A stretch of DNA of 64,000 nt from Fodinicurvata sediminis DSM 21159. GTDB taxonomy: Bacteria; Pseudomonadota; Alphaproteobacteria; Kiloniellales; DSM-21159. Under the pieces are notes generated by a model, which worked only from the letters and a program-made list of their open reading frames with translations, had not been told where the DNA came from and did no database searches. The translations under genes were made by a program, and so were the position numbers. Positions 1 through 64,000 of the stretch are shown piece by piece. Each line of letters begins with the position of its first letter. The stretch's first letter is position 1. The stretch lies in contig NZ_ATVH01000013.1 in NCBI RefSeq assembly GCF_000420625.1, positions 1 to 64,000 of the forward strand, read 5' to 3'.

Positions 1-266
1 CAAAGCTTTTTTCGCACCACCTCCTGCAGCATCTCCCGGTCCAGGCTCAAATCCGCAACAAGACGCTTCAGGCGCTGGTTCTCCTCCTCCAGCTGCTTCA
101 TGCGCTTCATCTCCGAAGGCATCAATCCGCCGTACTTCTGGCGCCAGCGGTAATAGGTCTGCTGCGAAATCCCTGCCTTGCGGCAAACCTCGTCCACCGG
201 TACGCCCTCCTCGGCCTGGCGCAGGATAAAAGCGATCTGCTGATCGCTGAACTTCGAGCGTTTCAT
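1..266 (-). CDS. IS3-family transposase OrfA (partial, 3' end outside the window)
   Basis: Starts at ATG 266 with MKRSKFSDQQIAFILRQAEE and encodes an HTH_Tnp_1 domain (residues about 4-50, including the CRKAGISQQTYYRWRQKYGG helix-turn-helix) followed by a leucine-zipper-like segment, LEEENQRLKRLVADLSLDRE. This is the classic OrfA of IS3/IS911-type elements, which binds the inverted repeats and helps assemble the transpososome. Near the left edge the minus strand has an A6G run (bases 12 to 6), the slippery sequence used for the -1 frameshift that makes the OrfAB transposase. About 88 codons are visible, close to the full OrfA length. OrfB is not in view. Confidence 0.9.
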   Translation of the reverse strand, partial: MKRSKFSDQQIAFILRQAEEGVPVDEVCRKAGISQQTYYRWRQKYGGLMPSEMKRMKQLEEENQRLKRLVADLSLDREMLQEVVRKKL

Positions 267-344
267 CAACAATCTCCCCGGTTCAGTCCAAAAAGCCTAA
301 ACCGAGAATCCTCTCACTCCAAACGGTCCAGTTTTCGGGAGGCA
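1..344 (-). mobile_element. IS3-family (IS407-like) insertion sequence, orfA-proximal end
   Basis: The element is read on the minus strand and runs off the left edge. Its outer end lies near base 344, where the minus strand begins TGCCTCCCGAAAACTGGACC, which resembles the terminal inverted repeats of the IS407 group and opens with the TG expected of IS3-family ends. The orfA reading frame starts 78 bases inside this end, a normal distance. The other end, orfB and the target duplication are outside the window, so the boundary at 344 is an inference from the repeat sequence and from where the interrupted antitoxin frame resumes. Confidence 0.8.
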
Positions 345-381
345 CGTCACGGCCTTGAATGATCTGGATGATTGGCAGTGA
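345..381 (+). pseudogene. 3' remnant of an antitoxin gene cut by the insertion sequence
   Basis: In the frame that ends TGA at 379-381, eleven codons after the IS end read VTALNDLDDWQ and then stop. The stop overlaps the GTG start of the toxin (GTGA, 378-381), the usual coupling in type II toxin-antitoxin operons. The 5' part, including any DNA-binding domain, is replaced by the insertion sequence. The identification as an antitoxin rests on position, overlap and the acidic C-terminus, not on a recognisable domain. Confidence 0.55.
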
Positions 382-704
382 GGCGTGGCGATCTTGTGAC
401 GGTCACCCTTCAGGGAGACTATGGCAAACCGCGGCCGGCGCTGATCATCCAAGCCGATCAATTCGAAAATCTCGGAACGGTGATGATCCTGCCGCTTACC
501 TCAACTTTGATTGACGCGCCGCTTCTCCGCCCGACGGTCGAACCATCGCCGGGCAATAGGCTTCACGCGCCGTCCCAGATCATGCTGGACAAGCCCATGA
601 CGGTAAAAGCTGAGAAAATTGGACCCTCCTTTGGGCATCTCGATGATCTGGCCATGATCGGCGTTAGCCGCTCACTAGCGTTGTTTCTCGGCCTGGCAGG
701 ATAA
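378..704 (+). CDS. PemK/MazF-family toxin of a type II toxin-antitoxin system
   Basis: A protein of about 108 residues beginning RRGDLVTVTLQGDYGKPRPA, followed by ALIIQADQF, ILPLTST and a C-terminal IGVSRSLALFLGLAG. The order RxGDI/LV...KPRPALIIQ...T.LPLTS is the signature of the PemK/MazF/Kid family of mRNA interferases, with the N-terminal R-x-G-D and the K-P-R-P loop intact. I chose GTG 378 because it overlaps the antitoxin stop; TTG 372 is the alternative. The gene looks full length although its antitoxin is truncated, so it may be silent, driven by the IS, or neutralised by an antitoxin elsewhere. Toxicity is inferred from the family only. Confidence 0.8.
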   Translation: MRRGDLVTVTLQGDYGKPRPALIIQADQFENLGTVMILPLTSTLIDAPLLRPTVEPSPGNRLHAPSQIMLDKPMTVKAEKIGPSFGHLDDLAMIGVSRSLALFLGLAG

Positions 705-828
705 AGCAGTGGGCCGCGCGATCGGCCCCAGAGCTGCCGTTCGACTTCATTGCAACGAAGGTCCACTTGGAGCCCAAAGTACCAGTTACTGCACTATGCG
801 CGAATGTCGGCCATCAATGATACTACGC

Positions 829-1689
829 CTACACACGCGCAATCTCACGGATCAGATCATTTGTCTCCGGTCTCGTCGTTTGGTGCCGATAACGAAGAGC
901 AGAAACAGTTCGCGAAATTTCAAGGCCGTCGATGAGTATCGAAACGAGGCCCCTGTCTGCTGGAATTGCCGTGGTTGGCAAAATCACCGCGCCTAATCCC
1001 TGCCGCGCGAGTTCGACTAACCAATCCACGCGATTTGACCGATAGGCCGCGTAGAGTTCGTGACCTTGGTCTGCACATGCCCGATGCAACGCATCGCGCA
1101 TTTCGCAATTGGGTCGATCGAGCATGTCAGTTTCAGCGAGTGTCGAAAGAGAAACAGCGTCTCGTTCAGACAACGGGTGCGACTTGGACACCACAACCTT
1201 GTAGGACTCGTCATAGAGCTGGTCTATTCGATAGAGGTCTTCACTGACCGTCGCCGCTGTGACAACGACGTCAAATTCACCCTCTCGCAATCCGGCCAGA
1301 AGCTTGGAGGCAGACGCCACGATCAACTCTATTTCGGCTTGCGGCAATCGTGTACGGAAGCGTTCCACGGCGGCTGAAATCCGGTTGTGACCAATCGTTT
1401 CGCCAACACCGACAGAAATAGGAACCCGCTCTAGTCGCGTGTGGCGGACGGCTTCTGCCTTAGCTGCCTGCGTTTCGTCATGCGCTTTCTGTAGCCTTGG
1501 CTGCATGAGTTTTCCGAGTGCCGTCAACCTGCATCCCGCGCGGTCCCTGACAAACAGATCACCCCCGAGCTCGTGTTCAAGTTTCTTGATCGCGGTCGTC
1601 AAGGACGGTTGGGAAACATTTGAGGCGCTAGCGGCATGGGTGAAGTTGCGATGCTGGCAGACAGCCAAAAAATACCTGATCTGGTTCAT
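829..1689 (-). CDS. LysR-family transcriptional regulator
   Basis: N-terminal winged HTH MNQIRYFLAVCQHRNFTHAA (residues 1-60) and a C-terminal periplasmic-binding-type effector domain (about 90-286), 286 residues, the usual size for LysR regulators. I start it at the internal ATG 1689 because the HTH begins there; an upstream ATG at 1713 would add eight residues. It is transcribed divergently from the exported protein at 1846, 156 bases away, so that gene is its most likely target. The effector cannot be read from the sequence. The 124 bases between its stop and the toxin gene contain nothing I recognise. Confidence 0.88.
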   Translation of the reverse strand: MNQIRYFLAVCQHRNFTHAASASNVSQPSLTTAIKKLEHELGGDLFVRDRAGCRLTALGKLMQPRLQKAHDETQAAKAEAVRHTRLERVPISVGVGETIGHNRISAAVERFRTRLPQAEIELIVASASKLLAGLREGEFDVVVTAATVSEDLYRIDQLYDESYKVVVSKSHPLSERDAVSLSTLAETDMLDRPNCEMRDALHRACADQGHELYAAYRSNRVDWLVELARQGLGAVILPTTAIPADRGLVSILIDGLEISRTVSALRYRHQTTRPETNDLIREIARV

Positions 1690-1845
1690 CTCCACTGCCA
1701 CAGTCTCCGTCACTTTCCGCCATGAGGTTCACCATAGCACATGTCTATCAAAGAATAGAAGTTCGGGATTGGTGCCTGAGGCATTCGGCATGAGAAAAGG
1801 GTGCATCGAAACCAAACACAACAACCTCTCAATCAGGAGGCGACC

Positions 1846-2565
1846 ATGAAAGCCCAAATTCTCAAGGCACTCGCCGCTTTCGCCTTGATCACGACATCAG
1901 CAGCCGCACAGGAAACCCCAATGGAAAATCACACTGCCAGCTACATCGCCATGCCCGCCGCTGAAGGCCAGACCGAAGCATTCGCCGAATTTCTGGCCGG
2001 AGCCGCCCCGATTGTCGCGGACACCGAACCAGGCACCGTGCTTTGGTTTGCCTTACAAGCCGACGATACGCTCGCGATCTTTGATATCTTCGTGGATGAA
2101 GAAGCGCGCAATGCGCATTTCTCCGGTGCTGTGGCCGCGGCTTTGAACCAAAATGCCGACGCGCTGGTCGCCGGAGGCTGGGACGATGGTGTTGTCGCGA
2201 ATATCAACAATTCCGATGTCCTGTCGATGAGGGAACCGGTTGACCTCTACTCGGCCACGACAGCCACGTACATCACGCTCGAAGCAGCACCCGGCAGAGG
2301 GCCGGAATTGGCAGCCTTGCTGACCGCTGCTGGTCCCATCGTCGAAGAAACCGAACCCGGCACATTGTTCTGGGCGGCGCTGCAGATTGACGAAACATCC
2401 TTCGCAATCTTCGACATCTTCACCAACAATGCTGGCCGTGAAGCACACTTTGCCGGTCAAGTCGCCGGGCTGCTGAACGAACGGGCAGCGGAGTTGGTCG
2501 CTGGCGGGTGGAACGACGGTGTGGTCGCTAACGTCCACAACTTCGACATCCTCGCCATCAAGTAA
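1846..2565 (+). CDS. Exported protein with two tandem antibiotic-biosynthesis-monooxygenase-like domains
   Basis: Begins MKAQILKALAAFALITTSAA, a signal peptide likely cleaved around residues 20-22, so the protein should be periplasmic. Two copies of one about 100-residue unit follow (roughly 30-125 and 130-239). Each has a Y-I-x-x-x-A start, an EPGT(V/L)xW(F/A)AL strand, AIFDIF and a closing AGGW(D/N)DGVVAN. The unit matches the ABM/dimeric alpha-beta barrel fold; fusing two makes an intramolecular barrel. Most ABM proteins are cytosolic single domains, so an exported tandem form is less usual. Start ATG 1846 follows a strong AGGAGG; an in-frame upstream start at 1801 lacks one. The divergent LysR gene is the likely regulator. 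Substrate unknown. Confidence 0.75.
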   Translation: MKAQILKALAAFALITTSAAAQETPMENHTASYIAMPAAEGQTEAFAEFLAGAAPIVADTEPGTVLWFALQADDTLAIFDIFVDEEARNAHFSGAVAAALNQNADALVAGGWDDGVVANINNSDVLSMREPVDLYSATTATYITLEAAPGRGPELAALLTAAGPIVEETEPGTLFWAALQIDETSFAIFDIFTNNAGREAHFAGQVAGLLNERAAELVAGGWNDGVVANVHNFDILAIK

Positions 2566-2846
2566 CGCGATGTGACAGGAACAAGAGGCGCCTTGAGTGT
2601 CCGGGACAGGTTGGACTTCGCGCGCCCCGTGATCTGTGCCAGTTCCTCCAGCGATTCCGGCTCCTGTTCACGTACGATGCGAAGCAACTCGCAATTGGCT
2701 GGTGAGAGGAGTTTCGCGAATGACATGGTAGAAGCAAACCACACAGTTGGCTCGCCAAGCGCGGGCGCTTCCTCGCCTTTGGCGACCCGCATGGTTCTCG
2801 CTTTCATTTCCTCCGGGTCGGCAATGCCGACCTTCAATGTTGACAT
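2457..2846 (-). pseudogene. Truncated HVO_A0114-type HTH DNA-binding protein
   Basis: The first 85 residues (bases 2846 down to about 2592) look like the HVO_A0114 family of putative DNA-binding proteins: MSTLKVGIADPEEMKARTMR, then a winged HTH around ELLRIVREQEPESLEELAQI and GRAKSNLSRTLK. In intact members the wing and a C-terminal strand pair follow. Here the sequence changes after SRTLK into APLVPVTSRYLM and runs antisense through the end of the neighbouring exported-protein gene. The family-like part therefore ends at about 2592 and the rest is read-through. These proteins often serve as antitoxins or autoregulators of small operons; the gene just upstream (2867-3181) could have been its partner. 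Confidence 0.6.
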
Positions 2847-2866
2847 TGCATCGCCCGATCATCCGG

Positions 2867-3181
2867 TTAAGGCTTTTCATTATCATAGTACGATAACTTC
2901 CTTAAGCCATCCGGTAGATCAACCGGACCGAACATCTCGTCCAACACATCGCCGAACCAACGCTCGAAAACTTGAATCTCGGCCTCGGCAATCGGTACGT
3001 TCTCCGGCCAGTCATCGATGACGGGAAGCCTTTCGACGTCGAAGACATGAGACGGGCTTCCTCGCTGAGGACTTATACGAAGCGCAGCATCGTCAGCGTA
3101 GTCGTACAGATCGTCAGGAATTGGTTTGTGGATCGGTCGTCTCGGTCGCCTTCGCCGGATGCGGTGGTGCCCTGCGCACAT
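2867..3181 (-). CDS. Small acidic protein, unrecognised
   Basis: An open frame of 104 codons. The N-terminal 20 residues are arginine-rich and may be untranslated; the rest (from about IPDDLYDYADDAALRIS) is acidic and aromatic, with LPVIDDWPENVPIAEAEIQV and WFGDVLDEMFGPVDLPDG. It lies 20 bases upstream of the truncated HTH gene on the same strand, suggesting an old two-gene unit. No domain is recognised. The real start could be further downstream than 3181, and the C-terminal end may also be altered, since the unit is already broken on one side. Confidence 0.4.
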   Translation of the reverse strand: MCAGHHRIRRRRPRRPIHKPIPDDLYDYADDAALRISPQRGSPSHVFDVERLPVIDDWPENVPIAEAEIQVFERWFGDVLDEMFGPVDLPDGLRKLSYYDNEKP

Positions 3182-3510
3182 GGAAACCTCCCTGATTATG
3201 GTGGCTCCGGGGCGTCACGGCCCCGCCATCAATCGAATCATGGAGGGAAGTCGGTGGCCCTGTAGCGTGCCGAATTTGCACCTATGCGCTGGCGGCACCC
3301 TCGAGCGCAGCTCCTTGACAAGTTTGGGATGAAACCAGAACGGCGGCTTCTGGATTGAGGAGGTTTAAGGCGGTTTTTTCCACACGACTTTTGCACCAGA
3401 GATTTCCCTGAGAATTGAACGCTGGCAGTTTTGTCACGAAACTTAGGAGCATTGCGAAGCTGAGAAATTGAACCGATCCTGCCACGAAGGCATCGCCACG
3501 ATTAGCTCCA
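3182..3510. other. Gap without a recognisable gene
   Basis: About 330 bases between the unrecognised protein and the thiC promoter region. No frame here has a plausible start, ribosome binding site and conserved-looking sequence. There is no inverted-repeat pair marking an IS end. It is probably decayed accessory DNA. Confidence 0.4.
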
Positions 3511-3539
3511 TTGACAATGAAGACACTGCCGGGCACCCT
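3511..3539 (+). promoter_or_regulatory. Possible thiC promoter
   Basis: A perfect -35 hexamer TTGACA at 3511-3516 precedes the riboswitch. At 17 bases spacing the -10 position reads CACCCT, a poor match, so the call rests mainly on the -35 box and on the good fit of a start site near 3546 with the beginning of the TPP aptamer. Confidence 0.35.
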
Positions 3540-3550
3540 TCGTTTTCCAC

Positions 3551-5548
<1,998 letters not shown>

Positions 5549-5564
5549 GTGGCTACCAGTCTCT

Positions 5565-5596
5565 TATGCGGCCTCACCCGTATGTGAGGCCGCATA
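5565..5596 (+). terminator. Hairpin after thiC
   Basis: A perfect 13-bp stem (TATGCGGCCTCAC with GTGAGGCCGCATA) and a 6-base loop, 16 bases after the thiC stop. There is no T-run, so it may act as a weak or Rho-assisted terminator or as a 3'-end stabiliser. Confidence 0.6.
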
Positions 5597-5623
5597 CTAC
5601 GTGTATTGATGTGCTGAAAACGG

Positions 5624-5920
5624 ATGGAAGAACGCGCGACGAAGGCGATTGATCTCTACGAGTCTGAGGTCCCACAACACACCGACCTTATCGAAAAACT
5701 CCCGAAACATGTGACACGATTTCTATCGTACTATGTCGGTTTTGAAATTTCGACAAGGCGAATATTAATCCCGTTCGGAGCTGGAGCCCCAGCCAACCGA
5801 GGCAGAGAAGGTTCGACGGCCGTCCCTTCCGCTCCGCCATTTCCCTCGCAAAACAAGTTCAATGATTACCGCTTAATTCCCCTTTATGCGGTAGAGCCTG
5901 CTTTCGAATTAATGAACTAA
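5624..5920 (+). CDS. Hypothetical protein, doubtful
   Basis: An open frame of 98 codons starting MEERATKAIDLYESEVPQHT. The first 40 residues could be a real helical segment; the second half is low-complexity (APANRGREG, PSAPPFPSQ) and lacks family features. No good ribosome binding site is seen. The stretch has lower GC than its neighbours, like the rest of 5600-6000, so it may be a remnant of transferred DNA. I list it because nothing else explains the interval. Confidence 0.25.
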   Translation: MEERATKAIDLYESEVPQHTDLIEKLPKHVTRFLSYYVGFEISTRRILIPFGAGAPANRGREGSTAVPSAPPFPSQNKFNDYRLIPLYAVEPAFELMN

Positions 5921-5925
5921 ATCTA

Positions 5926-5966
5926 AGATAATTCGTCTATTTCTTATAATTTTATTTGAATTATCT
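5926..5966 (+). promoter_or_regulatory. Inverted repeat around a TATAAT box upstream of the autotransporter
   Basis: Two perfect 9-base arms, AGATAATTC at 5926-5934 and GAATTATCT at 5958-5966, flank 23 bases that include TATAAT at 5945-5950. The pair sits about 70 bases before the autotransporter start in an AT-rich stretch. A convincing -35 is not seen. It may be an operator bracketing the -10, or a hairpin in the leader. Confidence 0.4.
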
Positions 5967-6033
5967 ACAGATGCAACCTACCACTGGCAGCCCATGCGCT
6001 TTCCAAGACCGTCACATCTGTTCGTGAGTGTTC

Positions 6034-9000
6034 ATGTCCCACCTAGCCCGCCTCCTTGTTCTTGCCCCCCTGCTCACGATCACGGCGACACCGTCTCTGG
6101 CCGCAGTTTTTACCGTCATCAACACCAACGATGCTGGCACCGGATCGCTTCGCCAATCCGTTCAGAATGCAGTGGCTGGGGGCGCCGGCCCTCACACCAT
6201 CGAGTTCAGCAGCGCGCTGTCTGGCCAAACCATCGCCCTCTCCAGTGCGTTGAGCATCACTGGTGATATCACCATCGATGCCACCAGCTTAGGCGGGCTA
6301 ACGATCAGCGGCGACGGCGACCGCATTGTCCGGATCGGCGGGTCTTCCCCCGGCAACGTGACGCTGCGCGGCCTGAAAATCGTGGACGGCCGGGCCGCAG
6401 GCGGCAATGGCGGCAGCGGCAACGTGGGCGGCGGCGGTGGCGCGGGGCTCGGAGGCGCCATCTACGTCGACGACAACGGAGCTCTGCAGCTCGATTCGGT
6501 CTCCTTCTCCGACAATGCTGCTCAAGGCGGAGACGGCGGCAATGAACTCGGGATCGAATTCGACTCCAGCGGCGGCGGCTATGGAGGTGGTGACGGCGGT
6601 GACCGCTATTCCGGCGGTGGTGGCGGGGCCGGTTTGGGCGGCGCCGTCTTCGTGCGCGATGGTGGCTCGGTCACGGTCATCGATTCCGGCTTTGCTGACA
6701 CGAACCAGGCCAGCGGTGGTTCCGGCGCCGACGGCGGGAGCGCCGGCCTTGGCGAGGGCGGCGCGCTATTCCTCATGGGTGGTGGCGTCCTGAACTACGC
6801 CGTACGTGACGGGAACAGCGTCACCCTCGCGTCGGACGTCGCTTCCGATGGCGCTCTCGGCCTGTTCAAAACCGGCAGCGGCACCCTGGTCGTTGGCGGC
6901 AGAAGCCGCTTCGGCAGTGGCATCACCATCAGCGAAGGCACCCTGGAGGGGACCGCCCTGAGTCTGAACGGCAGTATCACTGTCGAAGACACCCTGCTGT
7001 TCAATCAGGACAGCGACGGCAGCTATTCTCACGCTATCTCCGGCTCTGGCACGGTCGTAAAGGCCGGTGAAGGCAAGCTTACCCTCGGGGCTGTCAATAG
7101 CTATACCGGAGGCACGACTATCGAGCGGGGAATTCTCTCCGTTTCTGACGACAGCAATCTGGGCGATGTCACGGGGGATCTCACGCTTAGCGGAGGCACA
7201 CTGGAGGTTACGGACAATGTGACCACCGGGCGCAGCATCATCCTCGCCGACGGCGGCGAATTTCTCATCGGACCCGGCGACCCCGGCGTCAGATTTGTCG
7301 TAAACGGCGATGTATCGGGCACCCGCTCCCTTGCGAAGGCCGGTGCCGGCACCATGGTCCTCAATGCTAACAACGATTATTCGGGAGGAACCTCGATCAA
7401 GGAAGGCAGTCTCGAGATTCAAAAGGACGCGAACCTTGGCGCGACCGGTTCTTCCCTTTTGCTTGATGGAGGCAACCTGCGTATTGCGGGAAATGAAAAC
7501 CCGAATATTGAGCGTGACCTCTCGATTGGAGTCAACAACGGCACCGTTACTGTTGTTGAGGCGAGCAACACGGCGGAAATTGCAGGCATTGTCGCCGGAA
7601 GCGGTTCTTTGCACAAACGGGGTTCAGGGACCCTCGACCTGACGGGGCAGAACAATTACGACGGCGCTTATGTCCATGATGGCACCCTCGTTGGTGACGC
7701 GAATGCGCTGAGCGGCGACATCGCAGTCAGCGCGTCCGGTGCGGCCGTTTTCGATCAGCTTGCAAACGACACCTATACTGGGGCATTCACAGGTCTCAAC
7801 GGGACTTCCGGCGACATGGTGAAGGCCGGCAGCGGCACGCTCTCGCTCGCGGGCGCCTCCTATCTGGATTGGGAGGTGAACGAAGGCACACTGGCTGTTG
7901 GGAAAGCCACCCTGGAGGGGGACATCACGCTCAACAATAACGGCACACTTGTCGTCGCATCCCCTGCCGGGATGACATACAGCCCGAACATCAACCTTCA
8001 GGGCGCCGGCAACCTCGAAAAGACGGGAAGCGCAGCTCTGGTTCTTACCGGGAATTCCACCGGTTTTTCCGGGCAGAGCGACATCCGGGGTGGCTCGCTT
8101 GTCCTGAGCGATGCGGCTGCCCTTGGCGGAACCACGTTGATTCATAACGACGCCCACCTTTCCGGGGCGGGGACCCTTGGCACGGTCAACCTGGAAGACG
8201 GTTCCCTGCTCCAGCCAGGCAGCAATATCGACCCGGTAGGGAGCCTTTCTTTGACCGGCGACCTGACCTTCAAGGCAGGTTCGGCCTACGAGGTGGATGT
8301 GGACCCCACGAACAATAGAAGCGACACTGTCCATGTAGACGGACAGGCCACACTTGCGGGCTCTGTCCTGCATGTAGGCCTGGACGGCGAATACGACCCC
8401 GACAGCAGTCATACGATCCTGACGGCTGACAGCGGCATTATTGGTGAATTCGATGATGTCGGCTCCGAGTTTAACTTCCTGGACACGGAGCTGTCCTATA
8501 GCGGCAACTCGGTCGCGCTGGAGCTGACCCGTAACGACATCAGCTTCAGCGAAATCGGCCAGAGCCGCAACCAACAGGGCACCGGGTCGGCCATCGAGAG
8601 CCTGGGCCCCGGAAATCCGCTCTATGACGCCATCGTCACCTACGTCGGCGACCCGCAGAAGCTCCAGGAGATCCTGGCGCAGCTCTCGGGCGACAGCCAT
8701 GCCTCAAGCCAGACGGCCATGGGCCAGGCCACACAGCTCATCGGATCCTTCGTGCGTGCCCACAGCCGCGGCCGGGTCTTCGGCGGCACGCAGCTGTCCC
8801 GCTCGCCCAGAGATAACCAGTACGCCACGCTGGGCAGCACTTCGTCCCGGGGCGGCACCCGTGACCAGGCGTCCGGCACCCAGCAGGCGCTGAACAGCCG
8901 TGCCTGGGGCCGGGCCTTCGGGACCTGGGGCAAGAACGACGGCGACGACAATGCCCCGGCAACGAATATCTCACGGGCGGCTTCCTGATGGGCCTGGACA

Positions 9001-9728
9001 CCAACCTGGACGGCTGGACCCTGGGCGGCTTTGCCGGCTACAGCCGCTCGGACATCGACAGCGACCGCGCCGGGGCCGGCAGCGACGTGGACAGCTACCA
9101 CGCCGGCGTCTATGGCGGGCGCAGCTTCGAGGTGGGCGGCCCCGGTGTCCTGGGCCTCAACCTCGGCGCCGGCTTCACCTGGCACGAGACCGAGGCCCAG
9201 CGCCGGGTCAATCTGCCGGGCGACACCCAGAACCTGAGCGCCGACTATTCCGCCCAAAGCTATCAGCTCTTCTCGGAGCTGGGCTACCGCATGGAAAGCG
9301 AGGCTGGGGCCCTGGAGCCCTATGCCGGTCTGTCCTACTTGCGCCAGGACACGGAAGGCTACGAAGAGAAGGGTGGTTCCGCTGCCCTCATCCGCGAGAG
9401 CTCCACGCGCAACACCTACTACGCCACGCTGGGCCTGCGCGGCGAGACCTCCTTCGCGCTCGAGGACGAGCGCTCTCTCACCCTGCGCGGCGGGCTCGGC
9501 TGGCGCCATGCCTTCGGGGACGTCACCCCCACGGTGGAGCAGCGCTTTGCCGGCGGCGAGAGCTTTTCGATCTCCGGCGCCCCCATCGACCGCGACGCCG
9601 CCCTTCTGGAGACCGGCCTGGACCTGGAGCTGTCGGAGACCACGACCCTCTCCCTCGACTACGACGGCCAGCTCTCGCCCAACGCCCAGGAGCATACCGG
9701 ACGCCTGGAGCTGTCGGTACGGTTCTGA
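6034..9728 (+). pseudogene. Autotransporter with PATR repeats; beta-barrel out of frame
   Basis: Starts at ATG 6034 (or GTG 6028) with a signal peptide ending near ATPSLAAV. The passenger opens with FTVINTNDAGTGSLRQSV, as in right-handed beta-helix surface proteins, then a Gly-rich region (about residues 115-250) and at least six autotransporter-associated repeats of the form KxGxGTLxLxG...YxGGTxIxxGxLxV. The beta-barrel starts at AWGRAFGTWGK, but around base 8955-8965 the frame is lost and stops at 8988. The rest of the barrel, GLDTNLDGWTLGGFAGYSRS to the terminal LELSVRF, continues in the next frame to 9728. One missing base explains this. As read, the barrel cannot form and the passenger would not be displayed. 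A sequencing error is the main alternative. Confidence 0.85.
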
Positions 9729-9802
9729 GTGGAACCCCATGATCTCATCACCTGGGGTGAGCCAAAGCGAGGCCATCCATCCATGAGGATGGCTCGTCAC
9801 CT

Positions 9803-10132
9803 CTAACAGGGAAAAGACCTCCTGGCCGCCGCAATGGCCGCGGCAGGGATCTCCGCCTCCCGCAAGTGTCGGTTCGCCTCTAGTGTCAGGATCACGGTCT
9901 CGGCCGCCTCTCCCATGGTCATGGTTTCTTCCGGCGGGCAGATATGCTCGATCAGGATCAGGGTATCGAGGATGCCGAGCACGTAATTGATCGCGGTCGC
10001 ACGCGCCACGGCATCTGCATTGAAATCCAGCAGCAGGTTCTCCCCCGTCAGCGGTTGCGCATCCTCCGCCCCCGCCGCGCTGGCGAGAGACAGGACGATG
10101 GCTGCGGTCATGCTGGCCAGCAGGTGTTTCAT
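9803..10132 (-). CDS. Small exported Rap1a/Tai-like protein
   Basis: A 109-residue protein starting MKHLLASMTAAIVLSLASAA at ATG 10132, with a signal peptide cleaved near AGAED. The mature part has YVLGILDTL, HICPPEETMTMGEA and a C-terminal cysteine (RRSFPC), which matches the Rap1a/Tai fold: a small helical periplasmic domain with one disulfide between the two Cys. Founding members are immunity proteins against type VI amidase effectors, but most family members, including lone ones like this, have no known role. No T6SS effector gene is next to it. A longer in-frame reading up to 10540 overlaps the Lrp gene and is rejected. Confidence 0.75.
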   Translation of the reverse strand: MKHLLASMTAAIVLSLASAAGAEDAQPLTGENLLLDFNADAVARATAINYVLGILDTLILIEHICPPEETMTMGEAAETVILTLEANRHLREAEIPAAAIAAARRSFPC

Positions 10133-10312
10133 GGGCATGCCCTCACTCGTTCGATCCAGCCCCGATATCATGGACCGTCCTCCCTTACACACCCGGAGGT
10201 GTCGGCGCGGCCCCATGATCGAGACCGGACGTCCGGAAACCGCGCTGGACATATTGCCCGCCCCCGAACATTCAGCCAATCTATACCGACACGGATGGCG
10301 TGCAGGCCCGAC

Positions 10313-10346
10313 CTGACCGCACAGGAATGCCTGACCGCACAGGAAT
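10313..10346 (+). repeat. Two-copy tandem repeat, 18-bp period
   Basis: CTGACCGCACAGGAAT occurs at 10313-10328 and again at 10331-10346, 40 bases before the Lrp gene start. It could be a regulator site pair or a simple duplication. Confidence 0.7.
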
Positions 10347-10385
10347 TCCCGACCATCGACCACACGCAGGAGGGATTTCGCAGCG

Positions 10386-10877
10386 ATGAAGAAGCCTGGT
10401 CTTGATGCGGCGGACATACGAATCCTCGGCGCAGTGCAAGAGCACGGGCAATTGAGCAAGACCCGCCTGGCCGAGATCGCCAACCTCTCACCGACGCCCT
10501 GCCTGGAGCGCCTGAACCGTCTGAAGGCGGCGGGTTTCATTCGCGGTTACCACGGAGAGATCGCCCTGGAGCGGATCTGTGATTTCACCCAGGCCGTGGT
10601 CACGGTGTCCCTGAGACACCACGGACGGGCGGACTTCGCCCGCTTCGAGACCTTCGTCCAGGGCCGCGACGAGATCACCGAATGCATCGCCACGGGCGGC
10701 GGCATGGACTACGTCCTGAAGACAGTGACCGCAAATCTGGCCGCCTTCCAGTCCCTGATGCAGGCCATGCAGGAGGCCGAACTCGGCATCGACCGCTACA
10801 TGACCTACATCGCAAGCCGGACCGTCAAATCCGGCCGCCCGAATCTTCAGAAACTGGCCACAGCCGCCAGGCCGTGA
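10386..10877 (+). CDS. Lrp/AsnC-family transcriptional regulator
   Basis: A 163-residue protein with the N-terminal HTH (LDAADIRILGAVQEHGQLSK, LAEIANLSPTPCLERLNRLK) and the C-terminal ligand-binding RAM domain (about 65-145). ATG 10386 follows AGGAGGG. It heads a run of same-strand genes: a DmdA-like protein, OsmC, a crotonase and an acyl-CoA ligase, so it is a likely local regulator of that set, in the manner of Lrp regulators that sit beside amino-acid or one-carbon catabolic operons. Ligand unknown. Confidence 0.88.
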   Translation: MKKPGLDAADIRILGAVQEHGQLSKTRLAEIANLSPTPCLERLNRLKAAGFIRGYHGEIALERICDFTQAVVTVSLRHHGRADFARFETFVQGRDEITECIATGGGMDYVLKTVTANLAAFQSLMQAMQEAELGIDRYMTYIASRTVKSGRPNLQKLATAARP

Positions 10878-11041
10878 AGCCTGTGGACCGGACAGACTGA
10901 AAACCGGCAGATAATTGGCCTGTTTGGTCCGCAAGCAGCCTGAATTTGGACACCATCCAAAGCGGTGTGAAGCGTATATCGGCAGAAGGTTCAATCGATC
11001 CCGGCGCCAGGTGGGGCCGGGCCGCAGAGAGGGCGGACAGG

Positions 11042-12181
11042 ATGCACACAGACGACTTTGGCTTTGGAACACAGATCCGGAAATCCCCTTACTTCGACGC
11101 CACCCTGCGCTGGGGCGCAAAGGCCTTTTCCGTCTATAATCACATGTACATTCCCCGCTGTTTCGACAGTCCGGAACAGAACTTCTGGAACCTGGTGAAC
11201 GATGCGATCCTCTGTGATGTGGCGGTCGAGCGCCAGGTCGAGGTCACCGGACCCGATGCCGCGCGCTTCGTCCAGATGCTGACCACACGCGATCTTTCAA
11301 AGATGGCGGTCGGGCAGTGCAAGTATGTCCTGCTCACCAATGCCGAGGGCGGCCTTCTGAACGATCCGATTCTGCTGCGCCTGGCCGAGAACCACTTCTG
11401 GTTCTCTCTAGCGGACAGCGACATCCTGCTCTGGGCACAGGGCCTGGCCGTGCATTCCGGCCTGGATGTCACCATTGTCGAGCCGGACGTGTCGCCCCTG
11501 CAGCTGCAGGGCCCGAAGTCGGGCATGATCATGCAGGCCCTGTTCGGCGAGGAGATCATGGATCTGCGCTATTACTGGCTGCGCGAGGTCGAACTGGACG
11601 GCATTCCGCTGATCGTGTCGCGCACCGGCTGGTCCAGCGAGCTGGGCTTCGAGATCTACCTGCGCGATTCGGCCTATGGCGACCAACTGTGGGAACGCAT
11701 CATGGAGGCGGGCGCACCCTTCGGATTGCAGCCCGGCCACACCTCGTCCATCCGCCGGATCGAAGGGGGCATGCTGTCCTATCATGCCGATGCCGACATC
11801 AGCACCAACCCCTTCGAGCTGGGCCTGGACCGCCTGGTGAACCTGGACATGGAGGCCGATTTCATCGGCAAGGCCGCACTTGCCCGCATCCGGGACCAGG
11901 GTGTGCACCGCAAGCAGGTGGGCCTGGTCCTGGACGGCGACCCCCTGAAGGGGCCGAACACCACCTTCTGGCCCATCAAGCAGGCAGGCCAGACCATCGG
12001 CAAGGTCACCTCGGCCATCTATTCCCCGCGGCTGGACCGGAACATCGCCCTGGCCATGGTGTCGGTGGACTGCGCCCACATCGGCGGCCGGGTCGAGATC
12101 GAGACACGCACAGGCTCGACCGGCGCAACCCTCGTCGAAAAGCCGTTCTATGATCCCAGGAAACGGTTGGCCGCCGCCTGA
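11042..12181 (+). CDS. DmdA-like protein of the GcvT/aminomethyltransferase family
   Basis: A 379-residue protein with the GcvT folate-binding fold and C-terminal barrel. It carries blocks seen in DMSP demethylase DmdA rather than glycine-cleavage T protein: KAFSVYNHMYIPRCF (28-42), CDVAVERQVEVTGPDA (58-73), TTRDLSKM (81-88), EPDVSPLQLQGPK, SRTGWSSELGFEIY (193-206) and IRRIEGGMLSYHAD. DmdA moves a methyl group from dimethylsulfoniopropionate to tetrahydrofolate. I chose ATG 11042, which gives the family length; a TTG at 10946 would add 32 unlikely residues. Related GcvT-like clades act on other methylated amines or sulfonium compounds, so the substrate is open. The Lrp gene upstream and the CoA genes downstream fit methyl-donor catabolism. 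Confidence 0.75.
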   Translation: MHTDDFGFGTQIRKSPYFDATLRWGAKAFSVYNHMYIPRCFDSPEQNFWNLVNDAILCDVAVERQVEVTGPDAARFVQMLTTRDLSKMAVGQCKYVLLTNAEGGLLNDPILLRLAENHFWFSLADSDILLWAQGLAVHSGLDVTIVEPDVSPLQLQGPKSGMIMQALFGEEIMDLRYYWLREVELDGIPLIVSRTGWSSELGFEIYLRDSAYGDQLWERIMEAGAPFGLQPGHTSSIRRIEGGMLSYHADADISTNPFELGLDRLVNLDMEADFIGKAALARIRDQGVHRKQVGLVLDGDPLKGPNTTFWPIKQAGQTIGKVTSAIYSPRLDRNIALAMVSVDCAHIGGRVEIETRTGSTGATLVEKPFYDPRKRLAAA

Positions 12182-12210
12182 CCGCACCGGCCGATGAACA
12201 GGACCCCGCA

Positions 12211-12660
12211 ATGTCTGATCTTTCAATCCAGCTGCACTGGCAGCGCAGAGAACCGCACCTGGCGCCTGGAAACTATACCAACGCGCACTCCGTGCAGTTC
12301 AACAGCCACAACGAGCTTCATGTGGATTCCCCGCCCGACTGGGGCGGGGATCCCGCCAACACCAACCCCGAACAGGCGCTCGCCTCGTCGCTGGCCAGTT
12401 GCCACATGATGACCTTCCTGGCACTGGCGGCCAAGGCCGGCTGGCCGGTGGCCACCTACCACGACCGGGCCGTCGCCCAGCTGGGCAAGAATGCCAGGGG
12501 ACAGATGTCGGTCACCCGCATCGACCTGCACCCGGTTGTTCGCTTCGACAGCGGTTTCACGTTAGAGTCGGGAAAACTGGAAGAGATGCATGAGCGTGCG
12601 CACCGCTACTGCTTTATCGCGAACACTCTGGCGGACAGCGTCGAGATCAACATTCACTAG
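12211..12660 (+). CDS. OsmC-family peroxiredoxin-like protein
   Basis: A 149-residue OsmC/Ohr-fold protein. The two redox cysteines are in their usual contexts: C64 in SSLASCHMMTFL and C134 in HRYCFIANTL. The family reduces organic hydroperoxides with lipoyl or similar dithiols in the cytoplasm. It starts at ATG 12211, 29 bases after the DmdA-like gene, and is 56 bases before the crotonase gene, so it is probably cotranscribed. In this context it may protect against reactive sulfur or peroxide by-products, which is an inference from position. Confidence 0.88.
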   Translation: MSDLSIQLHWQRREPHLAPGNYTNAHSVQFNSHNELHVDSPPDWGGDPANTNPEQALASSLASCHMMTFLALAAKAGWPVATYHDRAVAQLGKNARGQMSVTRIDLHPVVRFDSGFTLESGKLEEMHERAHRYCFIANTLADSVEINIH

Positions 12661-12716
12661 GTCCGACGCACTCCGCGTTCCGTCGCCCTTACCTGTCTCG
12701 ACGAAGGAGCCGAACC

Positions 12717-13517
12717 TTGGCCCAAAGCGAAATCCTTTCCCGTGAGCTGGATGCGGATGGCGTCCTGGTCCTGACCCTGAACGACCCCGACAAGCGCAAC
12801 GCGCTGTCCGAAACCATGCTGGCGGCGCTGGACGCGGCCTTTGCCGAGGCCGCTTCCGACGCCTCTGTCCGGGTCATCATCCTCTCCGCCAGGGGCCCGG
12901 CCTTCTGTGCCGGTCACGACCTGAAGGAGATGACGGCCGGCCGCGCCGCGCCGGACGGCGGGCGGGCCCTCTTCACGCGGATCATGAACAGCTGCTCCGG
13001 CGTCATGCAGGCGATCGTCAACTGTCCGCAACCGGTCATCGCCGAGGTGACGGGCACGGCGACGGCGGCCGGCTGCCAGCTCGTGGCCAGCTGCGACCTG
13101 GCCGTCGCCGCCGACACGGCCCGGTTCAGCACCCCCGGGGTGCATATCGGCCTGTTCTGTTCCACACCCATGGTCGCCCTCTCGCGCAATGTCGGCAACA
13201 AGCATGCGATGGAAATGCTGCTGACCGGCGACATGGTCCCGGCAGACCGCGCCGCCGAAATCGGCCTGGTCAACCGGGCGGTGTCGCCCGATGACCTGCG
13301 CGCGGCCACCCTGGCCATGGCACGAAAGATCGCCTCCAAGTCCAGCATGACGCTGGCCACGGGCAAGCGTGCCTTCTATGCGCAGCGCGAAATGCCCCTG
13401 GCGGAAGCCTATGACTACGCCTCGAGGATCATGGTCGAGAACATGCTGGCCAACGACGCCCGGGAAGGCATCGAGGCCTTCATCGAAAAGCGTGAACCGC
13501 ACTGGCAGGATTCATGA
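12717..13517 (+). CDS. Enoyl-CoA hydratase/isomerase family protein, ECHDC3-like
   Basis: A 266-residue crotonase-fold protein with the oxyanion-hole motif PAFCAGHDLKEM (61-72) and GTATAAGCQLVASCDLAVA (113-131), followed by FSTPGVHIGLFCSTP, which closely resembles eukaryotic ECHDC3. The two glutamates that hydrate the double bond in classical hydratases are replaced: Q121 in GCQL and G141 in TPGV. Ordinary hydratase activity is therefore doubtful and the reaction is unknown. Translation starts at TTG 12717, supported by AAGGAG eight bases upstream; no ATG is suitably placed. It is between the OsmC and acyl-CoA ligase genes. Confidence 0.85.
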   Translation: MAQSEILSRELDADGVLVLTLNDPDKRNALSETMLAALDAAFAEAASDASVRVIILSARGPAFCAGHDLKEMTAGRAAPDGGRALFTRIMNSCSGVMQAIVNCPQPVIAEVTGTATAAGCQLVASCDLAVAADTARFSTPGVHIGLFCSTPMVALSRNVGNKHAMEMLLTGDMVPADRAAEIGLVNRAVSPDDLRAATLAMARKIASKSSMTLATGKRAFYAQREMPLAEAYDYASRIMVENMLANDAREGIEAFIEKREPHWQDS

Positions 13518-13553
13518 GGGGCAGGATTCATGAGCGGCGGGAAAGGTGATCGG

Positions 13554-15224
13554 ATGGCGTCGAATCCCTACAATATCGGGCTGGATCGCAACCCCGCGAA
13601 CCATCAGCCCCTGACGCCCCTGACCTTCCTGGAGCGCGCGGCCAGCGTCTTTCCGGATCACACGGCAATCGTCCACGGCGCCCTTCGGCGCGATTATGCC
13701 AGCTTCTACAGCCGGTCGCGCCAGCTTGCCTCTGCGCTGGCGCAGAAGGGATTCGGACGCGGTGATACCGTCTCCGCCCTGCTGGCAAACACGCCGGCCA
13801 TGCTGGAATGCCACTACGGCGTCCCGATGTGCGGCGCTGTCCTGCACGCGATCAATAGCCGGCTCGATGCCGCCATCATCGCCTTCCAGCTCGATCATGC
13901 CCTGTCCAAGGTCGTCATCGTGGATCGCGAGTTCATGCCGCTGTTGCAGGAGGCCCTGGCGCTTGCCGAGGCGAAGCCACTGGTGATCCAGTACGAGGAT
14001 CCCGAGTTCACCGGCCGTCAGTCAGATGACACCGGCAACCCCGCTGAGGCCCCTGATTCCCAAGCCTTCCCCGACTACGAAGCCTTCCTGGCGGCCGGCG
14101 ACCCGGAGTTTGCCTGGCTCATGCCCGAGGACGAGTGGGATGCGATCTCGATCACCTATACCTCCGGCACCACCGGCGACCCCAAGGGTGTGGTCTCGCA
14201 CCACCGCGGCGCCTATCTTCTGGCCCAGGGCAACGCACTGACAACCTCGATGGGCAGGCATGCCGTCTATCTCTGGACGCTGCCGATGTTCCATTGCAAT
14301 GGCTGGTGCTTTCCCTGGACGCTCTCGGCGGTCTTCGGGACCCATGTCTGCCTGCGCCAGGTGCGCGCCGAACCAATCTGGAATGCCCTGGCCGACCAAG
14401 GCGTCACCCACCTCTGCGGGGCGCCAGTCGTCATGTCACTGATGGTCTCGGCTGCGGAGAGCCTCAAACGAAGCCTCGATCATCCCGTGCAGTTCCTCAC
14501 CGCGGCCGCGCCCCCGCCCGAACGGCTTCTCACGGAGATGAAGACCGCCGGTTTCGATGTGGTCCACCTCTATGGCCTGACGGAAACCTACGGCCCGGCC
14601 GTCGTGAACGAATGGCATGAGGAGTGGGAGGACCTACCCGCCCCCGACCAGGCCCGGCTCAAGGCGCGCCAGGGCGTCCGCTACCTGCCCCTGGAGCAAC
14701 TGGATATCCTGGATCCCGAAACCCTGCAGCCGGTGCCGCGCGACGGCCAGACCATGGGCGAGGTCATGTTCCGCGGCAATGTCGTGATGAAGGGCTACTT
14801 CCGCAATCCCGAAGCCACGGAGAAGGCCTTTGCGGGCGGCTGGTTCCACTCCGGTGATCTGGGCGTCATGCACCCGGATGGCTATATCCAGCTGAAGGAC
14901 CGGTCCAAGGACATCATCATCTCGGGCGGGGAGAACATCTCCTCCATCGAGGTCGAGGAGGTGCTCTACCGGCACCAGGCCGTCGAGGTTGCCGCTGTCG
15001 TGGCCATGCCGCACGACAGATGGGGCGAAACACCCTGCGCCTTCGTTGAACTGACAGCCGGCGAACAGGCTGATGCCGAAACGCTCCGCGACTGGTGCCG
15101 CAGCCACCTGGCCCGCTACAAGGTGCCCGGCCGCTTCGTCTTCATGGCGATCCCGCGAACATCGACCGGAAAGATCCAGAAATTCGCCCTGCGCGAGCAG
15201 GCGCGAGAACTCGCAAGCCAGTGA
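13554..15224 (+). CDS. AMP-dependent acyl-CoA synthetase
   Basis: An ANL-superfamily ligase of about 556 residues that activates a carboxylic acid via acyl-AMP to its CoA thioester. Motifs in order: the phosphate loop YTSGTTGDPKGVV, adenine/acyl site YGLTETYGPAVVNEW, hinge region GWFHSGDLG...LKDRSKDIIISGGENIS, and the catalytic lysine in TSTGKIQKFALRE near the C-terminus. I start at ATG 13554 (MASNPYNIGLDRNPAN), where homologous proteins begin; ATG 13530 is an in-frame alternative with a similar ribosome site. It is the last gene of the cluster. It resembles medium-chain acyl-CoA synthetases more than characterised DmdB methylmercaptopropionate ligases, so the acid is not assigned. Confidence 0.9.
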   Translation: MASNPYNIGLDRNPANHQPLTPLTFLERAASVFPDHTAIVHGALRRDYASFYSRSRQLASALAQKGFGRGDTVSALLANTPAMLECHYGVPMCGAVLHAINSRLDAAIIAFQLDHALSKVVIVDREFMPLLQEALALAEAKPLVIQYEDPEFTGRQSDDTGNPAEAPDSQAFPDYEAFLAAGDPEFAWLMPEDEWDAISITYTSGTTGDPKGVVSHHRGAYLLAQGNALTTSMGRHAVYLWTLPMFHCNGWCFPWTLSAVFGTHVCLRQVRAEPIWNALADQGVTHLCGAPVVMSLMVSAAESLKRSLDHPVQFLTAAAPPPERLLTEMKTAGFDVVHLYGLTETYGPAVVNEWHEEWEDLPAPDQARLKARQGVRYLPLEQLDILDPETLQPVPRDGQTMGEVMFRGNVVMKGYFRNPEATEKAFAGGWFHSGDLGVMHPDGYIQLKDRSKDIIISGGENISSIEVEEVLYRHQAVEVAAVVAMPHDRWGETPCAFVELTAGEQADAETLRDWCRSHLARYKVPGRFVFMAIPRTSTGKIQKFALREQARELASQ

Positions 15225-15288
15225 AGCCCCTCCCCAGTTAAAGGGGTAGAGCCTAGAGCCCTATCTCTTCGGATCAAAAAATGTGGGA

Positions 15289-15364
<76 letters not shown>

Positions 15365-15488
15365 ATCTTTGGGATATGCCCGCCTATGCGGCGCGACGGG
15401 CTGGGAAACTAAGAGGCGTTCCGGGTCTTGGCAAGGGAAAAATCATGCCCGCACCGCCGGGCTGCCCTGCCGTGAAACGGCCCGGAAT

Positions 15489-15833
15489 TCAGCCCTTGTC
15501 CTCATCGTCATCATCGCCGCCGACCTTGGCGATATCGTCCTCTTCGCCCAAGTCCGAGGCATCCTCGAGCGTGTCGTCCTCAACCTCGATGTCCAGGTCT
15601 TCGGACAGCTCGAGCTCGTCACTCGCCGGCTCGGGGGCCGGGGCTGCTGCCGGCGCTTCCTTTTCGGCCGCCTTGGCTCGACTGGCGCCCTTGCCGCGCT
15701 TGCCGCGCAGATGCGCCTCCGGGTCGAACTCGGTGCCGCAGGACGGGCAGACGATGGGTGTGCGAAGCATGTCGTAAAACTTCGTCCCGCAACTCTGGCA
15801 CTGGTGTTTCGTGCCCCATTCCGGTTTGGCCAC
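15489..15833 (-). CDS. FYDLN-acid / TIGR02300 zinc-ribbon protein
   Basis: A 114-residue alphaproteobacterial protein of unknown role. The N-terminus [20 protein letters not shown] carries a zinc ribbon with C12, C15, C29 and C32 and the FYD motif that gives the family its name. The second half is a charged linker, Ala/Glu/Pro-rich and then almost entirely acidic ([20 protein letters not shown], ending DDDDEDKG). It lies between tRNA-Ala and, divergently, aroA; this placement beside aroA is common in alphaproteobacteria. The zinc ribbon hints at nucleic-acid or protein binding, but nothing more can be said. Confidence 0.9.
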
Positions 15834-16020
15834 ACCTACCTCCGTGACGTCTGGTAATCAGGTTGCGGGCATTTGCCATGCTCCCCGTGGCCTGTCAAAC
15901 CCCTTCCTGCGGGAAAGCAGCATTTCCTCACCGCGCGATGCGGAGGGCTTGGGCTGCGCCTGCGGTCATGCTAAAGACCCGCGCGAGGCAATCCATCAAC
16001 CGAACCGGATCCGAAAACGC

Positions 16021-17352
16021 GTGGCTTCGCTGACCGCTCATCCTTCTCAGGCCCTCGCCGGCCGCCTTCAGGTCCCCGGCGACAAGTCCATTTCCCACCG
16101 TGCTCTGATGCTGGGTGCCCTGGCCGTGGGACAGACCCGGATCACCGGCCTGCTGGAGGGCGAGGACGTTTTGAATACCGCCACCGCCATGCGTGCCCTG
16201 GGCGCCGAGGTCACCCGCCAGGAGGATGGCGTCTGGCAGGTCTGGGGCCGCGGCGTAGGCGGGCTGCGCGAGCCCGAGGATGTCCTGGACTTCGGCAACA
16301 GCGGCACGGGGGCACGTCTGGCCATGGGGCTGGTCGCCGGCCAGCCACTCAATGCCGTCTTTACCGGCGATGCCTCGCTGCGCCGGCGGCCCATGGCGCG
16401 CATCATGCGGCCACTGGAGGAAATGGGCGTCAGGTTCATGGCCCGCGAGGGCGGACGCCTGCCCCTGACGGTCAGCGGCCCCGAGACCCTGCGCCCGATC
16501 ACCTATCGCCTGCCCGTGGCCTCGGCCCAGGTGAAGTCCGCCATCCTGCTGACGGGGATCGCCGCGCCCGGCAAGACCACGGTGATCGAACCCGAACCCA
16601 CGCGCGACCACAGCGAGCGCATCCTCAGTCACTTTGGCGCCGAGATAGAGGTGAGTGATCGCGACGACGGCCGCCATGTCATCCTGACCGGCCAGCCCGA
16701 GCTCACGGCGGCGCCGGTCAATATCCCGGCCGACCCGTCCTCGGCCGCCTTCCCGCTGGTGGCCGCACTGCTGTTGCCGGGCTCGGAGATCACCCTGCCC
16801 GCTGTGGGCATGAATCCCCTGCGCACCGGCCTGCTCACCACCCTGCGCGAAATGGGCGCCGATCTGGTGGAGGAGAACACCCGCCAGGAGGCCGGCGAAC
16901 CCGTGGCCGATCTGCGCATCCGCGCCGGCCGGCTGCAGGCCGTGACGGTTCCCGCGGCACGCACGCCCTCGATGATCGACGAATATCCCATCCTGGCCAT
17001 CGCCGCCGCCTGCGCGGAGGGCGTCACCCACCTGGAGGGACTGGCCGAACTGCGCGTCAAGGAAAGCGACCGCCTGGCAGCCATGGCGCGTGGCCTGCAG
17101 GCCTGTGGCGTGAAGGTAGAAGAAGAACAGGACAGCCTGACCATCCACGGGGCCGGTGGTCCGCCGCCCGGTGGCGGCACCATCGAGGCCGACCTGGATC
17201 ACCGCATCGCCATGTCCTTCCTGGTCATGGGGCTCTGCGCGCAACACCCCGTCACGGTGGACGATGCCGGCCCCATCAACACCTCCTTTCCCGGCTTCAC
17301 CGAGGCCATGCGCGCCCTGGGCGCCGACTTGCGCCCCAGTGACAGCGCATGA
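16021..17352 (+). CDS. aroA: 3-phosphoshikimate 1-carboxyvinyltransferase (EPSP synthase)
   Basis: Sixth step of the shikimate pathway: joins shikimate-3-phosphate and phosphoenolpyruvate. The 443-residue protein has [67 protein letters not shown] and VKESDRL, with the overall pattern of class II enzymes such as Agrobacterium CP4. At the glyphosate-determining site it reads [10 protein letters not shown], with Gly where CP4 has Ala100. GTG 16021 is the only suitable start near the conserved N-terminus; the frame stays open upstream to 15811. It is followed 52 bases later by cmk, as in many alphaproteobacteria. Confidence 0.97.
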
Positions 17353-17404
17353 CTGGGCTGCGCGTGCAAGGCTGCTCCACAGCATGACAGGGAGACAGGA
17401 CAGC

Positions 17405-18061
17405 GTGATCATCGCCATCGACGGACCGGCCGGCGCCGGCAAGGGCACACTGGCCCGCCGCCTGGCAGAGACCTTCGACTATGCTTACCTGGACACCGGG
17501 GCGATCTATCGTGCGGTGGCCGCGCGCCTGCTGGATGCCGGCGCCGCAGCCAGTGACACCGATGCCGCCCTGGAGGCGGCCCGCAACCTGGATCCGCGCG
17601 ACCTGGAACGCAGCGACTTGCGCCGCGAGGCGGTCTCGAGCGCTGCATCGGAGGTTGCGGTCCAGCCGGCTGTCAGGCAGGCTCTGCTGGACTTCCAGCG
17701 CCACTTTGCCGCCAACCCGCCAGAGGGCAAGGCAGGTGCCGTCCTGGACGGCCGCGACGTCGGAACGGTCATCTGCCCGGACGCGGATGCCAAGCTTTTC
17801 CTGACCGCCAGCCCCGAGGCAAGGGCCGACCGACGGCATAAGGAGTTGCAGGAAAGCGGTGTGGAGTCTATATACGCGCGCGTCCTGGAAGATATAAAGG
17901 CCCGCGATGAAAGGGACAGCCGCCGTACGGCGGCGCCGCTCAAACCGGCCGAGGATGCCGTAGCACTGGATACGACGGCCCTGAACGCCGACGAGGTCTT
18001 CGCAGAAGCGCTGCGGATCATCGCGGAAACAACGGGAAGAACAGCCATCCAGCAACGATAA
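17405..18061 (+). CDS. cmk: Cytidylate kinase
   Basis: Phosphorylates CMP and dCMP with ATP. The protein of about 218 residues begins IIAIDGPAGAGKGTLARRLA with the P-loop, followed by YLDTGAIYRAVA, VLDGRDVGTVICPDADAKLF (the NMP site) and a lid with RRHKELQE. I take GTG 17405, which places the P-loop at the family's normal position and has GGGAGA nine bases upstream; ATG 17384 is possible. The order aroA-cmk-rpsA is conserved across many proteobacteria. Confidence 0.96.
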   Translation: MIIAIDGPAGAGKGTLARRLAETFDYAYLDTGAIYRAVAARLLDAGAAASDTDAALEAARNLDPRDLERSDLRREAVSSAASEVAVQPAVRQALLDFQRHFAANPPEGKAGAVLDGRDVGTVICPDADAKLFLTASPEARADRRHKELQESGVESIYARVLEDIKARDERDSRRTAAPLKPAEDAVALDTTALNADEVFAEALRIIAETTGRTAIQQR

Positions 18062-18131
18062 GCCCGAAAGATTTCGGGAAGACCGCCGGACCCAACCGGC
18101 AGGCCTGAACACTGAACCGAAAGGAACCACT

Positions 18132-19916
18132 ATGGCCACCAACACTGCGGCACAGCCGCAAGAGAAAGAATCATTCGCCGCCCTGCTCGAGGAATCCCTC
18201 GGCGAGGTCGGCTCCCTGGAAGGCACGGTCCTGAAGGGGCGTGTCGTCAACATCGAAGGTGAAAGCGTCATCATCGATGTTGGCCTCAAGTCCGAAGGCC
18301 GCGTCGCGCTGCGCGAATTCGCCAAGGCCGGCGAAGACGCCGAGCTCAAGATCGGCGACGACGTCGAGGTCTATCTGGAGCGCATGGAGGACAAGAACGG
18401 CGAGTCCATGCTGAGCCGCGACAAGGCCCGCCGTGAGGAATCCTGGAACCACCTCGAGAAGGCCTTCGACGACAGCAAGCGCGTGACCGGCACGATCTTC
18501 GGCCGCGTCAAGGGCGGCTTCACCGTCGACCTCTCCGGCGCCGTGGCCTTCCTGCCCGGCAGCCAGGTCGACATCCGTCCGGTGCGCGACGTCACCCCGC
18601 TGATGCACACCCCGCAGCCCTTCCAGATTCTCAAGATGGACCGGGCACGCGGCAACATCGTCGTCTCGCGCCGTGCGGTGCTCGAGGAGGATCGCGCCGA
18701 GCAGCGCAGCGAGCTGATCGCCAACCTGCAGGAAGGCCAGATCCTGACCGGCGTCGTGAAGAACATCACCGACTACGGCGCCTTCGTGGACCTGGGCGGC
18801 GTCGACGGGCTGCTGCACGTCACGGACATCTCCTGGAAGCGCATCAATCACCCGACCGAGGCGCTTGCCATCGGCCAGCAGGTGCAGGTGCAGATCATCC
18901 GCTTCAATCCGGAGACCCAGCGCATCAGCCTGGGCATGAAGCAGCTGGAAGCCGACCCTTGGGAAGGCGTGGCCGCCAAGTATCCGGTCGGCGCCAAGTT
19001 CGAGGGCCGTGTCACCAACATCACCGACTACGGTGCCTTCGTGGAGCTGGAAGCCGGCATCGAGGGCCTGGTGCACGTCTCCGAGATGAGCTGGACCAAG
19101 AAGAACGTCCATCCGGGCAAGATCGTCTCCACTTCCCAGCAGGTGGAAGTGGTCGTCCTGGACGTCGACGAGGAAAAGCGCCGCATCTCGCTGGGCCTCA
19201 AGCAGGTCCAGGCCAATCCCTGGGAAGAGCTGCTGGAGAACTATCCGGTCGGCTCTGAAATGGAAGGCGAGATCAAGAACATCACCGAATTCGGTCTGTT
19301 CGTCGGCCTTCCGGGCGAAATCGACGGCATGGTCCACCTGTCCGATCTGGACTGGAACCGTCCGGGCGAGGAAGCCATCCAGGACTACGAGAAGGGCCAG
19401 GTCATCAAGGTCAAGCTGCTGGAAGTGGACGTCGAGAAGGAACGTATCTCGCTGGGCGTCAAGCAGCTTGAATCCGACCCCTTCGAGAGTGCCAGCGATG
19501 GCATCCGCAAGGGCAGCACGGTCACCGGCACGGTGACCGAGGTCAACGACAACGGTGTCGAACTCGAGCTGGCCGATGGGGCCACCGGCTTCATCCGCAA
19601 GGCGGAGCTATCCCGCGACCGCGCCGACCAGCGTCCCGACCGCTTCGCCGTTGGCGAAAAGGTCGATGCCAAGGTCACGACGGTCGACAAGAAGACCCGC
19701 CGCATCAACCTCTCGATCAAGCAGTTGCAGATCGCCGAGGAGAAGCAGGCCATGGCCGAGTACGGCTCCACCGAATCCGGAGCCAGCCTGGGCGAAATCC
19801 TGGGTGCGGCCCTCTCTCAGGCCAAGGCCGGGGCCGAAGACAGTTCGAAGACCGAAGACACCCCCAAGACGGACGAGGGTGAAGACGCAGACGAGGACGA
19901 GAAGAAGGACAGCTGA
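18132..19916 (+). CDS. rpsA: 30S ribosomal protein S1
   Basis: Captures mRNA for the 30S subunit. The 594-residue protein contains six S1 RNA-binding domains starting at about residues 31, 117, 203, 288, 375 and 461. Domains 3-5 are the most alike, for example NITDYGAFVDLGG and NITDYGAFVELEA. A long acidic tail (TEDTPKTDEGEDADEDEKKD) ends the chain. ATG 18132 follows AAAGGAACC. A strong terminator follows at 19944. Confidence 0.98.
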   Translation: MATNTAAQPQEKESFAALLEESLGEVGSLEGTVLKGRVVNIEGESVIIDVGLKSEGRVALREFAKAGEDAELKIGDDVEVYLERMEDKNGESMLSRDKARREESWNHLEKAFDDSKRVTGTIFGRVKGGFTVDLSGAVAFLPGSQVDIRPVRDVTPLMHTPQPFQILKMDRARGNIVVSRRAVLEEDRAEQRSELIANLQEGQILTGVVKNITDYGAFVDLGGVDGLLHVTDISWKRINHPTEALAIGQQVQVQIIRFNPETQRISLGMKQLEADPWEGVAAKYPVGAKFEGRVTNITDYGAFVELEAGIEGLVHVSEMSWTKKNVHPGKIVSTSQQVEVVVLDVDEEKRRISLGLKQVQANPWEELLENYPVGSEMEGEIKNITEFGLFVGLPGEIDGMVHLSDLDWNRPGEEAIQDYEKGQVIKVKLLEVDVEKERISLGVKQLESDPFESASDGIRKGSTVTGTVTEVNDNGVELELADGATGFIRKAELSRDRADQRPDRFAVGEKVDAKVTTVDKKTRRINLSIKQLQIAEEKQAMAEYGSTESGASLGEILGAALSQAKAGAEDSSKTEDTPKTDEGEDADEDEKKDS

Positions 19917-19943
19917 GGCTGGCCTTCATCCCGCCCGATAGCA

Positions 19944-19978
19944 AAGGGGCACGGACCTTGGGTTCGTGCCCCTTTTTT
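19944..19978 (+). terminator. Rho-independent terminator of the aroA-cmk-rpsA unit
   Basis: A 14-bp stem with one G-U pair (AAGGGGCACGGACC with GGTTCGTGCCCCTT), a 3-base loop and a run of six T, beginning 27 bases after the rpsA stop. Confidence 0.93.
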
Positions 19979-20216
19979 CATTCCGGAAGGGCCGATATCC
20001 ACAGCCGGAACCCAGACGTCGAGCCGATTAACCGTCAATTGCCGGCGACATCCGAACCCGGACGAAAGCCCCCTGCCTCGACAAACTATCTACTTGTTAT
20101 GCAAGGATATTCCTTGACCTCTTTTCAAGCCTCTGGCACCTTTTAACAGGAGCCTCGTAGGATTTCCATTTTTACGGGTATGCGGCACTCTGGCGTTACT
20201 GGGGGCGGAACGAAGC

Positions 20217-20495
20217 ATGACAAAATCCGAGCTGATCCAACGCATAGCGGAGATGAATCCGCATCTCTATCATCGCGACGTCGAACGCATCGTCAGCACG
20301 ATCTTCGAGGAAATTGCCGAGGCCCTCTCGCACGGAGATCGGGTCGAGCTGCGCGGGTTCGGTGCCTTTTCCACCAAGAAGCGCGATTCCCGAGTTGGAC
20401 GGAATCCGCGCACGGGCGAGGCGGTCCAGGTCGAGGCCAAGTCCGTTCCCTATTTCAAGACCGGAAAGCAGTTGCGCGAGCGGCTGAACGAGTGA
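20217..20495 (+). CDS. ihfB: Integration host factor subunit beta
   Basis: A 92-residue DNA-bending protein of the HU/IHF family, [20 protein letters not shown], with the conserved arm [21 protein letters not shown] whose proline intercalates into DNA. IHF-beta features include the [13 protein letters not shown] helix and [15 protein letters not shown] 20217 follows GGGGGCGGAA. The partner alpha subunit is not in the window. It lies downstream of rpsA, a position conserved in proteobacteria. The 238 bases between the rpsA terminator and this gene hold a TTGACC at 20114 but no matching -10. Confidence 0.96.
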
Positions 20496-20550
20496 TTGCG
20501 CGTCCTTCGAAACTCCGTGGGTGCGCATCCCAGAACAAGGTAGATTGACC

Positions 20551-20892
20551 GTGAAGCTTTTGAGCTGGATCATTTCCATCCCCCTGCTCGTCATAGGCGT
20601 CGTCTTTGCCGTGGTGAACCGGCAGAACGTGGATGTGCTGATCTGGCCCCTCGGCATTGAACTGCAGGCGCCCCTGTTCCTGGTCATCCTGATCGCGCTG
20701 TTCGTAGGCTTCCTGATCGGCGGGCTGCTGACCTGGTTTTCCGCACAGGCCGCACGCCGCCGCCAGAAACGCCGCCAGAACGAACAGATACGTTCGCTTG
20801 AACGCCAGCTCGAAGACCTGCGCCGCGGACGTGACAGCACCCCCGCCGGCAGTTCGCAGAAACTGTCCGCCTCGGACACCACCAACCGCTAG
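20551..20892 (+). CDS. LapA-domain (DUF1049) membrane protein
   Basis: A 113-residue inner-membrane protein with two transmembrane helices (WIISIPLLVIGVVFAVVN and LFLVILIALFVGFLIGGLL) joined by RQNVDVLIWPLGIEL, then a basic coiled-coil tail (AARRRQKRRQNEQIRSLERQ). This is the lipopolysaccharide-assembly LapA fold; in Escherichia coli LapA with LapB tunes LpxC degradation, but a lapB gene is not beside it here. GTG 20551 fits the hydrophobic start; an upstream GTG at 20521 would add ten residues. The ihfB-lapA order is conserved. Confidence 0.85.
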   Translation: MKLLSWIISIPLLVIGVVFAVVNRQNVDVLIWPLGIELQAPLFLVILIALFVGFLIGGLLTWFSAQAARRRQKRRQNEQIRSLERQLEDLRRGRDSTPAGSSQKLSASDTTNR

Positions 20893-20928
20893 ACAAGCTC
20901 GACTGGACTGGAAGGAGACATCCGCCCG

Positions 20929-21867
20929 ATGCGCATGGTATCCGCGGAAGAGACGCGCAACAGCCTGGACTTCCCCGCGCTGGTCCGCACCTTGGAAGAG
21001 GCCTTTGCCGGCGATGCCGAAGTGCCGGTGCGCCATCATCACTCCATTCCCCGTCCGGGCGAGCAGGATGCGACCCTGCTGTTGATGCCGGCCTGGGACA
21101 CGAACGGCCCCACCGGCATCAAGATCGTGCGCGTCACCCCGGGCAACGCCGAGCGCGGCCTGCCGGCCATCATGGGCGTCTATCTGCTGATGAACGAGGT
21201 CACGGGCGAACCGGAAGCCATGATCGACGGCCAGATGCTGACGGTGCGCCGAACCGCGGCGGCTTCGGGACTGGGGGCGCATTTCCTGGCCCGCAAGGAC
21301 AGCAGCCGCCTGCTGATGGTTGGCACCGGGGCCCTGGCACCGCACCTGATCGAAGCCCATGCCAGTGTCCGCCCCATCCGGGAGGTCAGGATCTGGGGCC
21401 GGAATCCGGACAAGGCCGCGCGGCTGGCCGATGACCTGGGCAGCGATGAAATGAAGGTCGAAGCGGTCGAGGATCTGCAGACCGGCGTCGAATGGGCCGA
21501 TGTCATCTCCTGCGCCACGCTCAGCCGTGAACCGCTCGTTCGCGGCGACTGGATGCAGCCGGGCCAGCACCTGGACCTGGTGGGCGCCTTCAAGCCGGAC
21601 ATGCGCGAGACCGACGATGCCGCCGTCAAGGGTTGCCGCATCTTCGTCGACACCCACGCGGGCGCGCTCAAGGAAGGCGGCGACCTCGTTCAGCCGCTGG
21701 AGGCCGGAACCATCAGCAAGTCCGATGTGGTTGCCGATCTCTTCGAACTGGCGCGGGGCGAATCGCCGGGCCGCCGTTCGGAGGATGAACGGACCCTCTT
21801 CAAGTCCGTGGGCACGGCCCTCGAGGACTATGCCGCCGCGCAACAGGTGCTGCAGCGCCTGGCCTGA
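20929..21867 (+). CDS. Ornithine cyclodeaminase / mu-crystallin family protein
   Basis: A 312-residue NAD(P)-binding protein. It has GIKIVRVTPGNAERGLPAIM, the DGQMLTVRRTAAASGLGAHF block and a Rossmann motif LLMVGTGALAPHLIEAHASV, then DLVGAFKPDMRETDD and FVDTHAGALKEGGDL. The family includes ornithine cyclodeaminase, alanine dehydrogenase and ketimine reductases, and the exact substrate cannot be told apart here. ATG 20929 is preceded by GGAAGGAG. It is 36 bases after the LapA gene and 62 before pyrF. Confidence 0.88.
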   Translation: MRMVSAEETRNSLDFPALVRTLEEAFAGDAEVPVRHHHSIPRPGEQDATLLLMPAWDTNGPTGIKIVRVTPGNAERGLPAIMGVYLLMNEVTGEPEAMIDGQMLTVRRTAAASGLGAHFLARKDSSRLLMVGTGALAPHLIEAHASVRPIREVRIWGRNPDKAARLADDLGSDEMKVEAVEDLQTGVEWADVISCATLSREPLVRGDWMQPGQHLDLVGAFKPDMRETDDAAVKGCRIFVDTHAGALKEGGDLVQPLEAGTISKSDVVADLFELARGESPGRRSEDERTLFKSVGTALEDYAAAQQVLQRLA

Positions 21868-21929
21868 AAAACCCGAGCGGCCAGGACAGGCCCTTTGACC
21901 TGTCCCGGTCCCCACAGCGAGACCCTGTC

Positions 21930-22646
21930 ATGACGGACGGACTGGAGTCTGTTTTCATTGCCCTCGACACGGCGGATCCGCTTCGGGCGCGACAACTCGT
22001 GCGCACGCTGGGCCAGGGCCCGCGCACGGCGGGCTACAAGATCGGCAAGGAGTTCTTCACCGCGCATGGCCCGATCGGCACGCGTGAAGTCACCGACCAG
22101 TTCCCCCTGTTTCTGGACCTGAAGTTCCACGACATCCCCAACACCGTTGCGGGCGCCATACGCAGCAGCCTGCAACTGCGCCCATCCATCGTGAATGTCC
22201 ACGCCTCGGGCGGCCCGGCCATGATGCGGGCTGCGGCCGAAGCGGCGCGCGAGGCAGCAGAACGGCAGGAAATGCCAACGCCCTGGGTCGTCGCAGTCAC
22301 CGTTCTGACCAGCCTGGATGATCAAGACCTGCAGGCCGTGGGACAGACAGGTCCGGTTCTGGACCAGGTGGTCCGCCTGGCCAGGCTGGCCCAGGACTGC
22401 GGCCTGGACGGTGTGGTCTGCAGCCCGCGCGAGATCGGGGACCTGCGTCATCACTGCGGCCCCGATTTCCGCCTTGTGGTCCCGGGCATTCGTCCGGACT
22501 GGGCGGTCAGCGGCGACCAGAAGCGCACCCTGACCCCCCGTGAAGCCCTGGATGCCGGGGCCGACCGCCTGGTCATCGGACGCCCGATCACGGCGGCGCG
22601 CGATCCTCTGGAAGCCCTGCAGCGCCTTTCGGAGGACCTGGCCTGA
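21930..22646 (+). CDS. pyrF: Orotidine 5'-phosphate decarboxylase
   Basis: Final step of UMP synthesis. The 238-residue TIM-barrel enzyme has SVFIALDTADPLRARQLV, the catalytic DLKFHDIPNTV (Asp-Lys-His-Asp array), VNVHASGGPAMMRAA and the phosphate-gripper end VVPGIRPDWAVSGDQKR, DRLVIGRPIT. Length and motifs match the bacterial short form. Confidence 0.97.
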   Translation: MTDGLESVFIALDTADPLRARQLVRTLGQGPRTAGYKIGKEFFTAHGPIGTREVTDQFPLFLDLKFHDIPNTVAGAIRSSLQLRPSIVNVHASGGPAMMRAAAEAAREAAERQEMPTPWVVAVTVLTSLDDQDLQAVGQTGPVLDQVVRLARLAQDCGLDGVVCSPREIGDLRHHCGPDFRLVVPGIRPDWAVSGDQKRTLTPREALDAGADRLVIGRPITAARDPLEALQRLSEDLA

Positions 22647-22735
22647 AGGCCGCATCATCAGCACGTGCGCGGAAATGAATCGCCCCTTGCACTTTTTCCG
22701 TGACGCTGGCCCTGCGCGAAGAAATAGTTGACCCC

Positions 22736-23533
22736 ATGGAAGAATTCGACTTCACCAGCCTGCCGGACCAGCGGCCCCTGCAGCCACTGGCCCTGGGCCA
22801 GGCCTTGCCGCAGGTCATTGCCCTGCTGAAGACGCACTGGCGCCAGCTGGCCGAGCTGGCCCTGCTGCCGATTCTGATCAGCTTTGGCCTCGCCGGCGCC
22901 TTCACCCTGATGGGACTGGGCGGCCCGGCCAGCTTCTTCATCCTGGGGGTGGATCTGTTCCTGTCGGTCTGGTTCTCGGTGGCCGTCTATCGCTACTGGT
23001 TCATCGCCGCGCCGGGCGGACGCCAGGATTACATTCCCACCTGGCGCGGCCGCGAACTGCGGTTCTTCTTCCGCGCCGTGGGCCTGTTCTTCATGATCTC
23101 CGGCGTCGTCGTCTTGTCTCTCATGGCCTTTGGCGGCTTTGCAGGGACCGCCAGCGGCTTGCCGGCGCTGGGACCGGGACTGGTCCTGGGCATCCTTGCC
23201 GGACTGGTGGTGGCGGTTGCCTTCTCGTTCGTTCTACCGGCGGCCGCGCTGGGAACGGGCTACAGCTACCTGCGCGCCGTGCAGGAGGCCAAGGGCATCC
23301 TGCTGCCCTTCTGCGGCCTGCTGCTGATCACCATCCTGCCGGTGGACCTGGGATTGAGCCTGATCAACTTCCTGCTGCTGTCCCTTGAACAGGGCGCCGG
23401 CCTGTCCATGCCGGGCATTGTCTTCGCGGCCGTGGCAAACTATGTCTCGCTGTCCGTAGCCGCCACCGTGCTCTCCGTGGTCTTTGCCCGGCGTACCGGT
23501 TGGGCGCTGCGTGTGGAGAGGAGCACGACATGA
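22736..23533 (+). CDS. Multi-pass membrane protein, unrecognised
   Basis: A protein of about 265 residues with six or so predicted membrane helices, including LALLPILISFGLAGAFTLMG, FFILGVDLFLSVWFSVAVY, VGLFFMISGVVVLSLMAFGG, LVLGILAGLVVAVAFSFVLP and MPGIVFAAVANYVSLSVAAT. No catalytic motif is seen. The pattern resembles small uncharacterised alphaproteobacterial membrane proteins placed before trpF. ATG 22736 is chosen; GTG 22700 would add twelve residues. Its stop overlaps the trpF start (ATGA), so the two are translationally coupled. Confidence 0.75.
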   Translation: MEEFDFTSLPDQRPLQPLALGQALPQVIALLKTHWRQLAELALLPILISFGLAGAFTLMGLGGPASFFILGVDLFLSVWFSVAVYRYWFIAAPGGRQDYIPTWRGRELRFFFRAVGLFFMISGVVVLSLMAFGGFAGTASGLPALGPGLVLGILAGLVVAVAFSFVLPAAALGTGYSYLRAVQEAKGILLPFCGLLLITILPVDLGLSLINFLLLSLEQGAGLSMPGIVFAAVANYVSLSVAATVLSVVFARRTGWALRVERSTT

Positions 23534-24180
23534 GCCGACCCGAGGTCAAGATCTGCGGAGTCAATTCGCCCGAGGCGGCCGATGCTGCGGCCCGCCATGG
23601 CGCGCGCTACGTCGGGCTGGTCTTCTATCCGCCCAGCCCCCGCTCCGTGGACAAGGCACAGGCTGCCTCGCTGGCCCACCGCCTGCCGGAAGGCCTGCTG
23701 AAGGTCGGCCTGTTCGTCGATCCGGACGACAGCCAGCTCGACGAGATCCTGCAGCAGGTGCCCCTGGACATGATCCAGCTGCACGGCGGCGAAACCCCCA
23801 AGCGTGTGGCGGAGATCCGCAGCCGTCACGGACGTACGGTGATGAAGGCCGTTAAGGTGGCACAGCACGCGGACCTGGAGCAGGTGGCCGGCTACGAGGC
23901 GGCCGCCGACATGATCCTCTTCGACGCCAAGGCCCCGAAATCCATGACCAATGCCTTGCCGGGCGGCAATGCGCTGGCCTTCGACTGGCGGCTGCTGTCC
24001 GGCCGGACGGGGCGACTGCCCTGGATGCTCTCGGGCGGCTTGAACCCCGACAACCTGGCGGAAGCCGTCTCCATCAGCCGGGCCCCAGCCGTCGATGTCT
24101 CCTCCGGCGTGGAGGACAGTCCCGGACAGAAGAACCCCGATCTCATCCGCAGATTTCTCGAGAAGGCACGCAGCCTCTAG
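23530..24180 (+). CDS. trpF: Phosphoribosylanthranilate isomerase
   Basis: Third step of tryptophan synthesis from anthranilate. The 216-residue TIM barrel opens with VKICGVNSPEAADAAARHGA (catalytic Cys in KICG), then GLVFYPPSPRSV, VGLFVDPDD, QLHGGETP and AFDWRLLSG, ending LSGGLNPDNLAEAV and VDVSSGVE (catalytic Asp). ATG 23530 overlaps the upstream stop. A 184-base gap with a 7-bp hairpin (24192-24212) separates it from trpB, so trpB may have its own start signal. Confidence 0.97.
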   Translation: MSRPEVKICGVNSPEAADAAARHGARYVGLVFYPPSPRSVDKAQAASLAHRLPEGLLKVGLFVDPDDSQLDEILQQVPLDMIQLHGGETPKRVAEIRSRHGRTVMKAVKVAQHADLEQVAGYEAAADMILFDAKAPKSMTNALPGGNALAFDWRLLSGRTGRLPWMLSGGLNPDNLAEAVSISRAPAVDVSSGVEDSPGQKNPDLIRRFLEKARSL

Positions 24181-24364
24181 AGCCGATCACGGCCGGAGAG
24201 AATCGCTCCGGCAGAATGTGGGACCGACAAGCTGCAAACCGCGGCTTCTGGCGTTGCGGCTGAGGGCGTAATGGGGCAGAGTGCAGGCCTATCTTCCGAC
24301 CTTGTGTCGGCCGGACGGGACAGGGTCCCGGCTCGCTCTTGAACTCGTTTTACAGACAGTCAGA

Positions 24365-25579
24365 ATGACCAAACCGCTCAACACCTACAGATCCGGGCCG
24401 GATGAATTTGGCCACTTCGGAAAATTCGGCGGGCGCTTCGTCGCCGAAACCCTCATGCCTTTGGTGCTCGAGGTTGAGCACGCCTATAACGAGGCGAGTG
24501 CCGATCCCGAATTCAAGCGCGAAATCGAATACTTCGCGCAGCATTACGTGGGCCGTCCCAGCCCACTTTACCATGCCGAGCGGCTGAGCGAGTACCTGGG
24601 CGGCGCGCGGATCTACTTCAAGCGCGACGAGCTCAATCATACCGGCGCGCACAAGATCAACAACACGCTGGGCCAGATCCTGCTGGCGCGGCGCATGGGA
24701 AAGACGCGCATCATCGCGGAAACCGGCGCCGGCCAGCACGGCGTGGCCACGGCAACGGTCTGCGCTCGCTTCAATCTGCCCTGTGTGGTCTACATGGGCG
24801 CCACCGACATGAAGCGGCAGGCGCCCAACGTCTTCCGCATGAAGCTGTTGGGTGCCGAGGTCATTCCCGTGGAAAGCGGCACCGGCACCCTGAAGGATGC
24901 CATGAACGAGGCCCTGCGCGACTGGGTCGCCAATGTGGACAGCACCTTCTATATCATCGGCACAGCGGCCGGTCCGCACCCCTATCCCGCCATGGTGCGT
25001 GATTTCCAGTCGGTCATCGGGCGCGAGGCGCGCGAGCAGATCCTGCAGGCCGAGGGACGCCTGCCGGATACCCTGGTGGCCTGCATCGGCGGCGGCTCCA
25101 ACGCCATCGGCCTGTTCCATCCCTTCCTGGACGAACCGGACGTGAAGATGATCGGGGTCGAAGCCGCCGGACACGGCCTGGACAGCGGCGAGCACGCCGC
25201 TTCCCTCAACGGCGGCGAGCCCGGGGTGCTTCACGGCAACCGCACCTATCTGCTGCAGGACGACGATGGCCAGATCATCGACGCCTATTCCATTTCGGCC
25301 GGCCTCGACTATCCCGGAATCGGGCCAGAGCACTCCTGGCTGCATGAAAGCGGCCGGGTCGAATACGCCGCCGTCACCGACGACGAGGCGCTGGAGGCTT
25401 TCAAGCTCTGCACCGCCACGGAAGGCATCATCCCGGCCCTGGAGCCGAGCCATGCCCTGGCCCAGGTGATCAAGGTCGCCCCCGAGTTGCCGCGCAACCA
25501 CCTGCTGGTGGTCAATCTCTGCGGACGCGGGGACAAGGATATCTTTGCCGTCGCCGAGAAGCTGGGGGTGGAACTGTGA
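24365..25579 (+). CDS. trpB: Tryptophan synthase beta chain
   Basis: Condenses indole with serine on pyridoxal phosphate. The 404-residue protein has [15 protein letters not shown], the PLP lysine in [36 protein letters not shown] and the phosphate cup [12 protein letters not shown]. Start is ATG 24365; the frame is open further up to 24281 but homology begins at MTKPLNTYR. It overlaps trpA by four bases (GTGA). Confidence 0.98.
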
Positions 25580-26421
25580 GCACCGCGACCTCCGTCCAGA
25601 TAGCCGAAAGCCGCGTCGACGCCCGCTTTGCCGAACTGAAGCAGGAAGGGCGCGCCGGGCTGGTCACCTTCATCACGGCCGGGGACCCCGACGCCGAAAC
25701 CACCTATCAGCTTCTGCGGTCCCTGCCGGAAGCCGGCGCCGACCTGATCGAGGTCGGGATGCCGTTCTCTGATCCCATGGCGGACGGTCCGGCCATCCAG
25801 GCCAGTTCCCAGCGCGCGCTCAGGAACGGCATCACGCTGGCCAAGACACTTGAGATTGTGCGGCGCTTCCGGGCCGAGGACAGCAAGACACCGGTCATAC
25901 TGATGGGTTACTACAACCCCATTCATCACATGGGTGTCGAGAAGTTCCTGACGCTGGCCAGCGAAGCCGGCGTCGATGGCCTGATCATCGTCGACCTGCC
26001 GCCGGAAGAGGACCGCGAACTCTGCCTGCCCGCCATACAGGCCGGCCTGCACTGGATTCGCCTGGCCACGCCGACCACCGATGACAAGCGTCTGCCCAAG
26101 GTGCTGGAGCACACCAGCGGCTTCCTCTACTACGTGTCCATCCTGGGCATAACCGGGACACGCGCCGCGGCAACCGAGGAAGTGGGCGCCGCCATCGAAC
26201 GCATCAAACGCCACAGCAAGCTGCCCGTGGCCGTCGGTTTCGGCATCCGCACTCCGGAGCATGCCGCTGCCATCGGCAAGGTGGCGGATGCCGCTGTCGT
26301 GGGCTCGGCGATCGTCGAACGCATCGCCGAAAGCCTGGACGACAATGGCAAGGCCACAGCGGACCTGGTCGACAACGTCACGGAGCTGGTGCGCAATCTG
26401 CGAACGGGACTGGATCGATGA
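25576..26421 (+). CDS. trpA: Tryptophan synthase alpha chain
   Basis: Cleaves indole-3-glycerol phosphate and channels indole to TrpB. The 281-residue barrel has the catalytic Glu in [20 protein letters not shown], the catalytic Asp in [24 protein letters not shown] and the phosphate site [14 protein letters not shown] 25576 overlaps the trpB stop, and its own stop overlaps accD, forming one coupled unit. Confidence 0.98.
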
Positions 26422-27446
26422 ACTGGATCACGAACTATGTGCGCCCGAAACTTCAGGCGCTGGTTTCTTCCAAGAACGAGGTTCCCGACAACCTCTGGGA
26501 AAAGTGCCCGGCCTGCGAGCACATGATCTTCCACCGCGAGTTGGAGGAGCAGCTGCGCGTCTGCCCGAACTGCGGCCATCATATGCGCATAGGCCCCGCC
26601 ACGCGCATGAATCTGCTGTTCGACGAGGGCAAGTACAGCCGCATCGATTTGCCGGATACCATCCAGGACCCCCTGAAGTTCCGTGACCGCGAGCGCTACA
26701 GCGAACGCCTGAAGAAGGCACGCTCCAAGACCGGACAGCAGGATGCCATCCAGGTGGCCCACGGCACCATTGGCGGCCAGAAGGCCGTGACGGCCATCTT
26801 CGACTTTTCCTTCATGGGGGGGTCCATGGGCGTGGCCGTGGGCGAAGGCCTGCTGGCGGCCGCGAAGCTGGCCGTTGAAAAGGACGCAGCACTCATCACC
26901 ATTCCCTCCTCCGGCGGTGCGCGCATGCAGGAAGGCATTCTGTCCCTGATGCAGCTGCCGCGCAGCGTCATTGCGGTAGAGATGGTGAAGGAAAAGAACC
27001 TGCCCTACATCGTGCTCCTGACCGATCCGACGACGGGTGGTGTCTCGGCCTCCTTCGCCATGCTGGGCGACATTCAGATTGCCGAGCCCGGCGCCGTCAT
27101 CGGCTTTGCCGGTGCCCGCGTCATCGAGGAGACGATCCGCGAAACCCTGCCGCCCGGATTCCAGCGGGCCGAATACCTGCTGGAGCACGGCATGCTGGAC
27201 ATGGTCGTGCCGCGCGGTGAGCTTCAGGAAACGCTGGGTCGTGTCCTGAAGCTGCTTCGCGAGCCCCTGTTGGGCGAGGCTCTGCCCGCGTCCGGCAAGG
27301 GCAAGAAAGCCGCTTCCAAGGCGGCTGCATCCGGCACCACCAAGTCCGGCAGCACTTCGGAGATGGATAAGGCCGCCGCAAAGGACGAGAAACCCTCCGA
27401 GAAGAAGGCGTCCAAGCCAGAGGCGGAGCGTGTCACAGAACAGTGA
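26418..27446 (+). CDS. accD: Acetyl-CoA carboxylase carboxyltransferase subunit beta
   Basis: Half of the carboxyltransferase that makes malonyl-CoA for fatty acid synthesis. The N-terminal zinc ribbon uses C30, C33, C49 and C52. The crotonase-like core has [25 protein letters not shown] and [20 protein letters not shown] Lys/Ala/Ser-rich tail (residues about 290-342) extends beyond the usual end and is probably disordered. The trpA-accD-folC order is typical of alphaproteobacteria. The gene overlaps trpA by 4 bases and folC by 17. Confidence 0.97.
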
Positions 27447-28740
27447 CGCCGTCCTGGCGCGTCTGAATCGGCTGCATCCCAAGATCATCGATCTCTCGCT
27501 GGGCCGGGTAGAGAGTCTGCTCGCTGCGATCGGCCATCCCGAGCGGCAGCTTCCTCCCGTCGTCCATGTGGCCGGCACCAACGGCAAGGGCTCGGTCCTG
27601 GCCATGCTGCGCGGCATGCTGGAGGAAAGCGGTCGCGCCGTGCATGTCTACACCTCGCCGCACCTGGCGCGCTTCCATGAGCGCATCCGCCTGGCCGGCG
27701 AATTGATTTCCGAGCCCGAGCTTCTGGCGCTGCTCGAGGAATGCGAAGCCGCCAACGGCGAAGCGCCCATCACCTTCTTCGAGGTCACGACGGCTGCGGC
27801 CTTCCTGGCCTTCGCGCGCCGGCCGGCGGACATCCTGCTGCTGGAGGTGGGACTGGGCGGCCGCCTGGATGCCACCAATGTCATCGCGCGCCCGGAATTG
27901 ACCCTCATCACCCCGATCTCCATGGATCACATGCAGTACCTGGGCGACAGCCTGGAGAAGATCGCCCGGGAAAAAGCCGGTATCCTGAAGTCCGGCGTAC
28001 CGGCCATCATAGGCCTGCAGCCTCCCGAAGCCCTGCAGGCCATCCAGGAGAAAGCCCAGGAGGTCGGCGCACCACTCATCATCCAGGGACGCGACTTCGA
28101 GGTGGAGCGACAGGGCAACGAGATCCTCTTCCGCCAGTCCTCCGGCGAGACACGCTGGCCGCTGCCGGGCCTGCTCGGCCCACACCAGGTCCAGAATGCC
28201 GGCCTGGCCCTGGCCGCCGCCCAGAAGCTGGACAGCTTCCTGCCGGACCCCGCTTTTGTCGGCCAGGGACTGAGGAAAGCCAACTGGCCGGCCCGCCTGC
28301 AGCACCTGAGCGCAGGGACCCTGCCCGACACCCTGCCGCAGGGCTGGGAACTCTGGCTGGATGGGGGGCACAATGCCGCTGCCGGACAGGCTCTGGCCTG
28401 CGCCCTGAAGGACTGGCCCGAAAGCGCGGAAACCAAGCCCCTGGACCTGGTCTATGGCATGTTGAACAGCAAGACGGCCGCGGCCTTCCTGGACCCCCTG
28501 TCTCCTCTGGTCCGGCAGCTTCGCGCCGTGGAAATTCCGGGCGAACCCAATTCCCTGAGCGCCAACGAGGCGGCCCACCATGCCCGCGCCTGCGGCTTTC
28601 AAGCCGCACCGGCCGCAAGCCTCTCCCAGGCCCTGCAGGATCTGGTACACTGCAGTGCGCAACCGGGACGCATACTGATCTGCGGATCGCTCTACCTGGC
28701 CGGTGAAGTGCTCAGGCAGAACGAAGGGGAAAGGGTCTGA
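27430..28740 (+). CDS. folC: Bifunctional folylpolyglutamate/dihydrofolate synthase
   Basis: Adds glutamate to folates and may form dihydrofolate. The 436-residue Mur-ligase-family enzyme has the ATP loop VVHVAGTNGKGSVLAMLRGM, YTSPHLARFHERIRL (folate site), EVGLGGRLDATNVI, the ISMDHMQYLGDSLEKIAREK block and LWLDGGHNAAAGQAL. GTG 27430 gives the start [15 protein letters not shown]. Its stop shares a base with the tspO start. Confidence 0.96.
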   Translation: MSQNSDAVLARLNRLHPKIIDLSLGRVESLLAAIGHPERQLPPVVHVAGTNGKGSVLAMLRGMLEESGRAVHVYTSPHLARFHERIRLAGELISEPELLALLEECEAANGEAPITFFEVTTAAAFLAFARRPADILLLEVGLGGRLDATNVIARPELTLITPISMDHMQYLGDSLEKIAREKAGILKSGVPAIIGLQPPEALQAIQEKAQEVGAPLIIQGRDFEVERQGNEILFRQSSGETRWPLPGLLGPHQVQNAGLALAAAQKLDSFLPDPAFVGQGLRKANWPARLQHLSAGTLPDTLPQGWELWLDGGHNAAAGQALACALKDWPESAETKPLDLVYGMLNSKTAAAFLDPLSPLVRQLRAVEIPGEPNSLSANEAAHHARACGFQAAPAASLSQALQDLVHCSAQPGRILICGSLYLAGEVLRQNEGERV

Positions 28741-29216
28741 TGCAGGCACGACGCAAATGGCTGGCCCTGGCGGGCTTCCTGGTCCTGACCCTTGCGGTCG
28801 GCCAGATCGGCAGCCTGCCCACGGGGGCCGCACTGGAAAGCTGGTATCCTGGTCTCGTGAAACCCGCCTTCACGCCGCCGGACCTGGCCTTTCCCATTGT
28901 CTGGACCCTGATCTACATCATGATGGCCGTAGCCGCCTGGCTGGTCTGGTGCCGGGGCGGCTGGCGCAGGAGCCGCGGCGCCCTGGGCCTCTGGGGCCTG
29001 CAGCTGGCGCTCAACCTGCTCTGGACCTTCCTGTTCTTTGGCATGCGCAGCCCGGGGTTGGCCTTGCTGGAGGCCATCGTTCTGCTGCTGGTGCTGGTTG
29101 CCACCCTGGTGGCCTTCGATCGTCACAGCCGGGCGGCGGCCTGGCTGCTCGTGCCCTACCTGCTCTGGACCGGCTATGCGATCGCTCTGACGTTCGAGAT
29201 CTGGCGGCTGAACTGA
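28740..29216 (+). CDS. tspO: TspO/MBR family membrane protein
   Basis: A 158-residue five-helix tryptophan-rich sensory protein: WYPGLVKPAFTPPDLAFPIVW contains the family's W-Y-x-x-L-x-K-P-x-x-x-P-P motif, followed by IYIMMAVAAWLVW and ALNLLWTFLFFGM. TspO binds porphyrins and in Rhodobacter modulates photosynthesis and stress genes. ATG 28740 overlaps the folC stop (TGATG). It ends 19 bases before the convergent GNAT gene. Confidence 0.95.
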   Translation: MQARRKWLALAGFLVLTLAVGQIGSLPTGAALESWYPGLVKPAFTPPDLAFPIVWTLIYIMMAVAAWLVWCRGGWRRSRGALGLWGLQLALNLLWTFLFFGMRSPGLALLEAIVLLLVLVATLVAFDRHSRAAAWLLVPYLLWTGYAIALTFEIWRLN

Positions 29217-29235
29217 GCCCGGCCCACAGGCCGTT

Positions 29236-29784
29236 TCAGGAAACCTGGCGGACGCTGTCCTGGTCCTCTCCCCCGGCGGACAGGGCCGCGTTCTCCTCAC
29301 GCCCGATCAGCCCCTGGACACCATCCAGGGCTCCGGGTTTCAGCTCCAGCACCTGGAAACGCGGCGGGTCCACAGGACCCGGCAGGATCAGTCCATAGCT
29401 GACGGCAGGTTGGAAACCGAAGGGCACGTAATAGCCGGGGTCGCCCACGACAACGCAGATGCTGTACCCCTGTTTCCGTGCTTCCGTCAGGCTGTGATAG
29501 ACCAGCCCCTTGCCGATCCCGCGGCCCTGCTGGGCCGGTTCCACGGCCAGCGGCCCCAGAAGGATCGCAGGCATCTGCGCGATGCGGATCGGCCAGTAGC
29601 GGATGGAGGCCAGCAGGCTGTCATCCTCATGCACGGCCACATAGGACAGCGTCTCGACAGGCCGTATGTCCTCACGCAGGCGATAGACCGTCTTGCCATG
29701 ACGCTCGAGACCAAAGGTCCGGTCGAGCAGTGGATCGATCAGTGGGCCGTCTGAAGGCCGTTCGGGCATGAATTGATAGGTCAT
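29236..29784 (-). CDS. GNAT-family N-acetyltransferase (YhbS-like)
   Basis: A 182-residue acetyltransferase with the acetyl-CoA loop AVEPAQQGRGIGKGLVYHSL and the YhbS-like C-terminal VVVGDPGYYVPFGFQPAVSY. ATG 29784 (MTYQFMPERPSDG) gives the normal family start; a frame extension to 29832 is not needed. The acceptor is unknown. The 235 bases between it and the LysR gene contain no recognised gene. Confidence 0.88.
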   Translation of the reverse strand: MTYQFMPERPSDGPLIDPLLDRTFGLERHGKTVYRLREDIRPVETLSYVAVHEDDSLLASIRYWPIRIAQMPAILLGPLAVEPAQQGRGIGKGLVYHSLTEARKQGYSICVVVGDPGYYVPFGFQPAVSYGLILPGPVDPPRFQVLELKPGALDGVQGLIGREENAALSAGGEDQDSVRQVS

Positions 29785-30019
29785 TTGAGGCAATCCGTTC
29801 GAAACTCTGAAGAAGACAGGGGCATGCCACAACGCGCACCACCTGGCGCCGCTGGGTCCCGCCGGTTGTTCACCGGCTCGCTCTTCGTCGTTCGAACGTA
29901 CGTGTCATCTCGCTATCTTCTTGGCTTCCGTAACGGCGTGACTTTTCGTCATATAGCACGGTGTTTTTGCGGAATCCACCGAAAGGCGAACAGGACAGCC
30001 TTGCGTGCGGCACAGAAGC

Positions 30020-30952
30020 CTACTCTTTGCAGGCTTCCCGCAGAGCCTGGTCCCAACTCGGCTCCTTGCCGAAATGCTCCGCCAGGTAATCAATGAAGAC
30101 CCGGACCTTGGGCGAAAGGTGGCGGCCGGCTGGATAGACGGCATGAACGGCCCCCAGCCCATCGTCCATCCAGTCCGGCAGGACCGGCACAAGCTGCCCG
30201 GTCTGCAGGTCCGCGCCGGCAATGAAGGTCGGCAGGTAGGCAATGCCCAGGCCGGCTACGGCGGCCGCCCGGATGGCCTCTCCATTGTTCAGGCGCAAGC
30301 GTCCGCTGACCCGGACCCGGCGTTCGCCGTCGGGACCGATCATGCGCCAACTGTCGCCCGAGGCCTGATAGCTATAAAGCAGGCAGGAATGTGCCGCCAG
30401 GGCTTCGGGACTCTGGGGCGCGCCCTGTTCCGCGATATAGCTTGGCGCCGCACAGAGCACGCGCCGGTTCGGGGCCAGTCGGCGGGCGATCAGGCTGGAA
30501 TCCGACAGGACTCCGATCCGGATTGCCAGGTCATAGCCCTCTTCGACCAGGTCCACCGGGCGATCGTCAAAGGCGGCATCCAGATCGATCTCCGGATAGC
30601 GCTCCAGGAAGTCGGGCAGAAGGGGGGCCACCTGCAGGGTGCCGAAGGACATGGGCAGGTTGACGCGAAGCGTACCGCGCGGCGCGTCCGACAGCCGATG
30701 GACGGCCTGGTTGGCGGCCTCTGCCTCGTTGAGCATCCGCCGGCAGCCCTCGTAGTAGCTGCGGCCGGCCTCGGTCAGGGACAACTTGCGCGTGGTGCGA
30801 TTCAGCAGCCGCGTCCCCAGCCCCTCCTCCAGGCGCGAGATCGTCTTGGACACGGCGGATTTGGAAAGATTGAGGTTGCGAGCCGCTGCGGAAAAGCTGC
30901 CGCTTTCGACCACATTCACGAAAACTGCCATGGAAGACAGGAAGTCAAACAT
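30020..30952 (-). CDS. LysR-family regulator, divergent from wrbA
   Basis: A 310-residue LysR protein: HTH MAVFVNVVESGSFSAAARNL, LSKSAVSKTISRLEEGLGTR, and a substrate-binding domain with LPMSFGTLQVAPLLPDFLER and the LAIRIGVLSDSSLIARRL block. It belongs to the large CrgA/AaeR-like group often found facing quinone- or aromatic-responsive genes. It is divergent from wrbA with a 155-base shared regulatory region, so wrbA, pirin and the glutathionyl-hydroquinone reductase are its likely targets. Effector unknown. Confidence 0.9.
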   Translation of the reverse strand: MFDFLSSMAVFVNVVESGSFSAAARNLNLSKSAVSKTISRLEEGLGTRLLNRTTRKLSLTEAGRSYYEGCRRMLNEAEAANQAVHRLSDAPRGTLRVNLPMSFGTLQVAPLLPDFLERYPEIDLDAAFDDRPVDLVEEGYDLAIRIGVLSDSSLIARRLAPNRRVLCAAPSYIAEQGAPQSPEALAAHSCLLYSYQASGDSWRMIGPDGERRVRVSGRLRLNNGEAIRAAAVAGLGIAYLPTFIAGADLQTGQLVPVLPDWMDDGLGAVHAVYPAGRHLSPKVRVFIDYLAEHFGKEPSWDQALREACKE

Positions 30953-31020
30953 TGCTCAAACCGCCTGTTGAATCGAAGCAAGTTTCTCCTGGAGAAACGA
31001 TGAATTGAATTTTTACGCTC

Positions 31021-31050
31021 TTATCACACCTAGGGAAACAAACATATAAT
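31021..31050 (+). promoter_or_regulatory. Possible wrbA promoter
   Basis: A perfect TATAAT at 31045-31050 lies 58 bases before the wrbA ATG. The -35 position has only TTATCA (31021-31026, 18-base spacing), a weak match, as expected for a promoter needing a LysR activator. Confidence 0.45.
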
Positions 31051-31107
31051 AAAGGCAGCCGTTCAAGACAGCGGCACGGGATTTCACCTCAACGCATGGA
31101 GACAGCA

Positions 31108-31713
31108 ATGACCAAGGTCCTCGTTCTCTACTATTCAAGTTACGGCCACATCGAAACCATGGCCCAGGCGGTTGCCGAAGGGGTCAAGCAGGTGGACGGC
31201 GCCGACGTCAGCCTGAAGCGTGTTCCGGAACTGGTGCCGGAAGAGGTTCGCGAAAAATCGGGCTACAAGATCGATCAGGCCGGCGATGTCCTGCAGGATG
31301 TCAGCGAGTTGGAAAACTACGACGCGATCATTGTCGGCACACCCACACGCTTCGGCAACATGACCAGCCAGATGCGCAACCTCTGGGACCAAACCGGCGG
31401 GCTCTGGTTCAACGGTTCGCTGATCGGCAAGGTGGGCAGCGCCTTCACCTCCACCGCCAGCCAGCATGGCGGCCAGGAAACCACGCTGACTTCGATCCAT
31501 ACCACGCTCATACATCATGGCATGGTCATTGTTGGCGTACCTTACAGCCATTCCGGGCTGAACAACATGAAGGAAATCACTGGCGGCACACCTTACGGAG
31601 CCAGCACCATAACGGATGGCGACGGCAGCCGTCTGCCCAGCGAAAACGAACTGGACATCGCACGCTTTCAGGGCCGCCACGTAACCGAGATTGCCCAGAA
31701 GCTGCACGGCTGA
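31108..31713 (+). CDS. wrbA: NAD(P)H:quinone oxidoreductase WrbA
   Basis: Flavodoxin-like FMN enzyme that reduces quinones by two electrons, avoiding semiquinones. The 201-residue protein begins [20 protein letters not shown] (FMN phosphate loop) and has [33 protein letters not shown] and [20 protein letters not shown], all typical of the type IV WrbA family. ATG 31108 has GGAG upstream; ATG 31096 is an alternative adding four residues. First gene of the quinone-stress set. Confidence 0.97.
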
Positions 31714-31742
31714 ACCAAGCCGGCTTACGAGGAGATGCGGTC

Positions 31743-32474
31743 ATGATTGAGGCACGCCCTTTCGAGAAGCTGGGCCATTTCGAGACCACTTGGCTGGACG
31801 CGAACTATCACTTCAGCTTCGCGAACTATCATGATCCCTCCCGCATGGGGGTCGGTCCCCTGCGCGTCTGGAACGACGACACCGTCGCGCCGGGCCGGGG
31901 GTTCGACATGCACGGCCACCGCGACATGGAGATCATCACCTACGTCCGCGAAGGTGCGATCACTCACTAGGACCACCTGGGCAACGCGGAACGCACCGAG
32001 GCAGGCGATGTTCAGGTCATGTCCGCGGGAAAGGGCATCCTGCATGCCGAATACAACTACGAAGACAGGCCGACCACACTGTTCCAGATCTGGATCCTGC
32101 CGGACCAGGCCCGCCTGCGGCCGCGCTGGGAAACACGCAGTTTCCCGCGGGCGGAGCGGGCCGGCGAACTGGTGCCGCTGGCTTCGGGCCGCGGACATGC
32201 AGACGCCCTGGAAATCCATCAGGACGCCACCCTGTTCGGCAGCCTGTTGCAGGCCGGGCAGGAGCTGGAGATAACACTCGAACCCGACCGGCAGGCTTAC
32301 ATGGTCCTGGCCACGGGGCAGGTGGACGTCGAGGATGACACCGGGGATACAGTCGGGGGCCGCGAAACTCTGAAAGCCCGCGACGGGGCGGTCATTTCCG
32401 CAACTCCCCGGGTGAAACTCACGGCCCGGGAAGACAGAGAAGTGCTGCTGGCCGACCTGCCCACCGCACAGTAA
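31743..32474 (+). pseudogene. Pirin-family gene with an in-frame amber codon
   Basis: Read through, the 243-codon frame is a complete pirin: MIEARPFEKLGHFETTWLDA, then two cupin domains. The four metal ligands are intact on both sides of the break: H57 and H59 in FDMHGHRDME, H101 and E103 in GILHAEYNYE. Codon 76 is TAG at 31968-31970 in AITH-stop-DHLGN, where pirins usually have Gln, so a single CAG to TAG change explains it. No frameshift is present. As read, a 75-residue fragment would be made, though a second in-frame start (32019) could yield the C-terminal part. Bacterial pirins act as quercetin dioxygenases or redox-linked regulators. It sits between wrbA and the glutathione-dependent reductase. 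Confidence 0.88.
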
Positions 32475-32514
32475 GCGGCGCGGGACACGCCGGCGAACAA
32501 GGAAAGGAAAGACA

Positions 32515-33486
32515 ATGGGACTGTTGATCGACGGTCAATGGCACGACAAGTGGTACGATACGGACAAGCATGGTGGCCGCTTCGAGCGTGATGCCAGTGC
32601 GTTCCGCAACTGGATCACTGCCGATGGCAGCCCCGGCCCGTCAGGTGAAGGCGGTTTCCAGGCCGAACCCGACCGCTATCACCTCTATGTTTCGCTGGCC
32701 TGTCCCTGGGCGCACCGCGTCCTGATTTTCCGCAAGCTGAAGAAACTCGAAGACCTGCTGCCCGTGTCCGTCGTGCACTGGTACATGGGCGAGAATGGCT
32801 GGGAGTTCCGTGAAGAGGACGGCGCAACGGGCGACCCGCTGTTCGACTTCGACTACCTGCACCAGCTCTATACCAAGGCCAAGCCGGATTACACCGGGCG
32901 CGTGACCGTTCCGACCCTCTGGGACAAGAAGAAGGGCACCATCGTCAGCAACGAATCGGCCGAGATCATCCGCATGCTGAATACGGCCTTCCAGGACTAC
33001 ACCGACGTCGATCACGACTTCTACCCGCCGGAGCTGCGCGAGGAAATCGACGCCGTGAACGCACGCGTCTACGACACTGTGAACAACGGCGTCTACAAGT
33101 CGGGCTTCGCCACCACGCAACAGGCCTACGAGGAAGCAGTGGTTCCGCTGTTCGAAAGCCTCGACTGGCTGGAAGAGCGCCTGTCGCGGAACCGCTACCT
33201 GGTGGGCGATCACCTGAGCGAGGCCGACTGGCGGCTGTTCACGACCCTGATCCGCTTCGACCCGGTCTATGTCGGCCACTTCAAGTGCAACCTGCACCGC
33301 ATCGTGGATTATCCCAATCTCTGGGCCTACACCCGCGAACTCCACCAGATGCCCGGCGTGGCCGAGACGGTGGACCTGCACCACATCAAGCACCACTATT
33401 ACGTCAGTCACGACATGATCAATCCCACCGGCGTGGTGCCCAAAGGCCCGGTCCTCGACTACACGACACCGCACGGGCGGGGTTGA
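32515..33486 (+). CDS. Glutathionyl-hydroquinone reductase (YqjG/PcpF family)
   Basis: Xi-class glutathione transferase that removes glutathione from glutathionyl-hydroquinones. The 323-residue protein has the catalytic Cys in YVSLACPWAHR (C63), the VVHWYMGENGWEF segment, TVPTLWDKKKGTIVSNESAE (thioredoxin-fold cis-Pro) and the C-terminal helical domain with GDHLSEADWRLFTTLIRFDP and HHIKHHYYVSH, all family features. ATG 32515 follows GGAAAGG. Together with wrbA and pirin it suggests detoxification of quinones or other electrophiles. Confidence 0.96.
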   Translation: MGLLIDGQWHDKWYDTDKHGGRFERDASAFRNWITADGSPGPSGEGGFQAEPDRYHLYVSLACPWAHRVLIFRKLKKLEDLLPVSVVHWYMGENGWEFREEDGATGDPLFDFDYLHQLYTKAKPDYTGRVTVPTLWDKKKGTIVSNESAEIIRMLNTAFQDYTDVDHDFYPPELREEIDAVNARVYDTVNNGVYKSGFATTQQAYEEAVVPLFESLDWLEERLSRNRYLVGDHLSEADWRLFTTLIRFDPVYVGHFKCNLHRIVDYPNLWAYTRELHQMPGVAETVDLHHIKHHYYVSHDMINPTGVVPKGPVLDYTTPHGRG

Positions 33487-33586
33487 GGGAACTGGCGCCC
33501 GCCCGGAAATTGACCGATGCGGGCAGGCCGCGATCTGCAGTAGGCTTACCTCAGATACAACCTGGAACAGGACGGGATCGTATTTG

Positions 33587-33832
33587 ATGGCACTTACAGG
33601 AATAGGGAAAACCAGTCTACAGCTGGCCTGTGTGGCGTCCGTATTCCTCCTTGTGGGCTGCGGGAGCTCCGGGGGCTGGGCCGAAGATCGTGTGCCCTAT
33701 GGCCACATGCCGCCGCCGGGCGAGTGCCGGATCTGGCACCCTGACCGGCCGGCGGGTCAACAGCCTCCTCCCGGGCCCTGCCACGAGATTCACGAGAACG
33801 TGCCTCCAGGCGCGTCGGTGATACGCGGTTGA
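33587..33832 (+). CDS. Small predicted lipoprotein
   Basis: An 81-residue protein, MALTGIGKTSLQLACVASVF, with a lipobox LLVGC so that Cys becomes the lipidated N-terminus after signal peptidase II. The mature part is proline- and glycine-rich (VPYGHMPPPGECRIWHPDRP, QQPPPGPCHE) with two Cys. The GECRIWHPDRPAGQQPPPG pattern recurs in small uncharacterised envelope proteins. Outer-membrane or periplasmic location is predicted; function unknown. Confidence 0.7.
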   Translation: MALTGIGKTSLQLACVASVFLLVGCGSSGGWAEDRVPYGHMPPPGECRIWHPDRPAGQQPPPGPCHEIHENVPPGASVIRG

Positions 33833-33892
33833 AGGGCGAGAACGGCTGTCTGGCCCTTGCCCCCGCCGCTCCTTTGCGCCACCTTCTCTGCC

Positions 33893-34585
33893 ATGCAGAC
33901 GAAAGACGCTCCCCAGACCCCGCCGCCGCATCCGCGTCAGGTTGAAACATGGTTGTTCGACCTGGACAACACGCTCTATCCGGCTTCCTGCCGCCTGTTC
34001 GACCAGATCGATCGCCGCATGGGGCTGTTCATCGAGCAGCGCTTCGGCCTGTCCGCGGAAGAGGCGCGGCGCATGCAGAAGTCTTTCTTCCATTCCCACG
34101 GAACCACCCTGCGCGGCCTGATGACGGAGCACGCCATCACGCCGGACGACTATCTGGACTTCGTCCATGACATCGATCTGTCGGGACTGGAGGCCAACCC
34201 GCGGCTGGATGCCGCCCTCTCCGCCCTTCCGGGCCGCAAGGTGATCTTCACGAATGCCGATACCGGCCACGCCGAGCGGGTCCTGGAACGCCTGGCACTG
34301 ACCCATCATTTCGAGGCCATTTTCGATATCCGGGCAGCAGATTTCGTGCCCAAGCCCGATGAAGGTCCCTATGACCAAATTCTGGATAACCACGGCCTGG
34401 CCGCCGAGCGCACCGTCTTCTTCGAGGACTCGGCCCGCAACTTGAAGCCCGCCCATGCCCGCGGCATGACCACCGTCTGGGTGCGGCACGAGGCCAACTG
34501 GAGCGCACCGCCCGATGATGGCGACTACATCCATCATCACACCGAGGACCTGGCCAGTTGGCTGGAAGCCCTGCAGAAGGACTGA
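33893..34585 (+). CDS. HAD-superfamily pyrimidine 5'-nucleotidase
   Basis: A protein of about 230 residues with motif I TWLFDLDNTLYPAS, motif II VIFTNADTGHAERVL, motif III lysine in FVPKPDEGPYDQIL and motif IV VFFEDSARNL. This is the SDT1-like pyrimidine 5'-nucleotidase group of the HAD family, which dephosphorylates pyrimidine nucleotides. I start at ATG 33893; an upstream start at 33857 adds twelve unlikely residues. It lies 126 bases before dapD. Confidence 0.9.
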   Translation: MQTKDAPQTPPPHPRQVETWLFDLDNTLYPASCRLFDQIDRRMGLFIEQRFGLSAEEARRMQKSFFHSHGTTLRGLMTEHAITPDDYLDFVHDIDLSGLEANPRLDAALSALPGRKVIFTNADTGHAERVLERLALTHHFEAIFDIRAADFVPKPDEGPYDQILDNHGLAAERTVFFEDSARNLKPAHARGMTTVWVRHEANWSAPPDDGDYIHHHTEDLASWLEALQKD

Positions 34586-34711
34586 ACGCGACTCTCGAGC
34601 TGTCACGGAACCCCGCCGGAGCGATTGACTTGACCCGGGGCCTGCCGCATCTTCTGCCGCGCCCGATCAACCGGCCGCCTGGCCCAACCCGTGAGCAGAG
34701 ACGTCAAGACA

Positions 34712-35572
34712 ATGCAGACAGAAGACCTGAAGAGCGTCATCGAGAACGCCTGGGAAGAGCGCGACAAGATCAGCCCCAAGACCGAAGGCGTCGTCCGCGA
34801 TGGCGTCGAACTGGCCCTGGAAGGCCTCGACAACGGCCGATTCCGGGTTGCAGAACGGCACGAGGACGGCGAATGGCATGTCAACCAGTGGCTGAAGAAG
34901 GCCGTGCTCCTGTCCTTTCGCCTGAACGACATGACCGTCATGCCGGGCGGCCCGCGTGACGTGAACCACGGCGAGGCGGTCTGGTTCGACAAGGTCCCCT
35001 CGAAGTTTGCCGGCTGGACCGAAGAGCATTTCCGCGAAGCGGGTTTCCGCGCCGTGCCGAATTGCACGGTGCGCCGCTCGGCCCACATTGCGCCGGACGT
35101 CGTGCTCATGCCCTCCTTCGTCAACCTGGGCGCCTATGTGGACAGCGGCACCATGGTGGACACCTGGGCCACCATCGGTTCCTGCGCCCAGATCGGGAAG
35201 AATTGCCACATCTCCGGCGGTGCCGGTATCGGCGGCGTGCTTGAGCCGCTGCAGGCCAACCCGGTGGTCATCGAGGACGGCGTCTTCATCGGCGCGCGCT
35301 CCGAAGTGGCCGAGGGCGTGATCGTGCGCGAGGGCTCGGTGCTCTCCATGGGCGTCTATCTCGGCGCATCCACGACCATCATCAATCGCGAAACCGGCGA
35401 GAAGTTCCGCGGCGAGGTCCCCTCCTATTCGGTGGTGGTGCCCGGCTCCATGCCCGGCAAGCCCCTGCCGGACGGCTCGCCCGGCCCAAGCCTCTACTGC
35501 GCCGTGATCGTCAAGCGCGTGGATGAAGGCACACGCGCGAAGACCTCGATCAACGAGTTGCTGCGCACCTGA
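34712..35572 (+). CDS. dapD: Tetrahydrodipicolinate N-succinyltransferase
   Basis: Lysine and diaminopimelate synthesis: transfers succinyl from succinyl-CoA to tetrahydrodipicolinate. The 286-residue protein has an N-terminal helical domain, then a left-handed beta-helix built of hexapeptide repeats ([60 protein letters not shown]) and [13 protein letters not shown] 34712 is chosen over GTG 34691. dapE follows after 14 bases. Confidence 0.97.
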
Positions 35573-35586
35573 GACAAGAGGCTGCC

Positions 35587-36738
35587 ATGACGACCGGCGT
35601 CCTGGATCCCGTCGAACTGACCCAGCGGCTGATCCGCTGTCCCAGCGTGACACCTGCCGAGGGTGGCGCATTGGACCTGTTGCAGGCGGAGCTGGAAGCT
35701 CTGGGCTTCACCTGCCACCGCCTGGTCTTCTCCGAGGATGGGACGCCGGACGTCGACAACCTCTATGCCCGCCTGGGCACCGCGGCACCAAACATCTGCT
35801 TTGCCGGACACACCGACGTGGTGCCAACCGGCGATCCGGAGGCCTGGAGCTGCGATCCCTTCTCGGGCGAGCTGCGCGACGGCATGGTCTTCGGGCGCGG
35901 CGCCTCGGACATGAAGGGGGCGGTGGCCGCCTTCGTCGCCGCCGTATCGGCCTATCTGCGCGAACAGGGCGCGCCCACCGGCTCCCTCAGCCTGCTGATC
36001 ACCGGCGACGAGGAAGGCCCCTCCATCAACGGCACCCGCAAGGTTCTCCAGTGGCTGGCCGAACAAGGCGAAAAGCTGGACGCCTGTCTGGTGGGCGAGC
36101 CCACCAACCCCGGTGAATTGGGGGACATGATCAAGATCGGCCGGCGCGGCAGCATGAGCGGCTGGCTAACCGTCCGCGGGGTTCAGGGGCACACCGCCTA
36201 TCCGCACCTGGCGGACAACCCTGTCCATCGGCTGGTCACCATGCTCTCGGCCCTGACGGCCGCGCCTCTGGACCAGGGCAGCGAGCACTTCCAGGCCTCG
36301 ACCCTCCAGGTCACCACCGTCGACGTCGGCAACCCGGCCACCAACGTCATTCCCGGCGAAGCAAGGGCAACCTTCAACATTCGCTTCAACGACCTGCACA
36401 GCGGGGCAGCGCTGGAGTCCTGGCTGCGCGAAACGCTCGACCGCGTGGGCGGGGACTATGACCTGCAGATCAAGCTGTCCGGGGAATCCTTCCTCTGTCC
36501 GCCGGGGCCCTTCAGCGAACTGATCGCCAACGCGGTCGAGGCGGAAACCGGTCGCCGGCCCGAGCTTTCCACGACCGGAGGCACCTCGGACGCGCGTTTC
36601 ATCAAGGACTATTGCCAGGTTGCCGAGTTCGGCCTGGTCGGTCAGACCATGCACAAGATCGATGAACGCACACCGGCCGCGGACCTGGAGAACCTGGCAC
36701 GCATCTACCACCGGATCCTGCAGGGTTACTTCACGTGA
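35587..36738 (+). CDS. dapE: Succinyl-diaminopimelate desuccinylase
   Basis: Hydrolyses N-succinyl-LL-diaminopimelate with two zinc ions. The 383-residue M20-family protein has [31 protein letters not shown] (metal His and catalytic Asp), [15 protein letters not shown] (bridging Asp), [13 protein letters not shown] (catalytic Glu pair), LVGEPTN and, near the end, [15 protein letters not shown]. It overlaps the next gene by four bases (GTGA). Confidence 0.98.
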
Positions 36739-37307
36739 AGCCGCCGGCCCTGGGTGAAATCCTCCAGGCCCTCTACGGCAGTTGGCGCCTGGCACGGTTC
36801 GATCCGCAGGGCCTGTCCTTCCTGGGCAACAGCGCCACGGACTTCATCAAGTCCTTCTTCGCGGCCGTCATCGTCCTGCCCGTCTGGCTGATCCTGCTGC
36901 AACTGCATGTGCAGGAACTGGAGATCACCGCCGGCTGGCCCGCCATCCTGTCCATACAGCTGCCCGCCTATGTCATCTCCTGGACGCTCTATCCCGTGAT
37001 CATGGATAGCCTCTGCCAGCAGCTTGACCGAGATGCGCACTATTTCCACTACATCACCGCCTTCAACTGGATCCGCGTGGTCCAGACCCTGGTCTTTGCC
37101 GCGGCCACTTTCGTGGGACTGCTGCTGCCCGGCAACCTGTCGGTCGGCCTGACCTTCGTCGTCCTGCTGGCCGTGCTGGTCTATCACGGCTTTGTGGCAC
37201 GCCAGGCCCTGCAGGTGGGCTGGGGCACCGCCTCTGCCCTGGTTTTCCTGGATTTCTTCCTCGGAGTCGTCATCACCGTCTGGGCCGACAGCGCGCTGCT
37301 GAACTGA
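36735..37307 (+). CDS. Membrane protein of unknown function
   Basis: A 190-residue protein with about four membrane helices ([73 protein letters not shown]) and a short cytoplasmic start. It resembles small transporter-like alphaproteobacterial proteins that follow dapE, but no named family can be assigned. GTG 36735 overlaps the dapE stop, so the two are coupled. It ends six bases before the convergent trkH. Confidence 0.75.
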
Positions 37308-37313
37308 TGCGCC

Positions 37314-38759
37314 TCAGCCGCGCCAGAAATGCGGTGTGAAGAGAATCAGGACGGTGAAAAGCTCCAGACGGCCGAGGATCATCCCGGCCGCCAGCATCCA
37401 CTTCGCCGCATCGGGCAGGCTGGCGAAGGTCGAGGCCGGCCCGATGGTCTCCCCGAGGCCGGGGCCCACGTTCGAAATCGCAGTGGCCGCACCCGACAGC
37501 GACGTAATGAAGTCCAGACCTGTCCAGCCCAGCACCGCCGCTAGAACGGCAAAGCTGGCGATATAGAGGAAAAAGAAGCTCATGACCGACAGGGAGACCT
37601 GCTCGGTGATGGGCTGTCCGTTGTAGCGGGCAATGAAGATGCCGTTGGGCTGCATCAGGCGTTTCAACTGGGTGCGGGCCGTGGCAGAGAGGATCTGGAA
37701 ACGGAAGACCTTGATGCCGCAGGATGTGGAGCCGGCACAGCCGCCGATGAACATCAGCAGGAAGAACACGGCCAGGGCGAATCCGCCCCACAGATCGAAA
37801 GCCGCCGTCGCATAGCCTGTGCCGGTCATGATCGATATGGCGTTGAAGGTGGTAAAGCGCAGGGCTTCCAGGGGCGCCAGGCCCGATTCCAGGAACAGAT
37901 AGGCCGCAAGCGACAGGATGGAGACCGCCATGATCCCCAGCATGGTGCGGACCTGCGAGTCGTGCAGCAAAGTCGACAGGTTGCCGTGCATCGCCCGAAC
38001 GTAAAGCACGAAGGGAATGCTGCCCAGAATCATGGCGCCGCTGACAGCATAGTCCAGGGCGGCCGAATCGTAATGGCCTATGGAGTCGTCATGGGTGGAA
38101 TAGCCGCCTGTGGCGATCGAGGTGAAGGCATGCGCTATGGAGTCGAACCCGCTCATGCCCAGAAACCAGTAGACCAGTGCCGCCAGCAGCGTGAAGCCCA
38201 TGTAGATCAGCAGGATTTCGCCCGCGATCTGGGCGGCGCGCGGCAGGACCTTGTCGGTGTCGAAGGCTTCGATGCGGAAGAGCTGCATACCGCCCACCCG
38301 CAACATCGGCAGAATCGAGATGGCCGTGACAATGATACCGATACCCCCCAGCCATTGCAGCAGGGCGCGCCAGATCAGGATGCCGCGTGACGTCTCATCC
38401 AGGCCGCTCATCACCGTGGCACCGGTGGTCGTGATTCCCGACATGGATTCAAAGAAGGCGTCAGTATAGCTGAGCCCTGCGGAGGTAAAGGTAAACGGCA
38501 GGGCGCCGAAGATCGCGATCACGAGCCAGATCATGGTGGTCATCAGGAAGGCCTGGCGCAGCCCCATTTCCCGCCAGTTGCTGCGCGTGGTCAGGATCAG
38601 GCTTATGCCGACGAAAAGCGTGAGCGCCGAGGTCGCTGCGAAGACCTGCCAGTCGGGACTGCCATCGCCCAGGTCCACCAGAGCCGGCAGAATCATGGCC
38701 AGGGCCAGGACGGAAAGGATCAGGCCGTTGACGAAGAATACCGGCCGCAGGTCAAGCAT
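37314..38759 (-). CDS. trkH: TrkH-family potassium uptake protein
   Basis: A 481-residue K+ channel-like transporter subunit. Four membrane-pore-membrane repeats carry filter loops such as SMSGITTTGATVMSGL, HAFTSIATGGYSTHDDSIGH, MTGTGYATAAF and ISNVGPGLG, and a GGCAGSTSCGIKVFR segment. TrkH works with the NAD-binding TrkA, which is not in this window. It is convergent with the membrane gene at 36735 and is followed upstream by folE on the same strand. Confidence 0.95.
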   Translation of the reverse strand: MLDLRPVFFVNGLILSVLALAMILPALVDLGDGSPDWQVFAATSALTLFVGISLILTTRSNWREMGLRQAFLMTTMIWLVIAIFGALPFTFTSAGLSYTDAFFESMSGITTTGATVMSGLDETSRGILIWRALLQWLGGIGIIVTAISILPMLRVGGMQLFRIEAFDTDKVLPRAAQIAGEILLIYMGFTLLAALVYWFLGMSGFDSIAHAFTSIATGGYSTHDDSIGHYDSAALDYAVSGAMILGSIPFVLYVRAMHGNLSTLLHDSQVRTMLGIMAVSILSLAAYLFLESGLAPLEALRFTTFNAISIMTGTGYATAAFDLWGGFALAVFFLLMFIGGCAGSTSCGIKVFRFQILSATARTQLKRLMQPNGIFIARYNGQPITEQVSLSVMSFFFLYIASFAVLAAVLGWTGLDFITSLSGAATAISNVGPGLGETIGPASTFASLPDAAKWMLAAGMILGRLELFTVLILFTPHFWRG

Positions 38760-38847
38760 GCGCTATCCTGAAGACAAACCGCAAAGAACACTCGCCGGCA
38801 TCGTAAGCCGCTCGCCACGAATTGTCAGCCTGGAATGGAATCGGGAT

Positions 38848-39492
38848 TCAACCGGAATGGGTCCGGGGCAGACCGACCAGCGACAGGAACTCGCGCCGGG
38901 TGTCCGTGTTGTTCCGAAAGGCCCCCAGCATGCGGCTGGTCACCATGCCCACGCCGGGCTTGTGCACGCCGCGTGTGGTCATGCACTGGTGCTCGGCCTC
39001 GACCACAACGGCCACACCGCGTGGTTCCAACACATCCTGGATGATGTTGGCGATCTGAGCCGTCATCTTCTCCTGGATCTGCAGGCGCTTGGCATAGGCC
39101 TCGACCACGCGGGCCAGCTTGCTGATTCCCACGACGCGGCGCTTGGGCAGATAGGCCACGTGCGCCCGGCCGATGATCGGCACCATGTGGTGCTCGCAAT
39201 GGGACTCGAAATCGATGTCCTTCAACAGGACCATCTCGTCATACCCATCGGTCTCCTCGAAGGTGCGGCCCAGGATTTCCATGGGATCCAGCTCGTAGCC
39301 CGAGAAGAACTCCTCATAGGAGCGCACCACCCTTTGCGGGGTGTCCTTCAGGCCTTCACGTGCAGGATCATCCCCGGCCCAGCGGATCAGGGTTTCCACC
39401 GCCTTCTCCGCCTCTGCACGCGTGGGACGGCTGGGTGTGACGGTCAAATCGCCATCGGCTTCCTTGACCCGGGAAATCTGGCTGCTGTTCAC
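38848..39492 (-). CDS. folE: GTP cyclohydrolase I
   Basis: First step of tetrahydrofolate synthesis. The 214-residue protein has [20 protein letters not shown], with zinc ligands C99 and H102, and C170 in [36 protein letters not shown] and the C-terminal [20 protein letters not shown] also match. I chose GTG 39492 because AAGGAGTGAG lies just before it; the upstream GTG at 39510 overlaps that site and is unlikely. Confidence 0.97.
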
Positions 39493-39627
39493 GCACTCAC
39501 TCCTTGGCACAGCATGGAACCTGCCCTTGTATACTTCTAGTGGCAGGCTGGACGGATATCTGGTTCAGATACGCCGGATATACGCACAGAAACGCTGAAA
39601 GGATTACAGGCTTTTGGAGAGGGCAAG

Positions 39628-40020
39628 TCAATTGACCTGCATCTGCTCATAGGGACTGTCCAGGGAAAAGGCCGGAATCGCGACCTCGAACCGCTCGCCG
39701 TCCCGGGTCACCATTTCATAGCTGCCGACCATGATGCCACTGGGCGTGGCCAGGGGCGCGCCGCTGGTATACTCGTAGCTGGCGTCCGGCTCGAGAACCG
39801 GCTGTTCTCCCACCACACCGGGGCCGCGCACCTCCTCGACATGACCGTTGGCATCGGTGATCTGCCAATAGCGGTTCAGCAGTTGCACCGTCTCCGTGCC
39901 CTCGTTGCTGATGGTCACGTGATAGGCCCAGACATAGTGGTTCTGGTCCGGGGCCGACTGCTCCTCGATGAAATGTGGCGTGACGGAAACCGTGATGGTA
40001 CCTGTCGTCTGGCTGTACAT
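39628..40020 (-). CDS. apaG: ApaG domain protein
   Basis: A 130-residue immunoglobulin-like beta protein: [40 protein letters not shown], then [20 protein letters not shown] and [20 protein letters not shown]. The GxGxxG-like loop GPGVVGEQP is the family hallmark. ApaG has been linked to Co2+/Mg2+ homeostasis, but its biochemical role is unsettled. ATG 40020 is used rather than an upstream start at 40062. Confidence 0.94.
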
Positions 40021-40196
40021 GGCTATCGCTTCCATTGCTCGGCATCGCTTTGCCACAGGCATGACCTTTCATGCCTGTTTGCGCAAGTGGGCATCTGATA
40101 CGGCAGAATGAAGGGGGTGTGCTGCACCACCCGTCAACACCGCTCTATCGTTGCCTTTCGCCCAATCTTGTTGTAGCTCTTCCAAGATGGTGCGCT

Positions 40197-40270
40197 GCGG
40201 GTGTAGCTCAATGGTAGAGCAGCAGCTTCCCAAGCTGACGACGGGGGTTCGATTCCCCTCACCCGCTCCA
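40197..40270 (+). tRNA. tRNA-Gly (anticodon CCC)
   Basis: A 74-base cloverleaf from GCGGGTG to an encoded CCA. Acceptor stem GCGGGTG/CACCCGC, D stem GCTC/GAGC, anticodon loop TTCCCAA giving CCC, T arm GGGG TTCGATT CCCC. The first anticodon-stem pair is G-A, otherwise the fold is regular. It decodes GGG. Confidence 0.96.
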
Positions 40271-40296
40271 GTTTTCCTCTTTCCTGAAAGCCGGCC

Positions 40297-41295
40297 ATGA
40301 CTCGCTCCATCACCCTCCATACCCATCGTGCTTCCTGGCCCATCCGCGGCAGCTTCCGAATCTCGCGTGGCAGCAAGTCCGCCGCCGAAGTGGTCATTGC
40401 CGAGCTTTTCGAGGACGGCGTGCGCGGGCGTGGCGAATGCGTGCCCTATGCCCGCTACGACGAAAGCCTGGACTCCGTCACCGAACAGCTCGAAGCCCTG
40501 ACCCCCGCGCTTGCGGCAGGTGAGATCGCGAATATCCAGGCCGTTCAGAAAGCCTTGCCGGCCGGCGCGGCGCGCAACGCCCTTGACTGCGCTTTCTGGG
40601 ACCTGGAAGCCAAGAAGAGCGGAACGGCCGTCTGGAAGCTCTGCGAGCTGGCGGAGCCCGAGGCCGTCACCACCGCTTACACCCTGTCCCTGGACAGCCC
40701 CGATGCCATGGGCCATGCCGCCGCGAACAATGCCGCGCGGCCCCTGTTGAAGCTGAAGCTGGCCGGCGGCGAAGGCGACCTGGAACGCGTGCGCGCCGTG
40801 CGCGCCAATGCCCCGGACAGCCGCCTGATCGTCGATGCCAATGAAGGCTGGTCGGCCGAGGATTACCACGCGCTGGTGGACGAACTGGCCGCCCTGCAGG
40901 TCTACATGATCGAGCAGCCTTTCCCGGCAGAGCAGGATTCCGTACTGCGCAACCTGCCGCGTCCTGTCCGGGTCTGTGCGGACGAGTCCTGCCATGACAC
41001 GGCCTCCCTGCCCGATCTGCGGGGCAAGTACGACATGGTGAACATCAAGCTGGACAAGACCGGCGGCCTCAGCGAAGCGCTCGCATTGCGCGAAAAGGCA
41101 CGGGCCGATGGATTCGAGATCATGGTGGGCTGCATGCTGGCCTCTTCGCTGGCCATGGCACCGGCCATGCTTGTGGGCCAGGGCGCCGAGATCGTCGACC
41201 TGGATGGCCCGCTGCTGCTCAGCAAGGACTGCTCACCCGGCCTGGTCTTCGAGGGCAGCCGAATCCTGCCGCCGCCTCATGCCCTTTGGGGATGA
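40297..41295 (+). CDS. L-Ala-D/L-Glu (dipeptide) epimerase, enolase superfamily
   Basis: A 332-residue enolase-superfamily protein. The catalytic lysine pair is K152-x-K154 in LLKLKLAGG, metal ligands are D180 in VDANEGW, E206 in MIEQPFP and D229 in CADESCHD, and the opposite base is K251 in NIKLDKTGG. The C-terminal AEIVDLDGPLLL carries the Asp-x-Asp that binds the dipeptide amino group in Ala-Glu epimerases. The family recycles murein peptides; a DgcA-like role on N-modified glutamate is an alternative. It starts 26 bases after tRNA-Gly. Confidence 0.87.
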   Translation: MTRSITLHTHRASWPIRGSFRISRGSKSAAEVVIAELFEDGVRGRGECVPYARYDESLDSVTEQLEALTPALAAGEIANIQAVQKALPAGAARNALDCAFWDLEAKKSGTAVWKLCELAEPEAVTTAYTLSLDSPDAMGHAAANNAARPLLKLKLAGGEGDLERVRAVRANAPDSRLIVDANEGWSAEDYHALVDELAALQVYMIEQPFPAEQDSVLRNLPRPVRVCADESCHDTASLPDLRGKYDMVNIKLDKTGGLSEALALREKARADGFEIMVGCMLASSLAMAPAMLVGQGAEIVDLDGPLLLSKDCSPGLVFEGSRILPPPHALWG

Positions 41296-41461
41296 GCCGG
41301 AGAACGGCCGGACAGCGATCAAAAGCGTCTTTCATGCCACCGCGCCGGCTTAAGGCCTTTCCTTTCGGGGTGTCTTCTGGCACATAGCCTGCTTCAGCAG
41401 ACAGTCTTCAGATCCATTGTCCTCGCGCCGTGACAACACGGCGCAGCTTTCGAGTGCGCGC

Positions 41462-44400
41462 ATGCCGAAAAGAACAGACATCCAATCCATTCTCATCGTC
41501 GGGGCCGGCCCCATCATCATCGGCCAGGCCTGTGAGTTCGACTACTCCGGCGCCCAGGCCTGCAAGGCACTGAAGGAGGAGGGGTATCGGGTCATCCTGG
41601 TGAACTCCAATCCGGCGACCATCATGACCGATCCCGGTCTGGCCGACGCCACCTATGTCGAGCCGATCACGCCGGAATTCCTGGAGCGCGTCATCGAGCG
41701 CGAGCGCCCCGATGCCCTGCTGCCCACTATGGGCGGACAGACAGCGCTCAATGCCTCGCTGAAGCTGTACGAGTACGGCGTACTCCAGAAGTACGGCGTA
41801 GAGATGATCGGAGCGGATGCCGATGTCATCGACAAGGCCGAGGACCGCCAGCGCTTTCGCGAGGCCATGGATGCCATCGGCCTGAAAAGCCCCGCCTCGC
41901 GCATGATCAACAGCTATGACGAGGCCCTGGACGCCCTGGATCTGGTCGGCCTGCCGGCCATCATACGCCCCTCCTTCACCCTGGGCGGAACCGGCGGCGG
42001 CATCGCCTACAACCGCGAAGAATTCGAGGAGATCGTCAAGAACGGTCTGCGCGCCAGCCCCACCAACGAGGTGCTGATCGAGCAGTCGGTCCTTGGCTGG
42101 AAGGAATACGAGATGGAGGTGGTCCGCGACAATGCGGACAACTGCATCATCATCTGCGCCATCGAGAACATCGACCCCATGGGCATCCACACCGGGGATT
42201 CCATAACAGTCGCACCGGCGCTGACGCTGACCGACAAGGAATACCAGCTGATGCGCAATGCCTCGATTGCCTGCCTGCGCGAAATCGGGGTGGACACCGG
42301 CGGGTCCAACGTGCAGTTCGCGGTCAATCCCGAAACCGGCGAGATGGTGGTCATCGAGATGAACCCCCGCGTCTCGCGGTCCAGTGCACTGGCCTCGAAG
42401 GCAACCGGTTTCCCGATCGCCAAGATCGCGGCAAAGCTGGCCGTGGGCTATCACCTGGACGAGCTGCAGAACGACATCACCAAGGTGACACCGGCCTCCT
42501 TCGAGCCGACCATCGACTACGTGGTCACCAAGATCCCGCGCTTCACCTTCGAGAAGTTCGCCGGAACCGAGGCCCTGTTGAGCACCTCGATGAAGTCCGT
42601 CGGCGAGGCCATGGCCATCGGCCGCTGCTTCCAGGAATCCTTCCAGAAGGCCCTGCGCTCCATGGAGACCGGCCTCACCGGGCTCAACGAAGTCGAAATT
42701 CCCGGTGCCGTCACCGAAGACGGCAAGATAGACCGCGAAGCCATCCTGACCCACCTGACCAAGTCGATTCCGGAGCGGGTGCTGGCTGTCGCCCAGGCCT
42801 TCCGCTACGGCCTGCACGAAGAAGAGGTGCATCGCGCCACCCATATCGATCCCTGGTTCCTGGCCCAGATTGCCGATCTGGTGCGCGACGAGGAGCAGCT
42901 GCGCCGGAGCGGCCTGCCCGACGATGCCGCCGGCCTGCTGAGCCTGAAGCGCAAGGGCTTTTCCGATGCGCGCCTGGGCGAGATCACCGGCCAGGGCCGT
43001 CCCCAGGTCACGGCCCTTCGCGAGGATATGGAGATCCGCCCGGTCTACAAGCGGATCGACACCTGTGCCGGCGAATTCCCGGCACAGACCTCTTACATGT
43101 ACGCGACTTACGAGGGCGGTGACGGTCATACGGCCGAGTGCGAATCCGACGTCAGCGCCGCCGACAAGATCATGATCCTGGGCGGTGGTCCCAACCGCAT
43201 CGGGCAGGGCATCGAGTTCGACTACTGCTGCGTCCATGCCGCCTATGCCCTGAAGGACGCCGGGTACGAGACCATCATGGTCAACTGCAACCCGGAAACG
43301 GTCTCCACCGACTACGACACCTCGGACCGGCTCTACTTCGAGCCGCTGACCGAGGAGGACGTGATCGCCATTGCCCGCAAGGAGCAGAGCCGCGGCCGCC
43401 TCTGCGGCGTGATCGTCCAGTTCGGTGGTCAGACGCCCCTGAAGCTGGCCCAGGCCCTGGAAACGGCGGGCGTGCCCATTCTCGGCACCTCGCCCGATGC
43501 CATCGACCTGGCCGAGGACCGCCATCGCTTCCAGCAGCTGCTGGGCAAGCTGGACCTGAAGCAGCCGGCCAATGGCACCGCACGTACGCTCGAGGAAGCC
43601 GTGCGCTGGGCAGACCAGATCGGCTATCCGGTTTTGCTGCGCCCTTCCTACGTCCTCGGAGGGCGCGCCATGGAGATCGTTCATGACGAGGCGGAGCTGC
43701 GGAACTATATCCGCAATGCGGTGAAGGTCTCGGGCAGCAACCCTGTGCTGATTGACAGCTACCTGCGCGAGGCGACCGAGATCGACGTGGATGCCATCTG
43801 CGACGGAGACCAGGTCTATGTGGCGGGTATCATGGAGCATATCGAGGAAGCCGGCATCCACTCCGGCGATTCGGCCTGCTCGCTGCCGCCCTATACGCTG
43901 GATGACGCACTGATTGCCGAGATCGAGCGCCAGACCGCCGAACTGGCCCGCGGGCTGGATGTGGTCGGCCTGATGAACGTCCAGTTCGCGGTGCAGGACC
44001 GGGATATCTATATCCTGGAAGTCAATCCGCGCGCCAGCCGGACCGTGCCCTTCGTGGCCAAGGCGACCGGCGTGCCCGTGGCCAAGGTGGCTGCCCGGGT
44101 CATGGCCGGCGCGGATCTGGAGCAGTTCAATCTGGAGCGTTCAAAACGCAACCACGTGGCCGTCAAGGAAGCGGTCTTCCCCTTTGCCCGCTTCCCGGGT
44201 ATCGACGTTGTCCTGGGCCCCGAGATGAAATCGACTGGTGAGGTCATGGGGATCGACCGCGATTTCGCCCGGGCCTTCCTGAAGGCGCAGCAGGGCGCCG
44301 GCGTGAAGCTGCCGCAAAGCGGCAAGGTCTTCGTTTCCGTACGTGACGAGGACAAGCCCCTGAGCGCCGAACTGGCCAGCAAGTTGATCGCGCTGGGCTT

Positions 44401-44722
44401 TGATATCGTGGCCACCAGCGGCACGGCCACCTGGCTGGAAGAGCGTGGGCTGAAAGTGGAAAGGGTACAGAAGGTGCGCGAAGGCCGGCCGCATGTGGTG
44501 GATCGTATGATCGATGGTGACATCCAGCTGGTCTTCAACACCACGGCCACACGCAAGGCCATCGCGGATTCCTTCTCGCTGCGCCGGACGGCCCTGACCA
44601 ACCAGATTCCCTATTACACCACCATGGCCGGGGCCGAAGCTGCCGTGCAGGCAATTGAAGCGGCGCGCACCGGTCATCTTGAAGTTGCCCCCTTGCAATC
44701 GTACTTTAAGGGATCGTTCTAG
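41462..44722 (+). CDS. carB: Carbamoyl-phosphate synthase large subunit
   Basis: Makes carbamoyl phosphate for arginine and pyrimidine synthesis with the CarA glutaminase, whose gene is not adjacent. The 1086-residue protein has two homologous ATP-grasp halves: the first starts [20 protein letters not shown], the second [20 protein letters not shown] near residue 565. Each carries its own grasp motifs ([40 protein letters not shown]). An allosteric MGS domain ends the protein ([36 protein letters not shown]). ATG 41462 gives the usual start [14 protein letters not shown]. Confidence 0.98.
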
Positions 44723-44765
44723 GGGCTTCGGGAACTCCGAAACCGGCCGAAACAGCGAGTCATCA

Positions 44766-44813
44766 CCCCTGCGGGGCAGATTGCCCGGCGGGGCCAGTGG
44801 AGGTTTTCCACTG
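44766..44813 (+). other. Hairpins in the carB-greA gap
   Basis: Two stem-loops lie in the leader of greA: CCCC-TGC-GGGG near 44767 and CAGTGGA/TCCACTG at 44795-44813. A GGAGG at 44822-44826 is 14 bases before the ATG. They could modulate greA translation, but there is no T-run terminator. Confidence 0.35.
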
Positions 44814-44840
44814 CAATTTGCGGAGGTTTTTGTCGTCGAG

Positions 44841-45317
44841 ATGAGTGAAAAGGTTCCCATGACAGCCAGCGGCTACGCCCGGCTGGAAGAAGAATTGCGG
44901 CACCTGCGCAGTGTGGCGCGGCCCGAGGTCATCAAGGCCATTGCCGAAGCGCGTGAGCATGGCGATCTGTCCGAGAATGCGGAGTACCACGCCGCGCGCG
45001 AGCGCCAGTCCTTCATCGAGGGGCGTGTTGCCGAACTTGAGGACAAGATCTCCCGCGCCCAGGTTATCGAGCCCTCCAAGCTGTCCGGGGATACCGTCAT
45101 GTTCGGCGCCACGGTGGACGTGGCCGACGAGGACACGGACCAGGAATCCACCTTCCAGATCGTGGGCGAAACCGAGGCCGAGGTGAAGGAAGGCCGCATC
45201 GCCGTGACCAGTCCGCTGGCTCGTGCTCTGATCGGAAAGCAGGAAGGCGATTCCGTCGAGGTCACGACGCCCAAGGGTGCCAAGGCCTACGAAATCCTGA
45301 AGATTCGCTACATCTGA
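44841..45317 (+). CDS. greA: Transcription elongation factor GreA
   Basis: Rescues backtracked RNA polymerase by stimulating transcript cleavage. The 158-residue protein has the N-terminal coiled coil with [20 protein letters not shown] and the acidic tip [17 protein letters not shown] (DLSENAEY holds the catalytic Asp and Glu), and the C-terminal FKBP-like domain ending [19 protein letters not shown] 44841 gives the family length. The carB-greA pairing is typical of alphaproteobacteria. Confidence 0.97.
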
Positions 45318-45389
45318 GGCGACGGCCGCCTGCAATGACGAGTCCCGTATCCGTGGGGCGTGCATCTGTGGGGCATATTATGCTGAAGG

Positions 45390-45890
45390 CTATTCGCCTT
45401 CATCCGCCGGCGGTGCCTCCATCTCGTCGATGGGAACCCCCGGGCGGTCGGTCGAGGTGCGAATCACCTGGACGGTCAGGACGGTTGAGACATGCGGCGC
45501 CGAAGTCAGGCGCTGGGTCAGCTCGTTCTCATGCGCCGTGTTGCGCGCCACAACCTTGAGGAGGAAATCGTGCGGGCCGCGCGCCATGTGGCATTCGCGG
45601 ATTTCCGGCCAGGCCGCCATTGTCTCCTCGAACTCCTGCAGGACGGCCTCGCTCTGACTGTCGAGCCCTACCAGCGCGAAGAACATGACTTCGAACCCCA
45701 GGGCCTCGGCATTCACCTCGGCATGATAACCCTTGATGTAGCCAGCCTCCTCCAGGGCGCGCACACGCCTGAGGCAGGGCGGCGCCGAGATACCCACCCG
45801 TTTGGCCAGGTCGACATTCGTCATGCGCCCCTCGGCCTGAAGGTCCTTGAGAATCCGCATGTCGATGCGGTCCAGCTTGACGCGGGGCAT
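45390..45890 (-). CDS. Lrp/AsnC-family transcriptional regulator
   Basis: A 166-residue Lrp-type protein: LDRIDMRILKDLQAEGRMTN, LAKRVGISAPPCLRRVRALE (HTH) and a RAM domain with VMFFALVGLDSQSEAVLQEF and RECHMARGPHDFLLKVVARN. ATG 45890 follows GGGAGA. Its position between greA and trxB matches the carB-greA-lrp-trxB-lsrB arrangement of other alphaproteobacteria. Effector amino acid unknown. Confidence 0.9.
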   Translation of the reverse strand: MPRVKLDRIDMRILKDLQAEGRMTNVDLAKRVGISAPPCLRRVRALEEAGYIKGYHAEVNAEALGFEVMFFALVGLDSQSEAVLQEFEETMAAWPEIRECHMARGPHDFLLKVVARNTAHENELTQRLTSAPHVSTVLTVQVIRTSTDRPGVPIDEMEAPPADEGE

Positions 45891-46222
45891 GGAGGGTTCT
45901 CCCATTAGGTGTTGCGCGATCGGCGCCCGGGGCGCACTGCACGGCTTGTTGGTGTTGCAGCAAGTCTCACCAAGAAACGCGTTGCGCAAGAATATTACTT
46001 TACCCATGGGTTACGCAAGCGAAGTCGTTAGACTGTATCGTTTTTTGAGTGACTTTATAATACGCGCGTCGCCAACAGGCCGCTTCGCGAATACGCCTAT
46101 TCGAAGAATTTTCCGCAGGGCGGCTTGCCGTTTGTCATCGAAAGGTTGTATAGTAAACAGGTCGTGTATGTCACTGTGCGCACAATCATGAAATGGAAGA
46201 CACCAACTTAGGATAAACAATC
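45891..46222. promoter_or_regulatory. Divergent AT-rich control region between the Lrp and XRE genes
   Basis: This 332-base gap has no gene. It holds the palindrome TTGCGCAA at 45982-45989 and a related TTACGCAAGC at 46011-46020, possible Lrp sites, and a perfect TATAAT at 46056-46061 about 160 bases before the XRE gene, without a clear -35. AT content is higher than in the surroundings. Confidence 0.45.
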
Positions 46223-46585
46223 ATGTATCATCCCACAGATGTTCACATCGGCCGCAAGATACGCGAAAAGCGCGTATCGCTCGGCATGAGCCAGAGTGCC
46301 CTGGCAGAGGCGTTGGGCATTACTTTTCAGCAGGTCCAGAAATATGAAAGCGGTGCCAACCGCGTTGGGGGCAGCCGCCTCTGGGACATGAGCAAGGCGC
46401 TTGGCGTTTCGGTGACCTATTTCTTCGAGGGCCTGTCCGGCCCGGGGAACAAGGCCCCCATGCCCAAGGAACCGCCGCTCAGCCGCCAGAGCCTTGAACT
46501 GGCCCGGGCCATCAACGCGATTCCCGAAGGCGAGTTGAAGAACCAGGTGGTCAAGCTGGTCAAGGCCTTCGCTAAGTCGGCCTGA
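46223..46585 (+). CDS. XRE-family helix-turn-helix regulator
   Basis: A 120-residue protein with a Cro/C1-type HTH at about residues 10-65: GRKIREKRVSLGMSQSALAE, LGITFQQVQKYESGANRVGG. The IGRKIR...GITFQQVQKYE..ANRVG pattern is a widespread alphaproteobacterial XRE family with few characterised members. The C-terminal part (LSRQSLELARAINAIPEGEL) is helical. ATG 46223 has AGGA nine bases upstream. Confidence 0.9.
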   Translation: MYHPTDVHIGRKIREKRVSLGMSQSALAEALGITFQQVQKYESGANRVGGSRLWDMSKALGVSVTYFFEGLSGPGNKAPMPKEPPLSRQSLELARAINAIPEGELKNQVVKLVKAFAKSA

Positions 46586-46594
46586 GCCCTCAGA

Positions 46595-46682
46595 CGTTCG
46601 AGTGTAGCTTCGCGCAGTGACCTGTCCTGCACGGCCAAGTGCCGTGCACATGAGAAGAAGAAAAGACAGTTACACTCGACGC
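46595..46682 (+). other. Nested inverted repeats, possible structured RNA upstream of trxB
   Basis: Three helices nest: outer arms near 46599-46606 (CGAGTGTA) and 46671-46678 (TACACTCG), a middle pair CTGTC (46622-46626) with GACAG (46665-46669), and an inner perfect 8-bp hairpin TGCACGGC-CAAGT-GCCGTGCA (46628-46648). There is no T-run, so it is not a standard terminator. It lies 118 bases before trxB. Confidence 0.45.
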
Positions 46683-46799
46683 CACGGGTTGTTAGCGGCC
46701 TGTGCAGGAACTAGATTGCCGTGAACAACGGCCGATCGAGGGTCCGCACAGGCCGCTTTCTTTTGCGCGGCGCAACCAGCAGACACGAGTACAGCGAAA

Positions 46800-47765
46800 A
46801 TGAGCGAGACGAAACACAGCAAGGTTCTGATCCTGGGATCCGGCCCGGCCGGTTATACAGCGGCCGTCTATGCTGCGCGCGCCAATATGGAGCCAATGCT
46901 GATCCAGGGGCTGCAGCCAGGCGGACAGCTCTCCATCACGACCGATGTCGAGAACTACCCCGGTTTTGCCGACGCGATCCAGGGCCCCTGGCTGATGGAG
47001 CAGATGCAGGAACAGGCCCGGAATGTGGGCACCGAACTGGTCAGCGACATCATCGTCGAGGTCGAGCTCGACAGCCGGCCGATCCGCTGTCACGGCGATT
47101 CCGGAACGATCTATACCGGCGATACCCTGATCATCAGCACAGGCGCCCAGGCGCGCTGGCTGGGCCTTGAAAGCGAAACGCGTTTCATGGGGGCGGGTGT
47201 TTCCGCCTGCGCCACCTGTGACGGCTTCTTCTACCGCGGAAAGAAGGTTGCCGTGGTTGGCGGGGGCAACACGGCCGCCGAGGAAGCTTTGTTCCTGACC
47301 AATTTCGCGGAAAGCGTGACGCTGATCCATCGCCGCGATGAACTGCGTGCCGAAAAGATCATGCAGGAACGACTGTTCCGCAATCCCAAGATCGAGTGCA
47401 TCTGGGACAGTGTGGTCGAGGAAGTGCTGGGCGAGGACAACCCGCCGGGGGTGACCGGCCTGCGCCTGCGTAACCTCAAGGACGGCAGCACCCGTGAACT
47501 CGAGACCGATGGCCTGTTCGTCGCCATCGGGCATGACCCGGCCACGAAGCTGTTCCAGGGCCAACTGCCTATGGATGACGAGGGCTACATCATCACCGCT
47601 CCCGATTCCACGGACACCGGAGTGCCCGGCGTTTTTGCGGCGGGCGACGTGAAGGACAAGGTCTATCGCCAGGCTGTCACGGCAGCAGGAATGGGCTGCA
47701 TGGCCGCCCTTGAGGCCGAACGCTTCCTGGCGACCCAGGAAGTGACAAGCGCGGCTGCGGAATAG
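46800..47765 (+). CDS. trxB: Thioredoxin-disulfide reductase
   Basis: NADPH-dependent flavoenzyme that reduces thioredoxin. The 321-residue protein has the FAD loop [20 protein letters not shown], redox CATC at C137/C140 in [16 protein letters not shown], the NADPH loop [17 protein letters not shown] and the final FAD motif [20 protein letters not shown]. It precedes the LsrB-like regulator by 180 bases. Confidence 0.98.
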
Positions 47766-47945
47766 TTCTGCTTTTCCGCAGCGGCATTTTAGCTTTTTTC
47801 CTTCTAAAACAGATCGCGAGTCGAAGAATTTTCCTTTAGGATTTCTTCCCGGGCCTGAGGTAGTCTTGGCCAGCGGCAATCGCTTGGCTTGAATTTGCAA
47901 TAAAGGGGGGAGGTCCGTCCGCAGAGGCGTCGGGCCGTCTGTGTA

Positions 47946-48833
47946 ATGGATTGGGATAAACTGCGTATCTTCCACGCCGTTGCCGAAGCGGGAAGCTTCA
48001 CCCACGCCGGCGAGGTCCTGAACCTCAGCCAGTCGGCTGTCAGCCGCCAGATCAGCGCGCTGGAAGACAGCCTGAAGGTGCCCCTCTTTCACCGCCACGC
48101 GCGCGGCCTGATCCTGACCGAGCAGGGCGAACTGCTTTACCGCACCGCACACGAGGTCTTTGCTAAGCTGGCAATCACCGAGGCCCAGTTGACCGAGAGC
48201 CGTGACCGGCCGCGCGGCTTGTTGAAGGTCACGACCACCGTGGCTTTCGGGTCCACCTGGTTGGCGCCGCGCCTGCGCCATTTCATGGACCTCTATCCCG
48301 ACATCGAGCTGCATCTGATCCTGGATGACCGGGAACTCGACCTGTCCATGCGCGAGGCCGACGTCGCCATTCGCATGTCACCGCCGCGCCAGGGCGATCT
48401 GATCCAGCGCCACCTGCTGAACGTCCATATCCAAGCCTATGCCGCGCCGGCCTACCTTAAGAAGCATGGCTTGCCGCAAAGCGTGGAGGAACTGGACAAG
48501 CACCGTCTGGTTGTCTACGGCCAGGACACGCGGCCCCCGGTTCCCGACGTCAACTGGCTGCTGCGCAGCGGCACGGCGACGGGCATGCGACGGCCGGCAC
48601 TGACCGTCAACAACATCTACGCCATCATGCAGGCCATCACCATGGGCGCTGGCATCGGCAGCCTGCCGGAGTACATGATCCAGGAGGACAGTGACCTGGT
48701 TCAGATTCTCCCGGACCTGGAAGGCCCTCGGATCGATGCCTATTTCGTCTATCCCGAGGAATTACGCGGAACTCAGCGTATCGAGGTTTTCCGGGATTTC
48801 CTGCTCCGTCAGGTTGCAGAGTCACGTCTGTAA
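47946..48833 (+). CDS. lsrB: LysR-family regulator, LsrB-like
   Basis: A 295-residue LysR protein: MDWDKLRIFHAVAEAGSFTH, LNLSQSAVSRQISALEDSLK, PLFHRHARGLILTEQGELLY. The N-terminus and its place directly after trxB match LsrB of Sinorhizobium and Agrobacterium, a regulator of oxidative-stress, glutathione and envelope genes. Unlike what is reported for rhizobial LsrB, this protein contains no cysteine, so it cannot sense peroxide by Cys oxidation. The small RNA that follows is in the position of AbcR RNAs next to lsrB. Confidence 0.78.
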   Translation: MDWDKLRIFHAVAEAGSFTHAGEVLNLSQSAVSRQISALEDSLKVPLFHRHARGLILTEQGELLYRTAHEVFAKLAITEAQLTESRDRPRGLLKVTTTVAFGSTWLAPRLRHFMDLYPDIELHLILDDRELDLSMREADVAIRMSPPRQGDLIQRHLLNVHIQAYAAPAYLKKHGLPQSVEELDKHRLVVYGQDTRPPVPDVNWLLRSGTATGMRRPALTVNNIYAIMQAITMGAGIGSLPEYMIQEDSDLVQILPDLEGPRIDAYFVYPEELRGTQRIEVFRDFLLRQVAESRL

Positions 48834-48852
48834 TCCACGTGAACGGAGAACT

Positions 48853-48898
48853 GCTGTTGCCTTTGAGCAACAGGGGTGTAGCTATGCGACAGTCGCAT
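48853..48898 (+). other. Two short hairpins after lsrB
   Basis: CTGTTGC-CTTTGA-GCAACAG (48853-48872) and ATGCGA-CAG-TCGCAT (48884-48898) follow the lsrB stop. Neither has a T-run. They may end or stabilise the lsrB mRNA and separate it from the small RNA. Confidence 0.4.
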
Positions 48899-48960
48899 GG
48901 CCCATTTGTTCGTTTGTGCATAGACAATCAGGGGGGAAAATCCCATTTTTCTTGTCAGAC

Positions 48961-49135
48961 GATGTTGCGACGCAGCATCCCTGAGAGCCCGGCGCCAGCG
49001 CCGGTCTCTGGTCCGGAATCCCTTCCGGACCCAGGGCCTTCGGGCGCGCCCCTCGCGCAGAAGGTCCTACGTCTCCCAGACGTGAAGCCTCCCTGTTCAA
49101 CTTGCCGGGAACCTTTTGGTTCCCGGCATTTTTTT
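48961..49135 (+). ncRNA. Multi-hairpin small RNA, AbcR/alpha-r15-like candidate
   Basis: About 175 bases without a credible reading frame fold into consecutive hairpins: 48961-48979 (8 bp), 48984-49009 (CCGGCG/CGCCGG core), 49011-49030 (8 bp, loop TCCC), 49034-49067 (GGGCCTTC/GAAGGTCC outer, GCGCG/CGCGC inner, loop CCCCT), 49069-49083 (ACGTCT/AGACGT, loop CCC), and a terminator. CCTCCC at 49088-49093 lies unpaired and is complementary to a Shine-Dalgarno GGAGG. Location after lsrB, CUCCC-type motifs and terminator match AbcR trans-acting RNAs that repress ABC-transporter mRNAs in Rhizobiales. A weak TAGACA (48921) with CATTTT 17 bases on would start it near 48956. It could instead be a different sRNA family or a leader. 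Confidence 0.62.
49103..49135 (+). terminator. Rho-independent terminator of the small RNA
   Basis: A perfect 11-bp stem, TGCCGGGAACC with GGTTCCCGGCA, loop TTTT, followed by seven T. Confidence 0.95.
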
Positions 49136-49239
49136 CGTCCGGAAATTGCCACGCAACCGGCCCATGAAGTCTCCTTGATCGTCCCGCGATCAGACCCACC
49201 TGCCTGCCAGCATCTCAAGGCAGAAGGACACTTCGATCC

Positions 49240-49437
49240 ATGGAAAACCTGACCCCCAATGAGCGCGAGCTCTACGAGACCCTGAAGGAATTGCGCGAAG
49301 CACTCCGGGAATTCGAACGCAACCAGGATAAACCGGTCACCTGGCCGGAACGCGTCGACAAGGCCTTCCAGACCAGCGATGCCGTTCTGTCCAGAACAGA
49401 GGACAAGGCCGACTCGAGTCTCGGCAGCGCCGGCTAG
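49240..49437 (+). CDS. Small helical protein, unknown
   Basis: A 65-residue protein, MENLTPNERELYETLKELRE, with a heptad-like charged helix over residues 5-30 and a disordered acidic end. AGAAGGA precedes ATG 49240. No family is recognised. It lies between the small RNA and a GC-rich hairpin and is probably transcribed on its own. Confidence 0.55.
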   Translation: MENLTPNERELYETLKELREALREFERNQDKPVTWPERVDKAFQTSDAVLSRTEDKADSSLGSAG

Positions 49438-49448
49438 CAGGAAATCCA

Positions 49449-49486
49449 CAAGCTTCGCCGGCAGCCTGCTCTGCAGGCGAAGCTTG
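49449..49486 (+). terminator. Long stem-loop after the 65-codon gene
   Basis: An 11-bp outer stem (CAAGCTTCGCC/GGCGAAGCTTG) with an inner GCAG/CTGC stem, 12 bases after the stop codon. No T-run follows, so termination is plausible but unproven. Confidence 0.6.
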
Positions 49487-49542
49487 CCCCCTTCTGGTGG
49501 TCAAGGACTCTGCCGTAACAAGAGTTCTTCAGGAACAATAAT

Positions 49543-49557
49543 GTTCTTGTTTTGTTC
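49543..49557 (+). promoter_or_regulatory. LexA (SOS) box upstream of the radical SAM gene
   Basis: GTTC at 49543-49546 and GTTC at 49554-49557 are separated by exactly seven bases, the alphaproteobacterial LexA operator GTTC-N7-GTTC. It ends seven bases before ATG 49564. A second related element, GTTC-N5-GAAC, lies at 49524-49536. LexA binding here would block initiation, giving DNA-damage control of the downstream gene. Confidence 0.72.
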
Positions 49558-49563
49558 TTATTA

Positions 49564-50706
49564 ATGGCCTATCCTTTCCGCATGGAGAGGAAACGCGCAG
49601 AGTTCCAACCGGAAGCAGACCCCCCACCGGAAAGCGGCACGACAGTCCCCGACTGTCCGCGCAAGGGCCGCGGTGCTGTCGGAAACCCGGAAGGACGCTT
49701 CGATCCGGAAAGCCGTCACCGAGAGCATGACGGATGGGATCCGGAGGAAGAGGAGCCGGGACTGCAAACCATAGTCTATGCCGACGCGGCACGATCCATC
49801 CTGTCGCACAATGATTCTCCCGACGTTCCGCTCTCCCGCTCACTCAATCCCTATCGCGGCTGCGAGCACGGCTGTATCTACTGCTTCGCGCGTCCCAGCC
49901 ATTCCTATCTTGGCCTTTCGCCGGGCCTGGACTTCGAGAGCCGCATCTTCGCCAAGCACGCCGCTGCCGAGTTGCTGCGCCAGGAACTGGCCAAGCCCTC
50001 CTACCGTCCAGAGGTCATCGCGCTTGGCTCGAACACCGATCCCTACCAGCCGGTGGAGCGGAAGCTGCGCATCACCCGCGGGGTCCTGGAAGTGCTGCTC
50101 CAGGCCCGTCACCCGGTCACGTTGATCACCAAATCCACACTGGTCCTGCGCGATCTGGATCTGCTCCAGGAACTTGCGCAGCAGAATCTCGTTCGGGTCT
50201 GCCTGTCCATCACTACCCTGGACGGCAAGCTGGCACGCAATCTGGAACCGCGGGCCGCGACTCCGATGAAGCGGCTCGCGACACTTCAGAAGCTGAACCA
50301 GGCCGGCATTCCCGTCACCGTGCTTTCCGCGCCCATGATCCCGGGACTGAATGACAGTGAACTGGAGGCCATTCTCGAAGCTGCCGCCGAGCGCGGTGCC
50401 GACAGGGCCGGTTACGTCCTGCTGCGCCTGCCTCACGAGTTGGGAGCACTGTTCGAGAACTGGCTCGATACGCACATGCCGGAACGAAAAAATCGCGTCC
50501 TGAAACTTGTCAAGGAAACCCGGGCCGGCCATCTCTATGAAAGCCGTTGGGGCACGCGGATGAAGGGCCGGGGTGTCTATGCCGATCTTCTCCGCCAGCG
50601 TTTCGAGACCGCGACCCGGCGCCTGAAACTGAATCGGACGGAAAATTCCATGGATTGCAACCGCTTCCGAGCGCCCCGTGATCCACGGCAATTCGAGCTT
50701 TTCTAG
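49564..50706 (+). CDS. PA0069-family radical SAM protein (spore-photoproduct-lyase-like)
   Basis: A 380-residue protein with the radical SAM cluster CxxxCxxC at C100, C104 and C107 (RGCEHGCIYCFAR), then IALGSNTDPYQPVERKLRIT, VTLITKSTLVLRDLDLLQEL, SITTLDGKLARNLEPRAATP and the C-terminal LYESRWGTRMKGRGVYADLL. This is the PA0069 family, related to spore photoproduct lyase, whose substrate in most bacteria is not established. The LexA box directly upstream suggests a DNA-damage role. ATG 49564 lacks a Shine-Dalgarno; ATG 49582 is the alternative start, and leaderless translation is possible. Confidence 0.85.
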   Translation: MAYPFRMERKRAEFQPEADPPPESGTTVPDCPRKGRGAVGNPEGRFDPESRHREHDGWDPEEEEPGLQTIVYADAARSILSHNDSPDVPLSRSLNPYRGCEHGCIYCFARPSHSYLGLSPGLDFESRIFAKHAAAELLRQELAKPSYRPEVIALGSNTDPYQPVERKLRITRGVLEVLLQARHPVTLITKSTLVLRDLDLLQELAQQNLVRVCLSITTLDGKLARNLEPRAATPMKRLATLQKLNQAGIPVTVLSAPMIPGLNDSELEAILEAAAERGADRAGYVLLRLPHELGALFENWLDTHMPERKNRVLKLVKETRAGHLYESRWGTRMKGRGVYADLLRQRFETATRRLKLNRTENSMDCNRFRAPRDPRQFELF

Positions 50707-50869
50707 GAGCTTACGTCACGGAATCAGGCCTTTTCGCAGCCCGCCATGCTGTAAACGCATTGCTGCGCTGCAAGATGTAGGTTCCATGACGCATCAGCTT
50801 CCTTTATATGAATGCGATAAATTCGTCACATTGACAGTTAGACAGAAGCTGAAACGACAGGAAGATCTG

Positions 50870-51049
50870 ATGGCCCGGAACCGTAGTGAAAGCGTGAAGA
50901 AACCCGAAAGCGATCGCCAGCACGAGACCAAGAAGCGCAAGTGCCTGATGTGCGCCCAGAGCTTCAGCTCGGCCTGGCCTGGCGAGCGTATCTGCCCCTC
51001 CTGCAAGCAGACTCAGGCCTGGAGCGACGGACACGGTATGGCGGCCTGA
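50870..51049 (+). CDS. Small zinc-ribbon protein
   Basis: A 59-residue protein, MARNRSESVKKPESDRQHET, with KKRKCLMCAQSF (C25, C28) and RICPSCKQTQAW (C42, C45), enough for one zinc ribbon. The N-terminal third is charged and probably disordered. ATG 50870 follows AGGAAG; an in-frame ATG at 50786 has no such site. It is 35 bases before rnhB and may be cotranscribed. Function unknown. Confidence 0.7.
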   Translation: MARNRSESVKKPESDRQHETKKRKCLMCAQSFSSAWPGERICPSCKQTQAWSDGHGMAA

Positions 51050-51084
51050 GGCCGCGCGCGGACAGCGCCGCCGCGTCTGTCCCC

Positions 51085-51724
51085 ATGCCCGACTATTCAT
51101 TCGAAACAGAATTCGGAGCCCGCGACAACCGCCAAATTGTCGGCCTCGACGAGGCTGGACGCGGCCCCTGGGCCGGGCCGGTTGTCGCGGCAGCCGTGTG
51201 TATCACACCGGCAGACCTTACCGAACCCACCTTTCAGCACCTCAACGATTCCAAGAAACTGACGGCACAGCGACGGGCCAGTCTGTGCACGGCCATACAG
51301 GAACGATGTCATTTCGGCATCGGACAGGCCAGTGTTTCCGAAATCGATCAGTTCAACATCCTGCAGGCCAGCCTTCTGGCCATGCAGCGGGCGGTGGCAG
51401 CCCTGGATTTCGTTCCCGACGGCGCCATCGTCGACGGCCTGCACGCGCCGGAGTTGCCCTGTCCACACCGGGCCATGGCCCGTGGCGACAGCCTCAGCGT
51501 CTCGGTGGCGGCCGCTTCGATCCTGGCCAAGGTCACGCGTGACCGCCTGATGGAACAGCTCGACCAGGACTGCCCCGGCTATCACTGGAATCGCAATCGC
51601 GGCTATGGCACCGCGGATCATCGCAAGGCACTGGAGCAGCTCGGACCCAGCAGATATCACCGTCGCTCCTTCCGCCCCATACAAGAACTTGTGTCCAGAC
51701 TTGAAAACAAGACTGTAACTAGTT

Positions 51725-51726
<2 letters not shown>
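51085..51726 (+). CDS. rnhB: Ribonuclease HII
   Basis: Cuts RNA in RNA-DNA hybrids and starts removal of single ribonucleotides. The 213-residue protein has VGLDEAGRGPWAGPVVAAAV (D22, E23), LNDSKKLT, GAIVDGLH (D117) and SVAAASILAKVTRDRLM with a metal Asp, as in bacterial RNase HII. ATG 51085 is used; a frame reaching 50941 runs through the zinc-ribbon gene and is rejected. The rnhB-ccrM neighbourhood is conserved in alphaproteobacteria. Confidence 0.96.
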
Positions 51727-52937
<1,211 letters not shown>

Positions 52938-52966
52938 TCGCCGCTCCGTTCCCTGAACCGTCCCTC

Positions 52967-54058
52967 TCAGGCCCAGCCCTGCTTGATGGCATGGGCAATG
53001 ACCTTGCGCATCACGGAGGGCAGGGCCTGGTTGTCCAGGTCTTCCGGCGTCACCCAGCGCCCACCGGGCAGGTCACAGTGCCCGCGCGCCGCCCAGACCC
53101 GAAGCTGCAGGCGGAAATGGGTGAAGGTATGCGAGACCTGACCCGGCAGGGCCTGCCAGTCGGTGGCCAGCGGCGCCTGGGCCAGGGCTTCCCCGTCGTC
53201 CGGCGGCACTTGCGTCCAGTCCGTTGACGGCACCTCGGTCATGCCGCCGAGCAACCCCCGTTCCGGGCGACGGCGCAGCAGCACGGCACTGTCATCCGGA
53301 CGGATCAGCCAGAAGGCAACGCCCTGGCGCAGGGGCTTTTCCTTCCGTGCCGCCTTGCGCGGCAGGGTTTCGGCAATACCTCGAGCGCGTCCGGAGCAAT
53401 CCTCGGCAAGAGGACAAAGCATGCAGCGCGGCCGTGCCGGCTGACAAATGCCCGCGCCCAGGTCCATCATGGCCTGGGCGAAATCGCCGGGCCGACCGAC
53501 CGGCACAAGGCGCCGCATGAACGCACCGATCTCCGGTTTTGCCTTGGGCAATTCGGTTTCGATTGCGAACAGCCGGCTGATCACCCGCTCGATATTGCCG
53601 TCCACGGGGGCTTCTGGTTGATCGAAGGCGATGGCGGCAATGGCGGCGGCCGTATAGGGGCCGATCCCGGGCAGTCCCTGGAGCTTGTCAGCTGTTTCCG
53701 GGAAGACACCACCATGAGTGTCCGTCACGACCTGGGCGCAGCGATGGAGATTGCGGGCCCGTGCATAATACCCCAACCCCGCCCAGGCGGTCAGAACATC
53801 CTCCCGATCCGCCGCGGCCAGGTCTGCAACAGTCGGCCAGCGTTCCAGGAAGGCCTCGAAATAGGGTTTGACGGCCGCCACCGTGGTCTGTTGCAGCATG
53901 ATTTCCGACAGCCAGACATGATAGGCATCGGGCCGCTGTCCGGGCACTGCGCGCCAGGGCAGCACCCGGGCATGGCGATCGTACCAGGCCAGCAGCTTGC
54001 CGGCGATCCGTTCGGCAATAGCGGGGGACAGGCTTTCAGTGGCGGTTGAAGACGACAT
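52967..54058 (-). CDS. mutY: A/G-specific adenine glycosylase
   Basis: Removes adenine paired with 8-oxoguanine. The 363-residue protein has YHVWLSEIMLQQTTVAAVKP (catalytic Glu), the helix-hairpin-helix LQGLPGIGPYTAAAIAAIAF, VDGNIERVISRLF with the catalytic Asp, the [4Fe-4S] cluster CQPARPRCMLCPLAEDC (Cx6Cx2Cx5C) and a C-terminal NUDIX-like domain that reads 8-oxoG. ATG 54058 is used; the extension to 54133 is unlikely. It is convergent with ccrM, 29 bases apart, and divergent from the DciA-like gene. Confidence 0.97.
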   Translation of the reverse strand: MSSSTATESLSPAIAERIAGKLLAWYDRHARVLPWRAVPGQRPDAYHVWLSEIMLQQTTVAAVKPYFEAFLERWPTVADLAAADREDVLTAWAGLGYYARARNLHRCAQVVTDTHGGVFPETADKLQGLPGIGPYTAAAIAAIAFDQPEAPVDGNIERVISRLFAIETELPKAKPEIGAFMRRLVPVGRPGDFAQAMMDLGAGICQPARPRCMLCPLAEDCSGRARGIAETLPRKAARKEKPLRQGVAFWLIRPDDSAVLLRRRPERGLLGGMTEVPSTDWTQVPPDDGEALAQAPLATDWQALPGQVSHTFTHFRLQLRVWAARGHCDLPGGRWVTPEDLDNQALPSVMRKVIAHAIKQGWA

Positions 54059-54136
54059 CCTGGCCCTTATAGTTAAGACGACGACACAGGCAAGTCCGGT
54101 CAGACCGGTGACCCCGAACAAAGGACGCCCCACAGC

Positions 54137-54652
54137 GTGAACGCAGCCTCTTCCAAGGATCGCTCCGAACGTGGCGCAAGCCCGCGCAGTCTTTCGCGCC
54201 TGCTACGCGATGTCACGGCCCCGGCGCTGTCAAAGCGAAGTCGCGCCGAGGCCAGCCTGATCCTGGACTGGGCGACGGTGATCGGGACCAGCCTGGCCGG
54301 CAAGGCCCAGCCGGTGCGCCTGAGCTTTCCGCGACGTGGCGAACGCCGTGGCGCCACGCTGCTCCTGCGTGTCGATGCCGCCCATGCCCTGGATATCCAG
54401 CACCAGGAGCCCCAGATCATCGAACGCGTGAACAGCCATTTCGGCTACAGCCTGATCAGCCGCCTGAAACTGGAGCAGGCACCGTTGCGCGCGCGCCAGG
54501 AAACCCGGCGACAGGAGCCGCAGCTGCCCCCGCCCCTGCCCCGTGAGGAGAACAGCCGTCTGGAGCAACAACTGCAGGAGATCGACAACGGCCAGCTGCG
54601 CAGCGCGCTCCAGCATCTGGCCGAGGCCGTGGAGGCCCGGAAACGGAAGTGA
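54137..54652 (+). CDS. DUF721/DciA-like protein
   Basis: A 171-residue protein of the DUF721 family, which includes DciA, a loader of the DnaB helicase in bacteria lacking DnaC. The conserved KH-like core spans ASLILDWATVIGTSLAGKAQ, PVRLSFPRRGE, ATLLLRVDAAHALDIQHQEP and IIERVNSHFGY; the C-terminal third is a helical, basic-acidic tail. GTG 54137 starts it. mutY is divergent, so the promoter lies in the 78-base gap. Loader function is inferred from the family. Confidence 0.8.
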   Translation: MNAASSKDRSERGASPRSLSRLLRDVTAPALSKRSRAEASLILDWATVIGTSLAGKAQPVRLSFPRRGERRGATLLLRVDAAHALDIQHQEPQIIERVNSHFGYSLISRLKLEQAPLRARQETRRQEPQLPPPLPREENSRLEQQLQEIDNGQLRSALQHLAEAVEARKRK

Positions 54653-54839
54653 CACAAGCCTGACCTTGTTTTTGCCAGATTGTTCCCTGACACAGGACGT
54701 ACACAACGTTGCCTTGCTTCGTGCCGGCAGTCCGTCACCATGAAGCAAACGCGCAGAAAGGATTCGGGGCTGTGGATATCTGCAGTCTTGAGAATCGGAT
54801 AAGCTCCACGTAACATCCACTAGATATGGTAGGTGAAAT

Positions 54840-55460
54840 ATGAACCGCAGGCATATACTGTTATCCGCAGCCGCCCTGGCCTTGACGCCGCTGTTGCCGC
54901 GCATCAATCCCGCGTTGGCCGATGCCACGACCGTGGAAGAAGGCGAACGGATCATCGGCGATGCCGATGCGCCGATCACGATCATCGAGTATGCCTCCCT
55001 GACCTGTCCGCATTGCGCCAGTTTTCATACTGACACCCTGCCCGAGCTCAAGAGCGAGTGGCTGGACGAAGGCAAGGCCCGCCTCGTCTATCGTCATTAT
55101 CCGCTGGATGGGCTGGCTCTGCGCGCCGCCATGGTCACCGAGTGCCTGGAGCAGGACCGCGCCTTCTTCGGCCTGCTGTCCGCACTGTTCGAGAATCAGC
55201 AGCAGTGGGCCCGAGCCGAGGATCCCATCGCCGCCTTGCAGAAGCATGCACGGCTGGCCGGGCTCGGCGAAGAGCGTTTCAACAGCTGCATCGAGGACGA
55301 GGCGGGCATGAACCAGGTCATTCGCAAGCTGGAGCAGGCGCGCGAGACCTACGAGGTTCAGTCCACGCCCACCTTCATCATTAACGGCCGCAAGGTCGAG
55401 GGCAATCGCTCCTACGAAGACCTTGCGGAGATCCTGGAAGAGGTCCAGGAGGACTCCTGA
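54840..55460 (+). CDS. DsbA-family thiol:disulfide oxidoreductase
   Basis: A 206-residue periplasmic protein with a signal peptide (MNRRHILLSAAALALTPLLP...ALA) and a thioredoxin-fold DsbA domain: YASLTCPHCASFH with the redox pair C56/C59, a helical insert, and the cis-Pro loop VQSTPTFIINGRKVEGN. The CPHC dipeptide matches oxidant DsbA-type proteins. A third cysteine (NSCIEDE) and a fourth (VTECLEQ) lie in the helical insert. Located between DUF721 and smc. Confidence 0.92.
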   Translation: MNRRHILLSAAALALTPLLPRINPALADATTVEEGERIIGDADAPITIIEYASLTCPHCASFHTDTLPELKSEWLDEGKARLVYRHYPLDGLALRAAMVTECLEQDRAFFGLLSALFENQQQWARAEDPIAALQKHARLAGLGEERFNSCIEDEAGMNQVIRKLEQARETYEVQSTPTFIINGRKVEGNRSYEDLAEILEEVQEDS

Positions 55461-55519
55461 CCGGCCCTTAGCTCCTCACGGACCAGCGGCCGGCGCTAGC
55501 TTGAGAGGACACAGACGCC

Positions 55520-58500
55520 TTGGTCCAGTTTGTCAGGCTTCGATTGAGCGGCTTCAAGTCCTTCGTTGATCCGACGGAGCTGCTGATCGAGCCCGGCACG
55601 ACGGGAATCGTCGGGCCGAATGGCTGCGGAAAATCCAATCTGGTCGAGGCCCTGCGTTGGGTCATGGGCGAAACCTCCGCCAAACGCTTGCGTGGCGGCG
55701 AGATGGACGACGTCATCTTCGGTGGCAGCTCCAATCGTCCGCCCCGCAACCTGGCCGAGGTTGGCCTGTCCCTGGACAATCGTGATCGCACGGCACCCGC
55801 CAACCTGAACGACCAGGACGACTTGGAGATCGTCCGCCGAATCGAGCGCGACAAGGGCTCGACCTATCGCGTGAATGGCCGCGAAGTGCGCGCCCGCGAT
55901 GTCCAGCTGCTGTTTGCCGATGCGGCCAGCGGGGCCCAGTCTACCGCCATCGTCAGCCAGGGACGCGTGGGGGCACTGATCAACGCCAAACCCGCCGATC
56001 GGCGCATGCTGCTGGAAGAGGCCGCCGGAATCTCCGGCCTGCACTCGCGCCGCCACGAGGCGGAATTGCGGCTGAAGGCGGCCGAAGCCAACCTGGAGCG
56101 CCTGGACGACGTGTCCGGCACCATGGAAAGCCAGCTTCAGTCCCTGAAGAAACAGGCACGCCAGGCCACCCGTTATCGCAACATCGCCGACCAGTTGCGC
56201 CGGCAGGAAGCCCTGCTTCTGCACCTGGAATGGCTCGAGGCGCGCGCCCAACAGGAGCGAGCCCGGGAGGCCTTGAAGGCCGCCAAGGAAACCGTGGAAG
56301 GCCTGACGCAGCAATCCGCAGTCGCCGCACGTGAACAGACCGAGGCCGCCAATGCCCTGCCTGAATTGCGCCAGCAAGAAGCGGCATCCTCCGCCGCCCT
56401 GCGGCGGCTGATTTCCGAGCGCGACAGCCTTCAGGCCGAGGAGACCCGCACAAAGGAAGCGCGGGCCCAGGCCGAGGACCGGCTGTCCCAGATCGACAGC
56501 GACCTTAAGCGCACGGCCAATCTGCTGGAGGACGCCTCGGAAGCGCGCCAGCGCCTGCAGGACGAGCGTGCCCGCCTTCAAGAGGCCGGTGAGGGCGAGC
56601 AGGCAGCCCGCGACGACGCCATCGCCCGGCGTGATGGCCTGGCCAACGAACTCTCTGCGCGCCAGGACGAGATCGATAGCCAGGCGGAAGCCATCGCCAA
56701 TGACGAAGCCCGCCGCTCCACACTGGAACGGCGCCTGGCCGACATGGAGGAGCGGTCCCGCAAGCTGGAGGAACGCATTGCCCTCCAGGCCGGCGAGGAA
56801 CGCGATCTCAAGGCACAACAACCTGCAGCCGACGCCATGGAAGCGGCGGCACACGAACTGAGGAACGCCGAGAGCGAGGACGAAAAGCTGCAGCAGAGCC
56901 TGGAGGAAATCACGGAGACGCTCAGCACGCTGCGCCGCCAGCGGGAAAGCTTGGGCGAACGTCACCGTGCACAGGCGGCCGTCTGCACCCGCCTTGAGAC
57001 CGAGCGCAACACCCTGACACAGCTTCTGGAAAGCGGGGCCGGCGAGAGCGGTCCGCCGCTTGCCGATTCCTTGAGCGTTGAACGCGGATACGAAGCCGCC
57101 CTGGGGGCGGCCCTGGGCGAAGACCTGGAAGCGCCCCTGCTGCACGACAGCGGGGCACAGGGTGAAGACGGACCGCCGCTTTTCTGGACGACACTGCCCG
57201 AGCTCGACACAGCCCCGAACCTGCCCCAGGGCAGCACCCCCCTGACCCGCTATGTCAGTGGCAGCCCCGCGCTGCTACGGCGGCTGTCCCAGACCGGACT
57301 GGTGGATTCGGCCGACCAGGCACGCCGGCTTCAACCGGACCTGCTTCCCGGCCAGCGCCTGGTCACGGCAGATGGCGATCTCTGGCGCTGGGACGGTTAC
57401 ACGGCCTATGCCGAAGCGCCCACGGCCAGCGCCCAGCGTCTGGCCCAGCGCAACCGGTTGAGCGAACTGGAGGGCGAACTGGACGAGGCCGACAGGGACC
57501 GCCTGGCCATCGAGCAGGAAGACGAAAGCCTGCGCGAACGCCTGCAAGCCGCCGAAACGCGCGAGGCGGAAACCAGGCGGGCCCTGAAGAGCAACCAGGA
57601 GGCACTGGACAGCGCCCGCAATGCCCAGGCCCGGCTGGAGCGAGAGACAGCGGCCATCAACTCGAAACTGGAATCCGTGGCGGAATCCATTGCCACCCTG
57701 GAAACCGAGAAGGCCGAATTGAATGCCGACCTGGAAACGGTGCGTGAGGAACAGGCAGAGCTTCCGGACACCTCTGCCGCGCGAGCCAAGCTCGAAGACT
57801 CCCGGCAGGAGTTGGCGGACCTGCGCAGGCGGCACAACGAGGCCGATGCCGAACTGGGACGCCTGACGCGGGAGACGCGTGAGCGCAATGAACGGCTTGA
57901 GGCCATTGCACGCGAAGAGGCAACCTGGCAGCGTCGAACCGCCGAATCCGAACAGCACCGCACCGAGCTGGAAACGCGGCGCGAAGCGGTGCAGCAGGAA
58001 CTCGAGACCCTGTCGGCCCGACCCGAGGAAATAGCTGCGCAGCACACGACCCTGGCCGAGAAGATCGCCGAAGCCGAAACGGCACAGCGCACGGCCGCCG
58101 ATGCACTGGCCCAGGGGGAGACCCGCCAGCGCGAAGCCGATGCGGCCCTGAAGCAGGCCGAGCAGGCCGTGAACGAGGCCCGCGAAACCAGAGTCAGGAC
58201 CGAGGCAGGTGTCGAGCAGGCCGAGCAGGCACTCGACGCCCATGCCCGCCGGGTCCGCGAACGCTTGGACTGCGTGCCGGACGCCCTTCTGGACCTGGCG
58301 GGCCTTATGCCCGACCAGGAGCTGCCGGAACAGGATGAGGTCGCGGCCAAGGTCGAACGCCTGCGCGGCGAGCGCGAGCGCATGGGCCCGGTCAACCTTC
58401 GGGCCGAGACCGAGGCCGAGGAACTCACGCAGAAGATCGAGGAGATTGCCCGGGAGCGCGAGGACCTGACAGCTGCCATCGCCCGCCTGCGCCAGGGCAT

Positions 58501-59008
58501 TTCCAGCCTGAACCGCGAAGGCCGCGAACGCCTGCTGGCCGCCTTCGAACAGGTGAACCGCCACTTTACCCAGCTGTTTGCCCGGCTGTTCGGAGGCGGC
58601 GAAGCGCACCTGCGGCTGACAGAAGCCGAGGACCCCCTGGACGCCGGCCTGGAAATCATGGCCAGCCCGCCGGGCAAACGGCTCCAGGTCATGTCGCTTC
58701 TGTCGGGCGGCGAACAGGCGCTTACCGCACTGGCCGTGCTATTCGCCGTCTTCCTGACCAACCCCGCGCCGATCTGTATCCTGGACGAGGTGGACGCACC
58801 GCTCGACGATTCCAACGTGGACCGCTTCTGCGACCTGGTGGACGAGCTGGCACACAGCCTCGAAACCCGCTTCCTGCTGGTCACCCACCATCGCCTGACC
58901 ATGGCCCGGGTCGATCGCCTGTTCGGCGTGACCATGGCCGAGCGCGGTGTCAGCCAGCTTGTCTCGGTCGACATGGAGGAGGCCGAAGCCCTGCGCGAAA
59001 CGGCCTGA
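55520..59008 (+). CDS. smc: Chromosome segregation protein SMC
   Basis: Condenses and segregates DNA with ScpA/ScpB. The 1162-residue protein has Walker A GPNGCGKS (32-39), two long coiled coils (about 165-500 and 650-985), a hinge around residues 510-640 (SVERGYEAALGAALGEDLEA), the signature LLSGGEQALTALAVLFAVFL and Walker B ICILDEVDAPLDDSNVDRFC. TTG 55520 is the start, with GAGAGGA ten bases upstream; the conserved N-terminus VQFVRLRLSGFKSFVDPTEL fits it. Confidence 0.97.
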   Translation: MVQFVRLRLSGFKSFVDPTELLIEPGTTGIVGPNGCGKSNLVEALRWVMGETSAKRLRGGEMDDVIFGGSSNRPPRNLAEVGLSLDNRDRTAPANLNDQDDLEIVRRIERDKGSTYRVNGREVRARDVQLLFADAASGAQSTAIVSQGRVGALINAKPADRRMLLEEAAGISGLHSRRHEAELRLKAAEANLERLDDVSGTMESQLQSLKKQARQATRYRNIADQLRRQEALLLHLEWLEARAQQERAREALKAAKETVEGLTQQSAVAAREQTEAANALPELRQQEAASSAALRRLISERDSLQAEETRTKEARAQAEDRLSQIDSDLKRTANLLEDASEARQRLQDERARLQEAGEGEQAARDDAIARRDGLANELSARQDEIDSQAEAIANDEARRSTLERRLADMEERSRKLEERIALQAGEERDLKAQQPAADAMEAAAHELRNAESEDEKLQQSLEEITETLSTLRRQRESLGERHRAQAAVCTRLETERNTLTQLLESGAGESGPPLADSLSVERGYEAALGAALGEDLEAPLLHDSGAQGEDGPPLFWTTLPELDTAPNLPQGSTPLTRYVSGSPALLRRLSQTGLVDSADQARRLQPDLLPGQRLVTADGDLWRWDGYTAYAEAPTASAQRLAQRNRLSELEGELDEADRDRLAIEQEDESLRERLQAAETREAETRRALKSNQEALDSARNAQARLERETAAINSKLESVAESIATLETEKAELNADLETVREEQAELPDTSAARAKLEDSRQELADLRRRHNEADAELGRLTRETRERNERLEAIAREEATWQRRTAESEQHRTELETRREAVQQELETLSARPEEIAAQHTTLAEKIAEAETAQRTAADALAQGETRQREADAALKQAEQAVNEARETRVRTEAGVEQAEQALDAHARRVRERLDCVPDALLDLAGLMPDQELPEQDEVAAKVERLRGERERMGPVNLRAETEAEELTQKIEEIAREREDLTAAIARLRQGISSLNREGRERLLAAFEQVNRHFTQLFARLFGGGEAHLRLTEAEDPLDAGLEIMASPPGKRLQVMSLLSGGEQALTALAVLFAVFLTNPAPICILDEVDAPLDDSNVDRFCDLVDELAHSLETRFLLVTHHRLTMARVDRLFGVTMAERGVSQLVSVDMEEAEALRETA

Positions 59009-59074
59009 AAAGCCGCAGCTACCGGGGCTTCGAAGCGCAGGCCGACCGGCCGCCTGGAAACCGGGGATTGAGCC

Positions 59075-59103
59075 TTGACGGGGATGGGGTCCCTCCGTAT
59101 GGT
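59075..59103 (+). promoter_or_regulatory. Promoter of the F0 ATP synthase operon
   Basis: TTGACG at 59075-59080, a 17-base spacer and TATGGT at 59098-59103. It is placed 95 bases before atpI in the smc-atpI gap and is the best sigma-70-like match I saw in the window. Confidence 0.65.
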
Positions 59104-59198
59104 TCGCGCGCCTTCCGGCACGTCGGGGGCGACAGGAGGGGGCAAGCGGCCGGCACGGCTCCAGTTTCATCGGAGATATCCGATAGGGAGACAACACG

Positions 59199-59543
59199 AT
59201 GTCGGATCCGCGCAAACCCTCGCCTTTCGATTCCCTGGACAAGCGGCTCAAGGCGGTCCGCGACCGTCGGAGCAAACGTGAGGGCAAGAGTTCTACGGCA
59301 CGCGGGAGCGGCGGAAGCAGCGGCCTGGGTGTCGGCATGCGGATTGCAACCGAGATTGTCGCCTCCATTGGCGTCGGGGTTGCGATCGGACTTTTTTTGG
59401 ACGCACAGCTGGGAACGAAACCCTGGCTGATGCTTCTGTTTATCTTGCTCGGCACGGCGGCCGCGTTCTACAACGTGGTGCGCGTCGCCAAGGGGCTGGA
59501 GCGCAGGAGCAAGGAAGATAGGGACAATTCCCGGCCGAAGTGA
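59199..59543 (+). CDS. atpI: ATP synthase assembly protein AtpI
   Basis: A 114-residue membrane protein with two helices (IATEIVASIGVGVAIGLFLD, WLMLLFILLGTAAAFYNVVR) and charged ends, starting MSDPRKPSPFDSLDKRLKAV. AtpI helps assemble the c-ring. ATG 59199 follows AGGGAG. First gene of the F0 operon. Confidence 0.93.
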   Translation: MSDPRKPSPFDSLDKRLKAVRDRRSKREGKSSTARGSGGSSGLGVGMRIATEIVASIGVGVAIGLFLDAQLGTKPWLMLLFILLGTAAAFYNVVRVAKGLERRSKEDRDNSRPK

Positions 59544-59571
59544 CGGCTGACCATAGACCGCGAGGGGCAAG

Positions 59572-60327
59572 GTGGCGACGCAGGATACGCAGGACGGCGG
59601 TTTTCCCGTAGATCCTCTACACCAGTTTGAGATCACGCCGTTGATTCCGATCAACATTGGCGGTCTTGATCTGTCATTTACCAATTCGGCGTTGTGGATG
59701 CTGATCACCGTGGGTGTCATCAGCCTCTTCATGATCGCCGCTATGCGCCATCATGAACTGGTCCCCGGCCGGCTGCAGAACTGCGCCGAGCTGCTGTACG
59801 AGACCATTGCCAACATGGTGCGCGACAACGTGGGCAGTGAAGGGCGCCAGTACTTCCCCTTCATCTTCTCGCTGTTTCTCTTCGTGCTCTTCGGCAATCT
59901 CCTGGGGATGATTCCCTCGTCCTTCACCTTCACGAGCCACCTGGCCGTGACCTTCACGATGGCCATCATCATCTTCATCGCCGTGACCATCATCGGTTTC
60001 GCGCGCCATGGACTCGGCTATTGCCGCATGTTCTTCCCGCACGGCGCGCCGGCCTGGACAGCTGTCATCCTGGTTCCGATCGAACTGATCTCCTATCTCT
60101 CACGGCCGATCAGCCTGTCGATGCGTCTGTTCGCCAACATGATGGCCGGACACATCCTGCTGAAGGTCTTCGCCGGCTTCGTCCTTCTGATGGGCGTGGC
60201 AGGCGTGGTCCCACTGGCGGCCCTGCTGGGCATCACGGCGCTGGAATTCCTGGTTGCGGTGCTGCAAGCCTACATCTTCACCATTCTGACCTGCGTCTAT
60301 CTGCACGACGCCATCCACATGCACTGA
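59572..60327 (+). CDS. atpB: F0F1 ATP synthase subunit a
   Basis: The stator channel subunit in the inner membrane. The 251-residue protein has the essential arginine R185 in PISLSMRLFANMMAGHIL, with other helices such as LFLFVLFGNLLGMIP, VTFTMAIIIFIAVTIIGFA and LEFLVAVLQAYIFTILTCVY. GTG 59572 is the start, with GAGGGG just upstream. Confidence 0.97.
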   Translation: MATQDTQDGGFPVDPLHQFEITPLIPINIGGLDLSFTNSALWMLITVGVISLFMIAAMRHHELVPGRLQNCAELLYETIANMVRDNVGSEGRQYFPFIFSLFLFVLFGNLLGMIPSSFTFTSHLAVTFTMAIIIFIAVTIIGFARHGLGYCRMFFPHGAPAWTAVILVPIELISYLSRPISLSMRLFANMMAGHILLKVFAGFVLLMGVAGVVPLAALLGITALEFLVAVLQAYIFTILTCVYLHDAIHMH

Positions 60328-60399
60328 GCGGCAGCGGACAGTCGACAGGAACGAAAACCACCCCAGATCCACACGCGGTTAATCCAAGGAGTGTAAAAA

Positions 60400-60624
60400 A
60401 TGGAACTCGAAGCAGCTAAGATGATTGGTGCCGGTCTGGCGACCCTGGGCATGATCGGTGCCGGCCTCGGTGTCGGTAACGTCTGGTCCAACTACTATGC
60501 GGCCATCGCCCGCAACCCGGCCGCCAAGGACGAGATTGGCGCCAACATCTGGATCGGCTTCGCCGTGACGGAAGCCATCGCGATCTTCTCGCTGGTGGTC
60601 GCCCTTCTGGTCCTGTTCGGCTAA
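60400..60624 (+). CDS. atpE: F0F1 ATP synthase subunit c
   Basis: A 74-residue two-helix proteolipid: MELEAAKMIGAGLATLGMIG, loop ARNPAAKD and the proton-binding E58 in GFAVTEAIAIFSLVVALLVL. E58 is followed by Ala rather than Ser or Thr, which suits H+ rather than Na+ coupling. ATG 60400 follows AAGGAG. Confidence 0.98.
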   Translation: MELEAAKMIGAGLATLGMIGAGLGVGNVWSNYYAAIARNPAAKDEIGANIWIGFAVTEAIAIFSLVVALLVLFG

Positions 60625-60700
60625 CACGTTCCCCGGCCCGGGGCTGCTGATCGGCAGCCCCAGGGCTTCAGGTTCGAACCAGACGACAGGATCCATCGGT

Positions 60701-61288
60701 ATGGTCAAACTGCCCGCAGCGCTGCGGATTGCCGCTTTGTCCGCCGCCACCACCTGCATTTCAGGAGTGGCGCTGGCGGCCGAGGAAGGTGGTCTGCCGC
60801 AAATCAGTCAGGTCGACACCTACGCCAGCCAGATCTTCTGGCTGTTCGTAACCTTCGGTCTTCTCTACATCGTCATGTCCCGCGTGGCCCTGCCGCGCAT
60901 CGGCGACGTGATCGAGGAACGCCGCGACAAGATCGACGACGACCTCATGCGTGCGGAGACGATCCGCTCCGAGGCCGAGGATGTTCTGGCCGAGTATGAA
61001 AAGGCTCTTTCCGTCGCCCGCGAAGAGGCTACGGGCATCCTGCAGAAAGCCAGCGATGAGGCGAAGGCCAAGATGGATGAACGCCACGAGGCCTTCTCCC
61101 AGGAATTGGCCGAACGAACCCGGGAAGCCGAGGAACGGATCGGCGCCGCAAAGACCGAGGCGCTCAAGGACCTGGCTTCGGTAGCAGCTGATACGGCCAC
61201 AGCAACCACCGACAAGCTGGTGGGCTTCAAGCCCGACAGCAAAACGGTTGAACAGGCCGTCCAGGCCGAGATGAAGGAGCGTCTGTGA
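60701..61288 (+). CDS. F0F1 ATP synthase subunit b'
   Basis: A 195-residue stator stalk subunit of the alphaproteobacterial b' type: a longer, signal-like N-terminus (LRIAALSAATTCISGVALAA), one membrane helix (IFWLFVTFGLLYIVMSRVAL), then a long coiled coil from RIGDVIEERRDKIDDDLMRA. Its stop shares a base with the following b subunit ATG. Having both b' and b is typical of alphaproteobacteria and photosynthetic lineages. Confidence 0.95.
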   Translation: MVKLPAALRIAALSAATTCISGVALAAEEGGLPQISQVDTYASQIFWLFVTFGLLYIVMSRVALPRIGDVIEERRDKIDDDLMRAETIRSEAEDVLAEYEKALSVAREEATGILQKASDEAKAKMDERHEAFSQELAERTREAEERIGAAKTEALKDLASVAADTATATTDKLVGFKPDSKTVEQAVQAEMKERL

Positions 61289-61770
61289 TGTTTTCCAGCG
61301 AATACACCTGGATCACGATCGCGCTGCTGCTGTTTCTGGCGCTGGCTGCCTGGAAGGGCCTACGCCCGATGCTCGCCAAGCTGGACTCGCGCAGCGAGCG
61401 CATCCGCAAGGAAATCGAGGAAGCACAGGCCCTGCGTGAAGAAGCGCAGAAGATGCTCGCCGACTACAAGCGCCGCCAGCGCGACGCCTTGAAGGAAGCC
61501 GAGGAGATCGTCGAGCATTCCAAGACCGAGGCCCAGCGCATTCGCCAGAACTCCGAGAAGGAGCTCGAGGAAAGCCTGCAGCGCCGTGAGCAGATGATGA
61601 TGGACAAGATCCGCCAGGCCGAGGCGGATGCCATCGCGGAAGTCCGCAACCAGGCCGTCGACGTGGCCATTGCCGCCTCCGCCAAGCTGATCGCGGACAA
61701 CCTCGACAAGGAGGGTCAGAAGGCCCTGACCGAATCCTCCATCGAGACCGTCGGCAACAAGCTGAACTGA
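61288..61770 (+). CDS. atpF: F0F1 ATP synthase subunit b
   Basis: A 160-residue second stalk subunit: N-terminal membrane helix [20 protein letters not shown] and a charged coiled coil ([20 protein letters not shown]...). ATG 61288 overlaps the b' stop by one base (TGATG); GTG 61285 is an alternative. It ends the F0 operon; the F1 genes are elsewhere. Confidence 0.95.
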
Positions 61771-61855
61771 GCCCGTCGCTCGCCTGCCCCAGAGTTTGCG
61801 GCGAGCGGGCTCCCCTTTCCTGTCAGGAGCAGGCCTCCAAAGGTGGTGTATTAAG

Positions 61856-63073
61856 ATGGGTGATGTGAAGAAGGTGGTGCTCGCCTATTCGGGCGGCCTC
61901 GATACCTCCGTTATTCTGAAATGGCTGCAGGAGGCCTACGGCTGCGAGGTCGTGACCTTCACCGCCGATCTCGGCCAGGGCGAAGAGCTCGAGCCCGCCC
62001 GCAAGAAGGCCGAGATGCTGGGAATCAAGCCCGAGAACATCTACATCGAGGACCTGCGCGAGGACTTCGTGCGCGACTATGTCTTCCCAATGTTCCGGGC
62101 CAATGCGCTTTATGAAGGCCTCTACCTGCTGGGCACCTCGATTGCCCGCCCCCTGATCTCGAAACGTCAGATCGAGATCGCGCGTGAGACCGGCGCCGAT
62201 GCCGCCGCTCATGGCGCCACCGGCAAGGGCAACGACCAGGTACGCTTCGAGCTGGCCTACTACGCGCTCAATCCCGACATCCATGTGATCGCGCCCTGGC
62301 GCGAATGGGACCTCAATTCCCGCACAAAGCTGATTGACTTCGCCGAGAAACACCAGATTCCCATCGCCAAGGACAAGCGCGGTGAGGCCCCCTTCTCGGT
62401 GGACGCCAACCTTCTGCACATCTCGGCCGAGGGCAAGGTTCTGGAAGACCCCTGGGAAGAGGCTCAGGAATACGTCTATTCCCGCAGCGTGTCCCCCGAG
62501 GAGGCGCCCGATCAGCCCACCTACATCGAGGTCGAGTTCGAGAAGGGCGACCCCGTCGCCATCGACGGCCAGCGCCTCAGCCCGGCCGCCCTGCTGACCG
62601 AACTCAACCGCCTGGGCGGCACCAACGGCATCGGCCGCCTGGACCTGGTGGAAAACCGCTTCGTCGGCATGAAGAGCCGCGGCGTCTACGAGACGCCAGG
62701 CGGCACCGTCCTGCTGGCCGCCCACCGCGGCATAGAACAGCTCACCCTGGACCGGGGCGCGGCACACCTGAAGGACGAGATCATGCCGCGCTATGCCGAG
62801 CTGATCTACAACGGCTTCTGGTTCTCACCCGAACGTGAGATGCTGCAGGCCCTGATCGATCGCAGCCAGGAGCATGTGAACGGCACCGTGCGCCTCAAGC
62901 TCTACAAGGGCAGCGCCACCGTGGTCGGCCGCAAGTCACCCGACAGCCTCTACAGCATGGCGCACGTCACCTTCGAGGAAGACGACGTCTACGACCAGCG
63001 CGACGCCGAAGGCTTCATCAAGCTCAACGCCCTGCGCCTGCGCCTGCTGAAGCACAACGGCCAGCAAGGCTGA
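61856..63073 (+). CDS. argG: Argininosuccinate synthase
   Basis: Joins citrulline and aspartate in arginine synthesis. The 405-residue protein has the ATP pyrophosphatase loop [60 protein letters not shown] and [23 protein letters not shown] 61856 gives the normal start [14 protein letters not shown]; a frame reaching 61796 is not used. A shared terminator follows. Confidence 0.98.
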
Positions 63074-63096
63074 CAGAGGCCAAAAGACGCAAGTAA

Positions 63097-63132
63097 GGAA
63101 AAGGGCGGTCTCACGACCGCCCTTTTCCTTTT
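63097..63132. terminator. Bidirectional terminator between argG and gshA
   Basis: A perfect 14-bp stem GGAAAAGGGCGGTC/GACCGCCCTTTTCC with loop TCAC. It has T-rich flanks on both strands and lies between two convergent genes, so it can end transcripts from both sides. Confidence 0.92.
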
Positions 63133-63154
63133 CAGCGCCCATAAGAGTTGAAGT

Positions 63155-64000
63155 TCAGTACTGGAATTCCTCGAAGATGTGGCTGACGTCACCCTGCCAA
63201 CGGCCGTGGTAGAGGGACAGCAGTTCGTCGGCCGGTGTCTGGCCGGTGATGACGATTTCGCGCAGAACGTCCAGGAAGATGCGCTCGTCCATGCCCTCGT
63301 CATTCTGGCGTGATCGGGCCTGCAGGCCCTCCGATGCGATCTCGAGCGCCCGTGTCGCCAGGTCGCCCACCGTTCCCTGGCGGAAAGGCGTGGCCAGTGC
63401 CTGGCGCGGCACCTCGGCGCGCAGGTATTCATGATCCTCCAGTGTCCAGTCGCGCACCAGGTCCTCGGCCGCCGACAGCGCCGTCTCGTCGTACAGCAGG
63501 CCGACCCAGAAGGCCGGCAGGGCACAGAGGCGCCGCCAGGGCCCACCGTCGGCCCCACGCATCTCCAGATAGCGCTTGAGGCGCACCTCGGGGAAAGCCG
63601 TGGTCAGGTGATCTTCCCAGTCGCTCATAAGCGGGATCTCACCTGGAAGGACGTCCAGGCGGCCTTCCATGAAATCCCGGAAGGACAGGCCGCTGCAATC
63701 GATGTACTTGCCGTCGCGATAGACGAAATACATCGGCACATCCAGCATGTAGTCCACGTGGCGCTCGAACCCCATTCCGTCCTCGAAGACGAAAGGCAGG
63801 ATACCGCAGCGATCCGGGTCGGTGTCCGTCCAGATATGGCTGCGATAGCTCTTGAACCCGTTCGGCTTTCCCTCGGTGAAGGGCGAGTTGGCGAACAGCG
63901 CGGTGGCCAGGGGCTGCAGGGCCAGGGAGACGCGGAACTTGCGGACCATGTCGCGCTCGTCGGCGAAGTCCAGGTTGGTCTGCACCGTGCAGGTGCGCAG
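63155..64000 (-). CDS. gshA: Glutamate-cysteine ligase (partial, 5' end outside the window)
   Basis: The visible 281 C-terminal residues include [80 protein letters not shown] and [18 protein letters not shown], all features of the plant/alphaproteobacterial-type glutamate-cysteine ligase that begins glutathione synthesis. These enzymes are usually about 455 residues, so roughly 175 N-terminal residues are beyond the right edge. The frame stays open through base 64000 ([12 protein letters not shown]), so the internal GTG at 63985 is not the start. Confidence 0.95.

Follow-up and report, generated by a model that had tools for sequence, protein, structure and literature searches.

A conserved and probably LsrB-controlled small RNA with anti-Shine-Dalgarno motifs occupies the AbcR locus in an alphaproteobacterium outside the Rhizobiales

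Results

In the window, that is, the whole stretch of 64,000 nucleotides from Fodinicurvata sediminis DSM 21159 that was analyzed here, a gene for an lrp-type regulator (45390 to 46007, minus strand) lies divergently upstream of trxB-lsrB, as in Rhizobiales. On the plus strand, the thioredoxin reductase gene trxB (46800 to 47765; NCBIfam TIGR01292 over its cut-off) precedes lsrB as in Agrobacterium, and lsrB itself (47946 to 48833, plus strand) encodes a LysR-type regulator of 295 amino acids, which we identify as the LsrB/VtlR orthologue from its NCBIfam LysR matches, from the trxB-lsrB order and from tblastn, where it is 52 to 58% identical to named Rhizobiales LsrB proteins. About 125 nt past the lsrB stop, and on the same strand, follows the small RNA gene (48957 to 49135, ∼179 nt, with a predicted 5′ end), so that the earlier note's placement of a small RNA behind lsrB was correct, with trxB and lrp further upstream. 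The order trxB-lsrB-sRNA equals that of trxB-vtlR-abcR1-abcR2 in A. tumefaciens (PMC7486931), here in an alphaproteobacterium outside the Rhizobiales.

As a comparison set we used 80 named LsrB loci, nearly all from Rhizobiales, for which the lead query was an LsrB sequence 96% identical to the Agrobacterium loci. In the Rhizobiales loci, trxB stood ahead of lsrB in 78 of 80 cases and Lrp was present in 65 of 80; in a class-wide sample of Alphaproteobacteria, trxB preceded lsrB in 70 of 80 loci. Run as a control on 20 Rhizobiales loci, the Rfam model of ar15 (RF02345) gave 26 matches of up to 122 bits just downstream of lsrB, in agreement with the earlier statement that AbcR adjoins lsrB in that order. 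Two records, titled Bacillus subtilis SK6B4 (L190) and Arenimonas sp. (L160), carry Pseudochrobactrum-like and Rhizobium-like lsrB loci, respectively, and are probably mislabelled or contaminated assemblies.

The region from 48961 to 49135 folds into exactly six hairpins, with a minimum free energy of −95.2 kcal/mol compared to −62.0 ± 4.5 for shuffled sequences (z = −7.45; 0 of 200 shuffles equal). All parts lie on the plus strand. A 5′ hairpin, GATGTTGCGACGCAGCATC (48961 to 48979), is kept in relatives, and it is followed by three variable hairpins with the C-rich loops TCCC and CCCCT (48984 to 49068; individually 48984 to 49009, 49010 to 49031 and 49033 to 49068), whose stems are maintained while sequence and length differ among relatives. 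Next comes an invariant hairpin, ACGUCUCCCAGACGU (49069 to 49083), displaying CUCCCA, which equals motif M1 of AbcR as known from Brucella. The fold and the conservation in homologues mark the stretch GAAGCCUCCCUGUUCAACU (49084 to 49102) as a predicted single-stranded anti-Shine-Dalgarno (anti-SD) seed, in which CCTCCC (49088 to 49093) is unpaired in the predicted fold. The gene ends in an intrinsic terminator (49103 to 49135) with an 11-bp stem (49103 to 49128) and seven T residues. The hairpin count, the TCCC and CCCCT loops, the unpaired CCTCCC and the strong terminator described in the earlier note were all recovered, as were the additional 5′ hairpins relative to the compact AbcR layout (∼179 nt compared to ∼112 to 121 nt); of its CTCCCA loop, the sequence is indeed present in the hairpin, but the fold shows only a CCC triloop with closing pairs U-A and C-G. 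A coding origin was rejected, with hairpin lengths varying freely and the conserved portion being RNA-like.

Upstream of the RNA lies an LTTR-type dyad, GCTATGCGACAGTCGCATGGC (48881 to 48901, no strand assigned), with an ATGC-N7-GCAT core (48884 to 48898) that forms a T-N11-A box; we propose this dyad as the LsrB site. It matches the published LsrB half-site consensus GCAT-N3-TG-N3-T (PMC7486931) only in part, at all positions but TG (GCATGGCCCATTT). A T-N11-A dyad occurs in 56 of 73 loci that carry the conserved core of the RNA (2.4 expected from Markov shuffles), the strict form being absent from 17, and in 29 of 65 ar15 loci (5.2 expected from Markov shuffles). For the 25 loci in which dyad and first hairpin could both be located, the dyad center always lies 67 to 70 nt upstream of that hairpin, and a similar dyad stands ∼65 nt upstream of the RNA in Hoeflea ar15 loci. 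The dyad is also retained in 7 of 7 loci, from two lineages, with no lsrB inside the fetched 3 kb, and because it persists there with the RNA, it belongs to the RNA and not to lsrB. A terminator scan flagged this palindrome, ∼68 nt upstream; we rejected it as a terminator given its constant distance before the RNA, its lack of a proper T run and its retention where lsrB is missing. Between dyad and RNA we propose a promoter (48921 to 48949, plus strand), with −35 TAGACA (48921 to 48926), a spacer of 17 nt, −10 CATTTT (48944 to 48949) and a start near 48957, all read by eye from the aligned upstream regions of relatives; a σ70 consensus scan did not find it.

Rfam matches in the window at gathering thresholds were limited to two tRNAs and one TPP riboswitch, with nothing at the small RNA. 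(The riboswitch, at 3542 to 3661 with 71 bits and upstream of thiC, is ordinary.) A match to a different RNA family, named in the earlier note as contrary to its reading, did not appear either, since no family reached its cut-off: under permissive settings, the 3′ part of the RNA scored 27.0 bits with SorX, 25.8 with suhB/MmgR and 21.5 with SorY, compared to gathering cut-offs of 46.6 (RF02784), 41 (RF00519) and 111 (RF02651). The family of the window RNA is thus outside Rfam 15 at threshold. The covariance-model search for AbcR/alpha-r15 proposed in the earlier note gave no match to ar15 in the window, neither at the gathering score nor at an E value of ≤10; across 142 genomes of the class, the ar15 search returned nothing and its controls were equally silent, so that this result was given no weight. 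In its conserved 3′ half (TACGUCUC...CCUCCCU...ACUUG and the terminator), the RNA is closer to alpha-r8/MmgR than to ar15. A true alpha-r8 gene, with 54 bits and the seed UUUCCUCCCU, is found in the same genome at G000:C14:485860-485934 (L329), where it adjoins a gene read by eye as N-formylglutamate amidohydrolase (FGase-like), and a weaker alpha-r8-like place (32 bits) lies at G000:C11:518970-519052. This agrees with published alpha-r8 RNAs, which have the open 10-mer seed UUUCCUCCCU and an N-formylglutamate amidohydrolase gene as neighbor (PMC12559287).

The 3′ core (49065 to 49133), made up of TACGTCTCCCAGACGTGAAGCCTCCCTGTTCAACTTGCC and the terminator, is nearly invariant, with 39 invariant alignment columns among 25 order-level relatives. 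A nucleotide search of 58 relatives found the element in 54 genomes, from 24 of 26 genera. We built a covariance model of the core, named R1, so that a family which no Rfam entry matches above threshold now has one. Of 289 genomes sampled evenly across the Alphaproteobacteria, 138 contained the core according to R1, and lsrB and the RNA occurred together in 127 of these 138, a count uncorrected for kinship; among 80 lsrB loci of the class sample, 54 had a match of at least 35 bits, usually 150 to 330 nt past the lsrB stop. In 78 homologues, whose alignment was fitted to the structure, 97.6% of cells are paired and double changes affect 13 of the 14 pairs, with a covariation score of 0.429, compared to 0.108 when shuffled and ≤0.072 when slid; the terminator stem shows full covariation. 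CCUCCCUG is present in 76 of the 78 homologues, and CUCCCA within the hairpin part in 65.

A second, weaker R1 match in the genome studied here (G000:C16:187500-187568; L320, ∼2001 to 2069), with 36 bits, CUCCCUGUGCAACUUGCC and a terminator, is convergent with ABC transporter permease genes and may be a sibling sRNA. The lsrB-linked RNA occurs in three copies in L090 (2293 to 2887) and in two in L050 (2693 to 3128), and genome G290 has six R1 matches, a tandem or multicopy state that recalls the AbcR1/AbcR2 tandem of rhizobia.

R1 and ar15 were mutually exclusive at the same position downstream of lsrB. At the ar15 positions of Rhizobiales, R1 reached only 10 to 15 bits, so that sequence does not establish homology of both RNAs, and it found nothing above 25 bits anywhere in eight ar15-clade genomes. 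We built an LsrB tree of 131 rows, for which Rhizobiales loci that lack the strict ar15 string received the ar15 label from their position. The tree unites the ar15 loci in a single group with a support of 100 and places the R1 type to either side of its midpoint root. The lsrB loci with ar15/AbcR make up one clade, and every other RNA-bearing lineage has the R1 type.

The genome has an hfq gene. Target prediction for transporter ribosome sites, another proposal of the earlier note, failed to beat matched controls. We collected genes that have AACAGGGAGG, fully complementary to the seed, ahead of their ATG (for the genome studied here, the 9-mer ACAGGGAGG), comparing 75 with 38 sites in 26 genomes; 16 of 29 genes behind the seed complement encode solute-binding proteins, compared to 11 of 26 behind a composition-matched (permuted) control site and 7 of 22 behind a third control site. 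Since the controls are nearly equal, the transporter bias is a property of strong ribosome sites generally and no proof of specific targeting. More broadly in relatives (L223 to L319), 32 to 55% of the genes behind GGGAGG or AAGGAGG ribosome sites encode solute-binding proteins, whatever the flanking bases.

Discussion

AbcR RNAs and LsrB/VtlR have been studied as tools of host-associated Rhizobiales, in symbiosis and virulence. There, AbcR together with Hfq represses transport mRNAs, and LsrB/VtlR activates abcR in Agrobacterium and Brucella. For S. meliloti, one study describes activation of AbcR by LsrB (PMC8844928) and another reports no LsrB effect (PMC7486931).

Judged by structure, conservation, covariation, synteny and the dyad with its spacing, all properties of the sequence, the AbcR locus of this bacterium outside the Rhizobiales appears to hold a genuine, conserved gene for an anti-SD sRNA that is probably under LsrB control and is not ar15 by the defining model. 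We consider it likely that this RNA is independently transcribed, acts in trans, is activated by LsrB, depends on Hfq and is the counterpart of AbcR outside that order. For its transcription, LsrB activation, Hfq binding and targets we infer the following mechanism: LsrB, encoded just upstream, would bind the dyad at 48884 to 48898 and activate a promoter with its start near 48957, giving an RNA of ∼179 nt that would terminate at the intrinsic terminator and that Hfq probably holds by the U tail. The RNA would display several C-rich anti-SD segments, above all CUCCCA in its hairpin loop and the open stretch CCUCCCUGUU, which may pair with GGGAGG-type ribosome sites and so block translation of many mRNAs, with targets probably weighted toward solute-binding proteins of ABC, TRAP and TTT transporters.

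Other origins have to be weighed against this. An alpha-r8 duplicate (MmgR/SisA) that landed behind lsrB, keeping the alpha-r8 target set and without a special AbcR-like role, would fit the 25.8 bits of the suhB model at this place and the TACGUCUC...CCUCCCU..ACUUG and terminator common to the true alpha-r8 copy; moreover, Caulobacter is known to have duplicated alpha-r8 (SisA-D; PMC12559287), and ar15 and suhB belong to one Rfam clan. Yet we regard such a duplicate as unlikely, as the score falls short of the 41 bits required for that family, the seed UUUCCUCCCU occurs in 0 of 78 homologues of the window RNA, the true alpha-r8 gene lies elsewhere in the genome beside the FGase-like gene, and the window RNA, which is not beside an FGase gene, has a proposed LTTR promoter of its own that is retained class-wide. 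Because it shares TACGUCUC, CCUCCCU and ACUUG but not the 10-mer seed, it is probably an old relative of alpha-r8 and not an orthologue.

Release by RNase E as a 3′-UTR fragment of the lsrB mRNA, in the manner of SorX from its host mRNA, would suit the same strand, the ∼125 nt after the lsrB stop and the 27 bits of the SorX model; we find it improbable in view of the conserved promoter architecture with the dyad at constant distance and of the seven loci without nearby lsrB in which RNA and dyad persist together. Still less probable, and in our opinion very much so, is a role mainly as a sponge or decoy of other sRNAs, or of ribosome sites at large, instead of as repressor of a transporter set. 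The several redundant C-rich loops and the RNA-RNA titration between CrfA and SisA in Caulobacter (PMC12559287) could be read this way, but the seed matches start sites, and CrfA, which is known to sponge anti-SD RNAs, is G/A-rich; being C-rich, the window RNA would itself be the target of a sponge.

For the LsrB-activated anti-SD sRNA that we favor, parsimony over the lsrB loci favors R1 as ancestral and AbcR as its descendant or replacement, a reading that counts as inference since the tree root is a midpoint. We lean somewhat toward an undescribed, class-wide, LsrB-controlled anti-SD family that was ancestral at trxB-lsrB, with AbcR/alpha-r15 as a diverged descendant (or replacement) in one clade of Hyphomicrobiales. 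Relatives of this RNA hold the same position in a large part of the Alphaproteobacteria, which suggests that AbcR of rhizobia and Brucella stands where an older and more widespread system was located. The earlier note, which had supposed an expanded or divergent AbcR, was largely right on the kind of RNA and not on family membership: an anti-SD RNA with the CUCCCA M1 in a hairpin loop does stand at the AbcR locus outside the Rhizobiales, whereas ar15 membership was not borne out, the M2 motif is absent, and the divergent member became a class-wide family.

If this history is true, LsrB-sRNA control of nutrient uptake predates the host-associated lineages where it was first found. A similar RNA, preceded by a similar promoter box at constant spacing, follows this regulator in about half the alphaproteobacteria sampled, and such control would then be a general trait of the class, offering a natural series in which the sRNA seed changes while locus and control stay. 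A search of papers readable without subscription found no account of this lsrB-linked family outside the Rhizobiales.

Several known RNAs share parts with the window RNA. RFMSmelC671 reportedly has the open seed CUCCCUGU, and SorX and SorY have the CCUCCCUGUUNNACUU seed and a terminator in common with it at sub-threshold scores. BjrC1505 (RF02356) of Pleomorphomonas (L337, 1501 to 1639) contains the identical seed CCTCCCTGTTCAACTT; this RNA, which does not lie near lsrB, also has the identical CCUCCCUGUUCAACUU, and its model has no match in the window. Several RNAs of the class therefore have the 3′ module in common, and the seed alone does not define the role of the window RNA. With alpha-r8 (MmgR, SisA-D, suhB) it shares the ACGUCUC hairpin arm, the open CCUCCCU seed, ACUUG and the terminator, and differs in score, 10-mer seed, FGase neighbor and the presence of a separate alpha-r8 gene. 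AbcR acts through a pair of anti-SD motifs: M1 (CUCCCA), presented by a hairpin loop, and M2 (GUUCCC), located between hairpins (PMC5461406). Compared to AbcR1/AbcR2, the window RNA lacks an ar15 model match and M2, with CCUCCCUGUU at the position of the latter, and it is longer and single copy, with extra 5′ hairpins; both have the lrp-trxB-lsrB-sRNA locus, a T-N11-A dyad ∼65 to 68 nt ahead, the CUCCCA hairpin loop, an open C-rich seed and a terminator. By sequence, then, the window RNA resembles alpha-r8, to which its 3′ half is nearer, and by locus, promoter and CUCCCA loop it resembles AbcR, of which it would be the functional and positional counterpart.
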